The position numbers and the translations under genes were made by a program. DNA of 64,000 bases from contig OY726565.1 of NCBI GenBank assembly GCA_963383645.1, positions 31,244,534 through 31,308,533 on the forward strand. The letters run 5' to 3'. The notes under the pieces were generated by a model that had not been told where the DNA came from, ran no database searches, and saw nothing but the letters and a program-made list of their open reading frames with translations. Positions within the stretch are counted from its first letter, which is position 1; each line of letters begins with the position of its first letter. This DNA is from Muscardinus avellanarius. Lineage: Eukaryota > Chordata > Mammalia > Rodentia > Gliridae. Positions 1-64,000 of the stretch are shown here, one piece after another.

Positions 1-315
1 AGTAATTCTTGTTTTTAAGTTACTACAAGGCTATATCTTAAGACTCAAATCAGATTTTCTTTCAAAATGTGAAGATAACTCATCCACTATTAAAGCTGAG
101 TCATTGTGGTTAATACCACCAGATAAAAGTATAGGATGTAGAGGATGTCCTTTGGAAAGAGGAAGAAAAAGAAAAACAGTAAATTCCAGAGAAAGATAGA
201 AGTTGAATAAACAACTCTTAGGGTGGAGGTTTGGGGAAGGATGCTGGTGGAAAGAGCGAGAGAGGCTCACGGCCTTTCCTCAAGGGACACAAGTCCAGAG
301 ATGTCTTCATTCCAC

Positions 316-329
316 CCACTAGGTGGCGA
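316..329 (+). promoter_or_regulatory. Candidate CTCF core motif
   Basis: CCACTAGGTGGCGA fits the common CTCF core at 13 of 14 positions. It is a motif match only; binding is not shown. Confidence 0.4.
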
Positions 330-2623
330 AGACCAGTAGAACGTGATCAATGGGTGCCAACTTCCTGCACTGTCAAGAATACTTTCCCTGAAAAACCCTA
401 TCTTGAGTACAAAAGCAAAAAGGAAAGGGACATCCGCAATAGGGAATTGACTTGTGAATCAGCAAAGTCCTTAACTGAATACAATTGCTTAGTTTGAAGT
501 TATTTTATTTGGCAAGTTAAAATATTTGTTGTTCTGCTACTGAACTATAGACTTAAAAATGGTAAAGAAATGATTGGTATTTTACCATAATTATTTTATG
601 TTTGTTTACTTGTTTATTTATTCACTTGTTATTCTCAGTTCAGAGCAGTTCTATATGTGATGCAGGTTATATGAGGGACAGGGCCCACTGAAGGAGGGAA
701 ATTAGGCCAGGCTGTCTTAGCATAGAGAAGGCACCTCAGCATGGATGATTAAGCTTCTCCTTGTGGGGAAGTGAAGAAGGACTGCTGCTGCTCCCTACAT
801 ATTTCAACATATTTTTCTCCTTTTTTTTCTGTTCTAAAAGAGTATCAGTTAATCACCAGGCACTGTGCTAGATGCCAAGGAGACAGAGTGATGAGACAGT
901 CTAGTTAGAGAGACAAACAAGAAAATCAAATATTACACTATGCTTATGAAAAACAGAAGTATATTCGAGAGGCTGGGAGAGGAATGTTAAGGGGACTTAT
1001 CGTTCCAGTTTACCTGGTGCTGTCCCTGTTTTAGCACCAAAAGTCTCTCTTACTGGGGAACCTTTAGTTCTTCACAAACTGAGACAGTTGGTCACCCTGA
1101 CTCTGGGACACAGAGCAGACTTCCCGAATGCTGCCCGGCAATAGCAGGTGGGAGTATGATCATGTTAGAACTGATGTCCAGCATAAATTCAGTGAAGTGC
1201 TGGGTGGACAAACACCTGTGGAACATTTGTTAAGTCAACGGAATTAACACATGGAGAGTAGATCACATTGAATGATTAGGGAAATCCCAACCATATGACT
1301 ACAGTTCATGTGAAACATTATTTTTAGAGCTATGTGGAGAATGATGTAAATATATGTGAGCCTCTGTTACCTGAAAAGATAGTTCTGAAAAAGTCATTGC
1401 CTGCAAAGAGTTTCTATTTCAATAAAGCTATCTGTACAAATCAGTACAGAATAAATTAAAAAGCAACCTGAAAGGAATTCAGTTAAAGGGCAATAGGTTC
1501 AGAGGAGAACATTATTATGTTGGCCTGCATGTAGGGGGCAGGGGTGGAGTGGGGTGACTTTATAGAATAGCACTGTGGAAAAATCTCAGAAAGGATTAAA
1601 GAGAAGGTGCTCAGGTGGAAAGCAGGAGCCCTTAGAAGCAAAGCAAAGCAGAAACTTGGTGCCTCCACCTCTGAACAGCACAGTCCATGTCATGGGATAG
1701 TGTGATTCATTGCACAGTCTCCTTCCATCCTGACGTTTTCTTCCTCAAAATATTTTTCAGGGACTCTGCAAAAACAAAAAATAGTACTTATTTGGAATTA
1801 GTTCCACTGTGGTTACATTTTATTTTTTATAAGTCAATATATCAACATTTTGTTCTCCAAAAGCCTTTTCCACAGTGTTAAATCATTAGTTGGGCAGGCT
1901 ATGGACACTTTGGTTAACTATCCTCAGCATGTTTATTCACTATTTATTTTCCAGGTGGAAACTGAATGATAACTGGTAGCCAAATCCAAATTTCATGCTT
2001 TCTTTTTCCAATTGCCAGTCCCTCTTAATCTGCAACTCTGAGCCCCCTCCCATAAATTCACCTACACTGTTTATCCGCACTCCCCTCTCAGCTCCCCTCC
2101 TAAAGCTCTTGCTACCATAAAATGCTGCATTCACGTCTCATTTCTCAGCAAAATTATGAGATGTGTTGAGTGAGTTCACATTAATAATATTTTAGCTAAC
2201 AACGCTTTGAAGAGTCCACAGACCATTTACCAAGGAAACTAAATTATTTCAAATACTTGTGTCAAAATAAATGAACCAAGGCTCTTCTGAAGTAGTCACC
2301 TAGCATTTTATTGTGGATATAAACACGATTCACTAAGCTCTGAAATCACCAGCAATCCTTTTTAAGTTCTTTCTTCATTAGTGAGAGTAAAAAAAAAAAA
2401 TTCCATTATAGATTTTTTCCATAACTTTTAGTGGTAGAATAGAGAATTTCTTCTCTAAAGTAATTCAAACTAAGATTAAACCCTTTTCTAATATAAAAGT
2501 ATCTAGAACACCTTGTAATTATTGCAGATGATAAATATAATTTATTAAGGTTATGAATAAAAAGAGAAATGTTTTGTGTTCTTGTCATTAAAAAGACTCC
2601 TCTCTCTTTTGGCTCAGCAATGG

Positions 2624-2730
2624 CTCTCCTCTCCTCTCCTCTCCTCTCCTCTCCTCTCCTCTCCTCTCCTCTCCCCCCCCCTCTCTCTCTCTCCTCTGTC
2701 TCTCTGTCTCTCCCTCTCTTCCCTCTCTTC
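2624..2730 (+). repeat. (CTCCT)n and polypyrimidine microsatellite
   Basis: About ten CTCCT units pass into a C-run and (CT)n. One strand is all pyrimidine. The open frames here are artefacts of the repeat. Confidence 0.95.
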
Positions 2731-4114
2731 TAATAGGTTCTCTTTGCTTCCAAGGTATTCCCAGCTGCTGAAAGTCCAAAATCTATCTGAATAGCAGGGT
2801 GACCTTTTCAGAAAGGAGCCAGTGTTTTTAAGCTAAAATACAAAGGAAGGAGGGAGAAAGTTTACTGAATATGTGATAGAAGAACACTCATTTCTACCAG
2901 GCCTCTTCATTCCACCCCACGCATGTATCCTTCATTTCTCCGTTCCTCCCTGACCTTCCTAGACTAGTAGGACAGCCAGCTACAGAGACCATGAGTCTTC
3001 TCAAGCTCTTTAATGTCTTTAAAAAACTCTCCCTCCGTGTCTGCTCATTTCCTGGGGGCTGGGAGTAGCATATGGTACCGCAGCTTGGTGGAACACAGCC
3101 CTCTGCTCCTGGGAAGAAGAGTCAAGAAGCAGCGACCTACCTTAGGAAAGGCAGTGACCTGGGTTCCCCTACCTACCACCCTTCACACACATAACCAGAT
3201 GTCCTCAGTTCCCCGGGCTTGAATATACTTAACCTTGCTTCTCTAGGCTTCTCTGTATTCCTTACCCACTCCCTCATCCCCTCTATTCTTAGCTATTAAA
3301 AATATCACAGACACTGCGGCTATCATCCATCTTCGGAGTTTTCATCATAGCTTTGCGTGCTCCTTTCAAATATTCTCTTCCTTTCTCCCTGTTCTTTTTA
3401 ATCTGACAATTTTGCTTTTTGGCGACCCACCAAAGATTTCTATGTGTGACTTAAAAGAAATATTACCAGACGAACTCTCCTGGTACAAGAGCTGACAGAA
3501 TTATTTGCATACATAATCTCTTCTCGTGCCTTCCGCTAGCATGGGCCTTTTCATCTCCAAGCCTCATGACGTGACAAAAGAATAAATTACAGAACTACGG
3601 ATAGAACATTGAACTGACAAGCTTCTGAGGCACCAGCAGTTTTAATAGAAACCAAAGAAAATTCAAGATTGTACATTCTCTTGTAAATGTGTTTCTTTTT
3701 TCTCTCCTCCTTCTACCATATTATCAATTTTCTTGCCTTCTTATTATTCATTTTTCGATCTGACAGATAGCAAACTTAAAACTGCCTTTGAGCTATTCTC
3801 TACGAAACTGTCAACAGAACTGAACTTGTTGGTAAACGGATACGGTATTGACAAATCACTTACAAGGTGTTTAGCCTTATAATTAATGATTTCGTTAAAT
3901 CAACAAACTGTAGCAATTTCAAAAAGGCTAACTGGTTTGCCTTACCAAATATTTTCCTTCTTCCTGGCACTTTCTTCGGGAAGAGGCAAAAAGTAAAAAT
4001 AACGGTGTTTATATAGTGCCATCTAGTGATAGACACATTAAAAAGCTGTGTGTCCCCCAGGGACAACTTGAAAAAGCACCTGCAGGCCCATGCACCGGGA
4101 CATGCACACAGGGA

Positions 4115-4117
<3 letters not shown>

Positions 4118-4163
<46 letters not shown>
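4118..4163 (+). repeat. (CA)n microsatellite
   Basis: About 22 uninterrupted CA units. Confidence 0.97.
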
Positions 4164-4165
<2 letters not shown>

Positions 4166-4207
4166 CCATTAGGTTCTGGTTTGAAAACTCTAGGGTGGTT
4201 TGTTTAT

Positions 4208-4610
4208 TTATTTGGTACTAGGGGTTGAACTCAAGGTCATTGTACCTCTGAGTTGCACCCCAACCCTGGTTTTTGGTTTTTGTTTTTGCAGGACTGGGGA
4301 TGGAACCCAGGGGCATTCTACCTCTGAGCCACACCTCCAGTCCTTTTTTTATTTTTTTATTCTTTATTTTGAAACAGGGTCTCATTAAGTTGCAGAAGGC
4401 CTCACTAAGTAGTTGAGGCTGAGAACTTGTGATACTCCTGTTTCAGCCTCTAAAGTACTGGGATTACAAGCATGCACCACCATTCCCAGTTTTTGTTTTG
4501 AAACAGGGTCCAACTAGGTTGCCAAGAGTCTCCCTAAGTTGTTGAGGCAATCCTCCTCTTTCAGCCTCCCAAGTATTGGGATTACTGGTGTGAGCCACCA
4601 TGCCCAGCTA
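4208..4610 (-). mobile_element. Nested B1-ID SINEs
   Basis: The outer copy has its ID tail at 4213-4270 and B1 head at 4491-4610. An inner full copy sits at about 4288-4490 (GGGGATGGAACCCAGGGG to ACCATTCCCAG). Confidence 0.8.
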
Positions 4611-5123
4611 ATCTCCAGGTTTAACTCAATTTTCCCCTCCTCTGGGAATAATCTAATCCTGAGGTCTCTTTTTGGTGCCACTGAGAGTTTTAAGGTTAAT
4701 ATGCTTTGTGGTTTAAGCCAGAAAAGATGAAAATTTTTTCACTAATTAAAGAATGACTTCCTTGATATTTGAAGTTTGAACTTTTCTGTTGTAGCTATCA
4801 TACTAAAATAAAATACTGATTCTGCTGAGATTAGAAAATGATAATAATCCAAGAAAACAAAACTGATTATACCACTTACACTACTACAACATTCACCCCT
4901 CTTTAACTTCTCTTGCTTAAGTTAATCATTCTTAAATTTTACTTATGTGAATGTAAAAAGGTATCTTTAATTATTCTTATTAAAGAAATGTACATCTATG
5001 AGGGCAGAGTTTTAGAAGTTGTTCCGCAAAGTTAAAAATCAATAAACTAACTTACCTCTAGGGATGTGAAAAGAAAACAAAGAGTTAAAAAATCCTAGAC
5101 AAATCAGAAACTGCTAACTATGG

Positions 5124-5327
5124 GGGGGGGGAGTAATTGGGATTGAATCCAGGGGCATTTACTTCTAATCTACAACCCTAGCCCTATTTTTTATTTTTAT
5201 TTTGAAACAGCGTCTCACTAAGTTGATGAGAGTCTCACTACTTGCTGAGGCTGTTCTCCATCCTATGATCCTTCAATCTCAGCCTCCCAAGTACTGGGAG
5301 CACAGGTGTGCACCACTAAGCCCAGCA
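5124..5327 (-). mobile_element. B1-ID SINE
   Basis: ATTGGGATTGAATCCAGGGG tail to CACCACTAAGCCCAGC head; a G-run lies at the tail side. Confidence 0.85.
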
Positions 5328-5589
5328 AATATATTAGGTATTTGTTTTTTCCCTTTCAAAGAGTGATCTCCAACCTGTCCTTACAGATAGTTTTGCTTAG
5401 ACTGTGGGATATCTTCAGGATCAGGTCTCCATCTTGTACCCTGCTTACCAGCTGCTCTGTTTCATGGGGGTTGGGGAATCTCCTGTCTAGGCACCAATAG
5501 GCTGACCACGTCTGCATGTGTCAATCATTGCCTACTTTCCAGCTAGTGACAAAGGTACTTCTTGCCATATCATCACAGGGTTTATAGAA

Positions 5590-5621
5590 CAGAGAGAGAG
5601 AGAGAGGGAGAGGGAGAGGGA

Positions 5622-5675
<54 letters not shown>
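5590..5675 (+). repeat. (GA)n microsatellite
   Basis: Polypurine run of about 85 bp with a GGGAGA variant patch near the start. Confidence 0.97.
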
Positions 5676-5678
<3 letters not shown>

Positions 5679-5772
5679 TGGGGAGGAGTTCATTTGAATA
5701 ATTCTCCTATGAGTCAACTTTAATACCTTTCTAGTTCCCTCACTAATTAAAGAGATTTATAAAATCTTTGAA

Positions 5773-5999
5773 GTCGAGTATGGTGGTGCATGCTTGTAAT
5801 TCCAGTATTTGGGAGGCTGAGACAGGAGGATCAAAGGTTGGAGGACAACCTCAGTTTCTTTGTGAGGCCCTTTGCAACTTACTGAGACCCTGTTTCCAAA
5901 TAAAGAACAAAAAATCAGGCTGGGGTGTAATTCAGAATTAGAATGCCCCTGGGTTCAATCCCTAGCACTACAAAAAAAAAAAAACAACAAACAAACAAA
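5773..5999 (+). mobile_element. B1-ID SINE
   Basis: Sense copy from GTCGAGTATGGTGGTGCATG to GGTTCAATCCCTAGCACTAC plus A-run. Confidence 0.88.
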
Positions 6000-6708
6000 C
6001 AAAAAACCAAGATAGTGATCTCTCAATCTCTATGGTTTCCCCATCCCCTTCCTACTCCCAAAGGTTCCTATTTTATTGATGGCATTAGCAGTGATTTTGT
6101 AATTGGTAGTTAGAGTTGACATGCAGTGATGTTCAAGTGGTTGCTGGGATCCTTGTTGATTGAAGATTTTTAAATTAAATACCAGTTCAGTACTTGGTGT
6201 TATTTGAAAGGGCCAGTCTTCCACAGCAGGAATGTGTGTGGAAGAAAGCCAAGCAGTGTTCACTTTATGTCTCACTTCCAACCTTCTCTAGTGGTGCCAA
6301 GTTTATTATGGGTTAGAAACTGAACAGGATTAAGCAGCCTATTTCTAAAATGTAATCATTTAATTTTCCTATAATTATATGAAGGCAGTTTAATTATTTT
6401 GTAATTACATAACCATAACATGATAGATGCAAGGTCATGGTGAGTGTATCTTCTTGCAACCTTAAGTATGGCAAATAAACAACAACAACAAAAATCTTAA
6501 TAGAATCATTTATGGAGTTTTAATTAAGGTGACACATAATCTGTGTCGGCATCTCTTTTTCTCCTTGCTGAGTGGGCATTATTTCAGAGTTTTTCTGGAG
6601 ATATAGTGAAAGAGTCTTTCTCTCTTTTATCTTGTTCTGGTTTGGCATTAGTTCTTGAGCTTTCCAGTAACCTATAAGGCACTATTTTGTGCTATTGTTA
6701 AAAGTAGA

Positions 6709-6920
6709 ACTGGCACAGTGGTGCACACTTGTAATCGCCATGCTTAAGAAGCTGAGAGAGGAGGATGATAGGTTCCAGGACAGCCTCAGCAAATAGTGAG
6801 GTTCTCATCAACCTAGTGGGACCCTTTTTCAAAATAAAAATAAAAAAATAGGGTTGGGGTGTAGCTCAGGGGTAGAATGCCCCTGAACTCAACTCTCAAT
6901 GCCACAAAAAATAAAAAGTA
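6709..6920 (+). mobile_element. B1-ID SINE
   Basis: CTGGCACAGTGGTGCACACT to CAATGCCACAAAAA. Confidence 0.85.
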
Positions 6921-7276
6921 AAAGAATAATAAGACACAATAGTGACACAGGAGGATGGTGTGACCATGCTTGATGGGATCCCTCTCTTAGAATCTGTCTG
7001 TTGAGTTCCTGTCAATGGAGTACAGAGGAGAGCACAGATGCTGGGGATTAGACTTTGTGCTTTTGCCCCACTTCAAGATACCAAAAAATGTGTGTCTGTC
7101 ATGCCCCAGGCTATTTATAGTGAATCAAAATTTTTCATAAAATGGGTTTCTATACATGTAATTTAAAAAAAAAGGACATCTAACTCCAAGGTACTAATGA
7201 TCTCTTGTATCCTTATCCTTTTAGGGCTTTTTATAATTTGAGTACTAAACAGAATGTATCTGATAAAAATGAACAT

Positions 7277-7278
<2 letters not shown>

Positions 7279-7324
<46 letters not shown>
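7279..7324 (+). repeat. (GT)n microsatellite
   Basis: About 23 GT units. Confidence 0.97.
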
Positions 7325-7326
<2 letters not shown>

Positions 7327-7775
7327 CTTCATTCAGATCTGTGGAGACAATATAACTATATATATTTTTTAGAAGGGATGGAGTGATTCCTGTGTGTTGG
7401 GGTAAGAAGAAGCATACATAGTATGGATTCCACCAGGCAAGAGCTGAGCCTGCTTGGAAATCACACTTCTGTTGGGAAACCTCAGTGGGAAAGACTGTGG
7501 GAGTGCTACTGACCACCTTAGCACTAGGTTGTGCATGAGAAGTCTGCATGAAATGTCTGAAATAAACATAAGTAATGAGGGGGACTAGACTGTTAGTAGA
7601 CTGTCTTCTGAAGGAAAATGTATATATGGCTTGAGTTGGGGCTGGACCAGAAGGTTCTAAAGTCTCATATAGTATCAATGGCAGAAGAGCAGAGGACTAG
7701 CCGTGACGAATGGATCATATGACATCAAGGAAAAAATGCAACTGTGGTACCTGCAGACTATAAAAAACAAAGACT

Positions 7776-7970
7776 GCCTGGGCATGGTGGTGTATGCCTA
7801 TAATTCCAGCACTTGGGAAGCTGAGACAGAAGGCCAGCCTCAATGACTTAGAGATAGCCTCAGCAAATTAGCTAGATCCTATTTCAAAATAAAAAATATA
7901 ATAGAGCTGGGGGGTGTGGCTCTGAAGTGGAGTTCATCTGGGTTCAACTTGCTGAACCAACTAACAAAAA
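7776..7970 (+). mobile_element. B1-ID SINE
   Basis: GCCTGGGCATGGTGGTGTAT head; the ID tail is diverged (GGGTTCAACTTGCTGAACC). Confidence 0.8.
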
Positions 7971-8352
7971 AATTGAAAGACCTTCTCCACTCAGAATATG
8001 ACGATCCTTAGCAGTGAATGTTCTGGAATGGTAGGAGGTTTTCAAATGGCATGTAAGAGACTCATACCCTAATGGGATGTTTATAAATATATAGGTAAAT
8101 GTGTGTGTGTATCTTAACTTTATATATAAATATAAAAGATATGTTATATAAAACAAAAATATGATAACATTTGTGCATTCTACATAAATTCTGTGTACAT
8201 TAATATCTTTATTTCAATAAAGATTTCATTTTCATGTATAAATCAAGGACTCAAGAACAACCTCCAGATTTAAAACTTCTATTTTAGTCATCTTGGTTGG
8301 TTTGAGTATTAGGTAAAAAAATATTCTAGAACTAGAATCTCTAGAAGAAAAA

Positions 8353-8563
8353 TTCTTTTTTTTTTTTTGTACTGAAGATTAAACCCAGGGGCATTCTAAC
8401 TCCTAGTCATACCCCAGCTCTATATTATTTTTCATTTTGAAACAGGATCTCACTATATTGCTGACAGTCTTGCTACATTGCTGAGGCTATCTTCAAACCT
8501 GTGATTCTCCTGTCTCAGCTTCCAAGTGCTGGAATTACAGAAGTGTACCACCACAGCTGGCTA
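8353..8563 (-). mobile_element. B1-ID SINE
   Basis: T-run, then AGATTAAACCCAGGGGCATT to CCACCACAGCTGGCT. Confidence 0.87.
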
Positions 8564-8711
8564 GAAGAAACTCCCATATGTACTATAGTTTTAGAGGTAT
8601 ATTAAAATGCTCAAAGAAGTGGAAAAAAATCTTCATACTTACTCAAATGACATGTAGATGTGTTGATGTTAAACAATATTTAAAATAGATTCTAATCATA
8701 AAAATCAAACT

Positions 8712-8912
8712 GAACTGGTCGTGATGGCACACATTTGTAATCCCAGTACTTGGGAGGCTGAGACATCATAGGTTTGTGGCCAGCCTCAGCCTCTTAGGGA
8801 GACCACCCACAACTTAGTGAGACCCCGTTTCAAAATAATGAATAAAAAATATAGGCCTGGAGAGGTAGCTCAGAGGTATGGTGCTCCTAGGTTTATTCCT
8901 CAGTTCTGAAAA
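8712..8912 (+). mobile_element. B1-ID SINE
   Basis: ACTGGTCGTGATGGCACACA to TTATTCCTCAGTTCTG. Confidence 0.83.
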
Positions 8913-8959
8913 ATAATGACATGTTAAAGATTTCAATTAATTAATTAATTAATTAAATG

Positions 8960-9182
8960 TGTTGTACAGGGATTGAACCCAGGGGCATTCTACCTCCAAG
9001 ATATACCCCCAGACCTATTATTTTATTTATTTTTTGTTGTTGTTGTTGTTGTTTGTGGTACTGGGGATGGAACCCATGGGTGTTCTACCTCCAAGCTACA
9101 GCCTAACCCTATTTTTTCTTTTTTTTTTTTTTTTGGAAACCAGGGGAATTCTACCTCTGAGCTACACTCCCAGCCCCTATTT

Positions 9183-9233
<51 letters not shown>

Positions 9234-9319
9234 TGTGTGTGTGTGTTACTGGGGTTCCTGGAAACCCTTCTACCTCCAGGCTACACTCCCAGACCTATTT
9301 TATACTTTTTTCTTCCATA
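8960..9319 (-). repeat. Four consecutive ID-tail pieces without B1 heads
   Basis: ID-tail units lie at 8963-9020, 9055-9115, 9135-9180 and 9246-9300, each followed by T-rich or (GT)n sequence. No B1 head is seen between them, so they look like successive 5'-truncated insertions into older tails. Confidence 0.75.
9190..9246 (+). repeat. (GT)n microsatellite within ID array
   Basis: GT units with one GTAT interruption, lying between two ID-tail pieces. Confidence 0.97.
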
Positions 9320-11392
9320 TTTTATTTTATTTATAAGTTGAACATATTGAAAATGGTGTACATTTATTTAGATTGTGCTTTGTGCCCTCTCCCCTCCCAT
9401 TTCCCTTCCCCCTCCCAATAAAGAGTGTTCAGGTTAATCATGTTGCATTTATGCTATTACACATATTCATATGTAGCTCCTCCATTGAACAACCTCAGCT
9501 TTCTTCCTCTCCTATTCTTCCATTCTAGCTTTGCTGAAATTTCCCCTCCATCATCTGGAGTCCCTCTGGACTGGACTGGAGTCTAATACTCCCTAGCTTG
9601 GGCATATTAGAGAAAACATATGACACTTTTCTTTCTGTGCTTGACTAATCTCACTTAACATAATGTTCTCCAGGTCCTCCCATCTTCTTGCAAATGCTAT
9701 TATTTTATTCTTCTTTATAGCTGAATAGAATTCCATTGTGTGTCTTTCCCATAATTTTGCAATCCATTCATCTGTTGATGGAGATCTAGGTTGGTTCCAT
9801 ATTTTGGCTATTACAAACTGTGCTGCTATGAACATGGGTATGCATATGTTAACGTAGTTCTCTGATTTCAACCCCTTTGGAAAGATACCAAGGAGTGGTA
9901 TAGCTGGATCAAATGGTGGATCTATTCCCAGTTTCCTTTTTTTAAAATTATTTTTATTTTTTTCCCTTTGGTGGTACTGGAGTTCCTAGAAGCCTGTGTA
10001 CCTCTGGGCTACACTCCCAGACCTATTTTATACTTTTTTCTTGAAACAGTCTCTGGCTGGCTTTGAACCTGCGCCATCCTCCTGTCTCCGCCTCCCAAGT
10101 GCAGGGATTACAAGCGTGCACCACCATGCCCGGCTGTTCCGAGTTTTCTAAGAAATCTCCACACTGATCTCCATAGCGGCCGAACTACTTTGCATTCCCA
10201 CCAACAGTGTAAAAGAGTTCCTCTTTCCCAACATCCTTGCCAGCATTTGTTGTTTGATTTCTTTATGCTTGCCACTCTGACTGGGGTTAGATGGAATCTC
10301 AGCGTAGTTTTGATTTGCATCTCCCTGATGGCTAGTGATGTTGAACATCTTTTCATGTATCTATTGGCCATTTGTATATCTTCTTTTGTGAAATGTCTAT
10401 TCAGTTCAGTGGCCCATTTCTTGATTGGGTTGTTTTGCTAGTGTAGAGTCTTTTGAGCTCTTTGTATATTCTGGATATTATCCCTCTATCAGAGTGGTGG
10501 TTGGTAAATATCTTCTCTCATTCTGTAGGCTTCCTCTTTAGGTTCTTGATGGTTTCCTTTGATGAGAAGAAACGTTTTAGTTTGATGAATCCCACTTATT
10601 AATTCTTGCTTTTATTTCCTGCGCTTTGGAAGTCTTACTGAGAAAGTTACTCCCTGCGCCTATATGTTGGAGTGTTGATCCTATGCTTGTCTCTAATAAC
10701 TTCACAGTCTTTGGTTAATTTCTAAGTCTTTGATCCATCTCAAGTTGATTCCTGTGCATGGTGAGAAGTAAGGATTCAGATCCAACTTTCTACAAATGGA
10801 TAGCCAGTTCTCCCAGCACCATATGTTGAAAAGGCTGTGTTTTCTCCAGCATATGAGTTTGGCCCCTTTGTCAAAGATCAATTGACTATAGATGTGTGGG
10901 TTTGTTTCTGTGTCTTCTATTCTCTTCCACTGGTCAGTCTGCCTATTGTTGTGCCAATACCATGTTGTTTTTACTGCTATTGCTCTATAGTATAATTGTG
11001 ATGCCCCCTGCCTGGTTCTTGTTGCTGAGAATTGCTTTGGCTATTCTGGGTCTTTTCTTTCTCCATACAAAATTCATAACTGATTTTTCCAGGTCTATGA
11101 GAAATATTGTTGGGATTTTAATGGGAATTACATTGAATCTATAGATCACTTTTGGCAGAATTGCCATTTTGATGATATTTATTCTGCCTATCCATGAGCA
11201 AGGGGGATCTTTCCATCTTCCAAGGTCTTATTCAATTTCTTTCTTTAATGTTTTGTAGTTTTCTCTATAGAGGTTGTTTTACATCTTTGGTTAGGTTTAT
11301 TCCTAGGTATTTTATTGGTTTAGAGGTTATAGTAAATGGGATAGTTTTCTTTATTTCTTTCATTTTGGATTCATTGTTGGCATAGAAGAACC
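9320..11392 (-). mobile_element. 5'-truncated L1, antisense, with nested SINE
   Basis: On the minus strand this holds the 3' part of L1 ORF2 and the 3' UTR. Fragments read [14 protein letters not shown] (near 11100), [20 protein letters not shown] (about 10200-10262) and DEWIAKLWERHTMEFYSAIK (about 9722-9781). The tail end is near 9320-9345. Several frameshifts separate the pieces, so it is dead. A SINE (9944-10135) is inserted within it, and other SINE fragments abut both ends. Confidence 0.9.
9944..10135 (-). mobile_element. B1-ID SINE nested in L1
   Basis: It interrupts the L1 at TTCCCAGTTT/TTCTAAGAAATC. GGAGTTCCTAGAAGCC marks the derived ID tail, and the linker is shortened further than in other copies. 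Confidence 0.88.
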
Positions 11393-11833
11393 TGTGAGAT
11401 CCTCCTGTCTCCACCTCCCAAGCATGGGGATTACAAGCCTGTACCATCACGCCTGGCTCATTATTTATTTTGAAACAAGGTCTCACTGAGTTGCAAAGGG
11501 CCTCACCAAGTAGCTGAGGCTGTTCGCAAACTGCAAACCCCCAGCCCTATTTTTTATTCTTTATTTTGAAACAGGGTCTCACTGAGTTGAAAGGGCCTCA
11601 CTAAATAGCTGAGGCTGTCTGAGAACTGCGATCCTCTTGTCTCAGCCTCCCAAATGCTAGGATTACAAGTTTGCATCACCATGCTCAGCATTTTATTTTT
11701 TATTTTGAAACAGAGTCTCAGTAAGTTGCAGAGGGCCTCACTAAGTAGCTGAGGCTGGCTGTGAACCCTCAATCTTCCTGTCTCAGTCTCCCAAGCACTG
11801 GGATTTACAAGCGTGTACCACCAGACCCGGCTT
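11393..11833 (-). repeat. Cluster of partial B1-ID SINEs
   Basis: Three B1 heads (ending near 11458, 11691 and 11833) with only one partial ID tail between them. They abut the 5'-truncated end of the antisense L1. Confidence 0.8.
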
Positions 11834-14800
11834 CAAATATTTTATATATCTCTTTAATTAGTGAGGGAACAAATAAGATGTTAAAGTTGATTCATAGAAT
11901 TATTCAAATAAACCCCTTGAATACCCCTTGGTTCAAAACCCAGTGGCAAAACCAACAAAAACAACAACAACAAAAAAAAAACTTTTAAACAAGAAATGAG
12001 GACCTAGAATGGTTGGAACTAGAAATATGCCAGGTCTCCAGTTAATAAAGATGAATAGAAAAATGTATTTCATGATAATCCTTCTAAGATGACCTTTCTG
12101 TTATTTTCCAGTGAAATTATAATTTTAGAAAAATATTAATTAAAAAGCATGAATAAAAAATTTTAAGCCTTTTTTCTAAGGATCCCTCCTATTTTTTAAA
12201 ACACAGCTTAGATCATGTTCGTTATCTAGTGGTATTACATTGAAATCTTCTTTATGTCACTGGGTAGGTAAATAGATTAGGGAAGTTTAAAATACTGCCT
12301 TCAAAATTAGAAATGATTGCACTGGGACCTAGAAGCAGTTGGTACACTTGCATCAGACACTTTTTGCAGCAAATGCGTCTAAAACTCCAAATTAAATTAT
12401 TCACCTTTTTTATTCAATTAGGTTTTGATTCAATGCCTATGTCTTTAATAACAAAATGGTTCCAGGAAAAGTTGAACCCTGGAAAAGTTTTACCTAGCTA
12501 AGATTCCCCTGAAGGGAGGAAGTGAGTCACACTGTACTTACATTGGCAAATAAAACCACGGTGTTTGCCTGCTCCCTGTGGATTTTAATTTGCAGCAACA
12601 ATAAGCTGAACGTAATGGGACTTAGGTTAAATGGTTGAATATGAAGTTCAAGTCACAGCTAGGACAAAAGGTGAGTTAAATGTCATGGGCCAAGTGATCT
12701 GAGAAGAGTTATAGGAATGCCTCCCTTCTGACATCTAAATAGCTTGTTTTTGACCCCCATCCCAGATGTTTTCATGTGGGTCTTTTCACTTGAATTAGTT
12801 CCCTCAGCTCAGGTTGCACCTTGCACTCACAGCCCCAGGGAGAGAGGGCAGAGAATATGATCAAAGCAAATGTTTAAGTTGTCAAAGCCTGAATTTCCAA
12901 TTGTGCCTCTCTTTAGAGTACAATTTTATCTCCAACTATAGTTTGCATGCCACTTTCCCCTTTCATTTATTCATTAATTTATTCTCCTTTTACTTTATTT
13001 TTCTTATTCACAGATACTCATTTATTTATTCCTAGAGAGATGCCTATTGAGAGACTCTGAATAGATATGCTATTGGCATTTGAGGTGAGACAATTCTTTG
13101 TGCAGGATTGTCTAGTTTATTTCAAGATATTTATCATATCTGGGCCCCATCCACAAGGCAATCCTAATCTCTGAACAATCTGACAATGACCTCTGTGCTT
13201 TAATTTCACTTCCAGACATTGCAACAGAATCCTCAATCCACAATTTTCTTTTCTAAACATTGCAGAAAAATCCCACTGTTAGAGGATATCAGGATGAATA
13301 AGATGAGGTTCTGGACCCCAAGAAGTAATAATTTCTTAGGGAAAAGAAATAAATAAAACATCATTTAATAGATACTATGAGATAAGTATATATTAAACAG
13401 TAACTCCAGGGATTTTTTAAGATGGCTTCTCAGAGAAAAAAATATTTGAGTAAGAAATGCTTGAAACAGGTCTTTAAAGAACAAGTAAAATTTGTCGCAA
13501 TGAAGATTTGATTCCCAGGCTCAGAAGAGGTCCAAAGGCATGCCAGACTTCAGAAAATTGAAGGGTTTTAAGCAAATTTACCTAGAATGGTGCACAGAAC
13601 TAGAATTGGGAGGGGGTGATGATTGATAAGACAGGAATGGTGATTGGAAAAGGATCATCTAGGGTGTCACAAGCCAAGTTAATAATATACTAAACTTTAT
13701 TCTTAGGAATATGGGAGCATGAGATGGCACAATCAGAACAGAATTTCAGAAAGATAACTCATGCAAGGAAAGGTTTCTGGGATACTGACTAGAGAAAATA
13801 AGACTGGGAACAGGGGAATATTGGAATAATTTAGAAGAGGAAGAAAACATACTTAAATGGACTCAGTGGGGACTTCACTCCATTCAGTAAGTCCTGTCAA
13901 AAAACCTGCAGCCAGATATGATGGAGAATGCACCTTTAGTTGAACACACTGGCAAGCCGGAAAAATACTCACCTTAAGGAATTTGATGGTATTTCAGTAA
14001 GAAGGTAAGAGAAATAATCTAATTATGGGATTTGAGTTTCAGGTGGGTCATTTTAGGGAGAGTCTAAGGAAACAGGTTTATTTACTTTCAAAAAGTGAGG
14101 GTAATTCTATAGATAACTCAGTACATCTCATCTATAGGAAAGGCAGCCTAGAGGAAAGATGGGCAATAAACATAGCAGTCATTCATATTTTCTGAGAGAG
14201 GGCAATTGTCGATTTTTTGTGAGTAGCACAGTGACCATGTTCTTGACTCACATTGTCATGGCTTACATTATAAGTAGACTTCAAATATGTGGCTGGGAGA
14301 GGAGAAAAATGAGGCCATAGTCGAATGGAACTGATTGAGTAAGGGCTTTACTCTAATTTTATAAAGAAAGATAGTTGATCAAGTTAGAAGGAAAAGCACC
14401 TAGTAGAAAGTGTAAAGTCAGGGGAGAGAATAATGTAGTAAGAATACTTCAGATATTGGAGATCATGAATTTTCATTGGTGAATTCCACATAGTTTAATT
14501 TCTTCTATTAACACCTATCAGTTAAAGTACTGGAAAGTAGAAGATATGTGTTATTTAAATTACCTATTGTATCTATTTCCCTTTTTGAGTAGCTATTAAT
14601 TTTCATTTGCAGTTCTACATGATCTTAGGGAAATTGATTCCATTTCCAGTTTGAATGGGGGAGGGCATGCAGGACTGGGTTTAAGCTTATTTTATTTCAT
14701 TTGCTTGGCTAGAGGGATTGCTTTAATGGTGGGCACACGGCTGAGGACTTACACTGTGAATACTGGGGCTCATTTTTGCTCTTCCCTGATGGATATGTAT

Positions 14801-15076
14801 GCAGAAGGATTTGCTAACAGGCATTTTAGGATTATCAGGGCCTGGCCAGACAATGAGGCAAAGCTGAGAAAGAAGGCAGAATGAAAAAACAAAACAAAAC
14901 AAATACAATAAAACAAAACACCTTGGTCTTATTCACATTATTTGAGCCACACAGTCAAACTTCATTTGAAACCAGTTTACCTTTGGGTTTTTCATTTCAG
15001 TCTATTTGTAACTTTGTCTCTAGTTCTAACCAGGTAAGAAGTAAAAAAAGGTGACCTTTTTAAACTTCTTTAAACT
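11834..15076. other. Intergenic, no gene and no clear repeat
   Basis: AT-rich sequence with no B1-ID SINE for over 3 kb, unlike the rest of the window. The longest open frames (77 codons or less) match nothing I know. Confidence 0.5.
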
Positions 15077-15251
15077 TTTTTTTCTGGCACTGGGGATTGC
15101 ACTCAGGGACATTCTACCTCTGAACTACACCCCAGCACCAGGTCATTTTTTACTTTGGGTTTTGCCAGGTTGCTGAGGATGCCAAAGAACCATCGATCCT
15201 ATCTCAGCCTTCCAAGTACTGTGATTACAGGTGTGTGCCATCATGCCAGGC
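15077..15251 (-). mobile_element. B1-ID SINE
   Basis: GGGGATTGCACTCAGGGACA to GCCATCATGCCAGGC; middle shortened. Confidence 0.83.
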
Positions 15252-15658
15252 AAGAAGGCTGACTTTTTAGGTTGACCCAGAGCTATGTTTGTGGGCAAGG
15301 GCAACAAGAAATATGAGGGAATTAAGTGTCTTGGCAAAAGAATGGTCTAAATGACAGAGATGGGCAAGAAATTACCTGGCCTATTTCACTAAAAATTTTT
15401 CCTTTTTCTATCTTTTCTTCCTAGGGCTAAAGTCTGTGCTTTCTATGCTATCATATAACCTCATCAAATTCAAATGAAAGTTCATTTGTAAGAATAATAA
15501 TCTGGTAAATTGTGTGAGAATTCAAGTCTAGATTCCTGTTTATAATACACCATATAATTAGAGAACGATGTATATACGATGCACACACAGAGACACCCCC
15601 TCCCCCCAAACACCCCAACCATCTATTCACTTATTAAATACTTAAAAACAAGACAAGT

Positions 15659-15860
15659 CGCCGGGCGTGGTGGCGCTCGCCTGCAATCCCCGCGCTTGGG
15701 AGGCTGAGACAGGAGGATCGCACAGGTTGGAAGCCAACCTCAGCTACTTAGTGAGGCTCTCAGCAACTTAGTGAGACCCTATTTCCAAATAAAATATAAA
15801 CACAGCCCGGAGGTAGAAAGCCCCTGGGTTCCACCCCCCAGTACCACTAAAACCAACCAA
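15659..15860 (+). mobile_element. B1-ID SINE with target duplication
   Basis: GCCGGGCGTGGTGGCGCTCG head, CCCCCCAGTACC tail. AGACAAGTC flanks it near 15651 and 15883. Confidence 0.88.
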
Positions 15861-16084
15861 CCAAACAACAACAACAAAAACGAGACAAGTCAGAACAATG
15901 AGGAACCACTCAAGTGAGCTTTAGAGATGGCGAGGGCAGTGGGATTTGAGAAGTGGGAGGCCATCTGCTGTGCAGCTTATGTGGGTGATTAGAGGCAACT
16001 CCCGGGGCTTTTTTTCTCTCGGTAAATGTGTTAGTTTCAGAGAAGGCTTATTCTGCTTCTTAAATGGGAAATGAGGAATCTTTT

Positions 16085-16140
16085 TTATTGGCTCTGTGAC
16101 CTTGAACAAATCACTTAACCTCTTTGAGATGCATATTTTT
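16085..16140 (+). repeat. MIR fragment
   Basis: GTGACCTTGAACAAATCACT then TAACCTCTTTGAG is the conserved MIR core. Confidence 0.6.
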
Positions 16141-16162
16141 CATTTAAAAATCTTTTCTTTTG

Positions 16163-16361
16163 CAGTACTGGGGATGAAACACAGGGGCATTCTACCCTCA
16201 AGCTACACCCCAGCCCTATTTTCTCTTCTTTATTTTGAAACAGCATCTCACTGAGTTGCAAAGGGCCTCACTAGGTAGCTGAGGCTGTCCGCAAACCATG
16301 ATCCTCCTGTCTCAGCCTCCCAAATGCTGGGATTACAAGCATGTGCCACCGTGCCTGGCTT
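16163..16361 (-). mobile_element. B1-ID SINE with target duplication
   Basis: GGGGATGAAACACAGGGGC to CCACCGTGCCTGGCT; TTAAAAATCTTT flanks both sides (16144 and 16361). Confidence 0.88.
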
Positions 16362-16371
16362 TAAAAATCTT

Positions 16372-16520
16372 TAAAATGTTAATTTGACACACAAAAATTG
16401 TACATATTTGTGTGATACAGTGTGATCATTTAACATATGTGTACAATGTACAATGACCAAGTCATAGTAATTAGCATTTTGGTCTCCTATTACAATTTCT
16501 TTATATTGAGAATCTCTTTG
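16372..16520 (+). repeat. Old L1 3' UTR remnant
   Basis: AAAAATTGTACATATTTGTG and the following text resemble the conserved end of older mammalian L1 3' UTRs. It is diverged and flanked by SINEs on both sides. Confidence 0.5.
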
Positions 16521-16523
16521 TTG

Positions 16524-16734
16524 TGGTGGTAGTAGTACTGACTATTGAACACACGCACTGATGATTCTACCTACAAGCTACATCCTCACCCCTCTTTTAG
16601 TTTTATTTTGAAACAGGGTCTCACTAGGTTGATGAGAGTCTCACTACTTGCTGAGGTTGTCCTTGAACCTGAAATCCTCCTGTCTCAGCCTCCCAAGTAC
16701 TGGGATTACAAGCGTGCACCACCAAACCTTGCTC
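16524..16734 (-). mobile_element. B1-ID SINE, diverged tail
   Basis: ID part is degraded (CTATTGAACACACGCACTGA); B1 head ends CACCACCAAACCTTGCT. Confidence 0.8.
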
Positions 16735-16826
16735 ATGTTGAAAATCTTCCCATTTCTCTTTTCCAGTCCCTTATTGTATTGTAGAGTAGTAGAATATATT
16801 TTTCTTTTCTTTTTTTCTTTTTTCTT

Positions 16827-17003
16827 TTGGTACTGAGGATTGAATTCAGGGGCACTCTACCTCTGAGCTACGCCCCCAACCCTGTTTTATTTTTTATCCT
16901 GAAATAGGGCCTTGCTATGTTTCTGGGCTGGCTTCAACATACAATCTTCCTGTCTCAGCCTCCTGAGTACTAGGATTATAGGTGTGCAGCATTATACCCA
17001 GCA
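16827..17003 (-). mobile_element. B1-ID SINE
   Basis: GAGGATTGAATTCAGGGGCA to GCATTATACCCAGC. Confidence 0.83.
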
Positions 17004-17244
17004 ACACTTTTGCCTAAAAGTCTATTTTTGCTATAGCAATAATTAATATAACTGTATAATGCTTATGGTATATCATTTTTCATCAGTTTACTTTCATTCT
17101 TTCTATATTTTCTATTTATTCTGCAATGTCTAAGCAAATTTTTATTATAGAACAAGATGGAGAGCCCAACCAGCACTCTGAAATCTTTCTATATTTAAAG
17201 TCTATTTAGATAACATATACCTGAGTTCTTTTTGTGTGTGTGTG

Positions 17245-17449
17245 TGGCACTGGGATTGAGCCAAGGAGCATTCTACCTTAGAGCTATACCCCCGGCCCTA
17301 TTTTATTTTTTATTTTGAAACAAGGTCTTACTAAATTGCAGAGGGCCTTACCACATTGCTGAGTTGCTAAAGCTGGCCACGAACCTCCTATCCTCCTGTC
17401 TTAGCCTCCCAAACACTGGGATTACAGGTGTGTACCACCATGCCTGTCT
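17245..17449 (-). mobile_element. B1-ID SINE
   Basis: GGGATTGAGCCAAGGAGCAT to ACCACCATGCCTGTCT, preceded by a short (GT)n. Confidence 0.85.
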
Positions 17450-17625
17450 ACTTGGGGCATTTTACTTCTGAGCTACATCCCCAGCCCTATTTTTTATTCT
17501 TTATTTTGAAACAGTGTCTCACTAAGTTCCAGAGGGCCTTACTAAGTAGATGAGGCTGGCTAAGAACCAGAGCTCCTCCTGTCCCAAGTGCTGGGATTAC
17601 AAGCATGCACCACCACACCCGGCCT
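17450..17625 (-). mobile_element. B1-ID SINE
   Basis: Lies head to tail with the preceding copy; GGCATTTTACTTCTGAGCTA to CACCACCACACCCGGCC. Confidence 0.85.
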
Positions 17626-17704
17626 TACTTCGGTCCTTTATTTTTATCCCTATATATAGCAGTATCAGACAGCACTTGAGCTCTAATGCTTGAAAGCCAC
17701 TTTA

Positions 17705-17904
17705 TTTTTTTTATTTTTTACTTTTTGGTGGTACTGGGGTTCCTGGAAGCCCTCCGGGCTACACTCCCAGACCTATTTTTACATTTTTATTTGGAAACAG
17801 GGTCTCCTAAGCCAGCGCGCACGGCTGGCTTCGAACTTGCGTGATCCTCCTGTCTCTGCCTCCCAAGCGCGGGGATTACAAGTGTGGGCCACCACGCCCG
17901 GCTA
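17705..17904 (-). mobile_element. Young B1-ID SINE, short-linker subtype
   Basis: Short-linker subtype with CpG-rich ends (AAGCGCGGGGATTACAAG). The perfect 12-bp duplication AAAGCCACTTTA lies at 17693-17704 and 17905-17916. Confidence 0.9.
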
Positions 17905-18189
17905 AAAGCCACTTTAAACAGTGAAATGACCAACAAAAAGCACAAAAAAGGCAAAGGGGGCACTAAATAGACCATGGAAAGACGCTTGTTTATAGTATGA
18001 GATCACCTTGTTTACCCTCTGATGGAAATGTGCAGGGGACATTGAGCAATTCAAACTTCTTGCTGTTCTGCACACGACTCTGAATGACCATGAAAGTACT
18101 GTATCGATTTGGGGGTTACAAATATACTTTAGCAAGCAGAATTTGCAAATCCAGACCTGTGACTAATGAGGACTGACTGTATTTCCTCA

Positions 18190-18680
18190 AATATTTCTAT
18201 TTCTCATATTGTTCCTTCCTGAAATTTCAAGTTTCCATCTGGAAGCATTCCCTTCAGGCTACAGAACTTTCTTTAGAACATTTCTTGTTTGGTAGTTTTG
18301 GTAGTGACTAATTTTCTTTTTATTTCTCTGAAAATATCATGATTTTTACCGTCATCATTGAGGAACATTTTTTGGGTTGACAGTTTCTTCAATTTTCCAA
18401 AGACACTAAATTTCTAAAGGAGACCTACTCAGAGTTATTTTTCCTTCAGAGTTCGCGATGGGCAATCTATGGTGATTCAAATCGTGCCTTTTATGTAATT
18501 GTCACTTTTCCTCTGAATGCTTCCAGTTTCTCTATATTTTTTGTCTTCAGCAATCTGTGATTTCTCCAGTCCTAGTTAACTTTGTATTTTTTCTGCCTGA
18601 GGTTTGCTAAGGTTGTTTAGCTCTGCATATTTCTATCTTTCAGGATGCCAGCTTTTTTTTTTTTCATATGTTAGGGATTC
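18190..18680 (-). repeat. Probable ancient L1 remnant, antisense
   Basis: TTTCTTGTTTGGTAGTTTTG, GGAACATTTTTTGGGTTGAC and the surrounding text resemble old L1 3' sequence read in antisense. Similarity is judged by eye only. Confidence 0.4.
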
Positions 18681-19104
18681 TTTGTTTTGTGTTCCTCTAT
18701 GTATTTCATACTTAACAATAAATAGCTTATGAAGGAGGCTGTGTCTGTTGCATGCCCTCCTTGGGGACAGGAAAAAGACGTGCTACCACCTTAGAATACC
18801 TGTTTCACTCCAGGCTATGGATAAAGAGTAGGAACTTGCTGCAAAAGGAAGAACCAGTACCTAGTGTTCTGGTTATAGCAGTTTCCTGATTAATTCCATT
18901 TCACCAGCTACCTGAGCATTATCCTGTTTATGAAACTCAAAGCCCTGAATTCTAAATAGTAACAGTACCCTTGTTGCTATTATGGGGTGGGGGTTGGGGA
19001 AGCTTAATTGGTTCACCTGCTCTTGCTGTGATCCTCCTATTAATTGCTTTATAGTTTGGTCTGGGCTCCTTTACACTTTAGATGTGGAACATTCTTTGTG
19101 CAGT

Positions 19105-19132
19105 TATTATTATTATTATTATTATTATTATG
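19105..19132 (+). repeat. (ATT)n microsatellite
   Basis: About nine ATT units. Confidence 0.95.
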
Positions 19133-19599
19133 AGTAGTAGTAGTTTTATAGCAGCCCTGTTTTCTTACTTTGGAGCTTTTGTTCCTTTCTTTCTATTCAG
19201 CCCCATCTATTTTTGAGGAATCTTCATAGGATTTAGATTATCTGTGGCTTATCTTTTTTACCATTGTACATAGGAGCTTAAGTATTTCTCTTTTCCTAAT
19301 TAGATTTGTGCCAGGATGACTCCAGTATGTATCAAAGTAACACTTCTTTTTTCCTCCCTTCCTTTTGCCCTTCCCTTCATTCCCAGAGATAACAGCCAGA
19401 TCTCATTATTTAGCTAAGTAGATAATGAATATAAACAACTCTATGTAAGATTGGCTGAGAAGAGAATACTACACACTCTCAGTCAGTAACGGGAGAATTC
19501 TGGGGAGTCCAGAGTGTTCTCGTTATAATAGAATGTTAAACCAACCTCCATGATCAGTTTTGCTTGTTTCAGGCAGGCTTTGAAATTGCCTTGAATGTT

Positions 19600-20090
19600 T
19601 AAGATATGTTGGTGTGTCACAAGGGGAGAGTTGATTCCTCAGCCTGGGATCGCTGGAGTCCTTGGCTTACATGATGAAAAAAATTTCAGCACACACTGGA
19701 GACATAGATTTATTTAGGAAAGTAGGAAATACACATTCAAGGGAGAGCCGGCCACCCCAAAAGTGAGAAGTCCCTTTGGGAAGGCAGAGCTCGTACTTAT
19801 TGAGGGATGGGCAGGAGGAGGTATATAAGGATGACCAGTCAGGTAGTCATAGGTGATTAAGGGTGTGTAGGTCCTCTTCCAGTTCTAGACCTTCACTGTA
19901 CTATCAGCAGGTATTCATTTTGTTTAAGCTGTTCAACGACAGCCAGTAACATCTGAGGAGACTGCTGTCTTGGTAGTTCCCAAGGAGATTCCTCTTTTGT
20001 GTTATCTCTGTGGTCGGATAAACAGACACTTCTCTAAGGGGAGTCATTTGGATATAACAGGACTTGTCACAGGCTTCCATATTAAAGTTA
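19600..20090. repeat. Possible LTR remnant
   Basis: GATTTATTTAGGAAAGTAGG followed by GGGAGAGCCGGCCACC and a TATATAAGG near 19821 recall solitary rodent LTRs read in antisense. I cannot define the ends or family, and no retroviral gene is present. Confidence 0.3.
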
Positions 20091-20294
20091 AGTTTTCTTT
20101 GTTCTTCCTTTATATTTCCTTTCTACCTATTTCTTCTATCCTACAACAGGTAGACTGTTTTCAAGTAAAAACAGTTCTAGTTATATTCAAACACTGCCAC
20201 CTTGTGGCTTATTCCCTGTGTCTTCTCCTTCCATTTTCAAACACTTAGAGCTGACCCACTCAAAAGAGTTCATTCATTATGCTAACTAAATGCT

Positions 20295-20656
20295 GAGTTT
20301 TACACATATTATTTCATTTATACTTCACAATAACTTAACAAAAGAAGTACTATTAAATCAGTTAATTAATTAGCTAATTAATTAATCTAGTGGTACTGCG
20401 GATTGAACCCAAGAGAGTTCTACCTCTGAGCCACACTCCCAGCCATATTTTATTTTCCAGTTTGAAACAGAGTTTCACTAGGCTGCTGAGAATCTTGCGA
20501 TGTTTTCAAGGCTGTCCTTGAACCTGACATTCTCCTGTCTCAGTACCAGGATTACCAGCATGTGTCACCTTACATGGATCTTAAATTCATTTTAGAGATG
20601 AGGACAGTAGGCCAAGAGGGTTATGTAACTTGCTAGAGGTCTCATAGTTAGTAAAA
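20295..20656 (-). repeat. MIR, split by a SINE
   Basis: AGATGAGGACAGTAGGCCAA and TATGTAACTTGCTAGAGGTC follow the SINE; TTTCATTTATACTTCACAAT precedes it. Confidence 0.6.
20391..20577 (-). mobile_element. B1-ID SINE inserted in a MIR
   Basis: GCGGATTGAACCCAAGAGAG to TGTGTCACCTTACATGG; MIR sequence flanks both sides. Confidence 0.82.
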
Positions 20657-20675
20657 ATATAAATAATTGTGTATT

Positions 20676-20889
20676 TGTGGTACTGGGGACTGAACCCAGG
20701 AGCATTCTACCTCTGAGCTAAACTCTCAGCCCTTTTTATTTTTTCTAATTTTTAATATTTTGTTTGAAACAGGGTTTGCTACATTCCTGAGCACCTTAAT
20801 AAATCACTGAGGCTGACTTTGAACCTGTGATTTTCCTGTCTCAGCCTCCCAAGTACTTGAATTACAGAAGTTTGTTACCACACCCAGCT
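20676..20889 (-). mobile_element. B1-ID SINE
   Basis: GGGGACTGAACCCAGGAGCA to TTACCACACCCAGCT. Confidence 0.85.
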
Positions 20890-20980
20890 GAGGAATAAAA
20901 TTTATAACCAGACAACTTGCCTCCATGCCCTTGCTTTTACTGAACACATAGATAAAACTAATAAACCTAAAAATAAAACA

Positions 20981-21285
20981 AGTCGAGCGTGGTGGAGCAC
21001 ACTTGTAGTCCCATTACTTGGGAGACTGAGAGAGGAGAATCACAAGCTCATGGGCAGCCTCAGCTACTTAGTGAGCCCTCTGAAACTTAGTGAGACTCTG
21101 TTTCAAAAAAAAAAAAAAAAGTCCCTGGGTTCAATGCCCAGAACTGCAAGAAAACACCACCAACAACAAAAACAAAACAAAAAACAACAAAACGAAGAAT
21201 AAAAAATAGGTCTGGCAGTGTAGTTTGGAGGTAGAATGCACTGAGTTCACTCCTCAGTATCGCATAAAAAAAATAAAACAATGTG
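20981..21285 (+). mobile_element. B1-ID SINE with extra or split ID tail
   Basis: GTCGAGCGTGGTGGAGCACA head and a first tail ending 21150; a second ID tail (AATAGGTCTGGCAGTGTAGT) follows at 21205-21268. Confidence 0.75.
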
Positions 21286-21320
21286 ACATATAAGTTTTAG
21301 AAGTAGTAGAGAGAAAAACT

Positions 21321-21500
21321 TGTTAGGAAAAGCCATTAGAGAAATCTTTATAGATTTGTGAGGATGGGTCTTTGTATAGGAAGAATGCAGCAGCAAGCAT
21401 ACCCCATAATTTCAAGAGCACAGAAAAAGCTTAACCTTCCTTTATTGTTTTGTCTGCCCTCTATACCCCTTCTGAGAAATTACTCCTCACTCTACTTCAT
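21321..21500 (+). repeat. Local duplication, copy 1 (partner 26664-26861)
   Basis: From TGTTAGGAAAAGCCATTAGA to CTTCAT this matches 26664-26861 with few changes, apart from about 20 extra bases in copy 2. Neither copy resembles a repeat family I know. Confidence 0.85.
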
Positions 21501-21530
21501 CTGAATGCTCTAACAAGGATAAGAGATTTT

Positions 21531-22401
21531 TTTCACTTTTTTTAAATTGGTGCATTGTAATCATATATCACATTGGAGTACAAGACTTGAGAGGATATAC
21601 AAGCACACATCATCAAATTAACCCTCATCCAGCCCCCATCCCATTCCTTCCCCCTCCCTCGATCCCATGCTTGTTTGGTGATTAACTTTGATACATTTGT
21701 TTATGTACCTCCTGTGTTTTAAAGAGGCTCCATCCTCCCCTATTCCATACCCTCTGATTGGTCACCTTAATTGCTTCACTATAGGACCCTTTCTATAGCT
21801 CGACCTCTTCCTGTTGCCCCTTTCCTCCTAGTTATTGCTGATTAGGGGAAGCATCTGATTTTATTTTCTGCGATATTTCTCTGTGCATGCCGCGTGGCAA
21901 GTACAGATCCCACTCTTGACGGCCCCAGTAGTGGCCTGGCTACCCGGTGGACTGATCCAGACCTCACTGGCTCAAGCAGCGGCTTTGCCTCATGGGAGGC
22001 CCTGATTCTGATCTCTCTGGTCCCGACACCAGCCTAACCCCTCGGCTAGCTCCGATCCAGGCCTTGGAGGCCCCAGCACCGGCCTAGCCTCACAGCAGGC
22101 TCTGATCCCGGCCTCGCTGGCCCCAGCACCAGCCTAACTCCTCGGCAGGCTCCGATCCCAGCCTCAGAGGCCCCAGTAGCGGCCTTGCCTCCTGTCAGGC
22201 TCTGATCCCGGCCTCGGAGGCCCCAGCACCGGCCTTGCCTCACGATGAGCTCCGATCCCGGCCTTGCTGGCCCCGGCACCGGCCTAACCCCTCAGCAGGC
22301 TCAAATCCAGCCTCAGAGGCCCCAGCACCGGCCTAGCCCCACGGCAGGCTCCAATGCTGTCCATTGGCCCCAGCACCGGCCCAACCCCTTGGCAAACTTG
22401 A
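21531..22401 (-). mobile_element. VNTR-composite retroelement, 5'-truncated copy (A)
   Basis: Read on the minus strand, this has about ten 50-bp monomers (22400 down to 21905), the same 3' domain (CCTCTGATTGGTCACCTTAA in + orientation, 21753-21772) and a tail near 21540. It is flanked by GATAAGAGATTTT (21518-21530) and GATAAGATATTTT (22402-22414), a 13-bp repeat with one mismatch. It shows the family is dispersed and not a tandem duplication of intron 9. Confidence 0.8.
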
Positions 22402-22789
22402 GATAAGATATTTTCAATCATGATATCCTTGACTTTTTACCTAATTCAAGCCAATAGGAATCCATCAGGCCCCCTGGGATTTCTAAGTGAAATGAAGACT
22501 CAGCTCTATCTTCCCTAAAGGCCAAGCTGAGGTAGGAACCAGGAAGCCACAGCCAGCAAGTGTCCTCCTGTGGAAGATGGTCTGGAGCAGAATAAAACTA
22601 AACAAAAAAATTCCACGAAACTCTTGTATGAATAACCATTCTTGTAGAACAATCAGATTTGGATTTCTACCCAAGTTCCAATATTCTCTCTTCTGCCGCT
22701 ATCTGAAGCAGGGATAGCACTGACAGTCCTTACCCCTATACAACCAGAAATGCAGTGATAATGATGAGTTAGCGTGTGTGTGTGTGGGG

Positions 22790-23343
22790 GGGGGGGTAGG
22801 GATTGAACTCCTCCAAGCTACACCCAGCCCTATTTTTTTTCCAATTGCTGGTTTTATTCAATAATTATTTTGTTAGTACATGGCAATTATATATCATAGA
22901 GAGATTCAATGTGATGAAAACATGTATGCACACAGTTTTGGTGTATTTTCCTCCATATTCTACCTGCTTTCCCCTTTTCCTTCCAAGTACCTATTATGAA
23001 ATTGGGAGCAATACCTTCATATGTGGTCATAGTATTATATGAACTGTTGGATTCATCAGTCCTCCCCCTTTTCCAACCTAATTCCTTCCCCCAATCCATT
23101 CCAATACTCTCTAGGTCTCTCTCTGTATTAGTTAAAATTTCTTATATTTCCTATTTTCTCTCCAGCCTCCACATATAAGAGAAAATATATAGCCCTTGGC
23201 CTTATGAGACTGCCCCCAAACCTATTTTATCTTTTATTTGGAAATGGGGTCTTGCTAAGTTTCTGAGGCTGGCTTTGAGGATGTGAGGCTTTTGTCTCAG
23301 CCTTCTAAGTATTGGAATTATATGTGGGTCCCACCATGCCTGG
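22790..23343 (-). mobile_element. B1-ID SINE split by an insertion
   Basis: ID tail at 22790-22842 and B1 part at 23206-23343 with an L1-like piece between them. Confidence 0.65.
22843..23205 (-). repeat. L1 3'-end-like insertion splitting a SINE
   Basis: SINE halves at 22790-22842 and 23206-23343 flank this stretch. GAGTTAGC before (22767) and after (23345) would be the SINE's target duplication. The insert has the polypyrimidine and ACATGTATGCACACAG text of antisense L1 3' ends; family not certain. Confidence 0.5.
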
Positions 23344-24434
23344 CTGAGTTAGCATTTTTTTATTATGAAGAATTATAGTGTACATTTTGGAAAAATGACA
23401 TTTAGGGAGTTTAGTGATGATCCTGTGTGGCTTAAAATATATACAGTGTTCCCCTCCTAATGCCTAAACTATTCTTTTTCTACATGTCCCTTCTAAATTA
23501 CCACCATATTCTAAAGCCGTCTCTAGTTTTATCTTTTTTTGAGATTATTTTATAAATCCTATTCAATCACATTTCTAAAATTTGACTTTTTAATCACACA
23601 AGTAACAATATTGCATTGAAAAACTACAGATTATTGTTTGAGGACTTCCGGGAAGATGGCAACCGAGAAAAGCGGGGCTTAAGAGCCCCGCTAACAACCA
23701 ATCTCCATTACCACAAAATCAGCGCCTTTCATAGCCAGAAAACACCATCACCAGAGAAACAAAAAAATCACCAGGCTCCAGAGAGAAAGCGGACTGAGAA
23801 CAGAGGTCAGAGCCACAGAGGAGATACACCGGCCTCAAGCCCAAGGACGCGGCAGCAGCGCCATACTGCCAGCGGCAGCGGCAAATTCACCGGACAGCTA
23901 CAGCAAGCCGAGGTGAGCCGCTGCGGAACAGCCAGGTGGGATTTCTCGCCGCAGGTAAAATCTAAAGCTCCCAGTGGCTGAGCTCAGCACACGCCGCAGG
24001 GATTCAGGGTGGAAATCAAAACCAAGAAGAAATACGCCAGCCTCACGGCCGAGGGTGTAGCAGCAGCGCCATATTGCCACTGGCGGCAGCAGCAGAGAAT
24101 TCACCGAGTCCAGTACACCTACATCTGCGTACTCAAGAACAGTGAGTCAAATTGTGGGCCACAGAGGAGAAATACCAGTACTGTACTCCCTGGGACTTGA
24201 CCCAGTGGGGGAGTGGCGGTGGCAGAGATATTACACCATAGGAGAATGTGCAACCTGGCACCCCCCACAGTCTAAAGCAGCCTCTATAGACTCTCTGGGT
24301 CAGAGACTCTGTGATACAACCCAGTAAAGGAGTAGTGGGGTCTGAGATAATACTGACTCGAGATCCAGAACACCTTAAGTGAAGTCATAGTGACCCAAGG
24401 GAAGAACCCAGAGAAGACACAAACTTCCGAAATC

Positions 24435-25345
24435 ATGGGAAAGAGGAATAACAACGGAGCAATGAATGCCCACAGCCCCACAACATCAGAACCCGATAAA
24501 ACAGAAAATCAGAGATTTCTAGAAGATCAAATCAGGAAAATAACTGTAGAAATAGTAGAGGTGCTTCGAAAAGAACTCAGAGAGAGCCAAAAAGAGATAA
24601 AGGAGGCAATTAATGAAGTAAAGGCCTCAATTCAAAGCACAAACAACTGATTAGACCACATGGAGAACAGAATCTCGCTCTTAGAAGATGATCATACCAA
24701 AAATGAACGCATAGTTTCTAATCTAGGAAAAAATATCCGACAGCAGGAATCTGACATTGAAGAAATATGGGCCCATTTTAAGAGAGCTAACCTAAGAATA
24801 ATTGGAATAGAGGAGGGAAAAGAAAGTGAAACCAAAGGGATCAACAATCTCTTCAAGGAAGTAATAGCAGAAAATTTTCCAAACATAGAGCAAGAGGTTG
24901 ATACAAAGGTCCAGGAAACTTATAGAACTCCCTTTAGACAGGATCGGAGAAGAGGATCCCCACGCCACATAATTGTCAAAATGACCAATGTGGAAGCCAA
25001 GCAGAGAATCTTAAAGGCAACAAAAACAACGGGCCAAGTGACATTCAGAGGCAAGCCAATTAGAATCACTCCAGACTTCCCAAACCAAGTCACGAGAGCC
25101 AGAAGGGCTTGGAGTAACATATTCCCAATTTTGAAAGAAAACAACTTCCAGCCAAAAATTTCCTACCCAGCAAAACTTTCTATCAAATTAGATGGAGAAA
25201 TAAGAAGCTTCCACAACAAACAGAAACTGAAGGAATTTATGTCTTCAAAACCAGCACTAGAGAAAATACTCAAAGAGATTAACTACAAAGAAGAAATAGG
25301 TAACACACACCAGAACCAGAGAAATGAGTTTCCATCCAACAGTCA
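24435..25345 (+). pseudogene. L1 ORF1p coding region with one in-frame stop
   Basis: ORF1p is the RNA-binding chaperone of L1 particles. The start MGKRNNN at 24435 is followed by a charged heptad-rich coiled coil, then an RRM-like segment (HFKRANLRIIGIEEG near 24774; RGSPRHIIVKMTNVEAKQR near 24951) and the C-terminal domain (NNFQPKISYPAKLS near 25140). A TGA at 24648-24650 interrupts the coiled coil; the frame is the same on both sides, and it could be CpG decay of an Arg codon. After about 25345 the frame stays open to 25433 without L1 similarity I can see. Confidence 0.85.
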
Positions 25346-25539
25346 ACTAAGATTGGTTATCTGTGGAGATTCATTACTTATGTTAGTCTTTTACCTATCT
25401 CTAAATGGTATTGTTTGCCTTTATTGTTGTTAATTTTTAGGATTTCCAGTTGGAATATTAATATACCTTCAGATATAGCATTTGGAAGTATTTTATCCCA
25501 TTCTATTAGTAACTGTTAACTCTGTTTACATTGTCTTTG

Positions 25540-26060
25540 GATATACAATATTTTTTTTTATTTTTTAGGGAGTTTGTATACTCTTCTGTTGCCTGTGCCA
25601 TTGAAATCATATCCAAGAAATCACTGCCAATTTCAGTGTTGTGAAGTTTTATGACCCAGATTTTCTTCTAAAAGTTTATAGTCTTAAGATTTATATTTAG
25701 GTCTTTTATCTATTTTGAGTTAATATTTGTATATGGGATTAGGTAAGGGTCCAACTTTATTCTTTTCCATGTAATTATTATGTTTCAGCAATATTTAGTT
25801 AAAAGATTATTATTTCTACCACCAAATGTTCGTGGAAACCTTGTCAAAACTTGACAATATATGGAAGAATTTAGCTCTAGGCTTTTATTTAACTCCAATG
25901 GTTTATATATCTGCCTTTAGAATAGTACTACACTGTTTCAATTATTGTAGCTTTATATGGTTTGAAATCAGAAAATATATATCTTCTAGCTTTGTTCTTT
26001 TTCAAGATCATTTTGGGTATCTAGAGTCCATTTTCCATATTAGGATAGATTTTTTTTTTC
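25540..26060 (-). repeat. Old antisense L1 ORF2 fragment
   Basis: On the + strand the text reads like the complement of L1 ORF2 (TTTTATCTATTTTGAGTTAA near 25707, TATTGTAGCTTTATATGG near 25943). It is more diverged than the ORF1 region beside it. It lies between the ORF1 part and the 3' end of the 23629-26419 element. Confidence 0.65.
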
Positions 26061-26663
26061 TGAAAAATAAATATATAAATATATGATAGTTTCACCTAAA
26101 AAAATAGAAAAAAAATATTCTCTGGTAAGAAAGAAAGTAAAAAGAAATATTGAAATGTTATCTTTAAGTCATCAAAAGCTTGGTATCAGACAAATGAAAC
26201 TGTTATGTGAGATTATCATTTTTAATTTTGGATAAATTGCTATAATACTAGATGTCAACCACTAAGCCAAGCATGGGAGGGAGGGATGGGGAGAGAATGG
26301 GGTGGGGATCGGGTGGGGGCTGACTGGGCGATGTGTGAATGTATGTCTACAAAAGTTTGTATCCCACTATGATTGATGAATACAGTGCACCAATAAAAAA
26401 AATAATAATAAAAAAGAAAGAAAAACTACAAAATGTAAGTGATCAAATTAATAATTATTCATAATTCCAGAAATAATTACTTATATGGTCATATTTTAAG
26501 TAATTCTCTTTTATGTGTGAACACAAAATTTAAAAACCATAACAAAATGACTAATTTTGATTCTTCCTCTTCTACCCACATTTACATGGCATTTTTAATT
26601 TAGTTGTATTGCATTTACATATATCCTGTTCTGCAAATGCCCTGTACTTTTATTGTTGTTTTT

Positions 26664-26861
26664 TGTTAGGAAAAGCCATTAGAGAAATCTTTATAGATTT
26701 GTAAATGGCATTTATAGATTTATAGATGGGTCTTTGTATAGGAAGAATGCAGCAGCAAGCATAGCCCTTAATTTCAAGAGTACAGAAAAAGCTTACCTTC
26801 CTTTATTGTTTTGTCTGCCCTCTATACCCCTTCTGAGAAATTACTCCTCACTCCACTTCAT
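26664..26861 (+). repeat. Local duplication, copy 2 (partner 21321-21500)
   Basis: Same sequence as 21321-21500, with an insertion near 26702-26721 that itself repeats TTTATAGATTT. The copies are direct and 5.3 kb apart. Confidence 0.85.
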
Positions 26862-26884
26862 GGTAGTGTGACTGTACTTGTTTT

Positions 26885-26964
26885 TAAAGGTCCTAGGGAT
26901 TGAACGCTGCTGGGCCTCATGCATGCTTGGCAAGGGTTCTACCCCCGAATTACATTCCTAGCCA
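26885..26964 (-). mobile_element. Single ID element
   Basis: GGGATTGAACGCTGCTGGGC with GCATGCTTGGCAAGGGTTCT is the plain rodent ID monomer, including the part missing from the composite SINE tails. Confidence 0.75.
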
Positions 26965-27054
26965 TAACCTGAGTCTTTGAAAGAACTCAGTTTTTCAAGG
27001 AAAATGAGAGCATTCCACATTCCTTGGCCTGGGATATTCTTTCTTTTCAGTTTC

Positions 27055-27170
27055 TCCTACTGCATTATTGTTTCCATTTTGTAAGGACAGAAATTGAGGC
27101 TTCAGAAAAGCTAATTAACTTGCCCCATACACGTAAGAGGCAGATAAATGATTTGAACTCAGGTCGATGC
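27055..27170 (-). repeat. MIR, 0.9 kb upstream of the IBTK CpG island
   Basis: AGGACAGAAATTGAGGCTTC, TAATTAACTTGCCCCATACA and GATTTGAACTCAGG match the complement of the MIR core. Confidence 0.7.
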
Positions 27171-28019
27171 ATTTATTTCCATTATCAACTTTGTTTGCGA
27201 ACACTGACTTTTCTTTTTTTTACGAATATGAAAGTCATCATATGCAGCTTATTTTCAAAATCACCGAATCACTGTTTTTACATTACAGATGGTTTTTGCT
27301 ATGTGACAAAGGACGAAGAAGGGAAGCAAAGAATGGACATTGTACTGGAAGGAGAAGCAGGAAGCGGCATTCTGATTAGTCTTCCTTCTTTCTTCACTAA
27401 CCAGCTGTGTGTAGTGTGTGGCTAGTAACTTACCTTCCCACATAAACCAAGTAGGAAGGAAGAGGACATCTCGTTCAACCGGGTTTAACAGATAAGTCTA
27501 AAAGGCTTGTACAAGATACAACGTGGCAGAGGCTCAGCCAACTCCTGGCTCAGAGTGTTGTTTGTTCTGAATCACACTACCAGTCCTTGAACAAATGTTT
27601 ACTGAAGCCTAGTGTATTAGGCTTTCCGTAGCACTGTTTCCGTTCGGGTTTGATTATTGGCTTTATTTCCTCCCTAATAGTTCCCACGCAGCAACTTTTA
27701 ATTGCCCTTAGAATCAGAGTTAAAGGGGTAGGGAGGGAGGGGGACTCGTGCCAGCCTGGTGTCGGGCACCAGGTGGTGTGACCCGGGTCGGCAGCTGGTC
27801 CCACAGTGGCGATCTATCTAAGACAGTGACGCTCCGGGCCAGGGAGTGACTGACCGACTCTCGGATAACCCGAGTGCACAAGCGAGCCAGACACGTCTCA
27901 CGGAGAAGACGCCTTTGGTTTTCCATGACTCCACTGCTAGGATTCGGGGGGGGGAGGGGAGACCTTTTCCTGTGCAAAATCCCTAAGTATTCAGCTGTTG
28001 AGAGCGGTGATCCCATATC

Positions 28020-28830
28020 CTAGGCATCCCGGTCTTCTCTACCCCGAGTCATCCTCCCAGTACTCTAGCAGCCGGGTAGGCGCTTCTACCTGGGCGGCGG
28101 GTGACGGCGGGAGGGCCGCCTCGCCGCCTCCGGCCTCCAGTACCCCCGCAACCTCTCTCCGTCCCGCGGCCCCAAGGCCGGCGGGGTCAAGTTCCTCTGG
28201 GACGCCAGGGAAAGGCCACAGATGGGGTGCGGCCAAGCTAGGCCTGCTGGGCAGCCACCAGCCAATCGTCTTGAGGCATACACACTCGCCAGCCAATCAG
28301 CGCCAGGCTTGTTCCAGCGTCCCGCCCGCCCGGGTACCGACTCCCCGCCCGCCTCCAGGTACCCGTAGACGCGGCTGTGGTGGCAGCCGCCTCGGAGCTG
28401 ACCCGGGCCTGGGGACCGGCCGCTCCTGGCGCCGCTTGCACTGTCCGGTTGTTTTCACTGAGGATGAGTTCGTGCGAAGCTCTGTGCCGACCCCGCGGAG
28501 ACCGCCGGCGCAGTTTCATCTAGCGACTGGTGAGCCGGGGCTCGGCCGGCGGGCCCACGGCGCGGGGCGGGCGGAGGCGATGGCGTCCCGCCAGCCCGGG
28601 GCGCGGGAGGGCCTGGGGCTCCTGGTGCGGTGGCGGCGGACGCCTGCGGCGCGGGACGACCGCGGGGAGGGGTCCGCGGGGCGAGGTCGCCGGGAGCCGG
28701 CCGGGGCGATCCCCCGCGCCGCCCCGCTTTGAATGGCCGGCCCGGGACGGCGACGTCGAGGCTCCGCGGGGCACGCCCTCCGGCGCCGCCAGGCTGGGAG
28801 CGGTGCCCGTGTCACTTCGCTCTGAGCCTC
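28020..28830 (+). promoter_or_regulatory. IBTK: CpG-island promoter of IBTK
   Basis: This stretch is strongly GC- and CpG-rich in an otherwise AT-rich window and lies directly upstream of and across exon 1. It has no TATA box. Two CCAAT boxes on the + strand (28262-28266 and 28293-28297) sit 31 bp apart, a spacing often seen for paired NF-Y sites, and GC boxes follow near 28562-28575. These features fit a broad housekeeping promoter starting somewhere downstream of 28300. CpG islands often fire in both directions; I see no supported gene on the minus strand. Confidence 0.85.
28400..28529 (+). other. IBTK: IBTK exon 1, non-coding (5' boundary estimated)
   Basis: The best donor in the CpG island is GACTG|GTGAGC with GT at 28530-28531, so the exon would end at 28529. 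The 5' boundary is a guess. The next supported acceptor is at 36041, before exon 2. No start codon that would fuse in frame to the protein is needed here, since the conserved N-terminus is encoded in exon 2. Confidence 0.6.
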
Positions 28831-29734
28831 ATCATTTAAAGCCTTTCCTGGAGGAGCCAGTCCCCCTTATCGCCTGCGTGGAGTCCCAAAGTTTGAGTCC
28901 ACTCTGGGGATGCTGACTGCAGGTTGTGAGCTAGGTGTGAATTGGCCGCTATGTAAAAAGTGGCCGGTACCTTTTTGGGGGAAGTGTAGGAGACAGAAAG
29001 GTTTTATGTTCTTACCTGTCAGGTTCAAAACGTTTTAATTGAAATGCGAAATAGTTACCAAGCCAAAAGCCATCCTTGGTTGTTTTTCAGCTTAGTTGTA
29101 GGAATTCATTGTGTTAGATGGGATATTTTTCAGAAAGCTGAGACTGATAGCACCTTTTCTCCTGTGCCTCGAAGTAGGGCATTTGGAATTAAAATTTTAT
29201 CAGAAACACTGAAAGGATGTGACTTTTCTGAGTGGGTGGTTTCTCTAATTATAACATGGTGCACATTTCGCAAGCTTGATCATTTCCCTCCTTTTCCCAT
29301 TTGAATTCTTGATTTTTGTTTTAAAAGGTGAAATAAGGTAGGTGAGGACAGAGAGGTGTTTTCAAAAGAGTATTATAGCATTTGCAAAACCTTAGTCACA
29401 CCACAGTTTAAGGTTTAAAAATGAATGTGTTCCATTAAAATAACTTGTTTTAAGGACTCAGTATACTTAATTCTATATAAGAAGCTTGTTACACTTTAAC
29501 CCTCAAAATGCTTTTGGACTATAATGTTGACTAGACTATAAGACTATTCAGTTTACTTGGTTGTTATAAATGATACAAAACTAGTTTACCGTAATAAATA
29601 GAATAATGCTTTGCTATGTCCAGAGATGTGCCTAGCCTGTCTGGAGCATTTTCTCTAAAATTAATTAATTAATTAATTAATATTTCTACATCTTGTGCCC
29701 AATGAATATTTTTAAAACATTAAATAAAATATAA

Positions 29735-29946
29735 CGCCAGGCGTAGTGGCTCACGCTTGTAATCCCCATGCTTGGGAGGCTGAGAAAGGAGGATGGCACA
29801 GGTTCAAAGCCAGCCTCAGCTACTTAGTGAGGCTCTCAGCAACTTAATGAGACCCTATTTCCAAATAAAATATAAAATAGGTCTGAGAGTATCGCCTTGA
29901 GGTAGAAAAAGCCCCTGAGTTCCACCCCTAATACCACAAAAAAAGA
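29735..29946 (+). mobile_element. B1-ID SINE, intron 1
   Basis: GCCAGGCGTAGTGGCTCACG to CCCTAATACCAC plus A-run. Confidence 0.88.
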
Positions 29947-29989
29947 AAAAAATATATAACATTAAAAACTTAAATTGTTAATTTGCTAA

Positions 29990-29993
29990 AGTT

Positions 29994-30028
<35 letters not shown>

Positions 30029-30032
30029 TTTT
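29990..30032 (+). repeat. (TTTA)n microsatellite
   Basis: About nine TTTA units at the tail of a minus-strand SINE. Confidence 0.95.
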
Positions 30033-30220
30033 GTGGTACTGGGGATTGAACCCAGGGGCATTCTACCTTCAAGCTACACCCCAGCCCTAAGTTGAATAGA
30101 GCCTCACTACGTAGCCTACTAAGTTGCTAGAGCCTCACTAAGTAGTTGAAGCTGGCCTTGAACCTTCCCTCTCAGCCTCCCAGGTATGAGATTACAAGTG
30201 TGTGCCACCACACCTGACTA
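30032..30220 (-). mobile_element. B1-ID SINE, intron 1
   Basis: GGGGATTGAACCCAGGGGCA to CACCACACCTGACT, after a (TTTA)n tract. Confidence 0.87.
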
Positions 30221-30248
30221 ATCAAGGGATTTGTTTGTTTGTTTGTTT

Positions 30249-30418
30249 TGTGGGGGCTATACTCCCAGACCTATTTTTATATTTTATTTGGAAACAGAGT
30301 CTCACTAAGTTTCTGAGAGCCTCACCAAGTTACTGAGGCTGGCTTTGAACCTGTGCCATCCTTCTGACTCAGCCTACCAAGAATTGGGATTACAAGCATG
30401 CACCCCCACGCTTGGCTT
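30249..30418 (-). mobile_element. B1-ID SINE, tail-truncated
   Basis: Starts within the ID part (GGGGGCTATACTCCCAGACC); TAATCAAGG flanks it at 30219 and 30418. Confidence 0.85.
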
Positions 30419-30483
30419 AATCAAGGAATTTTTAAAACATTATTTCTGTAAACCCTAAAAATAAATTTTGAAATACAAGTACA

Positions 30484-30700
30484 GCCAGGTGTGGTGGTGC
30501 ACACTTGTAAAGCCCAGTACTTGGGAGGCTGAGACAGGAGGAACGCAAATTCATGGCCAGCTTCAGCTGCTTAGTGAGACTGCAATTTAGTGAGACTGTT
30601 TCAAAATAAAATATTAAAAAACAAAAACAAAACAATACTGGGGTGTAACTCAGAGATAGAATGCCCCTGAGTTCAATCCCCAGTATCGCAAATATATATA
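30484..30700 (+). mobile_element. B1-ID SINE, intron 1
   Basis: GCCAGGTGTGGTGGTGCACA to TCAATCCCCAGTATCGC, then an (AT)n tail. Confidence 0.88.
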
Positions 30701-30759
30701 TATGTATATGTATGTGTCTCCTTGATATGAGTCACTGTAATTTGTAGTACATCACTTTG

Positions 30760-30976
30760 TGTGTGGGGGGGGGGTACTGGGGGTCGAACCCCGGGACTTT
30801 CTATCTTCGGGCTATACTCCCATACCTGTTTTTTACATTTTCTATTTGGAAACAGAGTCTCACTAAGTTGCTGAGGGCATCACAAAGTAGCTGAGGCTGG
30901 CTTTGAACCTGTGTGATCCTCCTGTCTCCGTCTCCCAAGCGCAGGGATTACAAGCGTGTGCCACCACGCCCGGTGG
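30760..30976 (-). mobile_element. B1-ID SINE, intron 1
   Basis: G-run, then GGGGGTCGAACCCCGGGACT to CCACCACGCCCGGTGG. Confidence 0.86.
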
Positions 30977-31124
30977 AGTTTTTTATTTTAAAGAACACTT
31001 TAAAATGATAAATCTACTTCCTGAATATATATTTTGTTAGAAATATGAAGTATAACATTTACCCTCTTCCCTTAAAGAGCTTAAAATCTCTATGTGTAGG
31101 CAAGGTATATACCTATAAGAGAGG

Positions 31125-31333
31125 GTTTTTTTGTTTTGTTTTTGTTTTTGGTGGTACTGGGGTTCCTGGAAGCTCTTCTACCCCGGGCTACACTCCCAGA
31201 CCTATTTTTACATTTTTATTTGGAAACAGGGTCTCCTAAGCCAGCACGCGTGGCTGGCTTTGAACCTGTGCGATCCTCCTGTCTCTGCCTCTCAAGCGCA
31301 GGGATTACAAGCGTGCGCCACCAAGCCCGGCTA
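31125..31333 (-). mobile_element. B1-ID SINE, short-linker subtype, intron 1
   Basis: GGGGTTCCTGGAAGC, the CTCCTAAGCCAGC linker and ACCAAGCCCGGCT at the head. The flanking duplication is short or lost. Confidence 0.88.
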
Positions 31334-31392
31334 AGACAGGTTATTACTATCACTTGACAAATGAAGAAATTGAGGATTAGGAATTTTTTTTC

Positions 31393-31808
31393 CCCCTTTC
31401 GGTGGTACTGGGGATTGAACCAAGGGTCATCCTTCCCCTAAGCTACACCCTTAGCCCTATTTAATTTAATTTTTTTTTTTTTTTGTGATACTGGGGAGTG
31501 GAACCCGGAGGCTTTCTACTTCCGGGCTACACCCCCAGCCCTATTTTATATATTTTTTGGAAACAGGGTCTCACTAAGTTGCCGAGAGCCTCACTAAGTA
31601 GCTGAGGCTGGCTTCGAACCTGTGCGATCCTCCTGTCTCAGCCTACCCAGCACTGGGATTGCAAGCCTGGGCCACCATGCCCAGTTTATTTAATTTATTT
31701 TGAAACAAAGTCTCACTGTTTTGATGAGAGTCTCCTCATCACCTGTGATCCACCTGTGTCAGCCTCCCAAGTACTGGGATTACAAGTGTGTGCCACTGTG
31801 CCTGACTA
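31393..31808 (-). mobile_element. Nested B1-ID SINEs, intron 1
   Basis: Outer copy 31398-31465 and 31686-31808; inner copy 31480-31686. TATTTAATTTA on both sides of the inner copy is its target duplication. Confidence 0.85.
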
Positions 31809-32289
31809 AAATTAGGGATGTTAAATTACTTGCCCAAGGTTTTAGATGTAGCAACTCAGTACTTGTGACCAAATAATTTTTTATTTTTTTACACAATATA
31901 CTACCTTCCATTGAGGATTTCTACTTGACTGCATTTTGAGAGAGCAGTTCAGTTTGATAGGGTAGAACAGGCAATCTCTAGAGTATTCTTTTCTTTTAGT
32001 ATGATTTTGGATAGGCTACTTATTTTTTTATAAAATAAATGTCATATTTACAGGAGCCATAATGAGGCAGGAATGAGGATTCATTTATATGTGTCCGTAT
32101 GAAAGTTTGAAAGGTAGATATTATGCTTGCATACTGTACAAAGATGTGGGTGAAAAGCTTCCTAATCAGAAAGGATCCTAATATGATTATGCACTTTCTG
32201 ATCTATTTACTAATATGGTCCTGCTCTAAATTTTTTTTTCTTAACTTTTTTGGGTGCATATCATTTGAATGGTTTCACTTAATTTTCAG

Positions 32290-32395
32290 AACAAGTCAGG
32301 AAAAAAATAGTTATCCCTTTTTTACAAACGAGAGAAATTAAGTTATGTGCCCAGGGTCACTTAGCTAGTTAGTAGCATACCTGTGTTAATCAGTT
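32290..32395 (-). repeat. MIR fragment, intron 1
   Basis: TGTGCCCAGGGTCACTTAGC is the complement of the MIR core. Confidence 0.65.
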
Positions 32396-33359
32396 ATTCT
32401 GAATTTAGAGTCTGAATATGCTTGGTGATGCCCAGGCCTAACTGAAATCGCCTTCCAGAGTTCCCAACACTATGCTTAACATGTGAGACATGAGTATTGG
32501 TTCGTTTGGGTCTTGGGTATGTTAGGAAATAGCATGATCAGATTTATGTTTTAAGAAGATAACTGAGCTCTTAGCCAAGAATTTTGAGCCATTGTCAGGA
32601 TTCACTTTTGCCTGACTAGACCCTTTGTGTGGTAGACCAGTTTGATCTATTGCTGTAGCTAGTTGCCCTTTGCTAACTCAATTTCAACATTTCCTATTCC
32701 TCATATAAAACAATTTTTTGTTATAATTTTGTTCTTTGTTCTTTGTTTTTTCTGATTTCCAAAGTATTTCTCCCTTGTTCCTTTTCTTAGCTGGCCAGAA
32801 ACTTGGGAGTTACCATTACACCTTGTCAATTCAAGATCCTATTCTTAATTCTTAGGGGAGGCACATGAGACTGTTCAAAATTTGACCTATCAATGTATGT
32901 ATCTTAGGTCTTACTCCTTCATGTCTGAGGAATGACTTGGAGTTTTTAGAATGGACCAGGGTGGTTCTAGTGCTTTTTATATGAGCTGTCCCCTCTGCTT
33001 TGACTCTTCCTGCCTTGAATTTATTAGACAAACATATGCTTGTCTGTTCGTCTTCCTTATACTTCTGTAGGGAGTCTTCTCTGTATTTCTCTCTGCACTC
33101 TCCACTTGCATGTGCCACTTGTTTTATTTTGACCACAGGTTTATAATATTTTTAATATTTGCTTAAATAAAATGGGTCTCCTCTACAAACTTTGATGGTA
33201 GGGACTGTGTAATAGTTAATAAATTTTGTTTATTTATTACAGTTATTAAATTAGCAATATATTCACCTAAGTATTATCCCTGAACCTGTATTTTATCTCA
33301 AATATTTAGGTCTTATTTGTTTTTATATTTCTAATGCCTTATGACATGCTAAGGAGGCA

Positions 33360-33510
33360 CTAGTGAAGGTAGAGTAGCTTAGCAGATCTGTGTTTGAATT
33401 CTAACTCCCTCTTAGTGGTATGATTTGGGTTGCATATTTAACATGTTGTTGATCTATAATATCTAGTATTTATTAGGCACTTAATGAGTATTTGCTTTCT
33501 TCCTCCTTAA
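33360..33510 (+). repeat. MIR fragment, intron 1
   Basis: GATCTGTGTTTGAATTCTAA and TATTAGGCACTTAATGAGTA fit the MIR core and 3' end in sense. Confidence 0.55.
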
Positions 33511-34019
33511 TAGGCATTTAAAAATATATATAATTAAGATTTACAGTAGGCATTAGAAATATGGACCTGGAATTTAGGAGAGATGTGTGAGTAGGAGACA
33601 GAGTAAGTGATCATGAGTATGTAGGGTAAAATTAAAATTGTGAAAGGAATTAAAATTATCCGAGGAAAATATGAAGTAGAGAGAAAAAGAAGACTAGTGA
33701 TGAAGGTCAGGATAAGGAATAGTGTCCCAGGAAGAAATGGTGGGAGAGAAATCCTGTCTTACATGCTTAACATACTTCTTACCCTTTCAGGATCCCTTTT
33801 TGTACTCCTAAAGAGAATTATCAAATTCAGGACTTAAAAGTAGGGAAACAAGATAAGAACTGAAAGAATCCAAAAGTATTTGGTTATTTACAGGTCACTT
33901 GTAATTTCAGTAAGTAGTTTCATTGGAGAAGTTTGCAGTAGCAGTGATAACCAAAGCTCAAAGATGAATTTTAGAATCAAAATGTATTAGTGTCTTGTTA
34001 GTAAAGAAATAATAGTCAT

Positions 34020-34220
34020 GAAAGCCACTATTTATTGATTCCATATTTAGTGCCAGATACTATGGTAGGCAGTTTTATTTATTATAGTAACTCTACAAGG
34101 AGTGTGACATCATCCCTTTTAAGATGAAGAGTGAGTATCTTGGAGAGATGATGCAATTTTCAGAGTTTCACAATTTCCAGAGTTACATAATAGGTTAACA
34201 CCTGACTTGGCTCTATTTGA
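34020..34220 (-). repeat. MIR fragment, intron 1
   Basis: GTGCCAGATACTATGGTAGG and CTACAAGGAGTGTGACATCA match the complement of a MIR 3' half. Confidence 0.6.
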
Positions 34221-34541
34221 ATCCAAATATATAGAACTCTAGTAAACTCTAGCTCTTGATCGCTTCTGTATTTATGTTCATAGTATTCTGAATATGCTTT
34301 TCTTAATATGTGGTATGATTTTTATATTTAATAGTTCTTTCCCCTCTTTTAAAAAATGTTGAAATTATATAAATTAACAGAGAATTCTTTTCTATCTTAA
34401 TTCTTTTATGTAGTGTTTGAGAGAGTCACCAAGAAATAGTTCCTTTCTATTATGCATACACTGAAAATATAAAGATGGTGAATTTTAGAACCTCAAAAGA
34501 ATGAAATTAACTACACCTGATTGTTATGTCATGTTTTTCAG

Positions 34542-34542
34542 A

Positions 34543-34573
<31 letters not shown>

Positions 34574-34577
34574 TTTT
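34542..34577 (+). repeat. (AT)n and T-run at a SINE tail
   Basis: About eleven AT units followed by a T-run, next to the SINE at 34577. Confidence 0.93.
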
Positions 34578-34779
34578 TGCGGATTTGGGGATGGAACCCA
34601 GAGGCATTTGACCTCCAAGCTACATACGCCCTCTGCCCTATTTTTTTATTCTTTATTTTGAGACAAGGTCTCACTATGTTGCGGAGGGCCTCAGTAGCAG
34701 AGGCTGTCTGTGAACCACGATCCTCTGGTCTCAGCCTCCCGAATGCTGGGATTACAAGCATGCACCACCAGGCCCGGCT
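34577..34779 (-). mobile_element. B1-ID SINE, intron 1
   Basis: GGGGATGGAACCCAGAGGCA to CACCAGGCCCGGCT, beside an (AT)n run. Confidence 0.88.
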
Positions 34780-35274
34780 TCAGTTTTAATATTTTAATTT
34801 CCTTGAGGCTTTGGTTCCTTTTTCTTTTTGTCAGCTAACTACCAAACAATTTATTTTTTGTATATTTGTATTATTTTTGGCTCAAATTAACATTTTAATA
34901 AGAGAGGTAATTTTTGTAAGGATTGTATTAAATTTAAAACATGTAGATTAATAAAAAGAGACGTGGAGTTAGAAAGGATTTGTAATTAAGTAGTTTAGTT
35001 TTTAATTTCTAGATGGGGAATCAGAATAGTTAAGAACAAAAGACTCCTTAAATCTCAGACTTCTGACTCTTAGTGTGATTTGCAGTGAGAGTGGAAAAGT
35101 ACAGATTTGAAATGTTTAATGACTATCTGATGACAAGTTTCCCCTGTACCTACAGTAAACTCAAGTATGTCTAAGTTATAACTATCTGCTTCCAAAGACT
35201 ATGTATTAATGGAGGTTTTGTAGAGACTGTGCATTACTAAGGGTTTTTCTCCTTTATTTTATTTTATTTTATTT

Positions 35275-35514
35275 TGTGGTACTGGGAATGGAACCCAGGG
35301 GCAATTCTACCTTTGAACTACAATTCCAGCCCTACTTTTTATTCTTTTATTTTGAAATAGGGTCTCACTACTTTGCAGAGGGCCTCACTAAATAGCTGAG
35401 GTTGCCTGCGAACCTGCGATCCTTCTGTCTCTGCTTCCCTCCTGTCTCTGCTTCCTCCCTCCTGTCTCAGCCTCCCAAGTACTGGGATTACAAGCATGTG
35501 CCACCATGCCTGAC
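35275..35514 (-). mobile_element. B1-ID SINE with internal small duplication
   Basis: CCTCCTGTCTCTGCTTCC-type text is repeated about three times near 35420-35470; otherwise a normal copy. Confidence 0.86.
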
Positions 35515-35732
35515 ATTTTTCTACTCTTTAATCTTTGAAATTTTTATATAGGTTTAAAGCTATTGAATTTATTCATTTCTTTTATGACATTAGGATTTCA
35601 GTTCATTCTTAAAAAGGCCTTTTGTACCTTTTTTTGCAATTATAAAAGCAAGTCTGTGTTTTCATCTAGTGCTTTTATGATTTCTTCTGTTGTGTCTTTG
35701 GGCCATCTAAAACTTATATTAGTATTTTTTTT

Positions 35733-35930
35733 AATCCCAGCATTTGGAGGGCTGAGACAGGAGGACCCCAGTTTTCAGCCTCAGCTACTTGGTGAGGCCC
35801 TGTACAACTTAGTGAGACCCTGTTTCAAAATAAAGAATAAAAAATAGGGCTAAGGGTGTAGGCTCAGAGATAGAATGTCGCTGGGTTCAGTCCCCAGTAC
35901 TGCAAAAATAAATAAGTAAATAAATGAAAT
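35733..35930 (+). mobile_element. B1-ID SINE, 5'-truncated
   Basis: Begins inside the B1 head (TAATCCCAGCATTTGGAGGG) and ends CAGTCCCCAGTACTGC with an A-rich tail, about 110 bp before exon 2. Confidence 0.85.
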
Positions 35931-36048
35931 AAAAGTAGGAATTAAGGATATTTAAATGTGGAGGTAGTTGTATTGTAAAGTACTTCAGGAGAATGCAAGA
36001 TTTTGTAGTTTACTTTTTTTTTCTTTTTCCTTCTCTTTCAGGTCACCC

Positions 36049-36165
36049 ATGCAATTATGGATATTTAAAAGGATCAGACAGTGTGGAGGGGGAGTTCCCC
36101 TCCGCACTCCCCCTTGGTGCTTGATTCCAGGAATAATTTATAAACTGTGGAATTTTTTTAAATAA
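36049..36165 (+). CDS. Upstream ORF in IBTK leader, 38 codons
   Basis: An ATG seven bases after the exon 2 acceptor opens a 38-codon frame that ends at TAA 36163-36165, 243 nt before the IBTK start. The context (ACCCATGC) has C at -3 and C at +4, so leaky scanning is expected. The peptide is basic and hydrophobic with no recognised domain. It contains the whole 36080-36108 hairpin. If exon 2 starts where proposed, this ORF would lower IBTK translation; that is inference. Confidence 0.4.
   Translation: MQLWIFKRIRQCGGGVPLRTPPWCLIPGIIYKLWNFFK
36080..36108 (+). promoter_or_regulatory. Strong hairpin in IBTK leader with a competing alternative
   Basis: Bases 36080-36091 pair with 36097-36108 as a 12-bp stem (one G-U) closed by a five-base loop. 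A different stem pairs 36087-36095 with 36106-36114 (9 bp, ten-base loop). The two share bases and cannot form together. Both lie in the upstream ORF. Confidence 0.5.
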
Positions 36166-36408
36166 AGAACTTGTATTTGATATGAACTTTATAGAACTAT
36201 TTATAATTTTTTTATTTAAGTGCCAAAACGATTATACAGAGATATATAGTTTTATACTATTGCCACGAGGACTTAAATTATAATCTCAAAAGGGTCATTT
36301 ATTCTCTATAATTCTTTTTTGAATAGCACCTTTGTGTCCTGGCTTTTCATTTTTAAAAATTAGACTTGTGACTATTTTGAAGAACTAAGCAGTATAAAAA
36401 CAATTAGG

Positions 36409-36729
36409 ATGAATTCTCCCATCCCTGACTGCACATCAAAATGTCAGTCTCTGAAGCATGCTTTCGATGTCCTTTCTGTTATAACAAAGGGGAGTGAAAA
36501 CCAGATTAAAGCCTTTCTCTCTAGTCACTGTTACAATGCTACAACTATCAAAGATGCCTTTGGCAGGAATGCCCTTCATCTTGTTTCTTCCTGTGGAAAG
36601 AAAGGAGTGTTAGATTGGCTTGTTGAAAAAGGAGTGGATCCACTGGTAAAAGACAAGGAGTCAGGCTGGACAGCATTGCACAGAAGCATCTTTTATGGAC
36701 ATATTGATTGTGTTTGGACTCTCTTGAAG
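36409..36729 (+). CDS. IBTK: IBTK exon 2 coding part, residues 1-107
   Basis: The start codon at 36409 has A at -3 and begins a reading frame matching the conserved IBTK N-terminus (MNSPIPDCTSKC...). Residues about 51-80 form a first ankyrin repeat (GRNALHLVSSCGKKGVLDWL) and residues about 85-107 the start of a second (GWTALHRSIFYGHID). The exon closes in phase 0 at the donor AAG|GTAAGT. Ankyrin repeats here serve protein binding. Reading past the donor gives intronic residues, so the longer open frame to 36852 is not the exon. Confidence 0.95.
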
Positions 36730-36810
36730 GTAAGTGTCATTTGTTTATTTAAAACTCATTATGCATATATTTTCTTAATCTTTTTTATACATCCACTTCC
36801 TTTTTTTTTA

Positions 36811-36991
36811 ATGTGGTACAGGGGGTTGAACCAAAGAATATTTCACCTCTGAACTATACCCCCAGCCCTCTTTTATTTTTTGTTTTGAAACAGGGTCTCA
36901 TTAGGTTGCTGAGGTTGTCCTCAAATGTATAATCCTCCTGTCTCAGCCTCCCAAGTACTAGGATTACAGGTGTGTGCCACCGCGCCTGGCT
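36811..36991 (-). mobile_element. B1-ID SINE, intron 2
   Basis: GGGGGTTGAACCAAAGAATA to CACCGCGCCTGGCT, 80 bp after the exon 2 donor. Confidence 0.86.
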
Positions 36992-37084
36992 CATACATCC
37001 CACTTTCTAAGATATATTTGCACTTTTTCCTACCTGTTGTTTGATATGTTACTATTATAACTCATAATTCATCTTTGGAATTAA

Positions 37085-37257
37085 GTTGGTACAAGAGGGT
37101 GAACCCAGGGCCTTCTACTTCTGAGCTACACTTGTAACTCTATTTATCTTTATTTTGGGATGGTCTCATAAGTTGTTGAGCCTGGCGTGGAACCTGTGAT
37201 CCTCCTATTTCCACCTTCAAAGTACTGGGATTACAGGTGTGTGCCACCATGCCCAGA
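37085..37257 (-). mobile_element. B1-ID SINE, intron 2
   Basis: AGGGTGAACCCAGGGCCTTC to CCACCATGCCCAGA; diverged. Confidence 0.82.
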
Positions 37258-37892
37258 TTTATTATTCTTTTTACAAAAAATTTTATAGTGTAAAATTTTA
37301 AACATATCTTAAAGTTTCTAATATATAATGGACTATTGACTAATTTTGTGTTATGTGTATATCCTGTATTATTTATTCCCATCTTATCATATAATCAGTT
37401 GTGGTTTTAGAAGAAAAACTTTATACAAATAAACTTAATAATGTTTGAGTAAAGAATGATTTATGAGTCAGGCATCCCTTGGAACCAGAGAGGTTTAGAG
37501 AGCTCTGCTGCAGCAACATGGCCAGGGAACCTTTATAGGCTGATGCAGAAGTAATGCAAAATATACTTGATTGTTCAGAATAAAAAAACTCTAGAGATTT
37601 GGTAGTCTCTAGTTTTATTTTACTGTTTATGTTGAGCTTTGATTTATATAGGAACTTAAGTGTTAGAGCTAGCCAGTCTAATGGCATATCAGTTAAAAAT
37701 ATTTAGCCATATCTTCTAGTATTTAAAAAAATATGGTTTACTCAAATAATAATTATTAACTATTTTAAAGGGGCTGTAGTGGTTGAATATCAGTTAGGGA
37801 CTATGTTTTTGATTAATATGTTCACATCTTGTTTAGGATGAAATGCTTAATTTATAAAAGTTTATAATTAAAGTCAGGTTTGTTTGTTTTTC

Positions 37893-38071
37893 TTTTTTTT
37901 TTTTTTTTGTACTGGGGATTGAACCCAGGGGTATTTTATCTCTGAGCTACACCCCCAACCCTACTTTATTTTAATTTTGAAATGAGGTCACTACTTGCTG
38001 ATGCTGTCCTCAAACCTGCAGTCCTCCGTCTCAGCCTCCCAACTACTGAGTGTGAGCCATTACGCCGGCTC
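37893..38071 (-). mobile_element. B1-ID SINE, intron 2
   Basis: T-run, GGGGATTGAACCCAGGGGTA to GAGCCATTACGCCGGCT. Confidence 0.86.
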
Positions 38072-38559
38072 TTAATATCATTTTTAATTTATAGTGCTTC
38101 CCATTTACAGGTTAAATATAGACTTGTATGAATAGCCTAATAATGAAGTGTTTTGAGATAACATACCAATGCTTTTCTCTAATGAATGCACATTCAAAAT
38201 TCACTATCAGAAGTCATGAGTTCTAAATTTCACAGTTTTGTATAGACATTTTTGTCATGTTTATGCAGGACCTAGAAAAGAAAAAACAGTTCTTGTCCTC
38301 AAAGGAACTTGTAGTTAAATTAGGAAGCTTCCTTTTAATCTGTTCATCTCATTTTCACTTTTAAAATATTATGTATAATGTGGCTTTTATGAAGTAATAT
38401 TTACCGATCGAAGTATTTTTAAAAATATATTAATAGTAAAATATCCTTTTTGGAGTTAATTGCTTATATCTACTACTTGTGAGTCATGTTCCCAAACCAT
38501 GGACCTCAGTTTTATGTATGAAAGAGAATTCTACTACATTCTTTGTTATTTTTCCAATT

Positions 38560-38660
38560 TTTAACTGGGGGTTGAACCCAGAAGCACTTTACATCCAAGC
38601 TACACTCCCAGCCCTATTTTATTTTGTGTTTTTGGAACTGGGTTGCTTCAGGCAACAGTA
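38560..38660 (-). repeat. ID-tail fragment, intron 2
   Basis: GGGGGTTGAACCCAGAAGCA then TCCCAGCCCTATTTTATTTT; the B1 head is absent. Confidence 0.75.
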
Positions 38661-41600
38661 AATTCTTTTTAATATCTAAAATCTTTGGTTATCTAATTCC
38701 CTTATTATAATTGTTTTGATAAGGAAAGCTAGATTAGTATGAGTTAAATCATCTTTCAGATCTTTTAGATGTACTCTTTTTTTTTTTTTCAAGCTGTAAG
38801 ACCTTGACGTTTTTTTCTATTTCTGCTACAGTATTGGACCAATCCTGTTGAGCTTGAGAGTCCTTGGGTTTTTGGCTATCCATGATTACCATTCATGTGT
38901 CAGGATTTGAAGCTTCACTTGAAATAGTTGTGGTCTAGCCAGAATTTTGGTCCTTCCTTTTCTTTGGAAGGAACGTGATGTCCTTTTAGAAATGATCAGT
39001 CATTCTCACTACTGTGGTTGTGAGAAGCCAGGAAATTGTGCCTTGCTATCTGGCAGTATATCTAGCAGTGGGTGAATTTTGTTTCCATAAAAACCTCTTA
39101 GCCAAAACTCTCTTCATTTGTTCAGCACATCATTTTGGGCTTCCAACACTCCTTTAATTGGAAGAAGTGCAGTGGTAGTCCTTTATGAAAGGGGCTTCTC
39201 ACTTCTGATGAAAAATATAGCACTTCAGGTATTATGAATTGGCAGAAAGAAACCCTACTGCACACACAGACATTTTATGTAAATTTGCATTTGATAAAAC
39301 TTTATAAATTTTTAAATTGAGTATTAAAATAAATTGTATAATATATACCTACACTCTTAGTTCTTGATAGCCAAAGATACAACACTTTACCAGAAACTTG
39401 TGCAGTAGAGATAGCATATCTTATGTAGCTTTTCTTTGGCTTAATTCCATTACCTGAAGCATGGCTGGCAAAGACTTCATGTGTATTCTGCTTGATACTA
39501 ATGGTATACTTAATTCTAATAGTATACTTGATAATTAATGGTATACTGTTGTCAGTGTACCATTGTTTTTTTATACTGGTGTTTTACACTGTTCTGAAAT
39601 AACTTGCTCAGATTTTTCCCTTTGGTAAATGGAAGACTAGAACTGTAAAGTTGTTTGGATTAAATGATATACTAATTGTAAAGTATTTATTTCAAATATT
39701 TTTTGAGTATTGATAGCTACTAGGGAGTAATCTAGGGATAATGCAGTGAATGAGAGTCCCTTTGATTTTTTTTAATGCTAGTAGGGGAGATATTTAAAAA
39801 ATACTAATTATTAATAATTTAAAAAACAAAAAGATATTTAAAAAATACTAATATGCTAGCTGGGCATGGTGGCACACGCTTGTAATCCCCACACTTGAGA
39901 GACAGAGACAGGAGGATTGCGCAGGTTCGAAGTCAGCCGTCAGCCGTGCTGGCTTAAGAGACCCTGTTTCCAAATAAAAATATAAAAAATAGGTCTGGGA
40001 GTGTAGCCTGGAGATAGAAGGGCTTCCAGGAACCCCATACCAAAAAAAAAAAAAAACTACTATGCTAATATAAGATGCCTCACAGAATAGAGAAGCAGGT
40101 CATGAACCAGAACAACCCAACTGTCAAATTATAAATAAAACTTCTCAAATTATAATAAACAATAAACTATAAACTAATTAGAATAATTGTTCTAAAATTT
40201 TGTTCTTCCCTAATAGCAGGACCAATTATCTATTAAAACAGTTCCTAGTTCATCATACTAAAACCATATTATTTGAATTATCAGAAAATGCTTATTCTTT
40301 TTGCTCTAGTAGGAGGCCATCTAGCCAGTTTATCCAAAAGTACTGTCAAAGCATTGAAGAATAGTTGTGAAAGGAGAGTAGAATATATTCTTCTTTGGCA
40401 GTATATAGGCAGCAGTAACCAGAGAGCTATATTATCTCAGCTTAGCTCATAACCAGTTGAAAAGATCAATGTGTCAGATGCTCTGCTGAACCATTTCATG
40501 TCATTTTGGCCTAACGTTTTATTCCAACTAAAACTGTAGTGACCAGTTTTTATAGGCTTCTAGTAGCTTTGGGTGGATATTTTCTGCATCTTGTTCTTGG
40601 CCTGTACTGCAGTCCTCTATTTTGTGCCACAGAATTTGGTACTCATGCATGACTAGCTGAAAGTATGAGGATTAGTCCCTATAGAGCAACTCTTGGGTAA
40701 AAGATTTCAGAACTAGTGGTAAATACTTCCTTCTTTTTTCCCTTTATTGGACAACTAATTATTCTGATATATCCTAGAAGATAATGCACAGATTTCCTTA
40801 GTGGACTACTTGATAACACATCCTTATACTGTTTTTTCTTCCTTCATTGATTTATTCCCCTGGTTTCTCACTACTATTTTCCAGAATCTCTTCCTAAGGA
40901 AATTACCTGCACATAAGTCTTTATATTGTGCTCTGTTTTGGGATAATATGGTTAAAACAAGAACAATAACAACAAAGAAAAACCAGTTTTCTGAATTTCC
41001 TGATAGTCGTCTCCATTGGTATTACCAGTGTTTTGTAGTAGAATAGCTGTGTATAAAGTCCATCAACTTTATGTAGAGCATTGTTTTGAAATGCTCAGGC
41101 TTAGAAGCCTGGTATATACTTATATGGTCTTTATTAAACATAAGGTAGAATAGACTACACACTTCTCCTCCTACTTAGATAAACAGAAAGTATTAAGAGT
41201 CCACTAAAAAGCTAAACAACAACAAAATGTCCCTAGTTCTTTACACAATTGAGATTTCTTAGGATGATGCCAATGTATATAGTCTTAATGGAGTCCATTT
41301 GGTGTATATAAAATTCAGGGAACATTTATAAAATTGGCAAAATAAACTCTCCAGAGACCCAGGTTCCAGAGTTTTTATTTGTCAGGTTCATAGTTTGTAA
41401 TATTCTGTTGCAAAATCCACCCATTTTAATTTTGTACAGGCCAAACTTAAGTCATCCCACCAGGATTTATTTTACCTTTATTTTTTGGGGGAAGTGGACA
41501 ATGCACAGTTTTAAATTTATTAAGATCTTAGAATCACTTTTTCACGGTTCATTTCAGCTTATAACTACCAAGTAAACTGTATGTGAGAGGCAATTTTGCA

Positions 41601-41945
41601 CCATATAAAATAGCTAAGTCTGAACAATTATCTAAAACCTTATTAAGCTGTCAGCAAATGCCAAAAATTATTCTTTGGAAGGAATACATTTTATATTTAA
41701 AAAATTGTCATGAAGTAACAATAGTTTGAATTTAATCTTGTTCTCTGTCCTCTCTCTCAATTATGTTTAAATAGAAAAGTTTGTTAATAGGGCTTGCATA
41801 TGCCAACTATTTTAAATAAGAGAGACATAAAATATTCCATTTCATGTTTGAAATGTGGAGGTAAAAATTATAGATTACTTTAAACTTATCTTTAAGTACA
41901 TATATATATATGTGTGTGTACATATGCATTTAAAAATTATATGTA
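38661..41945. other. Intron 2 interior, mostly unique sequence
   Basis: One SINE at 39859-40055. Just before it a 21-bp sequence starting AGATATTTAAAAAATACT is repeated directly at 39788 and 39830. Otherwise nothing recognised. Confidence 0.5.
39859..40055 (+). mobile_element. B1-ID SINE, short-linker subtype, intron 2
   Basis: Sense copy: GCTGGGCATGGTGGCACACG head, GTGCTGGCTTAAGAGACCC linker, GGGCTTCCAGGAACCCC tail, A-run. ACTAATATGCTA (39847) and ACTACTATGCTA (40056) flank it. Confidence 0.9.
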
Positions 41946-42115
41946 GCTGGGCGTGGTGGCGCACGCTTGTAATCCCCGCGCTTGGGAAGTGGAGACAGGA
42001 GGATCGCACAGGTTCGAAGCCAGCCGTGCTGGCTTACGAGACCCTGTTTCAAAATATAAAAAAATATGTCTGGGAGTATAGCCCGGAGGTAGAAGGGCTT
42101 CCAGGAACCCCAGTA

Positions 42116-42155
<40 letters not shown>
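41946..42155 (+). mobile_element. Young B1-ID SINE with (CA)n in place of poly(A), intron 2
   Basis: Short-linker subtype in sense. The tail after CCCCAGTACC is a (CA)n run (42116-42156) rather than A-run. The perfect 12-bp duplication AAATTATATGTA lies at 41934-41945 and 42156-42167. Confidence 0.92.
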
Positions 42156-42158
<3 letters not shown>

Positions 42159-42238
42159 TTATATGTACTTTATAAGACTAAAATAATGTTATAAAATTTA
42201 AGTGGAAAAATAATTACTCACATATTTGGAGATTTGGA

Positions 42239-42465
42239 GGTTTAAGATCATGACTGACCTTGTATCCTTGGTGCTGTGGTAACACTGTATGTCATAGCGG
42301 GAAGTATGGTGGAGCAAAAGAGAAAGGAAGAGATCAGTATCCATCACTCCCCTAAGACCTAAGACATTCCATAGGCCCCACCTTTTAAAAGATCTAGCAC
42401 CTAGTCATGCCATCTAGGAACCAAACCTTTAGGGAACATTCCACATATAAACTGCGCACTTGGAA
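42239..42465. repeat. Retroelement remnant related to 46090-46575
   Basis: CATTCCATAGGCCCCACCTT, AACCAAACCTTTAGGGAACA and TTCCACATATAAACTGC resemble a common mammalian repeat end also seen near 46540-46575. The family is uncertain (old L1 3' UTR or LTR). Confidence 0.35.
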
Positions 42466-42683
42466 AATTGTCCCATCTCGGTTTTTTTTAGATGCGAAGT
42501 GTTACTTCATATTTTCTGGTGCTTCTTTATTCCACCATAATCTGGATATTTGGGTTTTCTGAGTTTTTTTTTTCTGATGAGAAAAATGCATGTGAATATG
42601 AGATAATTGTTACTAAATGTTTATCTTTGGTTTTTTAATGTTTTTATGGGCTTGATTATCTGACTTTGATTTTTTTCTTTTTT

Positions 42684-42868
42684 TGTGGTACTGGGGATGG
42701 AGCCCAGCTACAGCCCCAGACCTATTTTTATATTTTATTTGGAAACAGGGTCTCACTGAGTTGCAGAGGACCTCACTAAGTAGCTGAGACTGGCAGCAAA
42801 CCTGTGATCCTCCTGTCTCAGCCTCCCAAGTACTGGGATTACAAGTGTGTACCACTATGCCTGGCTCG
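42684..42868 (-). mobile_element. B1-ID SINE, intron 2
   Basis: GGGGATGGAGCCCAGCTACA to CCACTATGCCTGGCT, 92 bp before exon 3. Confidence 0.87.
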
Positions 42869-42960
42869 ACTTTTGATATTTTAGTGTAGGAAATTGTTGA
42901 TTACAGGTAAACTGATAAAGTATGCACACATATTTCTTTTTTCTTTCTTTTTTTTTTTAG

Positions 42961-43057
42961 CATGGTGTTAGTTTGTATATTCAAGATAAAGAAGGCTTGT
43001 CAGCTTTGGATCTTCTAATGAAGGATAGACCAACTCATGTAGTATTCAAGAATACTG
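42961..43057 (+). CDS. IBTK: IBTK exon 3, residues 108-140
   Basis: The exon follows a long T-rich tract ending in TAG at 42958-42960. It encodes the end of the second ankyrin repeat (HGVSLYIQDKEGLSALDLL) and the linker to the RCC1-like region. It ends with one base of the codon for Asp140 at donor G|GTAAGA. The ankyrin frame continues exactly from exon 2. Confidence 0.95.
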
Positions 43058-43483
43058 GTAAGAAAACTACAAATATATTTTATAATGGTCTAGCTTATAA
43101 TAATAGGGAAAACTGTAGATATATGCAGAGAATTTTTATTTTGGTATATGTTGATTGATATCTTCTCGTTTTATATTTGGTACACTTTGTTTTATTTTGC
43201 ATTTTGAAATATCTGTTCATATTTGTGTCTAGATGTAAAAATACAACCTACAATGGGAATGCAGCTAGAATTGTAGCTATTGTAAAGTAACTAATGCTCC
43301 AGAAAATAATAGCAATTAAGGTAGAGGTAAAAATGAATGACATTATTGTATCTATATATTCAGTTTTACTTATTTCTCCAATTTGTTTGCTCTTTGGCTT
43401 TAGAAATGCAAATTGGTAGAAAAAGAAGGAACTATTTATTTATTTATTTATTTATTTTTGTGTTTATTTATGTGTTTATTTGT

Positions 43484-43687
43484 TTTGCGGGTCTGGGGAT
43501 GGAACCCAGGGGCATTTGACCTCCGAGCTATACCCCTGTCCTATTTTTTATTCTTGATTTTGAAACAGGGTCTCACTGAGTTGCAAAGGGCACCCTAAGT
43601 AGCTGCTGAGGCTGTCCTCAAACTGCGATCCTCCCTTCTCAGCCTCCTTAATGCTGGAATTACAAGCGTGCTCCACCACACCTGGCT
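43484..43687 (-). mobile_element. B1-ID SINE, intron 3
   Basis: GGGTCTGGGGATGGAACCCA to CCACCACACCTGGCT, after a (TTTA)n tract. Confidence 0.88.
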
Positions 43688-44114
43688 TTGGAGAAGAAAT
43701 TTAAATGGGGTCTATATAGTTTGCATCTAAGCTAAGTAAGGATAAAATCTTCGTTTTTATTTTTGCCGTAGATAGTACATTTTTTTAAGATAGTTATTTC
43801 ATTCTGGGACATATTGGCCTTCCAAATAAAAATGAAGACTTACTTCATAAACTTAACTGTGATTTTTATCATAGTTCAGCGGGATCTTACCCCAATTACT
43901 AGTGTGATTTTATGTTTATCAAGAGCAAACCATTGAAAGCTTATATTTCTGTAGCTATCGTAATATCACATTTGCTTTACTTAGAGCATGATTAAGACCT
44001 GATTAATAGTCTATTGCATTTAAAATAACTATTTTCATGGAAATTAAGTAAATATGGCAGGTGGTAATTAACTAAGTTGGCAGTTAAACTTTAGCTGCTT
44101 AAAAAAATGAGGAA

Positions 44115-44336
44115 CAGCTGGACCTGGTGGCGCACACTTGTAATTCTTGAATTTGGGAGGCTGAGACAGGAGGATCCGGGTTTGTGGCCAGCCTCAGCTA
44201 CTTAGTGAGGCCCTCCACAACTTACAGAGACTGTTTCCAAATAAAGAATAAAAAATAGGACTGGGGGTATAGCTTGAAGGTAAAATAAAATGCCCCTGGG
44301 TTTCATCCCCAGTACCGCAAAAAAAAAAAAAAAAAA
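44115..44336 (+). mobile_element. B1-ID SINE, intron 3
   Basis: GCTGGACCTGGTGGCGCACA to ATCCCCAGTACCGC plus an A-run. Confidence 0.88.
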
Positions 44337-44463
44337 GGAACAAAAGTTTAAACACTGAGAGGCTTAATAATATATTAATAGATTCATAATATTTAAAAAT
44401 AGTGCCATTTTTCTAAATATTATAGTTAAAATTTTGTCAAGGGTTATTTTTTATTTATTTATT

Positions 44464-44672
44464 TTGTGGTACTGGGGGTAGAACCCAGAGGCTTTCTACC
44501 TCCAGGATATACTTCCAGACCAATTTTTATATTTTATTTTATTTGGAAACAGGATCTCACTTAGTTGCTGAGAGCCTCACTAAGTAGCTGAGGCTGGCTT
44601 CAAACCTGCACGATCCTCCTGTCTCTGCCTTCTAAGTGCAGGGATTACAAGCGTGCGCCAACACGTCTGGCT
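44464..44672 (-). mobile_element. B1-ID SINE, intron 3
   Basis: TACTGGGGGTAGAACCCAGA to CCAACACGTCTGGCT, about 100 bp before exon 4; AAGGGT flanks it. Confidence 0.87.
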
Positions 44673-44773
44673 AAGGGTCATGTTTTAAGTAAGCTAATTA
44701 GTAGCATATGTCAATAAACTAAACTGATATTTATTTTAAAATATAAAAATATAAAAACAAATCTTCATTTTAG

Positions 44774-44898
44774 ATCCTACAGATGTCTACACTTGGGGCG
44801 ATAATACAAATTTTACTCTGGGTCATGGAAGCCAAAATAGCAAACATCATCCAGAGTTGGTGGATCTGTTCTCACGGAGTGGTATTTATATCAAGCAG
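44774..44898 (+). CDS. IBTK: IBTK exon 4, residues 140-181
   Basis: This exon starts the RCC1-like propeller with the typical VYTWGDNTNFTLGHG signature (residues about 144-158). It finishes in phase 0 with IKQ before donor CAG|GTATTG. The acceptor is TTTTAG at 44768-44773. RCC1 repeats build a beta-propeller, in the region reported for IBTK protein contacts. Confidence 0.95.
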
Positions 44899-45487
44899 GT
44901 ATTGTGAAGTATAATTTGTGTACTTTTAGAGATTAAAAATAAATTCTATATTTGCTATCTTTTCATCTGGATTTAATTTTGTTAAAGGCACAATATATTC
45001 TGATGATGTAGTCTATCAATAGGACTTTATTTATTCTGTTTTAAATTTTGTTACGTGTAGATTATGTATAGTACCCTAAAAATATCTCTTTATGTCAAGG
45101 AATGCTAGAAATGATAAGATGCCGTAAGATAATTAGTTTTAAGAAGGTAGAACTGCTGTTGATTTTCTAGTTTTTGTTTCTGTTTAACAAAAATTTCGAA
45201 TTCTTTAGGTTTTCCAAAGTGGCTGTGTTGATATTCAGTGTTATTTTAGATAATAGAACTTGAAGTTTTAAATATAAGAAATTGTATCATTTTAATTGGT
45301 TTAATTATTAAGGTTTAGTCTTTACATTCTTCTTCTAGATGACTTTTTATCTTTCATAGATTCTGCTACTTTTAAAATACTCTTTCGCTTTTAAAATTGT
45401 GTACAAGTGTGTGTATAATTTATTTCTTTACCTTCATTTTAGTTATACTCTAGGCAAACATATATTTATTTATTTATTTATTTTATT

Positions 45488-45690
45488 TTTTGGTAGTGGG
45501 AATCAATCCCAGGGACATTCTTTTCTCTGAGCTAACTTCCAGCCTTATATTTTAATTTTTTATTTTGAAACAGGACCTCACTAGATTGTTGAGAGTCTCT
45601 CTACTTGTTGGTGCTGTCCTGTAAAATGTGATCCTCCTGTCTCAGCCTCCCAAGTACTAGGATTACAGGTATGAGACACCATGCCTGATT
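45488..45690 (-). mobile_element. B1-ID SINE, intron 4
   Basis: GGGAATCAATCCCAGGGACA to GACACCATGCCTGATT; diverged. Confidence 0.83.
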
Positions 45691-45785
45691 TAAGATATTT
45701 AAATTTAGTAAGTTGAAAGTATTATTTTATTCTCTTCTAAACTTTCCCTACTTAATTTTTATTTTATTTATTCATTTATTTATTT

Positions 45786-45987
45786 TTGTGGTACCAGGGA
45801 TGGAACCCAGGGGCATTCTACCTCCGAGATACACCCCCAGCCCTATTTTTAATTCTTTATTTTGAAACAGGGTCTCACTGATTGCAAAGGGCCTCACTAA
45901 GTAGCTAAGGCTGTCCGCGAACCACTATCCTCCTTTCTCAGCCTCCCAAATTCTGGGATTACAAGCGTGCGCCACCACGCCTGGCTC
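45786..45987 (-). mobile_element. B1-ID SINE, intron 4
   Basis: AGGGATGGAACCCAGGGGCA to CACCACGCCTGGCTC; CTACTTAATTTTTA duplicated at 45749 and 45988. Confidence 0.9.
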
Positions 45988-46089
45988 CTACTTAATTTTT
46001 AATGCTATAAATTTCAGTTTCTAAATCTATCATCTACCTCAAGTCATGTCTATTGATTTCGTCTCTGTCATCGACTGTATTATTCTTAA

Positions 46090-46575
46090 TTAGCTTTCTG
46101 TTATTATAATAAAATGCTTAAGGTAATCAACTTAAAAAGATGAAAGGTTTTAAAGGTTCGAGTCCATTGTCATTTGTCCTTGTAGCTTTGAGGTTTGTGA
46201 TAAGGCAGCAGAGCATTGTTGAGGATCCTGTGGACAAGCAGCTCACCTCATAGTGGCTGAGAAGCAAAGAGAGTTTGTACTTTCTATAGCACCAAGCTGA
46301 GGACCAGTATTTTTTTTTTTTTTTTGGTGGGTCTGGGGATGGAACCCAGGGGCATTCTACCTCCAAGCTATACCCCTTGTCCTATTTTTTATTCTTTATT
46401 TTTGAAACAGGGTCTCACTAAGTTGCAGAGGGCTTCTAAGCTACTAAGTAGCTCACACTGTCCACCAACCGTGATCCTCCAGTCTCAGCCTCCTGAATGC
46501 TGGGATTACAACACTCCTGGCTAGGACCAATCATTTAACATATAGGCCTTTAAGAGACATTCCAGATTCATACTA
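46090..46575. repeat. Retroelement remnant, split by a SINE at 46316-46523
   Basis: CTGTTATTATAATAAAATGC to CACCAAGCTGAGGACCA before the SINE, and GGCCTTTAAGAGACATTCCA after it, read as one old element. GGACCA on both sides of the SINE marks its target duplication. Confidence 0.4.
46316..46523 (-). mobile_element. B1-ID SINE, intron 4
   Basis: GGGTCTGGGGATGGAACCCA to ACAACACTCCTGGCTA; splits an older repeat. Confidence 0.88.
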
Positions 46576-48933
46576 CAGAATGAAGCTATCTGCAAGTTAT
46601 TTCTTGGACAGAGACAATGTCTTAACTTGACTTCCTTATCTCATTCTTTTCTATCCTGTTAATTTTTTTCAGGATTATTACCTTTAAAAACAAAGTTAAT
46701 TATGTCTCTACTTGCTAATTCACCTATGGATAAAATCTAAACTTTGTGGTTTGGAATATAAAGCCTTTTCTAATCTTCCTGAATTACTGTCAGCTCATGT
46801 TTCTTGCCACTTCTGATTTGTGTTTATTCTGCTACTTTCATTGCAAAATAGGAGCTTGGGTTTTTTTATTAATATAGTACTGGCACTTCTCAACCATTAC
46901 CTTATGTTCATGTATGACATACAGATAACACATGTTTTGGAATTGAACTTTCCATTTTTAGAACTACTTTAACTATATTTTTCTAGTTTGCCTAGTATGG
47001 TTTTGGTTTAAAGTTATTATCCTAGTACAATTTTTAATATCCCCTTTCATTCTAAAAATATTTTGATGATATATAATCGTATTTAGGGCTCTATAGAACA
47101 CCTTAGAGTTTAGTTTTTTTTAAATTGAAAGTCATGATCTAATGGATCATATTAGCAAGTTTTATAAGAAAAGGAAGTAAAACAGTTAAGTTACAGAATA
47201 TTAAATTTTGAGAGACTAAGAACAGACTATATAGAGATAAAAAGTGACTAGAGAATTAGAATATAGTGGTGTCATAAAAGCTTGGAATCCTGCAGGCCAT
47301 GTACCTAGGCCTGAAAGATATTTAGCGTAATGAAAGGAATTGGGATAGGTAGGAATTATAAACCTGGTATCGAGGTTTGTACTGAATGTGGGAGAGGTGA
47401 ACAGGGTTATCTGTTCCAGTGTAGTTCAAAACTTTAGGCAGATGTTTCTAATTAAGTATATTTCTATCTATGTATTTGTAACATAAATATATATTATGAA
47501 TATATGTATACACATTATACTGAGCTTGAGCAGGTTCTCAAAGTCCTTGAAATGATAATCCATTATTAATTAGTAATTGATCAGACTTCAGGCATGAGAA
47601 AGTACCTACTTTTCCTTTCCCTAGTTAGTAGACAATATGGCTAGATTTCATTACATGTTAAGAAGCAGGGTTTTTTATCCAATAGGGAAGGAATAATGGT
47701 ACCATTATCTTCAAATCCTAAAATAAATAGAATATAGAAGAATTGAGCCTATTACATTTGACATATTTTGTAAAATGAGCATATTTCATTTTGTAAAACG
47801 AATAAGGATCAAAGGTATTTTATTTGCCACAGACTGAGAATGGTTTGATAGAAAGAAAGCAGTGTAAATTTCAGCCAGGGAAGAGGAACCTAGATGGGAA
47901 TATTTACAGAGCACCCATTAGAAAAAAACCTCATTAGTCCTAGAAAAAGGGTTGATTCTATAGTACCAAATGAAAGAACTGTCATGTGACAGAGAATATT
48001 GATATTGGCATTATATATAGCTTTCTGACTGGTCTAAGGATATATAATATTTAGAGCTTGTGTTTTTTCAAAGGACATTGCCTTTCTGCAAAGTGGTTCT
48101 AGGATTTCTTTTTTACTCAGTTTTTATGTCCTAAGAAGTATAAATATAAACAACTTTTTAAATGAGAAGATATTTTAATACTATTATGACAGAGTGAGTA
48201 TGAAGAATATTAGCTGTATTGAAAATAGTGAAATGTGGCCTGGGGATTAGGTTTGGAAGTACATGCATATTTAAAACTGCTGTTGGTTTCCCGTTGCTGT
48301 CTGATGATAGAGTTCAGCCATTTCAGGGTCCTCATCTTCTGGATTATTTGAATGTGTAAGCATGTGTTCAGAGCAAGCAGGGTGTTGAGAATGAGGCAAA
48401 TAAAGAGGAAGTAGAAGAGAGAGAAACTTAAAAGTAAATATAAAATAATTTAAAGCCATAGAATGACATTAAAAGTATATAAAATTAGAGATAAAAAGGA
48501 CAGACTGCTTCCCTCCCCTGAATAAATGACATTATTTGTAAAATACTGTAGCTATTTCTACTATTTTTATCAATGACATGTATGTCTATTTGTTAATCTT
48601 CATGTTATACTCTGTGTAGTTCTTGCTAAATGGCATTTCAGGAGATTAGAATTGTAAAAAGATGTCTGTGTTTAATAGTTAAAGATTTAAAACTTAGTTT
48701 TTATTTTATGTAATTTCTTAATAATGTATACTTAATTGCCTTCTTTTTCTATGCCAATGTTTTTAAACATAAATTTAGACATAAATTTTTTGTCTTTATT
48801 ACAGAAAACTATAAATAGAATAGTATGAGTCCTCATGCTGAACATCCAGCTTAAACAATTAGCAAATTTTTTTAACAAATTGAAAAACATTTTATTCAGA
48901 GAAATTTAATAATATTTTCTTGCTCTCTTTCAG
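46576..48933. other. Intron 4 interior, nothing recognised
   Basis: AT-rich intron without B1-ID SINEs; no open frame or RNA gene that I can support. Confidence 0.5.
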
Positions 48934-49044
48934 GTGGTGCTTTGTAAGTTTCATTCCGTATTTCTGTCTCAGAAAGGGCACATTTACACCTGTGGTCATG
49001 GCCCAGGAGGACGTTTAGGCCATGGAGATGAGCAGACGTGCCTG
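48934..49044 (+). CDS. IBTK: IBTK exon 5, residues 182-218
   Basis: The exon is 111 nt (37 codons) in phase 0 on both sides, so skipping would not shift the frame. It encodes an RCC1 repeat with HIYTCGHGPGGRLGHGDEQT. The acceptor is CTCTCTTTCAG and the donor CTG|GTAATT. Confidence 0.95.
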
Positions 49045-49316
49045 GTAATTGAAAAGTCTTTCTGTGGTTTAATAGCTACAAATGGTTTTCCAACTATAAG
49101 AGGAAATAATATACCAACTAATAATAGGTTAGATAATTAGCGTTCTGGTATATAATGTTTAAATTAAGGACTCAGATATAAAGTAAAAGTGAAAGAACAA
49201 TACTTTGCTTATAGCAAATATTGAGTCAGGAGATTATATAAATAAACTTTATAGTTACTTTCTGGTTTTTTTTATACAAAAGAACAGACAAACTAAAACT
49301 TTTTTCCTGAAATGAA

Positions 49317-49324
<8 letters not shown>

Positions 49325-49357
<33 letters not shown>

Positions 49358-49537
49358 GTGGTACTGGGTTCCTGGAAGCCCTTCTACCTCTGGGCTACAC
49401 TCCCAGACCTATTTACATTTTTATTTGGAAACAGGGTCTCCTAAGCCAGCACGTGCGGCTGGCTTCGAACCTGCGCGATCCTCCTGTCTCTGCCTCCCAA
49501 GCGCGGGGATTACAAGCGTGCGCCACCACGCCCGGCC
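49325..49537 (-). mobile_element. Young B1-ID SINE, short-linker subtype, intron 5
   Basis: The tail is a long T-run in + orientation. It has the CTCCTAAGCCAGC short linker and a GTTCCTGGAAGCCC ID part. A 14-bp perfect direct repeat AAATGAAAGCTTTT (49310-49324 region and 49538-49551) shows recent insertion. Confidence 0.92.
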
Positions 49538-49844
49538 AAATGAAAGCTTTTTATTGTAACTTTTTTGCCAAATTATCTATGACAGAAATTGAGCCCGTAT
49601 TTTCATTACATAATCAAAATTTATTTTTAAGTTACTGAAACTTAGTAGTAATTTGAAGAAACATAGCTTATCATAGTCTGGAAAATTTGCTTACTATATT
49701 ATTTTTAAGATTTTTTTTGAGAGGACTACTAGTGTATCATCTATTAAAGAGTGCTTTAAAATGGAAAGCTATGATAGTTTTCTTGTTTTGAGGATTTACT
49801 GGTTCTAGCCATTGTTTGTTTTTTCTCATGTATTAGTATTGCTT

Positions 49845-50235
49845 TAAGCATCACAATTTTCCTTTGAGGTATAAGCATTATTTTCATTTTATGTAAGATG
49901 ATAATACTAATTAGCAGTCATAGTTGGGAGCAGTGATGAATGCCTATAATCTCAGTATTTGAGAGGCTGAGACAGGAAATTCATAGGTTCTGGGCTAGTG
50001 CATGATAGCTTAGCAAGACCTTAATTCAAAGTTTGAAAAATAAAAAGGGTGTAGCTCTGAGATGGAATGCCCCTGGATTCTGTCCCTAGTACCAGAGAAA
50101 CAAAATAATAATAAAGTATTCATTTATTGGTTGCTTATTTTGTTTTTATATGAGGAAAATTGAGGTACAAAGCAGTTAGGCATTAGATTGAGATCAAATA
50201 ACTCGTAAGCTGCAGATCTGAATCTAGGACAGATC
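49845..50235 (-). repeat. MIR, split by a SINE, intron 5
   Basis: GAGGAAAATTGAGGTACAAA and GCAGATCTGAATCTAGGAC lie on one side of the SINE; TATTTTCATTTTATGTAAG on the other. Confidence 0.55.
49921..50100 (+). mobile_element. B1-ID SINE in a MIR, intron 5
   Basis: GTTGGGAGCAGTGATGAATG to TGTCCCTAGTACCAG; MIR text flanks both sides. Confidence 0.82.
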
Positions 50236-50606
50236 CTCCAAAGGAATGTGATATTATATGTTTGTTACTCATTGAAGGGAGTAACTTGAGTCCTATATAA
50301 TTTCTTTTCTTTAAGTATGCTACTGAAGACTTTGTGGAGCTCCCCTTATTCATACCGAATTTGTACTTGGTATATGGTAATGGCTTAAAAATTATTTGCT
50401 GAATTATTTTATTTTTTTTAATTGAAATTTCTGTTTTGCTCATAACTATATAATTTAAACTAATCTAACCTTTGCTGAAATATAGTTTACCTATGACTGA
50501 TATATAGCCATATATCAGTCATACCATTTTGGATAAAGTATCATCAGTTTCTATTACCATTTTTATATAAATGGTTAATATAGGTTAATATAATCTTATT
50601 TTCTAG

Positions 50607-50777
50607 GTTCCTAGACTTGTGGAAGGACTGAGTGGTCATAATTGCTCCCAAGTGGCAGCTGCTAAGGATCATACTGTTGTATTAACTGAGGATGGATGTG
50701 TTTACACATTTGGTCTAAATACTTTTCATCAATTAGGAATTATTCCTTCACCTTCCAGTTGTAATGTACCCAGACAG
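50607..50777 (+). CDS. IBTK: IBTK exon 6, residues 219-275
   Basis: The exon is 171 nt (57 codons), phase 0 to phase 0. It encodes the RCC1 repeat with AAAKDHTVVLTEDGCVYTFG and HQLGI. The acceptor is TTTTCTAG at 50599-50606 and the donor CAG|GTAAAC. A SINE on the minus strand begins about 20 nt after the donor, and its target-site duplication (TAAACTTCTCT) begins one base into the donor. Confidence 0.95.
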
Positions 50778-50799
50778 GTAAACTTCTCTCTCTCTTTTT

Positions 50800-51014
50800 T
50801 TTTTTTTTTTTGGTGGTACTGGGGTGGAACTCAGGGGCTTTTCTACCTCCAGGTTATACTCCCAGACCTATTTTATACTTTATTTGGAAACAGGGTCTCA
50901 CTAAGTTGCTGAGAGCCTCACTAAGGAGCTGAGGTTGGCTTTAAACCTGTGTGATCCTTCTGTCTTAGTCTCCCAAGAGCGGGGATTACAAGTGTGCTCC
51001 ACCACGCCCACCTA
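50800..51014 (-). mobile_element. B1-ID SINE beside the exon 6 donor
   Basis: T-run, GGGGTGGAACTCAGGGGCTT to CACCACGCCCACC. TAAACTTCTCT at 50779 and 51014 flanks it, so the duplicated target began one base inside the donor. Confidence 0.9.
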
Positions 51015-51249
51015 AACTTCTCTTTTTTTAAACAACAAACTACTTGCTCTAAAACCTGAATGACATTAAGATTGTAATATATTGATAGGGCAACTGTTTT
51101 GGCTTATTTAACCTCATCTTCAATTCTATGTGTATATTTTCACAGGAGGAATTAAGTATTGTGCAAATTTACATTTGTTTGGAATAAGAAAGAGCACCTG
51201 GGAAATTAAGCATTTGGGGATTAGAACTCATAAGCAGATGGAGGGAAAA

Positions 51250-51254
<5 letters not shown>

Positions 51255-51284
<30 letters not shown>
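51255..51284 (+). repeat. (AT)n microsatellite, intron 6
   Basis: About fifteen AT units. Confidence 0.95.
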
Positions 51285-51286
<2 letters not shown>

Positions 51287-51928
51287 TTAAGATAGTTTTT
51301 AGGTCTTCCCTAAGAAAAATATGTGAAATTTATCAGTACAACATGGACCTATGCAAGTGAGGCACCAAGAATCCTAAATTGGATCTGCTTCATTAAACCT
51401 GCCTTTCAGCTTGTTAAAACTGGTAAGTTGCTAGGAGGCAGCATGATCCACCCCCTGCATAGCCACTCCAGAAGGTGCCCTCCCTCACTGCAGGGCCTTG
51501 TCCATAGAACTGGGATGGGTGCCCTAAGCTAACATGTTATTAGAACCATTACCCAAAGCAAATGCATTTTAAATATCAGATATCTTTACTGACTTAACCC
51601 TCTGGATTAAAAATTATTAGGCAATCACATTTTGTTAAGTAAGTCCAACAGCTTTCTCTCTAGATGACTAATGAATCAGTAGGAATTATCCCCAAATATT
51701 TAGAGGTAGTCTTCAATCTGCTATTTTTATAAGATCCAATTTCTCTAACCACCTGTGGTATTTGTGGCTATTTAGTAGACTTAGCAATGGCAATAGCTTT
51801 AATAGACTTCTTTAGGAATGCAAATAGATTTTATTCCCATTTTTATCATTGTATGACAACCTTAAAGCTCTGGGTTTTAAGGATACATCTAGTATTCTTT
51901 GTGTGTGTGTGTGTGTGCGCGCGCACGC

Positions 51929-52126
51929 AGATCTGGGGATGGAACCCAGGGGCATTCGACCTCTGAGCTATACCCCCTGCCCTATTTTTTATTCTTTATT
52001 TTGAAACAGGGTCTCACTAAGATGCAGAGGGCCTCACTAAGTAGCTGAGGCTGTCTGTGAACCGCTATCCTCTGATCTCAGCCTCCAGAATGCTGGGATT
52101 ACAAGCATGCGCCACCACGCCCGGCT
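51929..52126 (-). mobile_element. B1-ID SINE, intron 6
   Basis: GGGGATGGAACCCAGGGGCA to CACCACGCCCGGCT; CTAGTATTCTT duplicated at 51889 and 52127. A (GT)/(GC) run lies on the tail side. Confidence 0.9.
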
Positions 52127-52314
52127 TCTAGTATTCTTAACTGGGAGCAGCAGCTGACACTTTCTGATGTTTTTACTTATTATAACAGTGGTGGTGCTAC
52201 ACACAAGATGGTAGGTACAATCTGGAGATGCACCTAAACATTCTATATGCATAAGATGATTCTTTACAACAAAGACCTATCTGGCTCCAAATGTCAGTAT
52301 TGCCACTGTTGGGA

Positions 52315-52355
52315 GAATACCTATGGGTTCAATCTCCAGTACCAAAAGAAAAAAA
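52315..52355 (+). repeat. ID-tail fragment, intron 6
   Basis: GGGTTCAATCTCCAGTACC followed by an A-rich run; nothing else of the SINE remains. Confidence 0.6.
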
Positions 52356-52622
52356 AGTACTGTATTTTCTGTGAATGCTTATTTTGCTTATTGCTTGTTT
52401 AAAAAAAGTCAAAAGTGTAATGATTTGGTTTTTGTACCATGTCAGTTTTCTGTGTTAAAACTGTGTTATGAGAAGAGTTTGAGTCTCAGAGTGAGTCTGT
52501 TAGCAGTGACTGCTAATAACATTTGAGAGGATGATAGCAGCAATATATATGCAATATAACTTGCTTCCCAGGTTTACTGGGTCCAGGTGGTAAACTGCAG
52601 TCTCATTTGTCTTTCTGAGTAG

Positions 52623-52740
52623 ATGCAGTCAAAATGCCTGAAAGGCAGGACAGTCATTGGAGTAGCAGCAGGCAGGTTTCATACAGTGCTGTGGACTAGA
52701 GAAGCTGTTTACACAATGGGACTAAATGGTGGACAACTGG
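52623..52740 (+). CDS. IBTK: IBTK exon 7, residues 276-315
   Basis: The exon encodes MQSKCLKGRTIIGVAAGRFH followed by the RCC1 signature VYTMGLNGGQLG. Family members as I recall them have about five residues between VPRQ and LKGRT, which fits the acceptor GAGTAG at 52617-52622. A second AG six bases later (ATGCAG, 52628) could act as a tandem acceptor and drop two residues. The exon ends in phase 1 at donor G|GTAAGA. A partial copy lies at 54558-54645. Confidence 0.93.
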
Positions 52741-52823
52741 GTAAGAAATATCTTATGACAATGTCTGAAAAATAACTGGGGACTTAAGAAGATACTCCGT
52801 GATTTATTGGTGTAATTTTTTAG

Positions 52824-53004
52824 GTTATTTACTAGATCCCAATGGAGAAAAGTGTGTCACCACTCCTCGCCAGGTCTCTGCGCTTCATCATAAGGACGTC
52901 GCTCTCTCTTTGGTTGCTGCAAGTGACGGGGCCACAGTCTGTGTTACCACGAGGGGAGATATTTACTTACTTGCAGACTATCAGTGCAAAAAGATAGCAT
53001 CTAA
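52824..53004 (+). CDS. IBTK: IBTK exon 8, residues 315-375
   Basis: The exon follows an intron of only 83 nt. It encodes YLLDPNGEKCVTTPRQVSAL and the blade with VAASDGATVCVTTRGDIYLL. It ends in phase 2 within Lys375 at donor TCTAA|GTATGT; the open frame that runs a few codons further is intronic. Confidence 0.95.
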
Positions 53005-53361
53005 GTATGTGTAAATGAAATATAACTAATAATAGTTTAAATCCACCTGCAAATATCCAAATTTCAGCTTTATGCTCTGCTCTGTAAATTTAAGTGGAAA
53101 AAATTAAATAGGAAGAAAAGTCAGGAATTTTTCCCTTTAATGATCTTTGTCTTTTGGTAAAGATCCTGTGTAAACTATATGTAAACTTTTTTGTATGTTG
53201 TAAGACAGTATTTCTAAGTTATTTTTAATGTCTGATTAAATATGACTAAATGTCATTTTTTTCTTTTATGCATCTGGTACACAGAACTAGATTAATCATA
53301 ATTCTTGGCATGTTCTACTATTACCATTGGTTCATTTGTAGTCTTCTTATTTAAAAAAATT

Positions 53362-53543
53362 GTGGTACTGGGATTGAACCCAGAGCGTTTTATCTCAGAG
53401 TGATACCTCCACCCTACATTTTTTTTATTTTGAAATAGGGTCTAAGTTGTTGAGGACAAAATAGTTGTGGCTGGCCTCAAACTTGCAATCCTCCTGTGTC
53501 ATCCTCCCAAGTACCGGGATTACAGGTGTGTGCTGTTACATCT
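53362..53543 (-). mobile_element. B1-ID SINE, intron 8
   Basis: GGGATTGAACCCAGAGCGTT to GTGTGCTGTTACATC; TGTAGTCTT duplicated at 53337 and 53542. Confidence 0.86.
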
Positions 53544-53579
53544 GTAGTCTTTTATGTATTATACATTTATTTTTATTTT

Positions 53580-53708
53580 TTGGGGGGTACTAAGGATTGA
53601 ACCTAGGGTCATTCTATGTTTGAGCTATACCCTCACCCCTATTTTATAATTATAAACAGGGTCTCATTAAGTTAGAGAAGACCTCACTAAATAGCTGAAG
53701 CTGGCTGA
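53580..53708 (-). mobile_element. B1-ID SINE, head-truncated, intron 8
   Basis: TAAGGATTGAACCTAGGGTC to TAGCTGAAGCTGGCTG; B1 head missing. Confidence 0.8.
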
Positions 53709-54557
53709 TTTTATAATCTGAAACTAAGAACAATCATAAAATTTTAAATATGGATACATCTGCCAATTGGAGTTCTCTGTCTTTTGTTTATGTTTAACTG
53801 TGATATCATTTTGAGTGGCATAAGGTGCAAGTGCTTAAAAATAATAAATGCAAAATCCTATATTTATACATTTCAGTTTTTTATAATTGATTAATTCATA
53901 TCTTACTCAGTAGCAGCATTTTGCTACTCATATTCATTGTGTCATTTCAGAGTATTAAACTTTTATAAAAACATTTTTCTTTTTAGACTAATATTTTATA
54001 AGTTTAGATATCTCACTATATAATAATAGTCATAAATGCAGGTTCAGAAATAGGTTTTTGCACAAATATACGATACTAGGAAGAATATAGGTCAACTAGT
54101 GGAAGCAGTTGTGGACACATAGTCTAGGTAATAGCTATCTTATCTTTAAGGCAGTCTGGGATTTAAATTTAAATACAACAAAATATGCTTTCGCTCTTGT
54201 GAAAGAAGTAGTACATATATAGATACAACCCTTGAAGTTAGCATATAAGCAGAAAATCAGTTTGTCATAATTTATCTTCTCTGTTATAACAAATAGAAGT
54301 TACTTTTGACATTAATTTTAAGTCATACTTCATTTATAATAAGTACACATGTTTCTTAGAACTGACTAAATAGGATTTTTTTTTCTGATCAGGAGGTGAT
54401 TTTGGGATATTAGGTTGTACTTTCAGTTAACATTTATAAAATCTGCCCTTGTAACATTAAGTTACACAAATATATTCCAAGTTTTCACTAAGAAAATCTT
54501 TTTGTTACAGATTAAGTTCTGGCATAGTTATCTTGAAAAGAATTTTTTTTTTCTTTA

Positions 54558-54645
54558 ATGCAGGTAAACCATCTGAAAGGGAGGACAATCATTGGAGTAG
54601 CAGCAGGCAGGTTTCATACAATACTGTGTACATCAGATATACAAA
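54558..54645 (+). pseudogene. IBTK: Partial copy of IBTK exon 7 inside intron 8
   Basis: From ATGCAG at 54558 the sequence aligns without gaps to exon 7 (52623 onward). The core from about 54573 to 54632 differs at only a few bases, then similarity fades. It would read LKGRTIIGVAAGRFHT but then diverges and meets a stop. A T-rich tract precedes an AG at 54562-54563. No convincing donor follows, and joining it after exon 8 would give an immediate TAA. It is therefore a decayed duplicate or at most a poison exon. Confidence 0.8.
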
Positions 54646-54667
54646 TATGAAATGTGTGGCTAATTGA

Positions 54668-54669
54668 TG

Positions 54670-54703
<34 letters not shown>

Positions 54704-54900
54704 AGGTCTGGGGATGGACCCAGGGGCATTTGACCTCGGAGCTACACCCCCAGCCCTATTTTTATTCTTTATTTTGAAACCGGGTCTCACTGAGTTGCAG
54801 AGGGCCTCACTAAGTAGCTGAGGCTGTCCGTGAACCGGGATCCTCTGGTCTCAGCCTCCCGAATGCTGGGATTACAAGCGTGTGCCACCATGCCCGGCTA
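54668..54900 (-). mobile_element. B1-ID SINE, intron 8
   Basis: Long T-run, GGGGATGGACCCAGGGGCAT to CCACCATGCCCGGCT; CTAATTGATGAGAT duplicated at 54660 and 54899. It lies just downstream of the exon 7 copy. Confidence 0.9.
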
Positions 54901-55349
54901 ATTGATGAGATATTAATTAGCAATAGTGATCATTTTTATTGTAGATGCCTCTATTTAGGATTGGCCATATTTGAAATTAAGCATTTCTATTTCATTTTGA
55001 AGTTTAAGCATTTTTTTCTATAAATACACAGGAGGTTATAGCCTTACTATCTTTAAACTCGAAGTAAATTATTTAAACTCTAAGTAAATCTATGCATTAG
55101 CAAGTGGGCTACAGGTATTATCATTTGTCTGATTAAAAACTCTGAGAGGAAAGGACTTGCCATAGTCCTTACTACCACCTTGTAGAGGAAATGTATAGAA
55201 AGGAGGGTCTGATGAGGATACCAGAGGCCAATTCATTTTATTTCATCTTTTACAATAATCATCTTATTGTTTGAATAGTTATTTCTCTATAATTAACCAT
55301 GTTTATTTTAAAGAACATATTAACTTAGGAGGTTTTTTTTTCCACCCAG

Positions 55350-55473
55350 ACAATTAAACTTGAAAAAGGTTCTTGTATCAGGGGGTCGTATGGAATACAA
55401 GGTTGATCCTCAACATTTGAAAGAAAATGGGGGCGAAAAAATCTGCATTCTTGCAATGGATGGAGCTGGAAGA
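55350..55473 (+). CDS. IBTK: IBTK exon 9, residues 375-416
   Basis: The acceptor TTTCCACCCAG ends at 55349. The exon completes Lys375 and encodes QLNLKKVLVSGG, then ENGGEKICILAMDGAGR, ending in phase 0 at donor AGA|GTGAGT. It is followed by the 7.5-kb intron 9, which holds two copies of the VNTR-composite element. Confidence 0.94.
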
Positions 55474-55579
55474 GTGAGTATTATTATTTATGTTTAAATA
55501 ATGTTAAAATAAGTTTATTAATGTTATTTTCAGTTGACAGTTATAAGATATCTAAGAGTGTAAAAAAATTTTGCCATGG

Positions 55580-56680
55580 GATCGGAGCCAGCTGATGCAT
55601 TAGGCCAGTGCCGGAGCCAGCGAGGCTGGGAATAGAGCCTGCCGATGGGTTAGGCCGGTGCCAGGGTCAGTGAGGCTGGGATTGGAGCCTGCCTTGAGGT
55701 GTGGCCGGTGCTGGGGTCTCGAGGCTGGGATCGGAGCCTACTGAGGGGAGAGGTTAGTGCCGGGGCCAACAAGGCCAGGACTGGAGCCTGCCGTGTGAGG
55801 CAAGGCCGCCACTAAGGCCTCCGAGGCAGAGATTGGCGCCAGCCGAGGGGTTAGGCCGGTGCCAGGGCCAGCAAGGTTGGGATCGGAGCCTGCCGTGAGG
55901 CAAGTCTGGTGCTGGGACCTACGAGGCCGGGATCGGACTCTACCGAGGGATAAGGCTGGTGCCAGGGCGAGTGAGGCCGGGATCGGAAACTGCTGTGAGG
56001 CAAGGATGGAGCTGGGACTTGCGAGACCAGGATAGGAGCCTGCCAAGGGGTTAGGCCGGTGCCAGGGTCAGCAAGGCCGGGATCGGAGCCTGTTGTGAGG
56101 CTAGGCCGGTGCTGGGGCCTCTGAGGCTGGGAGAGGAGCCAGCCGAGGGGTTAGTTCGGTGCAGGGGCCAGAGAGGCCAGGATCAGGGCCTTCCATGAGG
56201 CAAGGCTGGTGCTGGAGTCAGCGAGGTCGGGATCAGAGTCCTCCGGGTGGCCAGGCCACTACTGGGGCCGTCAAAAGTGGGATTGGAACTTGCAATACGG
56301 CATGCACAGAGAAATAGCACAGAAAATAAAATCCAGATTCTTCCCCTAATTAACAAGAACTAGGAGGAAAGGGGTAACAGGAGGAGGTCGAGTTGTAGAA
56401 AGGGCCCTATTGAAAAGCAATGAAGGTGACTAATCAGCAGGGAGGGGATGGGGAGGATGGAATCTCTTTAAAACTCATGAGGTATGTAAACAGTTATATC
56501 AAAGATAATCACCAGTTAAGCATGGGATCGAGGGAGGGGGAGGGAATGGGATGGGGATTGGATGAGGGCTTATTGGATGATATGTGCTTGTATATCCTCT
56601 CAAGTCTTGTATTCCAAAGTGATGTATGATTACAAAAATAAAATAATAATAAATAATTGCCACAAAAATAAAGATAAAAA
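55580..56680 (+). mobile_element. VNTR-composite retroelement, 5'-truncated copy (B)
   Basis: The copy starts inside the repeat array (about 14 monomers, 55580-56290), then has the same 3' domain as copy C (CATGCACAGAGAAAT..., 56299 onward) and an A-rich tail near 56635-56690. The leader and module are absent, as expected for 5' truncation. It sits in IBTK intron 9 in the gene's sense direction. The target-site duplication is unclear: an A-rich sequence with TTGCCA follows the tail at about 56650, and a better match lies at 56961-56977. Confidence 0.8.
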
Positions 56681-57120
56681 AATACAATATGTAACACCAT
56701 TAAAGAAAAGTAAATGGGATGTGCAGTGGGTTAGTCAAAGCATAAGAATACTGCCCAAAATAAGCATTGAAACAGTGTTTGATTTAGACTTACTGAATTC
56801 TAATATGAGGATAATTGATCAACCATAAACATACATGCCAGAAAATTATGTATGACCATATGTGTATATTAAGTACCACAAAGACATTTTACTGTATTTT
56901 ATTTATCCCATACATGTCTTTTTTGATCCTATATCCCTTAGCATAAATATTTTTTCTGTTAAAATATTTTGCCATGGCAGTGATGATTTCTGTTGATTTT
57001 GTTTCCCTAGTTTTTTTGGACATCCAGTACTAATTATAATTAGGATGGAGCTAGTATTTCTGAGAAAGTATAACATTTAATGTTGCATAGTATTGCTATA
57101 TTTAAATGTAATTTATTTAA

Positions 57121-57240
57121 TTTTTTTTTTTTTTTTTTACTTTTTATTGGTATATTAAAGTCATACATCTTAGTGGGATATAAGAGGGTAGACACATACA
57201 TGCACACATCACTCATTTAGCCCTTTAACATTTCAAGGTA
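57121..57240 (-). repeat. Antisense L1 3'-end fragment
   Basis: A T-rich stretch leads into TTTTTATTGGTATATTAAAG and ACACATACATGCACACATCA, matching the complement of L1 3' ends seen at 26360-26400 and 61800-61850. Confidence 0.6.
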
Positions 57241-57259
57241 AAAAACATTTTTATTTTTG

Positions 57260-57447
57260 TTCTAGAGATTGAACCCAGAAGCATTCCATCTCTGAGATAC
57301 ACCTCTAGCCCTGTTGTTTATTTTTTTGGAAACAGGATCTCACTAAGTTGCTGAGAGACCTCACTAAGTTGTTGAAGCTAGCCTATGATCCTCATGTCTT
57401 AGCTTCCAAAGTTCTGGTATTATACATGTGTGCAATCATGCTTGGCT
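57260..57447 (-). mobile_element. B1-ID SINE, intron 9
   Basis: AGAGATTGAACCCAGAAGCA to GCAATCATGCTTGGCT. Confidence 0.85.
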
Positions 57448-58117
57448 GAAAAAAATACTTTTTGATGAATTCTTTGGTGTGTTTAGTATTGATAAATGAT
57501 GTTGAATTGTATAGATAAGCAGTAAGACACATAACTACTCTTAAAGGGTAAGCAGGTAGAATTATAAATTTGATGAGTAATTAGAAAAATTCCCTCAGAC
57601 TTATTTTCACATAAATGCTCACATTACATATATGCACAGAGATTGTAACTATCTACATTATTATAAAAGATAGTATATTTCTATGTACTTAGTATAAAAA
57701 ATTATCTCTTTTAAATAAATGGGTTTTAATTTTTGTTTCCTGTACAAATATATCAGGACAATTTGCTAATAAAACCATTTACTTGAAATATATTTTAAGT
57801 AAATATCACAATAAGTGCTGTGTGCATGTATGTTTCTATCACTCTGAACCTCATTATGATGTAGAGTTATAGTGTACCCATAAAAGTATATTAAAAGATG
57901 AAAAAATATGTTTAAATTAGTATATATATATGTTTTATGCTATATATGTTTATACAATATGTAAACACATTTTAAACTTAAATAAACTTTAAATACATTT
58001 AAATTACAAATTATATTTTAATAGGTACATTCTACATTAGTAATACTGAAAATATTGTATACTATGGCTAGGTCAATGCACATCATTTTTTGCCATTCAC
58101 TTTTAAAATAAAAATAG

Positions 58118-58899
58118 AAATCTCCACACTGATCTCCATAGTGGCTGAACTAGCTTGCACTCCCACCAGCAGTGTAAAAGGGTTCTTCTTTTCTCACATA
58201 CATGCTAGGATGTTGTTATTTGACTTCTTTATGCTTGCCACTCTGATTGAGGTTAGATGGAATCTCATGTATCTATTGGCCATTTGTAGCTCTTTTGTGT
58301 GAAGTGTCCGGATCCATCATATGATCTGGCTATTAACTCCTGGGTATCTTTACAAAGGGGTTGAAATCAGAGAACTACAGCAAGATATGCATACCCATGT
58401 TCATAGCAGCACAATTTACAATAGCCAAATTATAGAACCAACCTAGGTCTCCATCAACAGATGTATGGATTGCAAAATTATGGGAAATACACACAATGGA
58501 ATTCTACTCAGCAATAAAAAAGAACAAAATCATATCATTCGCAAGAAGATGGAAAGACCTGGAGAACATTATGTTAAGTGAGATCAGCCAACCACAGAAA
58601 GAGAAGGGACATGTGTTTTCTCTAATATGCCCAAACTAGGGACTATTAGGAATACCAGAGGGACTCCAAATAATGGAGAGGCACCTCAGCAAAGCTGAAA
58701 TGGAGGGTAGGAGAAGAAGAGGGCTGAGGTTGATTAATGGAGGAGCTACTTCTAATATGTGTAAAAGTATGAATGTAGCATGGTCAACCTGGACACTTAT
58801 TGTTGCAGGGTGAGGGAAAGTGGGGAGAAGGGAACCAAGCACAGTCTGAATGTATGCCATTTTCAATATGATACATATAAAAACAAAAAAATTAAAAAT
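58118..58899 (+). mobile_element. L1 3' end with inverted 5' segment (twin priming)
   Basis: Bases 58118-58312 match L1 ORF2 in antisense (compare 10150 onward), and 58313-58899 match the L1 3' end in sense (GAGAACTACAGC, then CACACAATGGAATTCTACTC). The sense part ends in an A-rich tail. AAATAAAAATAG occurs just before (58106-58117) and just after (58900-58911). This is the usual signature of twin priming. Copy C of the VNTR element begins 50 bp further on. Confidence 0.8.
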
Positions 58900-59134
58900 A
58901 AATAAAAATAGGATAATGTTTTTTGAGCTCTAAAAAGTTCTGTAAAATTTTGATATTCTATAGACCCCTGGAGAAACCGGGCCCAGTAAGATGCTGGGTT
59001 CTGGGCAGGGGTCGCGCGCGGGGCACGCCAGCCGGGCCCGGGTCGCGGGACTCTGGGCCCCAGGCCGAACTGCGCGTAGCACGCCAGACCCCTGGAAAAA
59101 CCGGTCCCAGAACAGAAAAAGAAAAAGAAAAATA

Positions 59135-59595
59135 TCGGAGAGGAGGTAAGAAAGCCGTTATGGATGCCAGGACACTGGAGATGCAGACAAAACTTATCTA
59201 AATGCACTGGAACTTATGGAAAAATTTGCCGTAAAAGAGGACTGCTATTTCTCTATATTGTTAAGAATCTCAAACATCACCTGTAAGGAGAGAATTTAGC
59301 GGAGACCAAGGAGAAATGCTGTGTTGAAAGAGTTCTCCGCGATGGTGGTGGAGACTTGTATTCAGGAGAAGCAGAAATCGGATCCTACCAACTTTATTTT
59401 TTTGGAGAAATTACACCAAATGTCGAATGCTACCATGACGCATGCTTAGGAACACTGGACAACATTCAGAGTGGAAAAAGAGCCTGGGAAGGATTTGAAA
59501 TGGTGGAGGCAGTGGCAATGCCAATGGCCAATACTCAGGGAAGGCAGAGATCTGATACATTACACCTGGAACCTTTGAAATAATAACCACAGAGA
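59135..59595 (+). other. Unidentified module in 5' domain of copy C
   Basis: This non-repetitive stretch joins the GC-rich leader to the VNTR. Its base composition differs from both neighbours. It has short broken frames, including one at 59356-59583 (75 codons) and another preceding frame starting at 59161. I do not recognise any domain. It could be a captured exon or cDNA piece of a host gene, or an old retroelement part. Confidence 0.5.
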
Positions 59596-59599
59596 CAGT

Positions 59600-61445
59600 G
59601 ATCGGAACCTGCTGAGGGGTTAGGCGGGCACCGGGGCCAGTGGCTGACATCGGAACTTGCTGTGATGCAAGGCCACTACTGAGGCCTCCGTGGCCGGGAT
59701 TGGAACCTGCCGAGGGGTTAGACCGATGCTGGGGCCAGTGAGGCCGGCATTGGAGCCTGCCGTGAGGCAAGGCCGGTGCTGGGGCCTCCAAGGTCGGGTC
59801 CGGAACCTGCTGAGGTGTTAGGCTGGTGCTGGGGCCAGTGAGGCTGGCATCGGAGCCTGCCGTGAGGCAAGGCCGGTACTGGGGCCTCTGAGGCCAGGAT
59901 AATAGCCTGCCGAGGGGTTAGGCCGGTGCTGGGGTCAGCGAGGCCGGCATCGGAGCCTGCCGTGAGGCAAGGCCGGTGCGGGGCCTCCGAGGATGGGACC
60001 GGAGCCTGCTGAGGGGTTAGCCAGTGCTGGGGCCAGCGAGGCCGGCATCAGAGCCTGCCATGAGGCAAGGCCGATACTGGGGCCTCCGAGGTCAGGATAA
60101 GAGCCTGCCGAGGGGTTAGGCCGGTGCTGGCGCCAGTGAGGCCGGCATCAGAGCCTGCCATGAGGCAAGGCCGGTACTGGGGCCTCCGAGGCTGGAATAA
60201 GAGCCTGCTGAGGGTTAGGCCGGTGCTGGGGCCAGCGAGGCGGGCATCGGAGCCTGCCGTGAGGCAAGGCCGGTGCTGGGGCCTCCTAGGCCGGGATCGG
60301 AGCCTGCCGAGGGGTTAGGCCGGTGCTGGGGCCAGTGAGGCTGGCATCAGATCCTGCCATGAGGCAAGGCCGGTACTGGGCCCTCCTAGGCCAGGATCGG
60401 AGCCTCCCTTGAGGCAAGGCCGGTACTGGGGCCTCTGAGGCCAGGATAAGAGCCTGCTGAAGGGTTAGGCCGGTGCTGGGGCCAGCGAGGCCGGCATCGG
60501 AGCCTGCCGTAAGGCAAGGCCGGTGCTGGGGCCTCCAAGGCCAGGATAATAGCCTGCTGAGGGGTTAGGCCAGTTCTGGAGCCACTGAGGCCGGCATCGC
60601 AGCCTGCCGTGAGATATGGCTGATGCTGGGACCTCCGAGGCCAGTATCGGAGCTGGACAAGGGGTTAGGCCAGTGCTGGGGCCAGCGAGGCCGGCATCAG
60701 AGCCTGCCGTGAGGCATGGCCGGTGCTGGGGCCTCTGAGGCCAGGATCGGAGCCTGCTGAGGGGTTAGGCCGGTGCTTGGGCCAGTGAGGCCGGCACCGG
60801 AGCCTGCCATGAGGCAAGGCTGGTATTGGGGCGTCCGAGGCCGGGATTGGAGCCTGCCGAGGGGTGTGGCAGGAGCTGGGGCCAGTGAGGCCGGCATTGG
60901 AGCCTGCCGTGAGGCAAGGCCGGTGCTGAGGCCTCCGAAGCCGGGATCGGAGCCTACCTTGAGGCAAGGCCGGTACTGGGGCCTCCGAGGCCAGATAAGA
61001 GCCTGCTGAGGGGTTAGGCCGGTGCTGGGGCCAGTGAGGCCGGCATCGGAGCCTGCCGTGAGGCGAGGCCACCATCGGAGCCTGCCGTGAGACATGGCCA
61101 GTGCTGGGGCCTCCTAGGCCAGGAACGGAACCTGCCAAAGGGTTAGGCTGGTGCTGGGGCCAACGAGGCTGGCATTGGAGCCTGCCGTGAGGCTAGGCCG
61201 GTGCTTGGGGCCTCCGAGGTCGGGATTGGAATCCTGCTAAGGGGTTAGGCCGGTGCAGGGGCCAATGGCCGGCATGGGAGCCTGGCGTGAGGCAAGTTCA
61301 CTCCTGCAGCCTCCAAGGCCGGGACCAAAGCCAGCTTAGGGGTTAGACCGGTGCAGGGGCCAGCGAGACCAGAACTGGGGCCTCCCATGAGGCAAGGCCG
61401 CTGCTTGAGCCAGCGAGGTCTGGATCAGTCCACTGAGTAGCCAGG
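59600..61445 (+). repeat. VNTR of copy C: 50-bp monomers in 100-bp dimers
   Basis: Two related 50-bp half units alternate, one containing GGGGTTAGGCCGGTGCTGGG and one containing GAGGCAAGGCCGGTGCTGGG, so the period is 50 with a stronger period of 100. Units differ by scattered substitutions and small deletions; in some places two of the second type follow each other. GC and CpG content is far above the intron around it. The long open frames here come only from the repeat lacking stops. Confidence 0.9.
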
Positions 61446-62638
61446 CCACTACTGGGACCATCAAGAGTGGGATCGGTACTTGCAACGCAGCATGCACAGA
61501 GAAATATCACAGAAAATATAAATCAGACGCTTTTCTTAATCAGCAATAACTAGGAGGAAAAGGGCAACAGGAAGAGGTTGAGCTATAGAAAGGGCCCTAT
61601 AGTGAAGCAACAAATGTGACCAATCAGAGGGTATGTAATACTGGAGGATGGAGCCTCTTTAAAATGCTGGAGGTACATAAACAAATGTATCAAAGTAAAT
61701 CACCAAAGAAGCGTGGGATGGAGGGAGGGGAAGGGAATGGGATGGGGGCTGGAGGAGGGCTAATTGGATGATGTGTGCTTGTATATCCTCTCAAGTCTTG
61801 TACTCCAATGTGATTGATATATGACTACAATGCACCAATTTAAAAAATAAATTATTAAAAAATATTTTTCAAATAAAAAATTTTGATATTCTAGAAATTG
61901 TTTTAATCATAACATTGCACCTACTGGCTTATTATAGGTATAAGAAGTTCTGCTACTGAAAATTTTAATAAGAAGGAACTCAATCATTTTGTGTATGAAA
62001 ATAGCTTTTTTGCATGACCTAGGCAGGTGCCGTTTTGTGCTTTTGTTTTTTAAACTTGATTATAAGGGATTTAGAGTTTAAAAATCAACAGTTTTCCTTT
62101 TTTCAAATGAAATCATACTTGGGACATCTATATAGGAACATATGAAAGAGTTGCTGCTCTGGATAATACCGGCTAGAGAAGGCTGACCCCTCTCTCATCA
62201 TTCCCTCCATCTTTTAGCAGTAATCTCTGATTCACTTTTCAGTACCACTAGGTTTGCAGAACCATTTGGAACCACTGTACTAGCTATAACTTTTTCTGAC
62301 TCTAAAACTTTGTTTCAGTTATATATTTGAGTTACGCATATATCTGCTTTTGTTTCTTGAGAACAAACTGGATTTTTATTGGGTGATTCTTCATCTTCTC
62401 ATAAATAGATGACTACAGGAAACCTGACATCTTAAGTTTTGGTTTTAAAATTTTGTTTTTTTTTAGCATTGTAGAAGATCTATTTACCTCAAGCAATATT
62501 GAAGATTATTTCTTAAGAAGAGTGCCTGTAATAATTTTTAATGCTTCATGTTTGCTTAATGTACTTTCCTAAAAGACATAGTTCTTTAAAATCATATTGA
62601 CTTTGGAGATCAATGAGCTAATTAGAACTTTAATTTTT

Positions 62639-62845
62639 TTTTTTTTTTTTTTTTTTTTTTGGTGGTACTGGGGTTCCCAGAAGCCCTTCTACCTCCGGGC
62701 TACACTCCCAGACCTATTTTTACATTTTTTAATTTGGAAACAGGGTCTCCTAAGCCAGAGTGCGCTGCTGGCTTGGAACCTGCGCGATTCTCCTGTCGCT
62801 GCCTCCCAAGCGCGGGGATTACAAGCGTGCGCCACCACGCCCGGC
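62639..62845 (-). mobile_element. Young B1-ID SINE, short-linker subtype, intron 9
   Basis: Same subtype as 49325-49537. The perfect 15-bp duplication AGAACTTTAATTTTT lies at 62624-62638 and 62846-62860. It ends about 95 bp before exon 10. Confidence 0.92.
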
Positions 62846-62940
62846 AGAACTTTAATTTTTGACAGAATTATTTTTTATTTCAGATTTTGCTTATTCCGTT
62901 GCTCTATTTAATATGCTGATGTAATTTGACTTTATTATAG

Positions 62941-63118
62941 GTATTTTGCTGGAGATCAGTCAGCAGTTCTCTGAAGCAGTGTCGATGGGCCTATCCACGC
63001 CAGGTCTTTATTTCTGATATTGCTTTAAATAGAAGCAACATTCTATTTGTCACACAGGATGGGGAAGGATTTAGAGGAAAATGGTGTGAAGAAAAACGAA
63101 AGAGTTCTGAAAAGAAAG
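62941..63118 (+). CDS. IBTK: IBTK exon 10, residues 417-475, last exon seen
   Basis: The acceptor TTTATTATAG ends at 62940. The exon encodes VFCWRSVSSSLKQCRWAYPR and the segment with ILFVTQDGEGFRGKWCEEKR and SSEKK. It ends in phase 1 at donor AAAG|GTCAGT. Exon 11 onward lies outside the window. Confidence 0.93.
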
Positions 63119-63214
63119 GTCAGTTCATGTAAAAGGCAGCACATAAAAGTACCTTTTAGTTAACTTAAATTTGATAAGTATTACTAGGTTTTACCCATAA
63201 ACATTTTTATATTT

Positions 63215-63345
63215 ATATTTGTGATTAGTTTGTTTAATGCCTGTCTCCTATTAGAATGTAAGTTCAGTGACATCAAGGGCCATCAATATTCCACTGTATC
63301 TTTAATATCTGGCCTGTTTCCTGGCACATTTTAGTGCCTTGTTAA
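63215..63345 (+). repeat. L2 3'-end fragment, intron 10
   Basis: CTGTCTCCTATTAGAATGTA, AGTTCAGTGACATCAAGGGC and CTGTTTCCTGGCACATT follow the order of the L2 3' end. Confidence 0.6.
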
Positions 63346-63506
63346 GTGATACTTAAATTAATGAATTAACATATGCTAAAATGTATGTAAAGAACACATA
63401 TGATTAATTAGAAAATTACAAACATGTTCTTCAAAGTCATAAAGTCAAATAAAGTCAAATGAGTGAATTTTAGATACTGAATTGTTTTTTAAAAAAAATA
63501 TTTTTT

Positions 63507-63690
63507 TCAGTATAGGAGATGAAACCCAGGGGTATTCTACTTTTGAGTTACACTCAGGCCCTGTTTTTTTATTCTTTATTTTGAAACGGTTTCACTGAGT
63601 TGCAAAGGGCCTCACTAAGTAGCTGAGGCTGGTTGTGAACCCAGATCCTCCTGTCTTGGCCTCCTAAATGCTGAGATTAAAGGTGTGTGC
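63507..63690 (-). mobile_element. B1-ID SINE, intron 10
   Basis: GGAGATGAAACCCAGGGGTA to GATTAAAGGTGTGTGC; joined directly to the next copy. Confidence 0.86.
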
Positions 63691-63899
63691 TGAGCCCTGC
63701 CCCGGCCTCCGCACTGGGGATGTAACCCCGGGGGTATTGGACCTCCAAGGCACACTTCCAGCCCTATTTTTTAGTCTTTTTATTTTTGAAACAGGGTCTC
63801 ACTGAGTTGCGAAGGGCCTCACTAACTTCGCAAACCATGATCCTCCAGTCTCTGCTTCTGGAATGCTGGGATTACAAGCATGCACCACCACACCCTGCC
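63691..63899 (-). mobile_element. B1-ID SINE, intron 10
   Basis: GGGGATGTAACCCCGGGGGT to CACCACACCCTGCCC. Confidence 0.86.
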
Positions 63900-64000
63900 C
63901 ATGACAAGCTTTTAATGAGCTTTTAAAGATGCATAAAACAGGGTTAATGAGTCCCTGTTCTTGGGCACTCATACCTTATAGGAGCAATAGACATATATAT

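What the first reader, a model, noticed from the sequence alone, without database searches (positions are those of the whole stretch)
58944..61893. SVA-like composite retroelement in a squirrel-type genome, complete with target-site duplication
Seen: a 17-bp perfect direct repeat (AAAATTTTGATATTCTA) encloses GC-rich leader, unknown module, 1.85-kb VNTR, L1-like 3' domain and A-rich tail. Known: hominoid SVA, LAVA and relatives have this build and move by L1. Inference: rodents of this lineage have an independent VNTR-composite family mobilised by their own L1. The perfect duplication suggests a recent insertion. I know of no described rodent element with this structure, but cannot search.
Basis: partly seen in the sequence, partly recalled or inferred. 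Interest (0 to 1): 0.9.

Follow-up and report, generated by a model that had tools for sequence, protein, structure and literature searches.

The report
Rodent SVA-like composite jumping element
This stretch is one copy of a dispersed family of roughly 3-kilobase repeats in a likely squirrel-group rodent genome, made of a repeated GC-rich start, an unidentified middle piece, a long 50-base tandem array and the tail end of the L1 jumping gene, and it likely spreads by borrowing L1's copying enzymes, a build that the papers I saw describe as special to apes.

Summary
A perfect 17-nt duplication encloses a GC-rich leader, a module, an alternating 50+50-bp VNTR, an L1-derived 3' end and an A-rich tail. 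The window's own genome is held. The leader+module query gave 3,852 first-look candidates; 40 of 40 scored match (own place 100%, the rest 96-97%). I read 20 of the other 39, and 20 of 20 have the same order of parts. Exact duplications of 10 nt or more flank 16 of 21 copies (11.7% of mismatched flank pairs); 18 of 21 with a wider search. Twelve of 17 sites read T|AA, as L1 endonuclease sites do. Six of 16 rejoined sites match uninterrupted repeats. The leader is a 125-bp tandem monomer, truncated at different points. The last ~340-377 nt align with L1 3' ends. Copies read differ from consensus by 0.2-2%, and the genome has a young L1 with open ORF1s. I read it as a non-autonomous VNTR composite retroposon, likely moved in trans by L1. 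It works like SVA/LAVA but lacks their CT-hexamer/Alu-like head: a separate assembly. No paper listed in my searches describes one outside apes; Repbase and Dfam were out of reach and the species is not established. Mobilisation in trans, promoter function and the origins of leader, module and VNTR are inferred or open.

The parts
58944..58960 (+). 5' target-site duplication AAAATTTTGATATTCTA, preceded by T (T|AAAA)
58961..58961 (+). one extra base at the 5' junction, not in the monomer consensus; of the 4 copies that start at this monomer position 3 have G here, this one has T
58962..59085 (+). leader: one 124/125-bp GC-rich monomer; other copies carry about 1.2 to 5 tandem monomers
59086..59110 (+). 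partial next monomer (25 nt, 92% to 58962-58986) joining leader to module
59111..59600 (+). module of unknown origin, about 486 bp, stops in all three forward frames, no Pfam match over cut-off, no Rfam match, no convincing PDB match
59605..61405 (+). VNTR, about 36-37 units of about 50 bp, two alternating types (100-bp dimer)
61406..61469 (+). decayed VNTR-like units joining VNTR to the L1-derived part (by reading)
61470..61846 (+). 3' domain colinear with the end of L1 (ORF2 end / 3'UTR): from 61470 against one L1, from 61507 against the other
61838..61876 (+). A-rich 3' tail
61877..61893 (+). 3' target-site duplication
21538..22396 (-). older copy, 5'-truncated inside the VNTR; tail 90.8% to the given copy; 13-nt duplication with 1 mismatch
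55577..56635 (+). still older copy, 5'-truncated inside the VNTR; tail 80.7% to the given copy; no clear duplication

Best explanation
The feature at 58944-61893 is a copy of a young, dispersed composite element (125-bp leader monomers, 486-bp module, alternating 50-bp VNTR, L1-derived 3' end, A-rich tail) that is likely non-autonomous, likely transcribed from its GC-rich leader array and likely inserted by L1 proteins acting in trans. Shown: the family, the fixed order of parts, separate target duplications, T|AA insertion sites, 5' ends that fall at different points of the leader array, rejoined sites that match uninterrupted repeats, extra sequence between tail and duplication in some copies, the L1-derived 3' end, and a young L1 in the same genome. 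Inferred: that the leader monomers are RNA polymerase II promoters; that the RNA is bound by L1 ORF2p at its A-rich tail and copied by target-primed reverse transcription; that VNTR length changes arise by slippage or recombination. Untested: whether the L1-like 3' domain is needed for recruitment.
For: Family: 40 of 40 scored candidates (of 3,852 at first look) match the 640-nt query, own place 100% and 39 others 96-97%; 20 of 20 regions read have leader-module-VNTR-tail in order. Duplications: exact repeats of 10 nt or more in 16 of 21 and of 13 or more in 14 of 21, against 11.7% and 1.2% of 420 mismatched flank pairs; L033 (16 nt) and L048 (15 nt) were found on widening the search. Cut site: of 17 copies tabulated, 14 have T before the duplication, 14 begin with AA, 12 have both (recounted; the L1 motif TT|AAAA is recalled). 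Rejoined flanks: 6 of 16 tested sites match held DNA across the junction; best, L050 against window 25644-25132, 94% over 515 nt, and L049 inside an L1 ORF2 against L039, 86% over 432 nt. 5' ends: 17 copies start at scattered monomer positions, but 4 share one (simulated chance 0.0012), 3 of them with an extra G as a reverse-transcribed cap would leave (the cap reading is recalled). 3' domain: local alignment scores 193 and 200 against L049 and L050 L1s, maxima of 200 shuffles 54 and 45. Youth: non-CpG divergence from consensus 0.22-1.73% in 21 modules, 1.95% for this copy. Helper: the PF02994 search gave 38,950 first-look candidates; 150 of 150 scored are over the cut-off and 122 have a 329-residue open frame (my count).
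Against: No expression or mobilisation data. L035 has no clear duplication, L044 only 9 nt, L031 18 nt with 2 differences by eye. The copies read are the best matches to this one, so age and completeness are biased towards young, full-length copies. Identity of the 3' domain to L1 was measured only against two older L1s: 68% and 69% of aligned bases, 69-75% over the last 145-177 nt of L1-type ends. The 3' end of the young L1 was not obtained: the guessed stretch L052 matched nothing. Ten of 16 rejoined sites had no spanning match in the held 254 kb. The simple source for L033's extra 3' segment failed.
Confidence: 0.9

Rival explanations
1. It is a deletion derivative of an L1 in this genome: the leader monomers, module and perhaps VNTR are that L1's own 5'UTR, joined to its 3' end after loss of ORF1 and ORF2. 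It would still be moved by L1, but would be an L1 derivative and not an independent composite.
For: The 3' domain is L1-derived; tandem GC-rich leader monomers resemble the tandem promoter monomers of mouse L1 (recalled); another L1 derivative, with ORF1, exists in the same window.
Against: Neither leader nor module matches the L1-type 5'UTR at window 23637-24434 or the 323 nt before ORF1 in a young L1 (L051). Only that stretch of one young L1 was read, so monomers further upstream or in another L1 family are not excluded; a genome search with the leader alone did not complete.
Confidence: 0.2
2. Copies spread as DNA: satellite or segmental duplication of a tandem-repeat locus.
For: VNTR is a tandem array; L044 holds two copies 3.6 kb apart.
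Against: Copies lie on many contigs, start at different points, end in A-rich tracts and are bounded by separate target duplications.
Confidence: 0.02
3. It is a true relative of SVA/LAVA, shared by descent or transfer with hominoid elements.
For: Same general order: 5' domain, GC-rich VNTR of about 50-bp units, variant 3' domain, A tail.
Against: No CT hexamer array is reported in the element, no Rfam family matches 58500-62300 at E up to 1, and the 3' domain is of this genome's L1 type. The VNTR units were not aligned with SVA units here.
Confidence: 0.02

Closest known systems
SVA (SINE-R-VNTR-Alu), hominoid primates
   Same: Composite, central GC-rich VNTR of 30-50 bp units of variable number, L1-type insertion hallmarks, extra 3' sequence in some copies (SVA 3' transduction is recalled)
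   Different: No CT-hexamer/Alu-like 5' region; tandem 125-bp GC-rich monomers instead; 3' end from L1, not from HERV-K SINE-R (definition seen in passages of PMC4432496)
LAVA, PVA, FVA, gibbon VNTR composites
   Same: VNTR composites with different 3' domains; LAVA is named L1-Alu-VNTR-Alu (PMC7353768, start of abstract in listing)
   Different: They share SVA's CT/Alu-like 5' region (PMC4432496 passages), absent here; different host group
L1 5'UTR tandem-monomer promoters of mouse L1 (recalled)
   Same: Tandem GC-rich monomers at the 5' end, truncated at variable points
   Different: Monomer sequence is not found before the two L1-type ORF1s looked at here; no ORFs follow
HAL1 / half-L1 (name recalled)
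   Same: L1-derived 3' end without ORF2, presumably moved by L1
   Different: HAL1 keeps ORF1; this element has none. A HAL1-like element lies at window 23637-26417

Membership tests
Hominoid VNTR composites (SVA/LAVA/PVA/FVA) | 5' CT-hexamer plus Alu-like region shared by all four families (PMC4432496, passages) | tested here: not met
   5' part is a GC-rich 125-bp monomer; no CT hexamer array reported by Tandem Repeats Finder in the element; no Rfam match at E up to 1. Not aligned with Alu directly
Hominoid VNTR composites (SVA/LAVA/PVA/FVA) | central GC-rich VNTR of 30-50 bp units, copy number varying between elements | tested here: met
   two alternating 50-bp units, 629-5172 bp in 21 of 21 copies, median 1827
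Hominoid VNTR composites (SVA/LAVA/PVA/FVA) | mobilised by L1 in trans in a cell assay | not testable with these tools
   only hallmarks seen
L1-mobilised non-autonomous retroposon | separate target-site duplications of about 7-20 nt (range recalled) | tested here: met
   exact 10 nt or more in 16 of 21, mismatched control 11.7% of 420
L1-mobilised non-autonomous retroposon | insertion at TT|AAAA-like sites and A-rich 3' end | tested here: met
   T|AA in 12 of 17; A-rich tract before the duplication
L1-mobilised non-autonomous retroposon | no reverse transcriptase of its own | tested here: met
   longest listed ORF in the window copy 157 aa, antisense in the VNTR; two module frames and one leader frame without Pfam match over cut-off. 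VNTR frames were not scanned
L1-mobilised non-autonomous retroposon | shares its 3' end with a partner L1 | tested here: inconclusive
   clear homology to older L1 ends (scores 193 and 200 against shuffle maxima 54 and 45); the young partner's 3' end was not obtained
L1 / HAL1 | ORF1 and/or ORF2 | tested here: not met
   no ORF of that size in the window copy; leader and module do not match the L1-type 5'UTRs looked at
Pol III SINE | tRNA-, 7SL- or 5S-derived head with A and B boxes | tested here: inconclusive
   no Rfam match at E up to 1; boxes not scanned

The most novel reading that the evidence does not exclude
VNTR composite retroposons, held to be a hominoid invention, arose independently in a rodent lineage from L1's own 3' end plus a home-made tandem-monomer promoter and a two-letter VNTR. 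The family has run from old (about 80% tail identity) to near-identical copies and is still moving: one young copy carries a 133-nt 3' extra segment whose only other genomic place (C12) has no composite in front of it, as expected if the source element is an insertion polymorphism.
Probability: 0.55. Interest if true: 0.85.

Novelty: new variant of a known kind. Interest (0 to 1): 0.75.

Why it matters
VNTR composites are described as specific to hominoid primates (starts of the abstracts of PMC4432496 and PMC7353768, seen). A second, separately assembled case lets one ask which features L1 needs: both lineages have a GC-rich VNTR in the middle and their own 3' end, but this one lacks the hexamer/Alu-like head that is the minimal active part of human SVA (PMC4432496, passage), and carries an L1-type 3' end. 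It would also place mutable, GC-rich, likely promoter-bearing insertions across a non-primate genome; two copies in this window would lie in sense orientation within what I recall as one gene.

Tried and rejected
Module as a known gene or RNA: three forward frames read; Pfam best E 0.033, below cut-off; PDB best E 0.18; Rfam none at E up to 1. Its origin stays unknown.

Leader or module from L1 5'UTR: no match to window 23637-24434 or L051. L052, aimed at the young L1's 3' end by a guessed distance, matched nothing, so the young partner's 3' end is open.

Source of L033's extra 3' segment: 2 places in the genome, its own and C12:84042454-84042586, 100% over query 10-142. A search with tail plus segment did not return C12 among 40 scored of 1,784 candidates, and the 12 bases before C12:84042454 are not composite tail. 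So a source copy standing at C12 in this assembly is not supported; either the source is absent from this assembly (polymorphic or lost) or the reverse transcriptase switched templates. The search with the L043 segment did not complete, nor was one with the tail alone (first, last).

Viral contigs as a source of stray related DNA: one 26-mer of the module, 0 matches (that tool may leave out near records). Papers: I saw nothing on rodent VNTR composites in the rows listed (20 of 291 papers; 20 of 229; 20 of 8,028; 20 of 286; 15 of 33; 15 of 25; 15 of 601; 8 of 156; 10 of 53); (10 of 7,750) looked for a host genome. Only passages were read, in PMC5857283, PMC13174262 (plus its outline and abstract), PMC4432496, PMC5007689 and PMC4982230. 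Repbase, Dfam and other rodent genomes could not be searched. Host name: chromosome numbering suggested a guess from memory; not tested and not claimed.

Full report
What was checked. The sequence at 58944-61893 was read. The 17-mer AAAATTTTGATATTCTA is exact at both ends; the only other window matches have 3 mismatches. Between the copies lie a GC-rich leader, a 42% GC module, a VNTR of period 50/100 and a 42% GC 3' part ending in A-rich sequence.

A family. The window's genome is held (G000, 2.497 Gb, 104 contigs; window at C8:31244534-31308533). Leader plus module as query gave 3,852 first-look candidates, 40 scored; all 40 matched essentially the whole query, the own place at 100% and the others at 96-97%. 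In 20 of 20 the order is leader monomers, module, VNTR, tail. L044 also holds a second copy cut by the region's end; it is counted only in the module and leader alignments. A tail-plus-extra query gave 1,784 candidates and 40 scored; besides the own place, 39 of 39 match the tail at 97-99%. First-look candidates are not confirmed copies, so copy number is not measured.

Anatomy. The leader is a 125-bp monomer in tandem, about 1.2 to 5 monomers per copy, with 25 nt of a further monomer leading into the module. The VNTR alternates two related 50-bp units (ABAB...), 629-5172 bp in 21 copies, median 1827. The first 45-80 bases of the 3' part look like decayed VNTR units; the rest, from 61470 or 61507 to 61846, is colinear with the ORF2 end/3'UTR of two L1s that happen to lie beside other copies (L049, L050), at 68% and 69% of aligned bases. 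The module has no recognised relative.

Insertion. Exact repeats of at least 10 nt join the two flanks in 16 of 21 copies, at least 13 nt in 14 of 21; in 420 mismatched pairs the shares are 11.7% and 1.2%, longest 14. Looking up to 500 nt past the tail in the 5 copies left adds L033 (16 nt) and L048 (15 nt); that wider search had no control of its own. Of the rest, L044 has 9 nt, L031 18 nt with two differences (by eye), L035 none clear. Twelve of 17 tabulated sites read T|AA. With one duplication removed, the rejoined L050 site matches window 25644-25132 at 94% over 515 nt, and the rejoined L049 site, inside an L1 ORF2, matches L039 at 86% over 432 nt; 6 of 16 sites tested had any spanning match in 254 kb of held DNA. 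These are related repeats, not the same site in another species, so they are analogues of the empty site.

5' ends. Starts fall at scattered monomer positions, as 5' truncation or start at different monomers would give. Four of 17 share one position, with an extra base (G, G, G, and T in this copy); chance of such a coincidence 0.0012 by simulation. I read this as a preferred transcription start with cap-derived G (inference; the cap effect is recalled).

3' extras. L033 carries 153 nt between tail and duplication, ending in a second A-run; L043 138 nt; L048 270 nt, holding a second partial tail; L046 140 nt of A/T only or nearly so; L044, L050 and L040 81, 55 and 40 nt. For L033 the segment occurs once more, at C12, 100% identical over 133 nt, without a composite in front. 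This fits 3' transduction from a source absent in this assembly, or template switching; it does not fit a source copy standing at C12.

Age. Non-CpG divergence from piecewise consensus: module 0.22-1.73% in 21 copies and 1.95% in the window copy; tail 0.24-1.93% in 20 and 1.19% in the window copy. The sample is of best matches, so it shows that young copies exist, not the age profile. Two older 5'-truncated copies in the window have tails at 90.8% and 80.7% to the given one, so the family likely has a long history.

Helper. L1 ORF1 (PF02994) gave 38,950 first-look candidates; all 150 scored are over the cut-off and 122 have a 329-residue open frame (counted by hand). In one of these the 323 nt before the start codon match neither leader nor module. 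Loss of LINE and/or SINE activity has been reported in a ground squirrel (Platt and Ray 2012, as cited in a passage of PMC5857283); in this genome, whatever its species, many open ORF1 frames remain.

Mechanism and rank. Best reading: polymerase II RNA from the leader array, taken up in trans by L1, target-primed insertion (0.9). The main rival is that the 5' parts come from an L1 5'UTR not yet seen (0.2, partly overlapping). Membership in SVA/LAVA is rejected on the missing CT/Alu-like head; likeness in build and likely in way of moving stays. I rate it a new variant of a known kind; the libraries that could already name it were out of reach.

Noticed in passing
window 23637-26417 (+): HAL1-like element: L1-type 5'UTR, ORF1 (Transposase_22 and dsRBD domains; one internal stop), a piece that I recall as antisense L1 ORF2-like, then L1 3'UTR; 13-nt flanking repeat with 1 mismatch. 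Relatives in L050, L046, L044, L041 at 87-94% over 192-1022 nt. A composite copy (L050) sits inside one.
   Followed up: partly
L048, after the first tail (oriented 5052-5321), and G000:C5:62411938-62412574 (-): Two loci share a doubled tail (full tail, short A-run, second partial tail), as if one source element carried a neighbouring tail along and gave rise to both.
   Followed up: partly
window 36364-36849 and about 55350-55475 (+): Ankyrin-repeat exon and a later exon that I recall as the gene IBTK (the 40-residue exon had no Pfam match); the composite copies at 55577 and 58961 would lie in its introns in sense orientation. Gene name not tested.
   Followed up: partly
window 28001-29000: GC 0.70 block, likely the CpG island of that gene.
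   Followed up: no
G000, places: A uniform young L1 family with 329-residue ORF1 open frames, 122 of 150 scored; the 323 nt before ORF1 in one copy do not match the 5' part of the HAL1-like element.
   Followed up: partly
L036 near oriented position 7100: A run of N, assembly gap or withheld stretch, in the flank of a composite copy.
   Followed up: no
L038, oriented about 8890-9498: An open frame that I recall as retroviral gag-like in the flank; only seen, not pursued.
   Followed up: no
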